Source: a virus. Taken from it: a stretch of 20,630 bases of DNA. This document shows, one piece after another, positions 1-20,630 of this stretch (positions are counted from its first letter, which is position 1; the number at the start of each line of letters is the position of its first letter). The DNA lies in IMG/VR virus record IMGVR_UViG_3300040808_001337, positions 1 to 20,630 of that record; one strand, written 5' to 3'. The position numbers and the translations under genes were made by a program. The notes beneath the pieces were generated by a model. That model did no database searches. It was given only the letters and a program-made list of their open reading frames with translations, and had not been told where the DNA came from.

Positions 1-913
1 TATGGTAATGGTTTTCTAAAATTTCACAACAAACATCATAGAAACTTATTCTGTAATTGAGTGCATCATTCCAAAATTTAACGGCTTTTTCTTTGATCAT
101 TGGCATTAGTTGAAAACTGTCTTGTATACTTCTTGTTTGGATAGCCAGTCCTTCTGCCAAAATATTTGATCCAATGTTTACAAAATATGAAGGAACCACA
201 TGTATTTTTTTATCACTTAATTCTTTTATGTAATCTTTTTCTGTGTAATTTGTAGAAAAACATCCTACTGATATTATGATAGGTTTATTTGTTCCGTTAA
301 ATTCACTTACAAATTGTTCATCAATGACTCTGTCAGTTATTAGTATTGTGTCTTCATCTGTGCTGTGTGTGTATTCTAAAGAACAATATTTTACTATGTT
401 ATCTAATTCATCAACATAACTTTTTTCCCAATGACGAATGTCTAATTTTACTTTTGTTTTTAAAGTGCATTCTTTTGTTGCCATCAATATCCATGTCAAA
501 GAAACAAAATCTCCTTCTATGGCTTCGGCGTCTTCCCAATAATTTTGTGTTCTAGACACTTTGTAAAAATCATTGTTGGTTATAGATCCGTCAGGATATA
601 TCATAATGTTTAGTTTCCTGATGTTTGCTGACACAATTTGATTAAGGTGTTTCCATATGACTTTTCCTCTAGTATCAAAATCATCTGCAACAGTAAATGT
701 TTGAAAATTTTGTGTGAGACCGTAAATTATTTTTTTTGCATTTTCATTGTATGCAATATCTTTGCAGTTTTGTAAAAATGTACCTTTGTTAATAAAATTT
801 GTTTTGGTATATCTTATGACATTTTTAAGAGAAGAATCAGAATCAATATCTGACAAACATATAGCAACTTTGTCAGCCTCACTGACATACTCATATGTGA
901 TATTATGTTTCAA
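1..913 (-). CDS. Unknown protein, 3' end outside the window
   Basis: An uninterrupted minus-strand frame runs from a TTG codon at 913 to the left edge, giving about 304 residues with no stop; the C-terminus lies outside. The TTG start is chosen because AAGGA lies 7 bases upstream and the preceding gene stops only 2 bases before it. No in-frame ATG occurs until about 100 residues in. I do not recognise the family. Residues around 215-250 alternate hydrophobic strands with a VVPSYFVNIGSN stretch. This faintly recalls the PD-x(3)-NAGG region of Glu/Leu dehydrogenases, but the glycines and catalytic residues do not convincingly match. It follows the virion-like gene at 916-1698 and may be co-transcribed with it. 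Real coding sequence is likely; the function is open. Confidence 0.7.
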   Translation of the reverse strand, partial: MKHNITYEYVSEADKVAICLSDIDSDSSLKNVIRYTKTNFINKGTFLQNCKDIAYNENAKKIIYGLTQNFQTFTVADDFDTRGKVIWKHLNQIVSANIRKLNIMIYPDGSITNNDFYKVSRTQNYWEDAEAIEGDFVSLTWILMATKECTLKTKVKLDIRHWEKSYVDELDNIVKYCSLEYTHSTDEDTILITDRVIDEQFVSEFNGTNKPIIISVGCFSTNYTEKDYIKELSDKKIHVVPSYFVNIGSNILAEGLAIQTRSIQDSFQLMPMIKEKAVKFWNDALNYRISFYDVCCEILENHYH

Positions 914-915
914 AA

Positions 916-1698
916 TTAGTTCCTTAGTAAAACTTTATCTAAAGTACCTGCTGTTGTATTGTATTTTATTCTTATCCATTTTACTGAAGCCTCAAAAAAG
1001 AAAGGATCAACTCCAGTGTGACTTGTAAAACTTATACCATTTATACCTTGACCTTTAACATCTAATGAAAACCAATCATTGTCATCAGTACTTGCTTGAT
1101 CATCTAAATTTCCTTCAACAAACACATTGCCAGTAAATCCAGTAGTATACATTGCAACAGTGTGATTCCTTGCAGTAAGATTTCTTTCACTACTTCCGCT
1201 AATAGAATTACTGTAATAAAAATTATTTCTCAATGTAAAACTGTCAACAGTTTGTGTGGGTCTTGGTGATGGTAATCCGCCTGATCTAACTTCTACTGTG
1301 CCTTGAAAATCACCTGCTCTGTCTGTGTAAGCAATTTTTTGTGTTTGATCTATTGATGATTGTGTATAAATTGAATAATTGTATAAACCTTCAGATATAT
1401 TATATACGTCTTGTGATGTAAGATCTAATTGTGCTTCACCTTTAGTAGCACTTGTAATGGTCATAATTTTGCTTACTACTGTTTCTTTGTTTTCTGTTCC
1501 AATCATATTAAAATAAACAGTGGTATTTGAAATATCATAAGGTGTACGATCATTGTCTCTAAAGACAAAATTTATCTTGTTATCTACACCGTGATATAGT
1601 ATTATATTTTTATCGTACATTGGCATATTACTATTTACTCCTGTAGACAGTGTAAGTGTGTGCGTTTGATTAAAAATATAAAGGTCATAAGTACTCAT
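916..1698 (-). CDS. Virion structural protein, BppU-like N-terminus (tail fibre or baseplate accessory)
   Basis: This 260-residue protein is rich in Asn, Thr and Ser and appears all-beta. Residues about 28-115 (polar strands, a segment like FRDNDRTPYDISNTTVYF, then GLYNYSIYT) resemble the N-terminal domain of phage baseplate upper proteins (BppU family), which attach receptor-binding parts to the baseplate. A Pro/Gly-rich linker near residues 140-148 separates this from a second beta domain (about 155-260) that could be a carbohydrate-binding or fibre module. There is no signal peptide or membrane segment. The ATG has no visible Shine-Dalgarno; an AATAAATA box ends 5 bases before it. The structural role is inferred from composition and the weak BppU resemblance; the exact position in the virion is unknown. 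Confidence 0.55.
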   Translation of the reverse strand: MSTYDLYIFNQTHTLTLSTGVNSNMPMYDKNIILYHGVDNKINFVFRDNDRTPYDISNTTVYFNMIGTENKETVVSKIMTITSATKGEAQLDLTSQDVYNISEGLYNYSIYTQSSIDQTQKIAYTDRAGDFQGTVEVRSGGLPSPRPTQTVDSFTLRNNFYYSNSISGSSERNLTARNHTVAMYTTGFTGNVFVEGNLDDQASTDDNDWFSLDVKGQGINGISFTSHTGVDPFFFEASVKWIRIKYNTTAGTLDKVLLRN

Positions 1699-1703
1699 AT
1701 AAG

Positions 1704-1711
1704 TATTTATT
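1704..1711 (-). promoter_or_regulatory. Late-promoter-like box AATAAATA, 5 bases before the 916-1698 gene
   Basis: The minus strand reads AATAAATA, then CTTAT, then ATG. T4 late promoters have TATAAATA as a single -10-type element, and related marine phages are reported to use NATAAATA. If the box spans -13 to -6 as in T4, the transcript would begin at the A of the start codon. The same box and spacing precede the gene that starts at 19897. On the other strand TATAAGTA (1698-1705) overlaps it and lies 13 bases before the plus-strand ATG at 1719, so the tiny divergent gap could serve both directions. This is motif-based inference only. Confidence 0.4.
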
Positions 1712-1718
1712 GAAAAAC

Positions 1719-2090
1719 ATGGATTATACAGAACTAAAAATAAAGTTTCCTTTTTTATCGTGTGTTAAACACGTAAATGATGAATTTGTTGGCATATTGC
1801 TCAATCAAGATCAATTTGTTACGTCAATCTATGTTTATGATGATATTTCTTCAATAAAATTAAAACAAAAATTCTTATCACTTGGCGAAGAATGGTGGTG
1901 GGAATCTAATCGAACCATACCAATTAATATATTTTTTAATAGAGATTTTGAAATATTTAAAAAATACATCAAAAGTTTTACTACAAAAGATGTGGAAATT
2001 GTGTTTGGTCCTGCTACAAGCCTAAACAATGTGCAAAAAAAACGTATAATTAGAAGAAATATTTCGCTAGTTAAAAAAACAAATAGTTAA
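1719..2090 (+). CDS. Conserved hypothetical T4-like phage protein, the only plus-strand gene
   Basis: A 123-residue protein with no signal peptide or membrane segment. It has a striking GEEWWWESNRTIPINIFF stretch (about residues 55-72), then FGPATSL and a basic C-terminus (KKRIIRRNISLVKK). From memory, proteins with the same WWWESN and KR-rich tail occur in marine T4-like myoviruses as conserved hypotheticals. The basic tail could bind nucleic acid, but that is a guess. ATG 1719 is preferred over the in-frame TTG at 1710; neither has a strong Shine-Dalgarno. The gene diverges from 916-1698 across a gap of about 20 bases and converges on the gene ending at 2093, with only two bases between the stops. 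It is therefore isolated from every operon in the window and must have its own promoter. Confidence 0.8.
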   Translation: MDYTELKIKFPFLSCVKHVNDEFVGILLNQDQFVTSIYVYDDISSIKLKQKFLSLGEEWWWESNRTIPINIFFNRDFEIFKKYIKSFTTKDVEIVFGPATSLNNVQKKRIIRRNISLVKKTNS

Positions 2091-2092
2091 AA

Positions 2093-2674
2093 TTACTTTT
2101 GTAATTGTTCACAAATTAAATTCATTTGTACCACAATAGCATGAGCATACGCAATAGCATGTGCCTTTTTAAAATAGTATGAACCGTCTGTGGGTTTTGT
2201 CCATACTTCTTGCATGATTTTATTCCAGTCACAATCAAGAAGATATCTTTTTGACGGTCTTATTATTGCCAGAACTGCCGCTAATTGTTCTACTGTTGTG
2301 GGTTTTAATTTTTGTAATATTTGGCTGTGTTCGCCTACGTGAAACAAGTTTTCTACGAATTCTTTGTGACCAAGTAGATCCCATAATGGTTCCTTATTTA
2401 ACAAACTGTCTAGATGCTTCTCATCTTTGATATCTTTGTACAATGAAACATTTAAAATATCAAACTTAATATATCCTCTTTCTTCAGCACTTTCATAATC
2501 TATTGTTGCTAAACCTGTAAGTGGATTTGTAGGAATATCAGTAAAATAAACACCAGTATTGTGTTTTTTAAACTCATTATTATTACAAATACTTGCCACA
2601 TTGTATTTGAATAAACTTAAAAGTTTATCTCTGTCGCCCGTATCTATATCAATATCAGTCTGTACTTTTATCAT
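2093..2674 (-). CDS. Miniature DNA polymerase III alpha-like protein
   Basis: This 193-residue protein carries, in the right order, short versions of the C-family polymerase active-site blocks. TDIDIDTGDRDKLL (residues 6-19) resembles the DnaE PDxDxDF motif with two catalytic aspartates. HNTGVYF (38-44) resembles the HxGGVV segment. GYIKFDILN (67-75) resembles GLVKFDFLGL with the third aspartate. LFHVGEHSQILQKLKPTTVEQLAA...IRP (110-140) resembles the fingers block GVFQLES...LxP...RPGP. YYFKKAHAIAYAHAIVV (166-182) resembles FNKSHAAAYA. PHP, most of the palm and thumb, and the beta-binding, OB and tau-binding parts are absent. ATG 2674 is preferred over a TTG at 2695. It is the last gene of the recombination operon and overlaps its upstream neighbour by 20 bases. 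It may be an accessory or regulatory polymerase relative; activity is unproven. Confidence 0.7.
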   Translation of the reverse strand: MIKVQTDIDIDTGDRDKLLSLFKYNVASICNNNEFKKHNTGVYFTDIPTNPLTGLATIDYESAEERGYIKFDILNVSLYKDIKDEKHLDSLLNKEPLWDLLGHKEFVENLFHVGEHSQILQKLKPTTVEQLAAVLAIIRPSKRYLLDCDWNKIMQEVWTKPTDGSYYFKKAHAIAYAHAIVVQMNLICEQLQK

Positions 2675-2927
2675 TGTTTCTTCTATATTCTTCAAATTGA
2701 TTTTTTAATGCACCCAAATACATTTCAAGTTGTTTAACTCTAGTATCTAAATTATTATAATTGTCTATGATACTTTGTATATTTTCTAAATTTTTTGTAA
2801 ACAGTTCTTTTTCAGTCAACTGTGACAAAACTTTTAATTGTAACCATTGTTTCTTTAAAGATTTATTTTCAGTTTCAGATAATGTTAAACCCATAACTAC
2901 ATCTTCTAAAAAATCATCTGTTTTCAT
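2655..2927 (-). CDS. Small coiled-coil hypothetical protein
   Basis: A 90-residue, charged, probably all-helical protein. Residues about 15-85 show heptad-like spacing of Leu, Ile and Val (LSETENKSLKKQWLQLKVL, then VKQLEMYLGALKNQFEEY), consistent with a dimeric coiled coil. It has no cysteines, signal peptide or catalytic motif. Its ATG overlaps the stop of the zinc-finger-like gene upstream (ATGA), and its 3' end overlaps the polymerase III-like gene, so it is translationally coupled on both sides. I do not recognise a family. A small adaptor or scaffold for the neighbouring proteins is possible but only suggested by position. Confidence 0.75.
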   Translation of the reverse strand: MKTDDFLEDVVMGLTLSETENKSLKKQWLQLKVLSQLTEKELFTKNLENIQSIIDNYNNLDTRVKQLEMYLGALKNQFEEYRRNNDKSTD

Positions 2928-3601
2928 ATGTTTGCCTTTTTTACAATTTCATGCACAAAATTTACATCATCTTGACTTTTCTTAAACCTACTTGCCCAGG
3001 CTGATGGATCAATATAATCTTCAATCATTAATGTTTCTTGTTGATTCAATGACTGTAAAAAACTTATTCCAGATTTGCTATTGTACAACAACCACGGTGA
3101 TATCTGCCCTGACCTAATCATATGTATACATCTTGATTTAGAAACCTTTTCAAAAAAAACATTCCATGGCATACTGTTAGATTCTCCCCAACCTTTCATT
3201 GATAACACAGTTCTTTCAACTGCTCGTTCTACAGATTCTCTCACAGCAAACTCTTTAATATATTGCTCATACACAACATCACTTGGCCACCTATCTACTT
3301 TAACTCTATTTTTAAGTAACCATTCAATGTAATCTTCTACAGATGCTACATACACATCAACTAGATAATTAGCAAACTTTACAAATGCTGTATAATATTT
3401 GCTAGCCATAAAATCATCGTATGTTCTTTCAGTTTTCATAGCAGTTGATGTAATTCTCCAAAAATGTTGATAACAACGAAATGCTAATTGCACATTTCTG
3501 TCTTTACGATTATTCCATCGTCTTTTTGGTTCACAAAGATGAGTGATTAATGTTTTTTCAGAACTAAATGATTTTTTACAAAATTTACATTCAAATGACA
3601 T
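2924..3601 (-). CDS. Conserved phage protein with N-terminal CCHC zinc-finger-like motif
   Basis: A 225-residue protein. The N-terminus has C5-x2-C8-x12-H21-x-C23, with the aromatic and hydrophobic spacing of a classical C2H2 finger (FECKFCKKSFSSEKTLITH), but the last ligand pair is H-x-C instead of H-x(3-5)-H. A basic patch (KRRWNNRKDR, about 26-35) follows directly and suggests nucleic-acid contact. The rest (about 40-225) is helical and Trp/Tyr-rich without a motif I can name. I recall related proteins with the same finger in marine T4-like phages, annotated as hypothetical. ATG 3601 has GGTG 5 bases upstream. It sits between the gp62-like gene and two small genes in the replication operon, so a replication or transcription accessory role is plausible. 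Confidence 0.75.
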   Translation of the reverse strand: MSFECKFCKKSFSSEKTLITHLCEPKRRWNNRKDRNVQLAFRCYQHFWRITSTAMKTERTYDDFMASKYYTAFVKFANYLVDVYVASVEDYIEWLLKNRVKVDRWPSDVVYEQYIKEFAVRESVERAVERTVLSMKGWGESNSMPWNVFFEKVSKSRCIHMIRSGQISPWLLYNSKSGISFLQSLNQQETLMIEDYIDPSAWASRFKKSQDDVNFVHEIVKKANI

Positions 3602-3603
3602 AC

Positions 3604-4071
3604 TTACACCAATTGTTTAATTTCATTGTCTGTTAACCCAACATCTTTGGCTAATTTTTTAATTTCCTTTTTTGATAATATTTTTTTTAATAATTCTTTT
3701 TCATCAGATTTATAATTAGGATACACTGTATCCAAAAATTCCATCAGTTTAGTTTTTTTGCCTTTTCCTTTAGGTGCTTTGATCCATGGATGAAACATTT
3801 TTTTTCCAACACCGCACAGTGCCAACAGTTTCCAAAACAGTTTGCTGTCATTTTCATGTTTTTGAATCAATGAAAAATCCTTGTTACAAAATTCATTTAC
3901 ATTTTGTATATACTCTTCTTGTAAACTGCTAATACCTTTAACACTTGATGCAAAACGCATAGCAACATATGGCGAAAAAGACTTTTTTTCTTCATCTGAT
4001 AATTTGTCATACCATTGCATATTGCCTATGTCAATATTGTATAGCATTGTGTTAAGATTAACTTTTGACAT
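3604..4071 (-). CDS. Putative sliding-clamp loader small subunit (gp62-like)
   Basis: A 155-residue helical, lysine-rich cytoplasmic protein. SDEEKKSFSPYVAMRFASSV (about 25-44) and FWKLLALCGVGKKMFHPWIKAP (about 79-100) match, from memory, a family found in T4-like and other phages that is often labelled clamp loader subunit A. T4 gp62 itself is slightly longer (187 residues) and very divergent, so this is a family guess, not a direct match. If right, it would pair with a gp44 ATPase to load the gp45 clamp; neither partner is in this window. The start overlaps the upstream stop (TAATG), showing translational coupling. The alternative is simply a conserved hypothetical of the replication operon. 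Confidence 0.6.
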   Translation of the reverse strand: MSKVNLNTMLYNIDIGNMQWYDKLSDEEKKSFSPYVAMRFASSVKGISSLQEEYIQNVNEFCNKDFSLIQKHENDSKLFWKLLALCGVGKKMFHPWIKAPKGKGKKTKLMEFLDTVYPNYKSDEKELLKKILSKKEIKKLAKDVGLTDNEIKQLV

Positions 4072-4571
4072 TACAAAAAATCTCCCACTTGTATTTCATC
4101 AGGTATTTGATTAATATCTTTTGCAAAATAAACACAAGCAGGTGTTTTTCCTTCATCAAGTGGTACTGCTAATATGTGTCCATGCTTTAGTTTTGGCAAA
4201 TACCATTTAACATCTTGAAAAACATTAATAATTTTAATCTCGTCTGACTGTATCATATAATCTGTCAGCGGATTTGATACTAATGCATGAAAGCCTCTGT
4301 CATTTAAACTAGTCAACGGAACCATTTCACAAATACCTAATTCTCTTTCTATTATCATAATACTCCAATCAATTGGCATTTGTACTGTTTTCTTTCCAAT
4401 TTCTAATATCATGCTTGGTGCACTAAATGATTCCAAAAAGATCAATGGAATAAAAAAGAAATCAATATTGTTTTTGTTTGTAGTATCAAGCACACAGTAT
4501 TGCAAATCATCTACAAGTTCGGGTACTTTGTTTAAGTTATAACTTTTATTTTCTGTTGTTAAAATTTTCAT
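4071..4571 (-). CDS. Conserved hypothetical protein downstream of uvsW
   Basis: A 166-residue protein without signal peptide or membrane segments. It has mixed alpha/beta character with blocks such as FFFIPLIFLESFSAPSMIL (38-56), VPLTSLNDRGFHALVSNPL (83-101) and VKWYLPKLKHGHILAVPL (121-138). I have the impression of similar proteins beside uvsW in marine T4-like phages, but no function is known to me. Its ATG is nested in the uvsW stop (ATGA) and its stop is nested in the next start (TAATG), so it is a fixed member of this operon and probably made in step with UvsW. No catalytic motif is visible. Confidence 0.75.
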   Translation of the reverse strand: MKILTTENKSYNLNKVPELVDDLQYCVLDTTNKNNIDFFFIPLIFLESFSAPSMILEIGKKTVQMPIDWSIMIIERELGICEMVPLTSLNDRGFHALVSNPLTDYMIQSDEIKIINVFQDVKWYLPKLKHGHILAVPLDEGKTPACVYFAKDINQIPDEIQVGDFL

Positions 4572-6019
4572 ATATTCACCTTATTAATAGTATACGGATA
4601 ATTTGCTTCTTTGTAAAACTTTTTTCTTGCCGTTAAATGTCTTTTTGAAAACTTGCAATTTGAAGTTATATCCCATATTTGTACATGATCCTTGTCTTTG
4701 GCTTTTCTAATACCTCTTCCAATACTTTGTATTACTCTAACAAAACTTTTTCCAGGTTCTAGTAAAACCAAATTAAATATTCTTGGTATATTGATACCTA
4801 CTGCCGCAATTCCGTAAGTTGCAATTAAAACTTTGTGTTGCTCAGTAGCAATTTCGCTATACTCTTCTTCTCTGTCTTCTGTTTTTGTTTTTCCTTGGAC
4901 AAAGACCGATCCAGGAATTAATTCTTGTAGTAATTCTCCTGATTTGATTCTGTCAATCAAAATCAAAGTGTTTCCACCATCACGTATTTCTTCAATCAAG
5001 TTACTTAAAAATTTTAATCTTTCTAAATTTGTTGTCAAATATGCAAGTTCTTCTTGATAAGTTCTAAATGAATTAGCATCTTGTGTTTGTATAACATTCA
5101 CATGACAGTTTGCAAGTACACCTTTGCTTTGTAATTCACTTGCTGATAATTGGCTTATAACTGTACCTAGTGAACAAATCAAACTCATTTTTTCATAATC
5201 TTCTTTTGGCACTGTACCTGTTAATCCCCATCTAATTGGAATGTGTGCAAAAGGTCCAGTTAATAAAGATTTTAATACATCAGCCTTTGCCATGTGTACT
5301 TCGTCAACTATAATACAATTAACATCTTTTATGAATTCTTCAATAGGAAATTCTGCTTCATCTTTTTTTGTATTTTTATTTAAAATATTTAAACTTTGCC
5401 ATGTGCAAATTGTGTGTTTGTGTCCTAGTTCTTTTCTTTCACCAAAATAAACACCAACATCTAATCCTATATTTTTATAATCTTCTTCTGTTTGTGTAAC
5501 AAGTGATTTGTTTGGTACTACTACAATTGATCTACCATAATTTTCACAAATTTTTGAAAGTGCCGCAGTGATAATTGTTTTACCAGCACCAGTGGCTATT
5601 TCTTGTAAACTTTGTGGATTACTGATAAAATCATTAATAACTTTAACTTGATAATCTCTTAATATAATTGGCTGTCCTTCATGTGTATGACCTTTAGGCC
5701 AATTGATGTGTGAAAAAAAACTGTCAGTAACTTCTTCAAATGAAAAATCAAAACTTTGTCTATGATCTTGTATCTGTATTTCATATCCATTGTTTTCAAT
5801 AATTGGCAAAATTTGATCTAGCAAATTCAAATATGTTCTTCCGCCAATGTCACAAAAACGTATGTTACCATCCCATCTGCCTAACTTGTAAGCAGGCAAG
5901 TGAAATGCATATGGCACAAAAAATTTAAGTTTGTCAGAAATTTTACGTCTTGTTGAAACGTCAAGACCTTCAAACTTTACATTAACTTCATCTTTGATTA
6001 TTAATGTTGCTTTAGCCAT
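4568..6019 (-). CDS. uvsW: UvsW-type DNA/RNA-DNA helicase (superfamily 2)
   Basis: A 483-residue protein, close to the T4 UvsW length. In T4, UvsW unwinds R-loops and branched DNA, moves replication forks and helps switch from origin- to recombination-dependent replication. SF2 motifs are in order: Walker A ATGAGKT (142-148), motif Ia VVVPNKSLVTQ (167-177), DEVH box (239-242), motif III GLTGT (265-269), a C-terminal RecA-like lobe with ILIDR (353-357), and motif VI QSIGRGIRKA (431-440). The N-terminal about 110 residues match the UvsW double-stranded-DNA-binding region (VPYAFHLPAYKLGRWDG). The start overlaps the upstream muralytic gene by 19 bases. Assignment is firm on motifs, length and synteny with uvsX and uvsY. 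Confidence 0.95.
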   Translation of the reverse strand: MAKATLIIKDEVNVKFEGLDVSTRRKISDKLKFFVPYAFHLPAYKLGRWDGNIRFCDIGGRTYLNLLDQILPIIENNGYEIQIQDHRQSFDFSFEEVTDSFFSHINWPKGHTHEGQPIILRDYQVKVINDFISNPQSLQEIATGAGKTIITAALSKICENYGRSIVVVPNKSLVTQTEEDYKNIGLDVGVYFGERKELGHKHTICTWQSLNILNKNTKKDEAEFPIEEFIKDVNCIIVDEVHMAKADVLKSLLTGPFAHIPIRWGLTGTVPKEDYEKMSLICSLGTVISQLSASELQSKGVLANCHVNVIQTQDANSFRTYQEELAYLTTNLERLKFLSNLIEEIRDGGNTLILIDRIKSGELLQELIPGSVFVQGKTKTEDREEEYSEIATEQHKVLIATYGIAAVGINIPRIFNLVLLEPGKSFVRVIQSIGRGIRKAKDKDHVQIWDITSNCKFSKRHLTARKKFYKEANYPYTINKVNI

Positions 6020-6627
6020 GGATTCTCTTCTCTTAACTGCTTTATAGAATTTTGTAGTCTTATTGTATACTCTTTGCCTAATTCACTGTATAAACTTAAA
6101 AATTGCACTAAAAATAACGAATCTACAGTGTTGTTAGCAACCATTTGATCTCTAACTTTACGAAATCCGTCATATGCATCATGATGATTAATTAAATGAT
6201 AATAGTAATCAACAGATCCGCATTTGTCTTTGAACTTGATAATTCCCCATGGTGTATTTTTTACACCTTTTGGTTTTATTTGATCTAAGTTTTTATTCCA
6301 TGTTCTTATTCCAAATAGATTATTTGCTTCTTTAGAAAACCTTGAATTACCCCAAGCAGACTCATGTATTGCCTGTGCTATCACAATTTCAATTGGTATA
6401 TAATGTTTTTCTTCTTTTGCTAAAACATTTTTATCTACACAATACACTATAAAATCAATAAACTCTTTTTTGTTTTTTACGTTTCCAAATTGGATTTTTG
6501 GAATTTTTTCTACTTTGTGTATTTCATTTTCTTTTACTATTTTTGCTGGTACTTCATTTTTATTGATACTTTCAGTAAACAATAAAATTACAAAAACAAC
6601 TAAAACTAGTAACAAAAACTTTTTCAT
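6001..6627 (-). CDS. Bax/glucosaminidase-like peptidoglycan hydrolase with N-terminal membrane segment
   Basis: A 208-residue protein. Residues 4-18 form a strongly hydrophobic helix after MKK, which is a signal peptide or signal anchor; no lipobox cysteine is present. Residues about 52-205 carry a lysozyme-like fold of the Bax / endo-beta-N-acetylglucosaminidase group: VIAQAIHESAWGNSRFS with a likely catalytic Glu89, then NNLFGIRTW and YYYHLINHHDAYDGFRK. Such enzymes cut the glycan strand of murein in the periplasm. It could be a signal-anchor endolysin or a wall-remodelling enzyme. It has a good Shine-Dalgarno (AAGGA, 5 bases before ATG) and sits inside a recombination operon, an odd place for a lysis gene; no holin or spanin is seen nearby. 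Confidence 0.8.
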   Translation of the reverse strand: MKKFLLLVLVVFVILLFTESINKNEVPAKIVKENEIHKVEKIPKIQFGNVKNKKEFIDFIVYCVDKNVLAKEEKHYIPIEIVIAQAIHESAWGNSRFSKEANNLFGIRTWNKNLDQIKPKGVKNTPWGIIKFKDKCGSVDYYYHLINHHDAYDGFRKVRDQMVANNTVDSLFLVQFLSLYSELGKEYTIRLQNSIKQLREENPWLKQH

Positions 6628-6629
6628 TA

Positions 6630-7100
6630 TTATCCTTTTGCAAACAATTCAGCATCATCAAGTCCAGCAACTCTCAGTTTTACAATATTATTAATCTGAA
6701 ATTGTTTACTGTCAATGGCTTTCATTAAACCCAAGTATTTGTTTCTTAACAAAGCAAACTCATTAACAAGTTGACTCATGCTCACTACTTCATCTTCACC
6801 ATCTATATACTTTTCTACATCTCTACTAGTTAATGCTCTTTGATAGTTTTCAAGATATTTTTTGTAATGAATACTTCTAATTTTTCGCAATTGTATGTTT
6901 AAAAACTCTAATATTGATTCAATTTCTTGTAACTGATTAAAACGGTGCTCTACAATTCCTGGTATTTTTGATGAATTCAATTCAATGTTACCTTTCATGC
7001 CACACTCAATACGAGCTTCTTCTAATTGATTTTCGAAATAATCAATACAATCAGGCAACTTTGAAAAATCAGCAGAAACTGTATTATACCATTTTACCAT
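6630..7100 (-). CDS. uvsY: UvsY recombination mediator
   Basis: A 156-residue protein. In T4, UvsY binds single-stranded DNA and gp32, displaces gp32 and loads the UvsX recombinase. The C-terminal half (RKIRSIHYKKYLENYQRALTSRD, then LGLMKAIDSKQFQINNIVKLRVAGLDDAELF) has the layout of UvsY, including the C-terminal sequence around a K-x-FxI-x-NI-x-x-LR core that parallels the T4 tail. It is somewhat longer than T4 UvsY (137). ATG 7100 is chosen because it overlaps the upstream stop (TAATG) and has AGGA 6 bases before it; a longer upstream start would read back through the neighbouring gene. Its place between uvsX and uvsW supports the call. Confidence 0.85.
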   Translation of the reverse strand: MVKWYNTVSADFSKLPDCIDYFENQLEEARIECGMKGNIELNSSKIPGIVEHRFNQLQEIESILEFLNIQLRKIRSIHYKKYLENYQRALTSRDVEKYIDGEDEVVSMSQLVNEFALLRNKYLGLMKAIDSKQFQINNIVKLRVAGLDDAELFAKG

Positions 7101-7345
7101 TACCAGTCCTCGTCTTCTTTCCAATCGTCATCAATTGATTCTTCTTCTTGATAATACTCGTTTAGAGCTTTTTCTAAATGTTCATCAGCCTGTTTGATTT
7201 CAACAATACTGTGTTCATCAATACTGTAATCATCAAGCAAAGTAACAAAAGACATAGCGGCATCTTCTCTATCTTTGGCTGGAATAAAAGGTAATAATTT
7301 TTCCCAAGACTCCATTAACATTGCAATATCTTGATTGGTTATCAT
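7100..7345 (-). CDS. Small acidic hypothetical protein between uvsX and uvsY
   Basis: An 81-residue protein with a very acidic C-terminus (residues about 63-81, EYYQEEESIDDDWKEDEDW). The N-terminal about 60 residues look like a small helical bundle (MESWEKLLPFIPAKDREDAAMSFVTLLDD). Both ends are coupled to neighbours by TAATG overlaps. An acidic tail next to single-strand DNA-binding proteins could mimic DNA or dock to the recombinase machinery, as the acidic gp32 tail does in T4; that is an inference from composition and place only. I do not recognise a named family. Confidence 0.75.
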   Translation of the reverse strand: MITNQDIAMLMESWEKLLPFIPAKDREDAAMSFVTLLDDYSIDEHSIVEIKQADEHLEKALNEYYQEEESIDDDWKEDEDW

Positions 7346-8412
7346 TATTCATCTCCTGTTGTTTCACTAACTGTGCTGTTTGCACTTGATATTTCTTCAA
7401 ACTCAGACATGACCATATCCATTAATTCTCCTGTCCATTGCTTTCTATAATGTTTATGTTCTGTACCTGATTTGTCAACATATTTTAAACGATTTCCTTC
7501 TTTAACAAGTAGTCCTTTTTTCTCAAATAAATCAACAAGACCACTGTAAGGATCCATTCCAGATTCATATGGAATTTTAACCTGTACTGATTCAAATGGT
7601 TTGTTGAATCTAGTTTTCATAACTTTAATTGCTGATCTAATACCAGTAACGTCAGATATTTTATTTCCATCTTCATCTTCTTTTAATTTGAGTTTTTTCA
7701 TAGCAATCACAACTGAACTTGCATACACAAATCCTTGTCCACCTGATATTTTGTCATCTGGATCAAACATGTCTTGTGATGCGTATGTGTGGTTAGTTGC
7801 TACCAAACCAATGTTATGACTACCAAATCTATTAACACAGTTTCTAATCAATGCTGTTAATGATTTGGCTTTTCTACCAAGGTCACCTTTCATGTCACCT
7901 TTTTCAAACTGATCTCTGTCAGTTGGCGTCAACAACATACCTAAACTGTCAATAACAAAAAGAATTTTTGGTTTATCTGCTTCTTCTTTACCATCATATT
8001 CTTTGCTGTAATTTGTTATAAAATCACTAATAATTTTTGCAACATCATCAACCATTGCCACATTAATTCTTAAAAGTTTGTCTGGTGATGTATCTACTCC
8101 AAGAGCTTGTAACCAATCTTCATGTAGTGCATTTTCTGAATCTAATGCCACACAAAATATTCCTTGCTCCTGTGCATTTTTGATAATGTTACCTGATGCA
8201 ATCAAACTCTTACCAGAACCTGATTCACCTGCTAACATGGTCACACGACCTAGTGGAATACCTCTTTGAAAATCTCCACTGATCAAATAATTTAATGTAT
8301 AATTTCCTGTTGAAACCCAAGTGTTAGGATCTGATTCAAACCCAACACTAATTCCTTGAATGTTTTTTGTTAAACTTGTTCTAAATTTACTTACGTCAAA
8401 CGGTCTTACCAT
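7345..8412 (-). CDS. uvsX: UvsX RecA-like recombinase
   Basis: A 355-residue protein, within a few residues of my memory of T4 UvsX. It forms filaments on single-stranded DNA and carries out strand invasion for repair and recombination-dependent replication. It shows Walker A GESGSGKS (62-69), the VALDSENALHEDWL segment (88-101) and Walker B KILFVIDSLGML (149-160), followed by a GRKAKSLTALIRN region and the SGGQGFVYASSVVI block typical of the UvsX branch of the RecA family. The Shine-Dalgarno is excellent (GAAGGAG, about 6 bases before ATG). A hairpin-plus-T-tract element lies between it and gp32. UvsX works with gp32 and UvsY, both adjacent. Confidence 0.95.
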   Translation of the reverse strand: MVRPFDVSKFRTSLTKNIQGISVGFESDPNTWVSTGNYTLNYLISGDFQRGIPLGRVTMLAGESGSGKSLIASGNIIKNAQEQGIFCVALDSENALHEDWLQALGVDTSPDKLLRINVAMVDDVAKIISDFITNYSKEYDGKEEADKPKILFVIDSLGMLLTPTDRDQFEKGDMKGDLGRKAKSLTALIRNCVNRFGSHNIGLVATNHTYASQDMFDPDDKISGGQGFVYASSVVIAMKKLKLKEDEDGNKISDVTGIRSAIKVMKTRFNKPFESVQVKIPYESGMDPYSGLVDLFEKKGLLVKEGNRLKYVDKSGTEHKHYRKQWTGELMDMVMSEFEEISSANSTVSETTGDE

Positions 8413-8428
8413 TATAAACTCCTTCTGC

Positions 8429-8459
8429 TAAAAAGTAGTGCATGATAACATGCACTACT
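8429..8459 (-). terminator. Hairpin with T-tract between gp32 and uvsX
   Basis: On the minus strand AGTAGTGCATG pairs perfectly with CATGCACTACT across a TTAT loop (stem 8434-8459), directly followed by a run of T residues. This is an intrinsic-terminator shape placed after the gp32 stop and about 15 bases before the uvsX Shine-Dalgarno. Since uvsX has no obvious promoter in the short gap, it may act as a leaky terminator or as a 3'-end stabiliser that makes gp32 mRNA far more abundant than the uvsX-uvsY-uvsW message. Confidence 0.7.
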
Positions 8460-8473
8460 AATAGTTTTAACAT

Positions 8474-9544
8474 TTATTTGCTTGATTGTCTAGCTCTGAT
8501 CATTGCCAAAATGTCATCTGCTGATCCTGATCCACTAGCAGTAGCAGGTGCAGGTGCAGTTTGCTCAGCCATTGCTGGTTGAGTTTCTTGAACTGTTTCT
8601 GTTACTGGTGCAGTTGCTGGCGCAACTGGTTGTGTCACTACTGGCTGTGGAGCCACATTTTCAACTGTGGTTGCTGTGGTTGTACTTGCCACAGATGCCG
8701 TTACTGGCGCTGTAGTTGTACTTGCCACAGATGATGTTTGTGAAGATCCTGCTACACTATAACCAGTTGGTTTATAGTATTGTGCAAATCTATCTGGATC
8801 ATAAAGTTCACCATCTACAGATGCTTTAAATAATTCTTGCATGATTGCAACTTCATCTGCTGAAGGTTTTTTTGGCATGTAATCTGAAAGATTGTGCAAT
8901 CCAAATTTATCAATTGCTCCTCTTTCTGTTTCAGAAAGACTTCTTGCTTTAAACGACCAAGTAGAAGTTGAGTAATCTGCATAACCACCTTTTTGAGTTT
9001 TGGTTAATTTGAAATCTCTACCTGCTTCGTAATCAGTTGGAAGATCTTCCATGTCAGGATTCATCAATGCTGATCTAATGATATTAAAAATTGACGGATT
9101 AATTACAAAACGTCTAATTGGATTTTCAGGTATAGTATCTTCATCAAGTGTTGAATTTACTACAAAGCCTTGGAAAATGTAACTTCTTTTCTTCCAATAC
9201 TTTCTACCCATATCTTCAAGACTTGGATCTTTGAACCAAGTTCTTACTTCAGATAAGATTGGGCAAGGTTCACTAAACATTTCCATACAAGGTATTTGTA
9301 CTATTGTTGGTTTTGTGTCTTGTGCGCCTTTAATTCCTGGAAAAGGTAATTTAATCATTGCTCTTTCTTGCCAGAAAAAAGTGTTACTTGAATCACCATC
9401 TGGTAAGAATCTTAGTGTTGATGTAGTGCCTTCTGCTATATTCCAGAACGGAAAAATTGCGTTGTCTGATGCGAGTCCAGTACTGGCTGATGTTTTCTTT
9501 TCTTGTTCTGCCAATTTGGCTCTAATTTCTGCTAACGTTGCCAT
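8474..9544 (-). CDS. gp32: gp32 single-stranded DNA-binding protein
   Basis: A 356-residue protein that coats single-stranded DNA during replication, repair and recombination and regulates its own translation in T4. The N-terminus (MATLAEIRAKLAEQEKK) fits the cooperativity region. The OB-fold core (about 30-250) carries FPFWNIAEGTTSTLRFLPDG, CMEMFSEPCP (86-95) and EDMGRKYWKKRSYIFQGFV (110-128). A Val/Ala/Thr/Pro-rich, low-complexity linker (about 268-340) replaces the T4 acidic spacer and ends in a short conserved-looking tail, DDILAMIRARQSSK. Only two cysteines lie where T4 has a His-Cys3 zinc site, so zinc may be absent. The start has AAGGAG 9 bases upstream. It has its own promoter and a repeated leader. 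Confidence 0.93.
   Translation of the reverse strand: MATLAEIRAKLAEQEKKTSASTGLASDNAIFPFWNIAEGTTSTLRFLPDGDSSNTFFWQERAMIKLPFPGIKGAQDTKPTIVQIPCMEMFSEPCPILSEVRTWFKDPSLEDMGRKYWKKRSYIFQGFVVNSTLDEDTIPENPIRRFVINPSIFNIIRSALMNPDMEDLPTDYEAGRDFKLTKTQKGGYADYSTSTWSFKARSLSETERGAIDKFGLHNLSDYMPKKPSADEVAIMQELFKASVDGELYDPDRFAQYYKPTGYSVAGSSQTSSVASTTTAPVTASVASTTTATTVENVAPQPVVTQPVAPATAPVTETVQETQPAMAEQTAPAPATASGSGSADDILAMIRARQSSK
8679..8733. repeat. In-frame 19-bp direct repeat in the gp32 linker
   Basis: The 19 bases at 8679-8697 recur exactly at 8715-8733, 36 bases (12 codons) apart. They encode the repeated SVASTTTA unit of the gp32 C-terminal linker. This looks like a recent slip or unequal-recombination duplication that lengthens a flexible linker without changing the folded core. 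Confidence 0.75.
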
Positions 9545-9566
9545 AGTTTTTGTCTCCTTTGTGCAT

Positions 9567-9596
9567 ATGTTTGCCTATGTTTGCCTATATTTGCCT
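9567..9596 (-). promoter_or_regulatory. Three tandem 10-base repeats in the gp32 leader
   Basis: On the minus strand AGGCAAATAT, AGGCAAACAT and AGGCAAACAT follow each other without a gap, starting about 26 bases after the predicted transcript start and ending just before the gp32 Shine-Dalgarno region. T4 gp32 represses its own translation by binding an unstructured A/U-rich stretch with short repeats in its leader. By analogy these repeats may be the autogenous operator, with one gp32 molecule per repeat; this is inference. The repeats themselves are plain in the sequence. Confidence 0.6.
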
Positions 9597-9599
9597 GTT

Positions 9600-9628
9600 A
9601 GTGCTTTAATGTTCTAACATTAAACACT
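9600..9628 (-). repeat. Inverted repeat overlapping the gp32 transcription start
   Basis: AGTG-TTTAATGTT and AACATTAAA-(G)-CACT form a 13-bp stem with one bulged base and a 2-base spacer. It begins immediately after the predicted -10 box, so the expected start site falls inside the first arm. As DNA it could be an operator; as RNA the remaining part of the stem would be a 5' hairpin that protects the message. No T-tract follows, so it is not a good terminator. Confidence 0.6.
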
Positions 9629-9657
9629 ACTATATTTATCTTTTGATAAAAAGTCAA
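9629..9657 (-). promoter_or_regulatory. Sigma-70-type promoter of gp32, with overlapping GATAAATA
   Basis: The minus strand has TTGACT (9652-9657), a 17-base spacer, and TATAGT (9629-9634), a near-consensus host promoter. GATAAATA (9633-9640), a match to NATAAATA late boxes, overlaps the spacer and -10, so gp32 could be read both early and late, as gp32 is in T4. A 14-base near-palindrome CCTRAATATTYAGG (9658-9671) abuts the -35 and might be an operator. Confidence 0.7.
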
Positions 9658-9684
9658 CCTGAATATTTAGGTAATTTTCCAACT

Positions 9685-10557
9685 TTATAGTAAAGTTTTG
9701 TATATTGGTGTTAAACACACCCTGTTTACACCATTTTCTCTCTTAAATCTATTCCATGCAGTATCATTAGTTGTGCCTACTAAAAAACTATCACTAGGTA
9801 CTAGATCAAACTGTTCACATATTTGTTTTTGTAAATTTTGATACTTTTGCTTTTTTTCAAACACTGTGCTGTGTGATATCACTGTGTCAAACACGTCTAT
9901 TATTGTGGAATTAAAATATCCAGCACCTTGAATTTCACGTTGTAATAATTCTTCTTTTTTTGAAAAACGTACACCTGCTCTGAGCAGATTAACACCATAT
10001 GCTTTTGAACAACTCCAAAACACTTGTTCAACACAGTCATACATTTTAATTTTGTTTTCTCCAGTTGTTCCTCCAAATGCAAGATCCAAATAAATTGGAC
10101 ATAAATCTCTTGAACCAACTTCGTCATATCTTGGATCAAAGTTTCCTGTAGCACTAAAAGGATTACTCATGTATAACGGAACACCAGGCAACAAACTGTT
10201 AACAGATGTGGCAACATTGATTGGTTTGTTTAATATTGTTGGATAACGATACTCACCTTCAAATATTTGATACTGTTTGATTTTGATAGCAAAATGATCA
10301 ATGCTTTCATGTATACCATTTGTAGGATAACAAAAATCAAAACTGTCTACATCAATCAAAGGATATAAATATTTTTTTATTTTCTTAGCACACTCTAACC
10401 AACGTTTACTTCTTTTATCTTTTATTAGTACATTAGATTGATCTGTACTGTCAATATAATCACCAAGTTTGTTAACTAACATTGCTTTGACATCTTTATC
10501 AATAATAGAATGTATTGCTTTACTTGTACCAAAATCTTTGTTTGTTATGTGCTTCAT
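9685..10557 (-). CDS. Divergent fold-type I PLP-dependent enzyme (aminotransferase-like)
   Basis: A 290-residue protein from ATG 10557. Numbered from that ATG, CYPTNGIHESIDHF (about 76-89) resembles the TNGxxEAI helix that holds the PLP phosphate. IYLDLAFGGTTGE (155-167) resembles the strand with the pyridine-binding aspartate. FWSCSKAYGVNLLRAGVRF (180-198) closely resembles the SxSKxxGxxGxRxGY block, with the Schiff-base lysine at about 185 and a phosphate- or substrate-binding arginine at about 197. It is shorter than usual aminotransferases (350-450 residues), lacking most of the C-terminal small domain. ATG 10557 is chosen over a GTG at 10578: GGTGA lies about 9 bases upstream and the previous stop is adjacent. 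It is the last gene of the metabolic island. The substrate is unknown. Confidence 0.65.
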   Translation of the reverse strand: MKHITNKDFGTSKAIHSIIDKDVKAMLVNKLGDYIDSTDQSNVLIKDKRSKRWLECAKKIKKYLYPLIDVDSFDFCYPTNGIHESIDHFAIKIKQYQIFEGEYRYPTILNKPINVATSVNSLLPGVPLYMSNPFSATGNFDPRYDEVGSRDLCPIYLDLAFGGTTGENKIKMYDCVEQVFWSCSKAYGVNLLRAGVRFSKKEELLQREIQGAGYFNSTIIDVFDTVISHSTVFEKKQKYQNLQKQICEQFDLVPSDSFLVGTTNDTAWNRFKRENGVNRVCLTPIYKTLL

Positions 10558-10558
10558 A

Positions 10559-11146
10559 TTATTTTTCACCAATAACACATGCTACTAAATGATATCTGTT
10601 TTCTTTGCTGGCATTAAGAGCTGTGTGATTTGATGTTGTAAATGTTTTCCACCAAGTGTTTTTAGGAAGATGTTTTACTTCGTTATTGATTATCATCATA
10701 CATCCTTCTTGTGTTTTAATTGGATAGTGAATACGATATGTGTCATCACAATGCCATGTCAAACACTGTTTTGGTCTTAAATTCATTATTCTGACTCTAC
10801 CAACAACAAAATGTTTAGTTAATTCATTATAAACTTTTTCAAAATGTGTTCCTTTATACACACTACAAAGTTCTGTAAAGTCTTCTTCTTTTAAAGGATT
10901 TTCTCTAGGAGGTACAACAAGTTCCCCGTTAACTTCTTTTGACTTATCCCAATCGTAATATAAACTACCTCTACCTAATAAAAAATTATCTGGATCATCT
11001 TTAGTTGAGTTCAAACATATTTGGTAACTGCTGTTGTTGTTTTTATCTCGCCATTGTAGTTTACCAGCATCTAACATGCTTGTAAGTTCAGAATATAAAT
11101 CATATTCTGGCAAAAATTCAATTCTTTCAAAGTTATTTGAATTCAT
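10559..11146 (-). CDS. 2-oxoglutarate/Fe(II) oxygenase, aspartyl/asparaginyl hydroxylase-like
   Basis: A 195-residue protein. The C-terminal half shows the double-stranded beta-helix iron site: H132-x-D134 in TWHCDDTYRIHYPI, distal H174 in TSNHTALN, and R184 in NRYHLVACV, which would bind 2-oxoglutarate. Order and spacing fit the aspartyl/asparaginyl beta-hydroxylase group of cupin-fold oxygenases, which hydroxylate peptides or small molecules using O2, 2-oxoglutarate and Fe(II). The N-terminal about 110 residues are not recognisable. The start overlaps the upstream SDR stop (TAATG). It is one of four oxygenases in the operon, with the PLP enzyme directly downstream. The substrate is unknown. 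Confidence 0.75.
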   Translation of the reverse strand: MNSNNFERIEFLPEYDLYSELTSMLDAGKLQWRDKNNNSSYQICLNSTKDDPDNFLLGRGSLYYDWDKSKEVNGELVVPPRENPLKEEDFTELCSVYKGTHFEKVYNELTKHFVVGRVRIMNLRPKQCLTWHCDDTYRIHYPIKTQEGCMMIINNEVKHLPKNTWWKTFTTSNHTALNASKENRYHLVACVIGEK

Positions 11147-11646
11147 TATACTATTGACATTTCCTTAACTTTAAACGGTTGATTTATAATCCAGTCAACT
11201 GTTTGTACTACATATTTAACGTCAATGCGTTCTTTGTCATTATTTTTTTCTGTGCCTGTGTCAACATAACTTACATTTAATATCGATGTGTCAATGCCTT
11301 GCCAAAACAACTGAGCATTCATACTGTCAAGTGCTTGTTTTTCTACAGCATATTTGTAATTTTTTTTATAATCAGTTACCCAATATTTTGACATTGAGCC
11401 TATGTTTATTATTTTACCTTTAAATTTTTTTGATAGTTCATATAATAAATCAGTTTGATAAAACCCTTGTTGTGCATTATTAATAAAAACATCACAATGC
11501 TTTGCATCATTTATTATTTTTTGTATATCTTTTGATATATCATATCCATTAGATCTTGAAAATCCTACTGCATTAGGCAAATAATAATCATAAAGAGCTT
11601 TACCAATACCTAATGTGTGTCCTGTAATTGCATACTTTTTAGTCAT
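11146..11646 (-). CDS. Short-chain dehydrogenase/reductase, compact
   Basis: A 166-residue NAD(P)-dependent oxidoreductase of the SDR type, expected to reduce a carbonyl or oxidise an alcohol, or act as an epimerase. It shows the dinucleotide motif TGHTLGIG (8-15), FINNAQQG with the NNA motif (56-58), a serine in IGSMS (82-86) and Y99-x3-K103 in KYAVEKQAL, so the Ser-Tyr-Lys triad is intact. Classical SDRs are about 250 residues; this one lacks loops and part of the substrate cap, though the fold core is complete. It is coupled by TAATG overlaps to the GNAT-like gene upstream and the oxygenase downstream. Confidence 0.85.
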   Translation of the reverse strand: MTKKYAITGHTLGIGKALYDYYLPNAVGFSRSNGYDISKDIQKIINDAKHCDVFINNAQQGFYQTDLLYELSKKFKGKIINIGSMSKYWVTDYKKNYKYAVEKQALDSMNAQLFWQGIDTSILNVSYVDTGTEKNNDKERIDVKYVVQTVDWIINQPFKVKEMSIV

Positions 11647-12269
11647 TATAATATTTTACCTTTGTTCAACACTTCTGCTGTGTCAAATTTTTGCCCATTA
11701 TGATTATAGTAAACTACATTTTTTTTTGGTTGCCATTTGTAATCAGAGTCTTGTAAATTAATACTGTAAAAATACTGCAAGTAATCTGATTTAGGCGAAA
11801 CTTTAAACAAACAGTCTGGTTCTAATTTTAGATTTGTGTACCATTCAGTTTGTGTCCATTTTTTAAAAGCAGGATCAATCATTTGTTTTTTGCGTTGATA
11901 CAGTGCGTTGATGGCTCTGTTTTTAACATCTACTGTGATGTACAGTATTTTATATCTGTGTTCTCTTGCCCAGGAAATTTGATGATCAGCAACCATAAGT
12001 CCACAGTGTGTATGACGCCATGGCTTCAATATGTGATAACGGCAAACCCTAGCCGCTACGTCTTGATCACCTGTGTAGTGTGATGGTTCTACTGCTGATA
12101 TAGATATCAATTCGTCACCGGCAAACACCATCCAAGTTACTATGTTAGGATTGTCTGGATCATACTTGTCATAAGCAAGACTTTGATTGCCTTCTTTAAA
12201 AGTTTCTTCTCTAAACTTTTCTATTTGCTCTTTATAACTGTTGTCGTATACTTTTACTTCAAGTTCCAT
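11646..12269 (-). CDS. GNAT-like N-acetyltransferase
   Basis: A 207-residue protein from ATG 12269. The region about 52-128 looks like the GNAT core: strands ELISISAV and VCRYHILKPWRHTHCGLMV with a basic acetyl-CoA-binding turn (KPWRHTHCG), a helix DHQISWAREHRYK, a strand ILYITVDVKN, and an NRAINALYQRKKQM helix like the motif B N-x-x-A-x-x-LY. It would transfer an acetyl or other acyl group from CoA to an amine. The C-terminal about 65 residues are Tyr/Trp-rich and unassigned. ATG 12269 is preferred to a TTG at 12281; a GGA lies about 7 bases upstream. It overlaps its upstream neighbour by 16 bases. The substrate is unknown. Confidence 0.65.
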   Translation of the reverse strand: MELEVKVYDNSYKEQIEKFREETFKEGNQSLAYDKYDPDNPNIVTWMVFAGDELISISAVEPSHYTGDQDVAARVCRYHILKPWRHTHCGLMVADHQISWAREHRYKILYITVDVKNRAINALYQRKKQMIDPAFKKWTQTEWYTNLKLEPDCLFKVSPKSDYLQYFYSINLQDSDYKWQPKKNVVYYNHNGQKFDTAEVLNKGKIL

Positions 12270-12853
12270 TTGTTTTTCCAATCAGTGTATATCTTTTGCC
12301 ATTTTGAACTTGTTGTGTTATCGTAAGACAAGTATCGTTGTATGATTTCTGCATCTTGTTTATAAAATTCTTCATTACCTGGCACAACATTTTCCCAACC
12401 ATTGTTAAAACATTTTGAGTATACAACATTAGCACCAAGTTTCACAAGTATTTCTTTTGTTGCAGGAAAATGTCTGTTACCGCCTTCTTTTGACGCAGGA
12501 GTAAATGTCAACAACACAGTTGTTTTTCTACTAAACGGATACTGTGTACCCAAATTAGCATTCATATATCCTTTAACCACTAACCAATCTAAAAAGTTTT
12601 TAAATGCCGCACCCATTTGTGCTGTCATTTCTGGTACAGCAAACACAAACTGATCGTACTCATATAACTTTGTGATAAGTCTATCTACTTCCTGTGGCAC
12701 AACACCATCAGAAGCATTTGAATTTATCACTGGTATGTCATAGTTTGCCAAACTGTCTACATCAAATACACAGTGTTTGCTCAACAATTGTAGGCCTTTG
12801 TAGTTCATGCTGTCTGGTGATGCACTTCCACTCAATGCTATTGTTTTTATCAT
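12254..12853 (-). CDS. NADPH-dependent FMN reductase-like flavoprotein
   Basis: A 199-residue protein with the flavodoxin-like fold of the NADPH-dependent FMN reductase family. It shows an N-terminal phosphate loop IALSGSASPDSMNYKG (5-20), a strand and helix FVFAVPEMTAQMGAAFKNFLDWL (69-91) equivalent to the family's PEYN-x(3)-G-x-LKNAIDW motif, and GGNRHFPATKEIL (about 123-136) in the flavin-facing loop. The usual PEYN Tyr is replaced by Met. It could supply reduced flavin or electrons to the oxygenases and desaturases in the same operon, or reduce iron or quinones; that link is inferred from position. Its start is nested in the upstream methyltransferase stop (ATGA). Confidence 0.8.
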   Translation of the reverse strand: MIKTIALSGSASPDSMNYKGLQLLSKHCVFDVDSLANYDIPVINSNASDGVVPQEVDRLITKLYEYDQFVFAVPEMTAQMGAAFKNFLDWLVVKGYMNANLGTQYPFSRKTTVLLTFTPASKEGGNRHFPATKEILVKLGANVVYSKCFNNGWENVVPGNEEFYKQDAEIIQRYLSYDNTTSSKWQKIYTDWKNKWNLK

Positions 12854-13488
12854 ATCTCTATATCCACTATCAATCTTTTACCAGAAAATATTTCACAATC
12901 TAACAAATATTCAGTGTAATTTTTGTATTTGTTTTTGTACAAATGCATATCTTCTGTTATTGTTTTTAACACCAATCGTTTGTCCCAATGGCGCTGTTCA
13001 TGATATGGTTCTTGTATAATAGCATATTTTGTTTTGTAGAATTTAACAAGTTCATCAAACAAATTTAAATGATTATCTTTTACATATAATAATACACCAC
13101 TGAATATCACATGATCCACTGAGAAATCAACAGTAATATTGTTTTTATTATTCCAACTTGTATTTCTGTATTCTATATTAGAATTATTTTTCCAAATGTT
13201 TTGTGCAAGTTTTATAGGTTCTTCTGATGTATCAAATCCCATATACTTATAATCAGTATAGCCTTTATCATGCAATATTTTATTAACAGGGCCATGCCGA
13301 CTACCAACATCTATAATACCTTTAGATTGTTTTTCTATTATAATATCTGCTTGTTTTTCAAAAATAGGGAGAGCTTGTGGTGTATCCAAATACCACATGT
13401 CATCAAAGGTATAATTTTCTATTAGCGGAACTACAATCTCTGTTTCAGTTTGCTCATGTATTGTGGGCCAAGGCACTTTGTGGTTCAT
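12850..13488 (-). CDS. Class I SAM-dependent methyltransferase
   Basis: A 212-residue protein. Motif I GIIDVGSRHGPVNKIL (57-72) and the acidic post-I motif MGFDTSEEPIKLA (83-95, Asp86 for the ribose) mark a Rossmann-like SAM-binding core; HVIFSGVLLYVKD (126-138) matches motif IV/post-IV of small-molecule methyltransferases. The GSRHG version of GxGxG is slightly unusual. No DNA-methyltransferase NPPY/DPPY motif is present, so a small molecule, lipid or sugar target is more likely. ATG 13488 is chosen over ATG 13506 because GAGGA lies 5 bases upstream, while 13506 has no Shine-Dalgarno. It overlaps the TauD-like gene by 35 bases and the next gene by ATGA. Confidence 0.8.
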   Translation of the reverse strand: MNHKVPWPTIHEQTETEIVVPLIENYTFDDMWYLDTPQALPIFEKQADIIIEKQSKGIIDVGSRHGPVNKILHDKGYTDYKYMGFDTSEEPIKLAQNIWKNNSNIEYRNTSWNNKNNITVDFSVDHVIFSGVLLYVKDNHLNLFDELVKFYKTKYAIIQEPYHEQRHWDKRLVLKTITEDMHLYKNKYKNYTEYLLDCEIFSGKRLIVDIEI

Positions 13489-14302
13489 GGTTTTCCTCGT
13501 AAACATTTTTAAAGTCAGATGCTAGTCTCCACAACAATCTGCTGTTATCAAGCACAGGAGTTCTACGATGTAAACTGGTAAACTGATCCATTAACAGCAA
13601 ATCACCTTTTTTGAAAATATGATGATATTGATATTTTGATCTAAAAATAATTGGTTTTAGTCTTTCAATCATTTTTTCGTGATCAATTAGTGTTTTGCCT
13701 TCCCATGCTTTTACAATAAAGTGATATGGAAAATAAAAATAGTAGTCGCCTGTGTGAGGATGTCTATCAACCAAACTTCTAATACTGCCTTTGTTTTTAC
13801 TCATAAACTCAAGTTCAGGATCATCATCTTCTAAATTATAGATAGTGTTATTTTGAAACTTTAATCTTATTTTAATACTTTTCCAGTATTCTTGTTCATC
13901 TTGTGATAAATCGTAAAACGGCTTAGATGTATGACACACACTTAGAGTTGTGTTAATATCTTCTTGAATGCAATATAAACTAATTAAAATTTTATCAATT
14001 AAATGTCTTGAATTACCGTTTGAGTGCCAACCTAATTCAGTATCGCCAAACATACCAATCTTTTTGCCATCTACTTTTTTACCAGTTACTAAAAATATTT
14101 CAGGATAATCTTTTGGATTCATAAACAATCCTGGTGCTTCACAATCACCAAATCTTTTTTGCATTCTAACTATTTGTTCTTCAGTAAACTGTTGATCATA
14201 AAATACTGCACAACCTTCACTATGTATTTGTTGTGATATTTGTTTTAGCCTTTCATCTGATACTTCAAGTATGTTTTCTATGCTTCTAAATGGATTTATC
14301 AT
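13454..14302 (-). CDS. TauD/TfdA-like 2-oxoglutarate dioxygenase with HxN iron motif
   Basis: A 282-residue protein of TauD/clavaminate-synthase-like size. The N-terminus (IHSEGCAVFYDQQFTEEQIVRMQKRFGDCE) is typical of this family. The distal end carries LLMDQFTSLHRRTPVLDNSRLLWRL with the second iron-binding histidine (H245) and arginines at +10 and +14 for 2-oxoglutarate, as in TauD. The first iron motif lies in TELGWHSNGNSRH as H93-x-N95, where TauD has H-x-D and clavaminate synthase H-x-E. Asparagine is a poor ligand, so the enzyme may be a variant, use another carboxylate, or have altered chemistry. Its start is nested in the upstream oxygenase stop (ATGA). Confidence 0.8.
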   Translation of the reverse strand: MINPFRSIENILEVSDERLKQISQQIHSEGCAVFYDQQFTEEQIVRMQKRFGDCEAPGLFMNPKDYPEIFLVTGKKVDGKKIGMFGDTELGWHSNGNSRHLIDKILISLYCIQEDINTTLSVCHTSKPFYDLSQDEQEYWKSIKIRLKFQNNTIYNLEDDDPELEFMSKNKGSIRSLVDRHPHTGDYYFYFPYHFIVKAWEGKTLIDHEKMIERLKPIIFRSKYQYHHIFKKGDLLLMDQFTSLHRRTPVLDNSRLLWRLASDFKNVYEENHEPQSALAHNT

Positions 14303-14955
14303 AATATATTTTCTACCTTCTTTTTAAATGTTTGAAAATCTACATCAGCAGGAATATTATTCCATCTTGTGACCCAAGCACACCTTGGTGCTTCTGTTAC
14401 AATTACCCTGTGCATTGTATTTGTGTCTAACAGTATGGGCTTATCAACAATAATGTGTCCAATCTTTCTATCACTTAAAAATTTTTCAAATTCAGGTGTG
14501 CCTTGCCCCATTTCTTTTTGTGCTTTAAATTCGTGATAGTATGCATAACCGTGAGCATTTTTTTCAGGCAGATATACTTCTTCAGGTTTAGTTTCAAAAT
14601 AATCAATTCTTGATCCACCATGTACAGGAATAACCAAATTGTAATGATTAGGATGTTCTGTGTCTAGATCTATATCAGTGTGTGCAAATACATCTTTTTT
14701 AGTGCTGTCTGCTGTGTTAAATCCAGTTGACCTAAATTGATAATATGGATGTACTTTTCTATGTTCAACAAGTATTGGATCAAAAGTTTGTTCATACCCA
14801 GTTGGTATACCTGTTCTGTTATCTTCAAGTGAATAACTTCTAAACGGTGTTTTACCAAATGTGTTTGAATGTGTTACTTTAACTTTTTCATACAAAGACC
14901 TCAGTAATTGTAGGTCAGGATTTATGTCAATATATTCAACTATATCTTTTATCAT
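14299..14955 (-). CDS. Putative 2-oxoglutarate/Fe(II) oxygenase
   Basis: A 218-residue protein with an apparent cupin-type iron site: VFAHTDIDLD gives H92-x-D94; LLDTNTMHRVIV gives distal H182; and R191 or R197 in EAPRCAWVTRW could bind 2-oxoglutarate. Strand NLVIPVHGGSRIDYFE (106-121) between them fits the beta-helix. There is no signal peptide. It would hydroxylate or desaturate an unknown substrate with O2 and 2-oxoglutarate. AAAGG precedes the ATG, and the stop overlaps the TauD-like start. The family is more remote than its neighbours' and rests on motif order, so a non-catalytic cupin remains possible. Confidence 0.65.
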   Translation of the reverse strand: MIKDIVEYIDINPDLQLLRSLYEKVKVTHSNTFGKTPFRSYSLEDNRTGIPTGYEQTFDPILVEHRKVHPYYQFRSTGFNTADSTKKDVFAHTDIDLDTEHPNHYNLVIPVHGGSRIDYFETKPEEVYLPEKNAHGYAYYHEFKAQKEMGQGTPEFEKFLSDRKIGHIIVDKPILLDTNTMHRVIVTEAPRCAWVTRWNNIPADVDFQTFKKKVENIL

Positions 14956-14966
14956 TTTTAATACCT

Positions 14967-15698
14967 TTACACTGTTGCAAGTGTTTGTATGTCTTCTTGT
15001 GTTGGCAAAGAAAACATCAATGCAATTCTGTCTTCTGTTCCTTCATGCACAACTGAATGTTTTAAACCAACATTTAAAAAATATGCTGATCCATTTGCTG
15101 GCATTTCATAAGTTTCTTCAACACCTCTACGCCATACTTTGTTATAAACCTTGTCTGTTCCTTGTATTGGTACAATGACTCTGACTGCATACTCTGGTCC
15201 ATAGTCAATGTGTGGTGTTAAAAACTTACCACAACGTATTCTTGAAAGTCTAACTCTAATTGGTGTTGCGTTAAACTGTCCTTCAATAGCTTCTTTTAAA
15301 TATGAATTTTTATAAATTGGCAAAGGATGATGCCAATTGTGTTCATTCATTGGTGCTGGAAGACCTTCCAACCTACGAGTTTTTGTTCTATATTTTTCTG
15401 TTTTTGATTTTCCTAGTGACTCGCTGTTTGCTGTAATTTTACATTCATTTCTTAATTCTGTTAAATCTAAAACATCATTCAATGACTCTTGATAATAAGT
15501 CAAATTAATCTGATCAAAGTGGTGATAATTGTCTGAAGCAAGTTCTTCATGCACTGCACAAAGTCCTCTATTTGCTTGATATACGTTTACCCACTCTTTA
15601 TTTAAACGTACAACTTCTTCTCTAAGTTTTTCAATATCAAACTTAATTCCTGGAATTGGTGCTACACTTGGCAATTGGTATTTTGTTCTAGTTTCCAT
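14967..15698 (-). CDS. Aspartyl/asparaginyl beta-hydroxylase-family oxygenase
   Basis: A 243-residue protein. The C-terminal cupin domain (about 145-232) contains RLSRIRCGKFLTPHIDYG with H163-x-D165, VRVIVPIQG (172-180), SAYFLNVGLKHSVVHEG with distal H214, and DRIALMFSLP with R224, the layout of the Asp/Asn beta-hydroxylase family. The N-terminal about 140 residues include PLPIYKNSYLKEAIEG and may form a substrate lid. It probably hydroxylates a peptide or a small molecule using O2 and 2-oxoglutarate. It has a strong Shine-Dalgarno (GAGGA) and is separated from the desaturase upstream by 26 bases. It is the most convincing of the four oxygenases by motif. Confidence 0.85.
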   Translation of the reverse strand: METRTKYQLPSVAPIPGIKFDIEKLREEVVRLNKEWVNVYQANRGLCAVHEELASDNYHHFDQINLTYYQESLNDVLDLTELRNECKITANSESLGKSKTEKYRTKTRRLEGLPAPMNEHNWHHPLPIYKNSYLKEAIEGQFNATPIRVRLSRIRCGKFLTPHIDYGPEYAVRVIVPIQGTDKVYNKVWRRGVEETYEMPANGSAYFLNVGLKHSVVHEGTEDRIALMFSLPTQEDIQTLATV

Positions 15699-15724
15699 TT
15701 TTATTTCCTCAGTACTATTATATA

Positions 15725-16471
15725 TTATACATTTACTGGTTCAGTTTTGCAATCTTTTTTTGCTAAAAGAGGCACAACATATTTTCCACCAATATCCCAT
15801 GGTCCTAAAATTACTCTACTTACATCATCATGATGATTATCATGATATCCTTCACCCCACATGATCATGTTGCTTAAAAAATCAATTGTAGTTGGCTTGG
15901 CTTCTTTGCCACCGTGGCCAAAATAATTCAAATATGTCAAAAAGAACCATGCATGAGTAAAATTAAATGCCATCCACACAACCAACCATGGATTAATCAA
16001 TGCATGAAGCACTACTGATCCATAATATAACTTCCAATAGTGTTTAGTTGTAAACACAGCATCTTTTTTACGTAAAAATCTTCTCATTGGTATTGTGCCT
16101 TGTGGTGTTTGATATCTACCCATCAGCATCTTCCACCAACCCAAATGTTTAGGCGAGTGTGTGTCTAGTTCTGAATCTGTGTATTTGTGATGATTTAAAT
16201 GTGCAACCACATTGTGACCAGGAGGTCCTACAGCACTTATTACTGTTGATGCTAATAATATTTTTCTACCTATCCAACTTGGTTCAAACTGATCATGGCA
16301 CAACCATCTGTGATATGCAATCTGTGCCAAGTTGTTTGTGATATGACCAACCAACGTAAAAATCAATGCAAGTTCCCATGACCCACCCATAACAAAGTAA
16401 GCAGGAATACCCACAACTGCGATGACAAACATCACTACAATTTTTAATGTTACCCAATCAATATACTTCAT
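15725..16471 (-). CDS. Membrane fatty-acid desaturase, second copy
   Basis: A 248-residue integral membrane diiron enzyme of the acyl-CoA/acyl-lipid desaturase family. The three histidine boxes are complete: HRWLCH (54-59), HLNHH (91-95) and HDNHH (210-214). Hydrophobic stretches at about 9-28, 33-50, 70-85 and 150-182 fit membrane spans. It would introduce a double bond in a fatty acyl chain using O2 and electrons from ferredoxin or a similar donor. It is a diverged paralogue of the gene immediately upstream, only 4 bases away, with the same box spacing. Distinct chain positions or heterodimer-like cooperation are possible but untestable here. Confidence 0.9.
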   Translation of the reverse strand: MKYIDWVTLKIVVMFVIAVVGIPAYFVMGGSWELALIFTLVGHITNNLAQIAYHRWLCHDQFEPSWIGRKILLASTVISAVGPPGHNVVAHLNHHKYTDSELDTHSPKHLGWWKMLMGRYQTPQGTIPMRRFLRKKDAVFTTKHYWKLYYGSVVLHALINPWLVVWMAFNFTHAWFFLTYLNYFGHGGKEAKPTTIDFLSNMIMWGEGYHDNHHDDVSRVILGPWDIGGKYVVPLLAKKDCKTEPVNV

Positions 16472-16475
16472 GTGT

Positions 16476-17261
16476 TTACTCTTTGATGTATCCTTTGTTT
16501 ATGTGTGTTTTCAAAGGTTGTTTAACTTCTAATAATTTAATAAACCAACCACCTACATCAAACTCCCACCATTTGTGTTTGAAACTTGGATTTTGTGGAT
16601 CAGCATGATGATTGTTGTGCCAGCCTTCTCCCCACATCAATATGCCAAGCAAAGGTATGTTGGTTGAATTGTCATTTGTTTCGTAATTTCTGTAACCAAA
16701 CATGTGTGTTAGTGTGTTGATAAACGATCCTGCATTCCATAATATCATTGCTGGAAACAAGTATGCCGCTACCAATAGCATAGGATCAATCAATAACCAT
16801 ACACTTGCTATCACACCATGAATTAAAAAATACCATCTGTGAATAAATGAATGAAAACGATCTTTGATCAAGTGCATGGCATATCGTGGACTTGGTGTTT
16901 CAAACATACTCAACCATTGCACTTTAAAAAATCCTTGATGCTCTGGCGAGTGTGGATCTCGTTCTTGATCAGTAAAGTGATGATGTTCTCTATGAACAGC
17001 AACCCAACCAATTGTGGAACCAGTTAACCCGTAAGCACCTGCCAATGATCCAAAGTACTCATACCATTTAGGTGCGTTCCAACTCTTGTGTGATAGTAGT
17101 CGATGGAATGTCATTGTCATTCCAAAACAACCAGTTATAAAATATACAAAAAATCCTATCAACCAGTGGTACCAACTGCCGTACATGATCATAGGGATAA
17201 TGCTCAAGTGTGCTATGATTTGGCTAAAAAATAATGTCCATTTAAAATAATTTTGTTTCAT
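16476..17261 (-). CDS. Membrane fatty-acid desaturase, first copy (delta-9-like)
   Basis: A 261-residue membrane diiron desaturase. The histidine boxes are HRLLSH (53-58), HREHH (90-94) and HNNHH (215-219), with a fourth metal-associated HSPEH region at 104-108 as in stearoyl-CoA/acyl-lipid delta-9 desaturases. Hydrophobic spans lie at about 8-25, 31-52, 70-88 and 142-180. It would lower the melting point of host membrane lipids or desaturate a special acyl chain during infection. The ATG has no clear Shine-Dalgarno, and a promoter-like TATAAT ends 7 bases before it. It heads the run of eleven densely packed genes. Confidence 0.92.
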   Translation of the reverse strand: MKQNYFKWTLFFSQIIAHLSIIPMIMYGSWYHWLIGFFVYFITGCFGMTMTFHRLLSHKSWNAPKWYEYFGSLAGAYGLTGSTIGWVAVHREHHHFTDQERDPHSPEHQGFFKVQWLSMFETPSPRYAMHLIKDRFHSFIHRWYFLIHGVIASVWLLIDPMLLVAAYLFPAMILWNAGSFINTLTHMFGYRNYETNDNSTNIPLLGILMWGEGWHNNHHADPQNPSFKHKWWEFDVGGWFIKLLEVKQPLKTHINKGYIKE

Positions 17262-17268
17262 AATTTTT

Positions 17269-17296
17269 ATTATACATTCTTTTTAAAAGTTTACAA
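17269..17296 (-). promoter_or_regulatory. Possible promoter directly before the first desaturase
   Basis: The minus strand shows TTGTAA (17291-17296), a 16-base spacer and a perfect TATAAT (17269-17274). The expected start would lie at or next to the ATG at 17261, giving almost no leader. In such AT-rich DNA a chance TATAAT is common, so this is tentative. Confidence 0.35.
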
Positions 17297-17310
17297 GTTA
17301 ATTATAATGA

Positions 17311-17318
17311 TATTTATT
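17311..17318 (-). promoter_or_regulatory. Late-promoter-like box AATAAATA upstream of the desaturases
   Basis: AATAAATA lies 49 bases before the first desaturase ATG, in the 98-base gap after the peroxiredoxin gene. It matches the NATAAATA late-promoter form. It could let the metabolic island be read again late in infection, independently of the peroxiredoxin promoter. Confidence 0.4.
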
Positions 17319-17359
17319 ACAGTTTGTAGAGCTGATATAAACTACTATTTTAATAATGT

Positions 17360-17791
17360 TTATGAAAGTTCTTCTAAAACACCTTCAATAAAAGGATCTT
17401 TAAAATCTTTGGTAATTTCGCCATTTTCAACTAAAACTGCGAATCTATTACATCTGATACCAAATGTTTCTCCCCAGTCAACTTCTTTTTTTAGTTTTTT
17501 TGAAAATACTGCTAAAGGATCAGACACGCTGTCTATATCTGGATGTCCATGTGTTTTATTCCATTCGTCCATAACAAATGCATCATTAACTGCCATAAAA
17601 ACTACTTTTTCAATTCCTTTGTTTTTAAGTGTTTCAAGATTTTTTACAAACCCTGGAATATGTCTTTTTGTACAACCAGGAGTAAATGCACCCGGAACAC
17701 CAACTAAAATTGCTTTTGAGTGTGTTAGTTTATAAGGAACTATATCTTTTCCTTCTAATATAAAAAGACCTTGAGTATCTAATGTTGTCAT
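17360..17791 (-). CDS. Prx5-type peroxiredoxin
   Basis: A 143-residue thioredoxin-fold peroxidase that reduces H2O2 and organic or lipid hydroperoxides. PGAFTPGCTKRHIPGFV (33-49) holds peroxidatic Cys40 with the flanking Thr and the Pro shell of the Prx5 subfamily; ETFGIRCNRFAVLVENGEI (108-126) holds the conserved active-site Arg region. Cys114 sits where most Prx5 proteins have Ser or another residue, and no C-terminal resolving Cys is present, so it may be 1-Cys or use Cys114. It is about 15-20 residues shorter than plant and bacterial Prx5. It has AAGGA 6 bases before the ATG and a near-consensus promoter. It may guard against peroxides produced around the O2-using enzymes downstream or by the infected host. 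Confidence 0.92.
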   Translation of the reverse strand: MTTLDTQGLFILEGKDIVPYKLTHSKAILVGVPGAFTPGCTKRHIPGFVKNLETLKNKGIEKVVFMAVNDAFVMDEWNKTHGHPDIDSVSDPLAVFSKKLKKEVDWGETFGIRCNRFAVLVENGEITKDFKDPFIEGVLEELS

Positions 17792-17824
17792 TGTTATTCC
17801 TTGTTATAAAATACTTTTATCGTA

Positions 17825-17853
17825 CTTATAACACGAAATTAATTAGTTGTCAA
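17825..17853 (-). promoter_or_regulatory. Sigma-70-type promoter before peroxiredoxin
   Basis: Perfect TTGACA (17848-17853), a 17-base spacer and TATAAG (17825-17830) lie in the 66-base gap between the 679-residue gene and peroxiredoxin. The predicted start is about 27 bases upstream of the ATG, leaving room for the AAGGA ribosome site. This is the best host-type promoter seen in the window and marks the likely early start of the metabolic island. Confidence 0.8.
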
Positions 17854-17857
17854 TTGA

Positions 17858-19897
17858 TTATTTTATGCCTGCTAGATGTACAATTCTTGATAAGTCTTGT
17901 GTTTCTTGTTTGCCTTTTTCAAGTTCATCAGCAATTTTGTTTAACCATTCTGGCTCTGATGGGTGTCTATCACCATCTGAAATATCTGCATAACCAATGC
18001 CGTCTGCTTCTTTTCTCAGCATTGCAACAATTTCTTGTGTTGACTTGCCAGCATATACACTTGTTGGATCTTTGATATCATCATGTACAGCATCTTTGTA
18101 TTCTTCAAATTCATGACTATCGTCTGCGGCCATTCCTGCTAGTTCACTGTTTGACATGCCCATTTCTTCTGGTGGATTCTTTTTAATTCTTGCTATGTCT
18201 TCTGGTGACATTGGATTTTCTTCAACTGAATCTTTGCCCATTGCTTTTTTAATTGCTCTGTCACGTGCCGCCATGTAATCATTTGAATCAATGTCGCCGT
18301 CTTTGTCATAATCTTTTGCTTTTGCTTCATCTGTTTGGTCTTCTTCCATTTTTTGATAACCTAACATTCTCGCCGCCGCATTTAAATATGCTTCCCAAGA
18401 TTTGTAATCACTTCTAGATTTGCCTTCTTTGTTCAGCATTTCATCTGCTTTGGCACTAATCTTTTGACGCTGATCAGGTGTATATTTCTTCATCATATCT
18501 GATGCTGAAATGTCTTCTGAAACCTTTACTGTGTTGCTTTGTGTTACAATTGGTTGGTCACTAAACACACCTAGTATTCTATCAAATGTTTCATCAATCT
18601 GTGATAACTCAGGTAATTCAGATTCACCAGTGATCTGTTTTGGAGCATCTTGTTTTGGCATTCTTTCAGGATCTTTAATATTTTTTAATACTGATTGTAA
18701 TGCTCTAATATCTTCTCCAGTTAATTGTTCTTTGTCCTGACCAGTTAATTTGTCAGACATTCTTGCTAAAAAGATTGATACTTCATCGTCTTTGGCTCTT
18801 GCCGCCATGTCGCTTAATTTATAAGCCATCATGGTATCTTTGTTTGAAAATTTTTTAATGTTATCTGGACTGTAATCTGTTTGACCACCTATTCTTCGTG
18901 GAGTAAGTTCAAATGGACCTTTTGAAATATTTTGTAAAACTCTGTTTCTTAATGTTGGTGTGTCATTGATTTCATCTTCATGTATTTGATGTATCATTGG
19001 TAATAATTCTATTATTCTTGAATCAATATTTGACACAGTAAATTTTTCTTTTAACTTGTCAATTGCTTCTGTTGATACTTCTGTATTTTCTTTTGTTGTG
19101 AAATTTTCAACATATTCATTGTATCCTGTTGACGTTGTCAAACGCTTCATAGTTTCTCTCAACTGTGCTTGTCTGTTTAACAATGAATCATATATTGAAG
19201 ATGCTTGTTCTTGCATGTTTGGTGAACGTCTCACAATAGTAGTGACTTCTCTAATCTTGCTTAACTGTTCACTGATTTCTACAATGCTTTGACCAATTTC
19301 ATCATATGGTGTACCACCTGATTGAACGTGTCTTGTCATTGCTCTTGCACCGTTTAAATGAATGAAAGGATATTTAAATCTTTCACCATCAGCATTTTCA
19401 ATATATAATGCTTTGATGTTTCTTGATCTTGAACCAGGTACTTCTTCGTCCACTGGTTTTCTATGCTTGATTAAAAGCTTCGCATTTTCTAAATTTTGTG
19501 AACTGGTTTTTGTAGAACCAGCTAGTGTTGAATAACTTTCTGTTGTCATGTCTTTCATAGTATTTGTATTTAACCTATATGTGTAATTTTTGGGCTTAAT
19601 TTCACGGCCAAATTCCCTTAAATCAAAGTCAAGTAAGTTATCTCTGGCAAGATTTCTCACTGATTGTATGGATTTTTCAATATTTTCCACAGATGTTGGC
19701 CCTTTATGCATCTTAATTTCAGCATTATCCTGGTCAAGATTGACCATTATATTTGGATTTTTTATATAAAAAAATCTAGCCTGTTGCGGATCAATGATTT
19801 CTTTACCTTCATTGTTGTCAAACATCTGCACAGAGTACCCGTGCCCTTTGAGTACTTTAAACAATTTTTCAGATACTGTATTGTAATCTACTGCCAT
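17858..19897 (-). CDS. Large phage protein with EF-hand-like loop, probably structural
   Basis: A 679-residue cytoplasmic-type protein. The N-terminal about 110 residues look like a small alpha/beta domain (HGYSVQMFDNNEG, FFYIKNPNIMVNLDQDNAEIKMH). The middle (about 200-460) is mostly helical and charged. From residue 529, DYDKDGDIDSNDYMAARDRA has Asp at alternate positions like an EF-hand or dockerin calcium loop. The C-terminus ends in LSRIVHLAGIK. From memory, proteins with this tail and loop recur near structural genes of marine T4-like phages, but the role is not known to me. It follows terminase by 17 bases. The ATG lacks a Shine-Dalgarno; an AATAAATA box lies 5 bases upstream, fitting late expression. 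Confidence 0.75.
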   Translation of the reverse strand: MAVDYNTVSEKLFKVLKGHGYSVQMFDNNEGKEIIDPQQARFFYIKNPNIMVNLDQDNAEIKMHKGPTSVENIEKSIQSVRNLARDNLLDFDLREFGREIKPKNYTYRLNTNTMKDMTTESYSTLAGSTKTSSQNLENAKLLIKHRKPVDEEVPGSRSRNIKALYIENADGERFKYPFIHLNGARAMTRHVQSGGTPYDEIGQSIVEISEQLSKIREVTTIVRRSPNMQEQASSIYDSLLNRQAQLRETMKRLTTSTGYNEYVENFTTKENTEVSTEAIDKLKEKFTVSNIDSRIIELLPMIHQIHEDEINDTPTLRNRVLQNISKGPFELTPRRIGGQTDYSPDNIKKFSNKDTMMAYKLSDMAARAKDDEVSIFLARMSDKLTGQDKEQLTGEDIRALQSVLKNIKDPERMPKQDAPKQITGESELPELSQIDETFDRILGVFSDQPIVTQSNTVKVSEDISASDMMKKYTPDQRQKISAKADEMLNKEGKSRSDYKSWEAYLNAAARMLGYQKMEEDQTDEAKAKDYDKDGDIDSNDYMAARDRAIKKAMGKDSVEENPMSPEDIARIKKNPPEEMGMSNSELAGMAADDSHEFEEYKDAVHDDIKDPTSVYAGKSTQEIVAMLRKEADGIGYADISDGDRHPSEPEWLNKIADELEKGKQETQDLSRIVHLAGIK

Positions 19898-19902
19898 ACT
19901 AT

Positions 19903-19910
19903 TATTTATT
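19903..19910 (-). promoter_or_regulatory. Late-promoter-like box AATAAATA, 5 bases before the 679-residue gene
   Basis: The minus strand reads AATAAATA, ATAGT, ATG in the 17-base gap after the terminase stop. With T4 late-promoter geometry the transcript would begin at the start codon itself. The same box and spacing precede the virion-like gene at 1698, at the other end of the window, which argues against chance. Confidence 0.4.
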
Positions 19911-19914
19911 CTTT

Positions 19915-20630
19915 TTAGATAATCATAGGCATTGGTGCTACTGAGCCATCATCATCATCTAATTTATCACCTAAACTTTTCTCAAATATAGGATCAAATT
20001 TAGTTAGATAATCAACAATTCTGCCACACAGCAAACTTGCTGATACTAAATCATCATTTTCGCCTAATTTTGCAGAGTAACTATTTCCTCTAGCAACAAA
20101 AACTTTTAGTTCTCTAATTAAATTTCTACTGTTTAAAGTTACCTTATCAGATTCAATCCAGTATTTTAATTTTGAGCAGGCTGATATTTTAGATTTATGT
20201 GTGGTGTTAAAACCTTTTCTTTTGTGTTTGTCTCTTCTCTGTTGTCCAGCACGTCTGGGTTCATGTATAAAAAATCCTGGAAACTTTGATTCATCCATTT
20301 CTTCAACTGCAACAATGGCCGCTTCACCAAGTGTGTTGTTTTCAATGGTCCAGTATATTTCTGGAGCCGGTTGCCCTTGTTCTTTTAATTCAAGATCAAT
20401 TTCTTTTAATATTGAATATAATGTTCTCACTTGTCCTTGCACTGAAGTTTTATTATGTTGCCATTCTGCTACTTGTTTGAATTCTGGTAAACTGTAAACT
20501 TCTATTGCTGAATAATCACCACCTGTACCCAAACTTGGATCAAGTGCCGCCACATAAGTGTTTCCTTTTTTGATCTTTTCATACCATCTAACTTGACCAG
20601 TTTTTCTCAAAGGATCTTTACCAGCCAATG
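19915..20630 (-). CDS. terL: Terminase large subunit (gp17-type), C-terminal nuclease domain, 5' end outside
   Basis: About 238 residues are visible; the frame stays open past the right edge, so the N-terminal ATPase is missing. The RNase H-like nuclease that cuts concatemeric DNA during packaging is intact: numbering from the TTG codon at 20628, YVAALDPSLGTGGDYSAIEV (25-44) carries the first catalytic Asp30, YWTIENNTLG (92-101) carries Glu96, and KLGENDDLVSASLL (187-200) carries Asp192/Asp193, matching the gp17 D-E-D triad. FNTTHKSKISACSKL lies in the region that contacts DNA or the portal in T4. The acidic tail (DKLDDDDGS) resembles the divergent C-terminus. The TTG at 20628 is internal, not a start. 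Confidence 0.93.
   Translation of the reverse strand, partial: LAGKDPLRKTGQVRWYEKIKKGNTYVAALDPSLGTGGDYSAIEVYSLPEFKQVAEWQHNKTSVQGQVRTLYSILKEIDLELKEQGQPAPEIYWTIENNTLGEAAIVAVEEMDESKFPGFFIHEPRRAGQQRRDKHKRKGFNTTHKSKISACSKLKYWIESDKVTLNSRNLIRELKVFVARGNSYSAKLGENDDLVSASLLCGRIVDYLTKFDPIFEKSLGDKLDDDDGSVAPMPMII

Follow-up and report, generated by a model that had tools for sequence, protein, structure and literature searches.

Why a T4-type phage should carry, beside its recombination genes, a 193-residue protein with the catalytic motifs of a bacterial replicase is the question raised by the locus described here. The window, as we call the whole stretch of 20,630 nucleotides analysed (positions 1 to 20,630 of IMG/VR virus record IMGVR_UViG_3300040808_001337), has on its minus strand an open reading frame that runs from an ATG at 2674 to a stop codon ending at 2093, with an alternative in-frame TTG start at 2695 that would add seven residues. 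Its product, which we call subunit B, contains the motifs TDIDID (residues 6–11), HNTGV (38–42), KFDILN (70–75), LFHV...LKP...IRP (110–140) and FKKAHAIAYA (168–177). A reading made from the sequence alone had listed these motifs in DnaE order, and every one is present; bacterial DnaE (E. coli, T. aquaticus and M. tuberculosis) has the order PDxDxD, HxxGV, KFD, RP and FNKSHA in common with B, and the window protein has threonine at the start of the first motif where most of its relatives have proline. That reading also put the missing part of DnaE at about 80%, which is correct for the B gene taken by itself (193 of roughly 1,160 residues), and it offered a minimal polymerase, a terminal transferase and an inhibitor that mimics the host replicase as explanations.

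The resemblance between B and DnaE is beyond chance. In PHROG profile matching B hits PHROG 11778, annotated 'DNA polymerase', at 1e-69, and its residues 53–141 match the full-length DnaE family PHROG 405 at 1e-8; a profile of 44 B homologues compared with the PDB finds M. tuberculosis Pol III alpha at 7e-4, and the Pfam finger model alone stays below threshold on B (E 0.02, 14.6 bits against a cut-off of 22). An AlphaFold2 model with 44 window and locus sequences as input (pLDDT 88.8, pTM 0.69) has C-family polymerases at ranks 1–16 of a Foldseek comparison with the PDB and noise below, and a second aligner gives C-family chains Z scores of 5.7–9.2, compared with 3.6 for the next unrelated chain. 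The best structural matches are thus Pol III alpha and PolC, and together with the PHROG and PDB profile matches they bear out the proposal that a C-family (DnaE-type) palm and fingers protein, adjoining recombination genes, is encoded by a T4-type phage. The aligned range corresponds to residues 396–781 of E. coli DnaE and 967–1296 of G. kaustophilus PolC, with an rmsd of 6–7 Å over nearly the whole model, which means that the palm and fingers of the B model stand in another relative position than in the full enzymes. In this model predicted strands 8–12 and 71–75 have D7, D9, D11 and D72 within them or at their margins, and H172 lies at the start of the long last helix (residues 170–192).

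Residue equivalences were taken from a profile alignment of B to Pol III alpha, with the E. coli numbering from the literature; D7, D9 and D72 take the places of the catalytic aspartates (Table 1). The residue at the place of D11 is kept as aspartate by the DnaE groups and is an Asn in PolC (PMC3919608), so that the third aspartate of B is of the DnaE type. The histidine equivalent to H172 is the steric gate in E. coli, where it and the fingers motif select the dNTP opposite the template (PMC8485763). Across an alignment of 89 sequences (the window, 80 IMG/VR loci and eight named phages, some of the IMG/VR sequences being identical), D7, D9, D11, K70 and D72 never vary, and the same holds for H38, R139, P140, F168, K169 and H172. 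Most of the other aspartates of B vary freely. The DxD and KFD aspartates, on which the sequence-only reading leaned, are therefore fixed among the homologues, so that neither of the two findings which that reading named as fatal to it, a model unlike the polymerase palm or freely varying aspartates, was obtained. Within the lineage of the window itself, comparison of B with 96%-identical relatives (e.g. locus L008) gives a dN of ~0.017 and a dS of ~0.15; the gene is thus under purifying selection and is not decaying.

This pattern of conservation bears on the idea that B, with or without A (the product of a second gene described below), has no catalytic activity and serves as a decoy or inhibitor, imitating the host replicase and binding the proteins that work with it. 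Phages do make inhibitors that mimic host enzymes, and the partial resemblance of B to the host enzyme is what such a protein would share with them. However, the most conserved residues of B are those needed only for catalysis, the clamp- and tau-binding parts of DnaE are absent, B is nearly always paired with the second gene described below, and it occurs in phages of very different hosts; we consider a decoy very improbable. A catalytic role for B, as one part of a polymerase, raises the matter of what the protein lacks. Pfam gives no match to PHP or HhH in B, and clamp-binding, HhH and OB parts were not found in it by Pfam, alignment or structural matching, the protein ending 21 residues after H172. 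The distance from D9 to K70 is 61 residues, compared with 150 from D403 to K553 in E. coli, and the thumb between the DxD and KFD motifs appears to have been lost. In contrast to bacterial DnaE, then, PHP, thumb, HhH, OB and tau-binding parts are not found in this gene, the fingers are reduced, and the palm is spread over two genes. The triphosphate-binding GRGS loop (G363/S364) is absent from B in both the sequence and the structural alignment.

The other half of the palm was found in relatives of the window. A Pfam search with PF07733 of seven related phages detected in all seven a second gene of ~175 codons, A (PHROG 11127), which matches model positions of about 16–98, lies at least 30 kb from B, and in several of the seven stands beside the clamp-loader gene gp44. 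The C-terminus of A reads in translation ...GRGSSVASYxLFLIGxHxVxSxxYxLDxxEFLK, with GRGS invariant in the A alignments. An A profile matches residues 321–392 of E. coli DnaE, and in a structure model of A (pLDDT 92) residues 79–173 align to DnaE 279–393 with Z scores of 10–12.5 and an rmsd near 2.3 Å. A ends exactly at the FERFLN of DnaE and B begins just before PDIDIDF; since A covers DnaE residues 279–393 and B covers 396–781, the two halves fit end to end, with no overlap, along the palm and fingers of a single enzyme.

A and B also travel together. A tblastn search finds B in 63 phage records, mostly jumbo phages (RaK2, PBECO4/121Q, GAP32, CBB, PA5oct, Atu_ph07 and SCTP-2 types), and at least 264 IMG/VR stretches contain it. 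A RaK2-type query again returns 63 B-bearing phage records. Two 141-kb Alishewanella phages are now among them, and B is therefore not confined to jumbo genomes. At 1e-8, RaK2 queries detect A in 60 phage records and B in 63, the B records left without A being PP728206 (109 kb) and the two Alishewanella phages. The latter were rejected as cases of B without A when one of them gave a profile match to A at 8.5e-18; its sister phage is credited with A from its nearly identical length and B match. As judged from these searches, at least 62 of the 63 phage records with B also encode A, and the 109-kb record is the exception. Among IMG/VR contigs longer than 200 kb, all six with A also have B, and two of the three with B also have A; two different profiles found no A in the longest B contig without it (G008, the contig of locus L058; 265,680 bases), which may be incomplete or a true exception. 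None of 21 short contigs (6–66 kb), chosen to link A to B, holds both genes, which says little, being expected for distant genes, and A was not seen in the 20.6-kb window or in the contigs of its closest relatives, all of them 42 kb or shorter. The record of the window phage does not reach A, and we infer its possession of that gene.

That B alone is a minimal polymerase or nucleotidyltransferase is difficult to reconcile with this distribution. The 265-kb contig with B and no detectable A is what such a protein would predict, but B lacks the GRGS loop and one half of the palm, almost every relative encodes that half in A, and the end of A and the start of B meet in DnaE. The self-sufficient minimal polymerase of the sequence-only reading was therefore dropped once the partner was found in relatives, and we give independent activity of B almost no credence.

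Activity of B jointly with A would call for two separate chains, because most members have no room for a classical intein fragment. In the 80 IMG/VR A loci the reading frame stops 0–11 residues after EFLK/R, and B starts with MPDIDIDF in most IMG/VR members, the frame before PDIDIDF usually being closed within a few codons. Joining of A and B through an intein was thus rejected, with room for a classical intein fragment at neither end in most members. Cyanobacterial DnaE, a C-family polymerase likewise encoded in two genes, differs in this respect, as its halves are joined through intein protein splicing. A degenerate DNA pattern (WGxGRGS followed by DxDxDF) revealed no natural A–B fusion in viral contigs, a weak negative as the pattern had no positive control. 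We also note that the place of E. coli DnaE R390, in the EFL motif beside the break point, is taken in A by an invariant or nearly invariant Glu, a change of chemistry.

An unsplit relative in a sister contig was considered as a fused A–B and rejected, being a different, larger, PHP-less C-family protein of ~547 residues. Three marine contigs, G016 (L191/L177), G042 (L189) and G030 (L190), contain a B relative, followed roughly 5–11 kb downstream by a C-family polymerase that is unsplit and has no PHP match; two of these are complete open reading frames of ~550 codons, and one that was read through retains the catalytic motifs. The contigs of the window's nearest relatives showed no unsplit polymerase of this kind.

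The same break point is used elsewhere. Cbastvirus phages (Tenacibaculum phage Larrie and Cellulophaga phi13:1) have a Pol III alpha split at the same point of the palm, with PF07733 positions 3–98 and 100–260 on either side, but unlike A and B this enzyme is full size, with PHP, fingers and HhH, and is encoded by two adjacent genes (L185:3146-6726 in Larrie, L187:1607-5207 in phi13:1). A break point shared with the full-size enzyme of unrelated phages suggests that the palm loop can be cut with function kept. The first Cbastvirus gene has a tail of ~50 residues that looks by eye like part of a HINT or intein domain and has no such Pfam match.

Table 1. Positions of gene B, its motifs and its neighbours in the window.
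Feature	Position	Strand	Basis or occurrence
Convergent ORF, 126 aa, PHROG 11637	1710..2090	+	Ends no more than a few bases from the B 3' end in 48/51 loci
Subunit B, palm strands that bind metal plus reduced fingers; probable C-terminal half of a minimal Pol III alpha encoded in two pieces	2093..2674	-	PHROG 11778
FKKAHA motif, F168–A173; H172 = E. coli H760 (steric gate)	2156..2173	-	Alignment, PMC8485763, model
KFD motif; K70, D72 = E. coli K553, D555	2459..2467	-	Alignment and model, palm strand 71–75
TDIDI(D) motif, codons D7, D9, D11 (D11 at the low end) = E. coli D401, D403, D405	2642..2656	-	Alignment and model, first palm strand (8–12)
Upstream ORF, 90 aa, predicted coiled-coil-like, overlaps B start by 20 bases	2655..2927	-	
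225-aa protein, N-terminal C2H2 zinc finger, PHROG 11058	2924..3601	-	Upstream of B in 47/51 loci
155-aa protein, PHROG 11758	3604..4071	-	47/51 loci

The surroundings of B were compared in 51 loci (43 from IMG/VR and the eight phages). Similar-sized genes take the place of the 90-aa open reading frame in several relatives, the resemblance being one of size and position. The 155-aa protein is probably the clamp-loader small subunit, gp62-like, as it comes directly after gp44 in an Alishewanella phage, and the zinc-finger protein could possibly be a DNA-holding partner of a polymerase that has no thumb. Further out on the upstream side are uvsW and uvsY, on the other side lie primase and helicase, and B is linked to uvsX, uvsY and uvsW. 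A family-B polymerase of the gp43 type is encoded by all seven related phages and is not visible within the 20.6-kb fragment of the window; of five that were read, four show the catalytic DTDS motif. The presence of this polymerase and the composition of the neighbourhood fit an accessory polymerase and not the main replicase.

We consider it likely that a phage-specific minimal C-family polymerase is encoded in two genes, with B as its C-terminal half; B would be held to A non-covalently, and the enzyme would serve as an accessory beside gp43. B would bring the metal ligands (its three aspartates) together with the KFD lysine and reduced fingers with the steric-gate histidine, and A would bring the first part of the palm and the GRGS loop that holds the triphosphate. 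Association of the two as a non-covalent heterodimer would complete the palm and its Pol-beta-like active site, and the complex would then add nucleotides to a primer end, working alongside gp43 in synthesis or repair tied to recombination, or in primer extension. Contact between A and B is proposed from homology. The apparent loss of the thumb leaves the gripping of DNA unaccounted for and counts against this scheme, and it calls for caution, as A–B may need other proteins that hold the DNA, or its polymerase activity may not be templated at all. Also against the scheme stand the Glu of A at the place of R390, the 265-kb contig with B and no detected A, the failure to find a natural fusion, and the absence of A from the window and from its closest relatives' contigs. 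The complex might instead transfer nucleotides without a template or to some other acceptor, or tag DNA ends during recombination. Such an activity would suit the apparent deletion of the thumb, the strong reduction of the fingers, the lack of detectable clamp-binding, HhH and OB parts in B, and the linkage to uvsX, uvsY and uvsW, but the steric-gate histidine and the fingers motif are kept, and in E. coli these choose the dNTP opposite the template. Neither the terminal transferase nor the inhibitor of the sequence-only reading has positive evidence in its favour, and we regard a non-templated role for the A–B complex as unlikely.

From sequence analysis, Iyer et al. 2021 (PMC7824862) described in group 2.2 jumbo phages a minimal Pol III alpha divided between two distant genes, and single truncated Pol III alpha genes were noted in earlier papers; we found no experiment on the split enzyme in the open-access literature. 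The enzyme of Iyer et al. has the same two-protein layout, the same halves and the same family-B company as the relatives of the window, whose own gene falls in PHROG 11778. Unlike the published set, the window gene is metagenomic, belongs to a lineage not treated there, and would have its partner gene outside the 20.6-kb record. It is a metagenomic member of an already published split enzyme, to which we add the exact junction, the invariance across 89 sequences, the tiling of DnaE by the two structure models, the occurrence in 141-kb Alishewanella phages and the split site shared with Cbastvirus.

Should the halves assemble into a functioning enzyme, phages already equipped with a B-family replicase would also possess a C-family polymerase that lacks thumb, PHP and clamp-binding parts, and this enzyme would define the core that the bacterial replicase needs for catalysis. 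The published idea that the phage enzymes resemble an ancestor of Pol III alpha, as opposed to a reduced host enzyme, would also become testable. A bolder proposal, on which we are nearly evenly divided and lean slightly against, is that A and B constitute a thumb-less two-subunit C-family polymerase of ~365 residues that is active on recombination intermediates beside the family-B replicase, and would be the smallest known of its family.

Two other parts of the window attracted attention on inspection by eye. Between uvsW and uvsY, positions 6001-6627 of the minus strand encode what looks like a secreted glucosaminidase-like protein, and in RaK2 and PBECO4 this place is occupied by a gene whose annotation reads DNA polymerase exonuclease subunit. 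Positions 10559-17791, also on the minus strand, appear to form a metabolic run with several possible 2-oxoglutarate/iron oxygenase-like open reading frames, two proteins like fatty-acid desaturases and one like a peroxiredoxin.

What the first reader, a model, noticed from the sequence alone, without database searches (positions are those of the whole stretch)
9685..17791. Metabolic island between terminase and gp32 dominated by iron- and O2-dependent enzymes
Twelve genes sit between two core T4 modules. Six are predicted O2-activating iron enzymes (two diiron desaturases and four 2-oxoglutarate/Fe(II) oxygenases). They are joined by a methyltransferase, flavin reductase-like protein, GNAT, SDR, PLP enzyme and peroxiredoxin. 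From 17261 leftward the gaps are 26 bases or less, mostly ATGA or TAATG overlaps, so it reads as one operon. The set resembles a small biosynthetic pathway that builds or tailors a metabolite, lipid or surface group, not scattered host gene pick-up. I do not know of a described phage pathway with this set, but I could not search.
Basis: partly seen in the sequence, partly recalled or inferred. Interest (0 to 1): 0.8.

Follow-up and report, generated by a model that had tools for sequence, protein, structure and literature searches.

The report
Shared phage pathway of oxygen-using enzymes
A block of about a dozen overlapping phage genes is a real, mobile enzyme set that recurs together in many unrelated marine and freshwater phages (and rarely in bacteria), so these viruses very probably make or tailor a small molecule during infection whose identity is still unknown.

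Summary
Twelve co-directional genes (9685-17791) sit between a terminase/structural module and gp32; eleven are overlapping or within 26 b. All enzyme calls are supported by profiles, motifs or AlphaFold/Foldseek, including the 'PLP enzyme' (HisC-like fold) and one oxygenase without a Pfam match (14299-14955). One correction: the TauD-like oxygenase has Asn in place of the iron-binding Asp (HxN) in all 57 distinct close relatives, under strong purifying selection. Orthologues of nine of the genes form one block in the isolated Pelagibacter phage Mosig (cassette TauD 73%, OX2 75% identical, but TerL 26%, UvsW 29%), so the set moved as a unit. In 29 GNAT-anchored phage loci of at least 12 kb, 29 have the desaturase, 28 the aminotransferase, 27 the AAH2 hydroxylase. 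Order is shuffled, location varies, 92% of 415 neighbouring pairs abut or overlap. Bacterial copies are very rare (6 hits in 84,980 species genomes). No description of the set was found in the papers searched. Best reading: a late-expressed cassette that builds or tailors an amine/acyl metabolite at the membrane; the product is inferred only.

The parts
9685..10578 (-). AT: short PLP fold-type-I aminotransferase-like enzyme (HisC/CobD-like); GTG start at 10578 or ATG about 10554
   Evidence: profile vs PDB HisC E 1.6e-5; AF2 pLDDT 95 and Foldseek HisC/CobD; Asp, Lys and Arg of the PLP site invariant in 50 relatives
10559..11146 (-). AAH1: Asp/Arg-hydroxylase-type 2OG oxygenase (optional member)
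   Evidence: PF05118 2e-8; absent between GNAT and AT in nearest relatives L010-L012
11146..11646 (-). short SDR-like oxidoreductase (optional member, often next to AAH1)
   Evidence: PF00106 1.4e-3, below cut-off; SDR-AAH1 adjacent 12 times in relatives
11646..12281 (-). GNAT N-acyltransferase (near-obligate core member)
   Evidence: PF00583 1.7e-3; invariant motif residues in alignment A8; DES in 29/29, AT in 28/29, AAH2 in 27/29 GNAT loci >=12 kb
12254..12853 (-). NAD(P)H-dependent FMN reductase-like flavoprotein
   Evidence: PF03358 4.5e-16
12850..13506 (-). SAM-dependent methyltransferase
   Evidence: PF13847 3.7e-6; motif I DVGSRHG in translation
13454..14302 (-). TauD-like 2OG oxygenase with HxN instead of HxD at the iron site
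   Evidence: PF02668 4.9e-20; aligned to the HxD of ScoE; HxN in 57/57 close relatives; dN/dS 0.04-0.09
14299..14955 (-). OX2: 2OG/Fe(II) oxygenase without Pfam match (HxD...H...R intact)
   Evidence: AF2 pLDDT 92, Foldseek ABH2/HygX/KanJ/TYW5/JMJD5; alignment A12
14967..15698 (-). AAH2: Asp/Arg-hydroxylase-type 2OG oxygenase (core member)
   Evidence: PF05118 2.9e-4; profile vs PDB beta-hydroxylase 7v4f 2.4e-5; H, D, H, R invariant across 15 divergent members
15725..16471 (-). DES1: membrane diiron desaturase
   Evidence: PF00487 9.4e-12; His boxes invariant
16476..17261 (-). DES2: membrane diiron desaturase
   Evidence: PF00487 3.2e-14; family profiles hit stearoyl-CoA desaturase 4ymk at 1.4e-15 and 6.7e-24
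17311..17317 (-). ATAAATA, T4-type late-promoter core upstream of the DES2...AT run
   Evidence: 4 of 5 matches in the window lie on the coding strand within 100 b upstream of a gene start (with coordinates); found upstream of 19/51 cassette operon heads vs 2.4% of random 100-b windows
17360..17791 (-). PRX: peroxiredoxin, own unit here, inside the operon in other phages
   Evidence: PF08534 1.9e-23; FMN-PRX and PRX-OX2 adjacency in relatives; catalytic-Cys motif present

Best explanation
The island is a mobile, horizontally transferred biosynthetic cassette of T4-like phages. Its core (GNAT acyltransferase, short HisC-like aminotransferase, AAH2 hydroxylase, SCD-type membrane desaturase) works with optional tailoring enzymes (HxN TauD, OX2, methyltransferase, FMN reductase, AAH1, SDR). 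Shown: the genes are linked by selection, are under purifying selection, and have conserved catalytic motifs. Inferred: they are expressed late from one T4-type late promoter. Inferred product: a small amine-bearing, acylated, hydroxylated and methylated metabolite made at the host membrane, most plausibly an aminolipid or N-acyl amino compound. In this model AT makes the amine, GNAT acylates it, MT methylates it, the 2OG enzymes oxidise it, the desaturases unsaturate the acyl chain, the flavin reductase supplies electrons and peroxiredoxin removes peroxide from uncoupled turnover. Pathway as such: about 0.85. Membrane/acyl product: about 0.35.
For: Co-occurrence in unique loci anchored on different genes: AAH2 anchor n=46, DES 43; AT anchor n=44, AAH2 38, DES 35, MT 32, TauD 31; GNAT anchor n=29 of >=12 kb, DES 29, AT 28, AAH2 27, TauD 25, MT 25. 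418 of 436 cassette genes co-oriented and 92% of 415 neighbouring pairs abut or overlap. Among 50,697 phage records only Mosig matches AAH2, OX2, TauD, FMN and the L134 AT query, and it has them as one block; three records match DES queries. Mosig cassette identity is 73-75% (TauD, OX2) against 26-29% for TerL and UvsW, and the block is at a different place in the genome. Chromosome-like bacterial clusters hold the same partners. dN/dS for island genes against L012 is at most 0.26. DES is SCD-like by profile with SCD metal motifs conserved, which points to an acyl substrate; DES1 and DES2 are the only island proteins with predicted membrane segments.
Against: No carrier protein, CoA ligase, PlsC-type acyltransferase or exporter was recognised in the island, and no substrate is known. 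GNAT and AT substrate classes cannot be read from sequence. DES-family genes occur in many phages without the cassette (60 of 67 DES-anchored loci have none of AT, AAH2 or GNAT), so DES may be a loosely coupled partner. In many phages the block lies near tail-fibre-like genes and other oxygenases, which also fits a protein-modification or hypervariable-region role. Not every locus has every member.
Confidence: 0.62

Rival explanations
1. Protein-modification island: the oxygenases, GNAT and methyltransferase decorate phage proteins such as tail fibres, or host surface proteins, rather than build a metabolite.
For: Cassettes often lie near tail-fibre-like genes and further 2OG and radical-SAM genes; in Mosig it lies next to tail-fibre genes. 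The AAH family includes protein Asp/Asn hydroxylases (general knowledge).
Against: A PLP aminotransferase and membrane SCD-type desaturases have no obvious protein-modifying role; the window's cassette is not next to fibre genes.
Confidence: 0.15
2. Amino-acid-type antimetabolite (vinylglycine-like logic, as recalled for rhizobitoxine: desaturase, PLP enzyme, methyltransferase) that inhibits host or competitor enzymes.
For: PLP enzyme, FA-desaturase-family enzyme, methyltransferase and 2OG oxygenases are all present; GNAT could be a self-protection acetyltransferase. The analogy is from memory.
Against: DES resembles stearoyl-CoA desaturases, i.e. acyl-chain enzymes; no dedicated precursor-forming enzyme was recognised.
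Confidence: 0.15
3. Unrelated auxiliary genes gathered in a permissive insertion site, with no shared pathway.
For: T4-like phages have hypervariable regions (general knowledge); gene content varies between loci, and the window shows a local AAH1-SDR insertion and divergent OX2 and MT alleles relative to L010-L012.
Against: The same orthologous families recur together irrespective of genome position and phage lineage, from three independent anchors, and on bacterial contigs.
Confidence: 0.05

Closest known systems
Pelagibacter phage Mosig EXVC030M genes Mosig_00072-00080 (MT647606.1)
   Same: Orthologues of AAH2, GNAT, MT, TauD, OX2, PRX, FMN reductase, AT and one desaturase in one contiguous co-directional run
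   Different: Order rearranged, one desaturase, no SDR recognised, the AAH1 relative lies elsewhere in the genome; annotated gene by gene, and its genome announcement does not describe a pathway
Pelagiphage 2OG-Fe(II) oxygenase / ferrochelatase auxiliary genes (PMC9599517, PMC11561400)
   Same: Several 2OG oxygenases clustered in marine phage genomes
   Different: Those papers describe oxygenases paired with ferrochelatase; no ferrochelatase was recognised in this window, and the words desaturase and aminotransferase do not occur in PMC9599517's main text
Ornithine-lipid tailoring (OlsB GNAT-type acyltransferase, OlsC Asp/Asn-hydroxylase-type)
   Same: GNAT-type plus PF05118-type enzymes acting on membrane aminolipids, by general knowledge
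   Different: No OlsA-type acyltransferase recognised in the island, GNAT matches no Acetyltransf_5 model, extra PLP, TauD and FMN enzymes
ScoE (TauD-family, isonitrile biosynthesis)
   Same: Best PDB profile hit of the TauD protein (1.5e-6); ScoE acts on an amino fatty acid (general knowledge)
   Different: ScoE has HxD; this family has HxN; no other Sco genes recognised
Stearoyl-CoA desaturase family
   Same: The only meaningful PDB hits of the DES profile; His boxes and N...H motif conserved in cassette members
   Different: Shorter (about 210-260 aa), phage-encoded, in an oxygenase cassette

Membership tests
TauD/TfdA 2OG oxygenases | sequence family PF02668 | tested here: met
   4.9e-20, above cut-off
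TauD/TfdA 2OG oxygenases | HxD/E...H iron triad | tested here: not met
   HxN at the aligned ScoE HxD position; 57/57 close and 21/21 intermediate members have N
Asp/Arg-hydroxylase family (AAH1, AAH2) | PF05118 match and conserved H...H...R | tested here: met
   AAH1 2.1e-8; AAH2 2.9e-4, just under the bit cut-off, supported by the alignment profile vs PDB
SCD-type membrane desaturases | HRxxxH, HxxHH and GExxHxxHH boxes plus N...H | tested here: met
PLP fold-type-I aminotransferases (HisC-like) | fold plus Asp, Lys and Arg of the PLP site | tested here: met
   catalytic activity untested
2OG/Fe(II) oxygenase (OX2) | DSBH fold with HxD...H and 2OG Arg | tested here: met
   metal binding untested
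Ornithine lipid pathway | OlsB (Acetyltransf_5) and OlsA (PlsC-type) acyltransferases | tested here: not met
   GNAT matches only PF00583 weakly, no PlsC match in island proteins
Bacterial ceramide pathway | alpha-oxoamine synthase (Spt) | tested here: not met
   AT profile and fold hits are HisC/CobD/aminotransferases, no oxoamine synthase among those listed
Pelagiphage 2OG-ferrochelatase pair | adjacent ferrochelatase | tested here: not met
   no ferrochelatase match among the window proteins scanned; a few window ORFs were not scanned
Functional biosynthetic pathway | identified product or intermediate | not testable with these tools
   needs metabolomics or in vitro reconstitution

The most novel reading that the evidence does not exclude
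Phages across T4-like lineages share an undescribed biosynthetic pathway producing a new lipid-like or amino-acid-like molecule, and it relies on a large TauD-like family whose iron site uses an asparagine (HxN), implying non-heme-iron chemistry not known in the family.
Probability: 0.3. Interest if true: 0.88.

Novelty: new variant of a known kind. Interest (0 to 1): 0.72.

Why it matters
Phage metabolic genes are usually read one by one as host-gene pick-up. Here a multi-enzyme set almost absent from 84,980 bacterial and archaeal species genomes is maintained as a unit by unrelated phages, which implies a shared infection-time product that matters to them. One carrier, Mosig, infects a cultured host (Pelagibacter ubique HTCC1062), so the product can be sought directly. 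The invariant HxN TauD family is a testable enzymology question in itself.

Tried and rejected
Independent gene pick-up: rejected for the core by three-anchor co-occurrence. Host-derived pathway: not supported; the AAH2 genome scan gave 6 hits, none titled as SAR11, and only 2 of 129 genomes in the order of the Bacteriovoracaceae hit have it. The scan uses short peptide patterns and can miss distant copies. Ceramide and ornithine-lipid pathways: considered and not met (see membership test). Sequence search of OX2 against PDB gave nothing significant; structure resolved it. GNAT against PDB gave only 2i79 at 0.013. Literature searches for the set found no description. Sigma-70-like promoter counts in the island equal the shuffles. 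Composition gives no clear foreign signature. One search for HxN triads in the literature showed no precedent in titles and abstracts, but the library is incomplete and those papers were not read.
Full report
What was checked. The window is a whole IMG/VR record of 20,630 b. The twelve genes exist at the stated coordinates, all on the minus strand. From 17261 leftward the spacings are between 26 b and overlaps; the peroxiredoxin gene is 98 b upstream. T4-like genes flank the block: UvsW, UvsY, UvsX and gp32 on one side, a virion structural protein and the TerL C-terminus on the other.

Enzyme identities. Pfam supports both desaturases, TauD, AAH1, FMN reductase, methyltransferase and peroxiredoxin above or at cut-off; AAH2, GNAT and SDR are below it on single sequences. 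Family alignments strengthen AAH2 and GNAT. The 'PLP enzyme' has no meaningful Pfam match, but an alignment profile hits HisC at 1.6e-5, and the AlphaFold model (pLDDT 95) matches HisC, CobD and aminotransferases. OX2 has no significant sequence match, but its model (pLDDT 92) matches 2OG oxygenases such as ABH2, HygX, KanJ, TYW5 and JMJD5. Desaturase profiles hit stearoyl-CoA desaturases at 1.4e-15 and 6.7e-24, with the histidine boxes and the N...H motif aligned.

An unusual iron site. Where ScoE has HxD, this protein has HSN. The N is present in all 57 distinct close relatives and 21 of 21 intermediate ones, and in homologues on MAG contigs L186, L187 and L188. dN/dS for this gene is 0.04 to 0.09 in three comparisons, so it is not decaying. 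Whether it binds iron is untested.

Co-occurrence. An isolated phage, Mosig, carries orthologues of nine of the genes in one run in a different order. Scans of viral contigs with four anchors gave, with the window and Mosig, 101 non-redundant loci. With AAH2 as anchor 43 of 46 loci have a desaturase; with AT as anchor 38 of 44 have AAH2 and 35 a desaturase. With GNAT as anchor, 29 of 29 loci of at least 12 kb have a desaturase, 28 AT, 27 AAH2. Desaturases also occur alone: 60 of 67 DES-anchored loci have no other core member. Minimal versions (DES-AAH2-GNAT, DES-AT-AAH2-GNAT) occur in distant contigs. 418 of 436 genes are co-oriented and 92% of 415 neighbouring pairs abut or overlap. Anchors are related to the seed alignments, so the counts describe this clade of the families, not every member of them.

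Mobility. Window and Mosig share 73-75% (TauD, OX2) and 59% (GNAT) identity in the cassette but 26% in TerL and 29% in UvsW; AT, AAH2 and the desaturases are only 30-35% identical, so the cassette itself is mosaic. The window TerL is closest (51%) to PA5oct-type Pseudomonas jumbo phages, so the window's host is unknown. The nearest relatives L010-L012 have the same location but lack AAH1 and SDR and have more divergent OX2 (62%) and MT (78%). Only one of 50,697 phage records matches the AAH2, OX2, TauD or FMN queries.

Cellular copies. One pattern-based scan of 84,980 species genomes with AAH2 gave six MAG contigs. L186 (349 kb contig) and L187 (118 kb contig, titled Bacteriovoracaceae) have cassette partners among genes that look chromosomal; L188 looks like a phage contig. 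L186 adds a radical-SAM enzyme with a weak B12-domain match. In the order of L187, 2 of 129 genomes match, L186's and L187's own. MAG binning errors cannot be excluded.

Expression. ATAAATA, the late-promoter core of T4-like phages (general knowledge), lies at 17311-17317 before the operon; four of five copies in the window are on the coding strand within 100 b upstream of a gene start, although the total of five is below the 12 expected by chance. It precedes 19 of 51 cassette operon heads and 31% of other heads, against 2.4% of random 100-b windows (the upstream stretches were up to 150 b and non-coding, so the contrast is approximate). Late expression is therefore inferred.

How it most likely works. 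The linkage of GNAT, aminotransferase and AAH2 with a membrane desaturase suggests synthesis of an amine that is acylated, oxidised and methylated at the membrane. The steps and the product are inference. Rivals are protein modification and an amino-acid antimetabolite; mere gene hoarding is largely excluded for the core.

Known or new. The Mosig announcement annotates genes without describing a pathway; pelagiphage papers describe 2OG oxygenases with ferrochelatase; searches for this set returned nothing relevant. The library lacks most subscription journals, so an unseen description is possible. I rate it a new variant of a known kind: phage-encoded metabolism is known, this set and its product are not.

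Noticed in passing
13454-14302 and family (A5, A6): TauD-like family with invariant HxN in place of HxD iron ligands, including homologues on MAG contigs L186 and L187.
   Followed up: partly
10559-11646: AAH1 and SDR are a separate pair, absent at this spot in the nearest relatives and found adjacent elsewhere in 12 loci: a recent insertion or exchange module.
   Followed up: partly
L186, L187, L190: MAG contigs (L187 Bacteriovoracaceae, L190 Bdellovibrionaceae by title) with oxygenase/desaturase/GNAT clusters resembling the phage cassette, next to small proteins with Tat-like N-termini and radical-SAM enzymes.
   Followed up: partly
cassette neighbourhoods of 92 loci: Additional unnamed 2OG-oxygenase-like families (c17 in 32 loci, m_81-type in 26), radical-SAM families and tail-fibre-like genes recur beside the cassette.
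   Followed up: partly
L034 16991-27306 (Mosig 61-71 kb): Divergent neighbouring operon annotated with MoaA-like, carbamoyltransferase, DegT-type aminotransferase and nitroreductase genes; relatives of several recur in the same orientation in L022-L026.
   Followed up: no
19915-20628: TerL closest to PA5oct-type Pseudomonas jumbo phages (51%), although the cassette is closest to Mosig among isolates.
   Followed up: partly
6001-6627: Glucosaminidase-type endolysin-like protein with a hydrophobic N-terminus, between UvsY and UvsW.
   Followed up: no
DES-anchored loci L266-L344: SCD-type desaturases are common in large viral contigs without the cassette, sometimes several copies per locus (L323, L330).
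   Followed up: no
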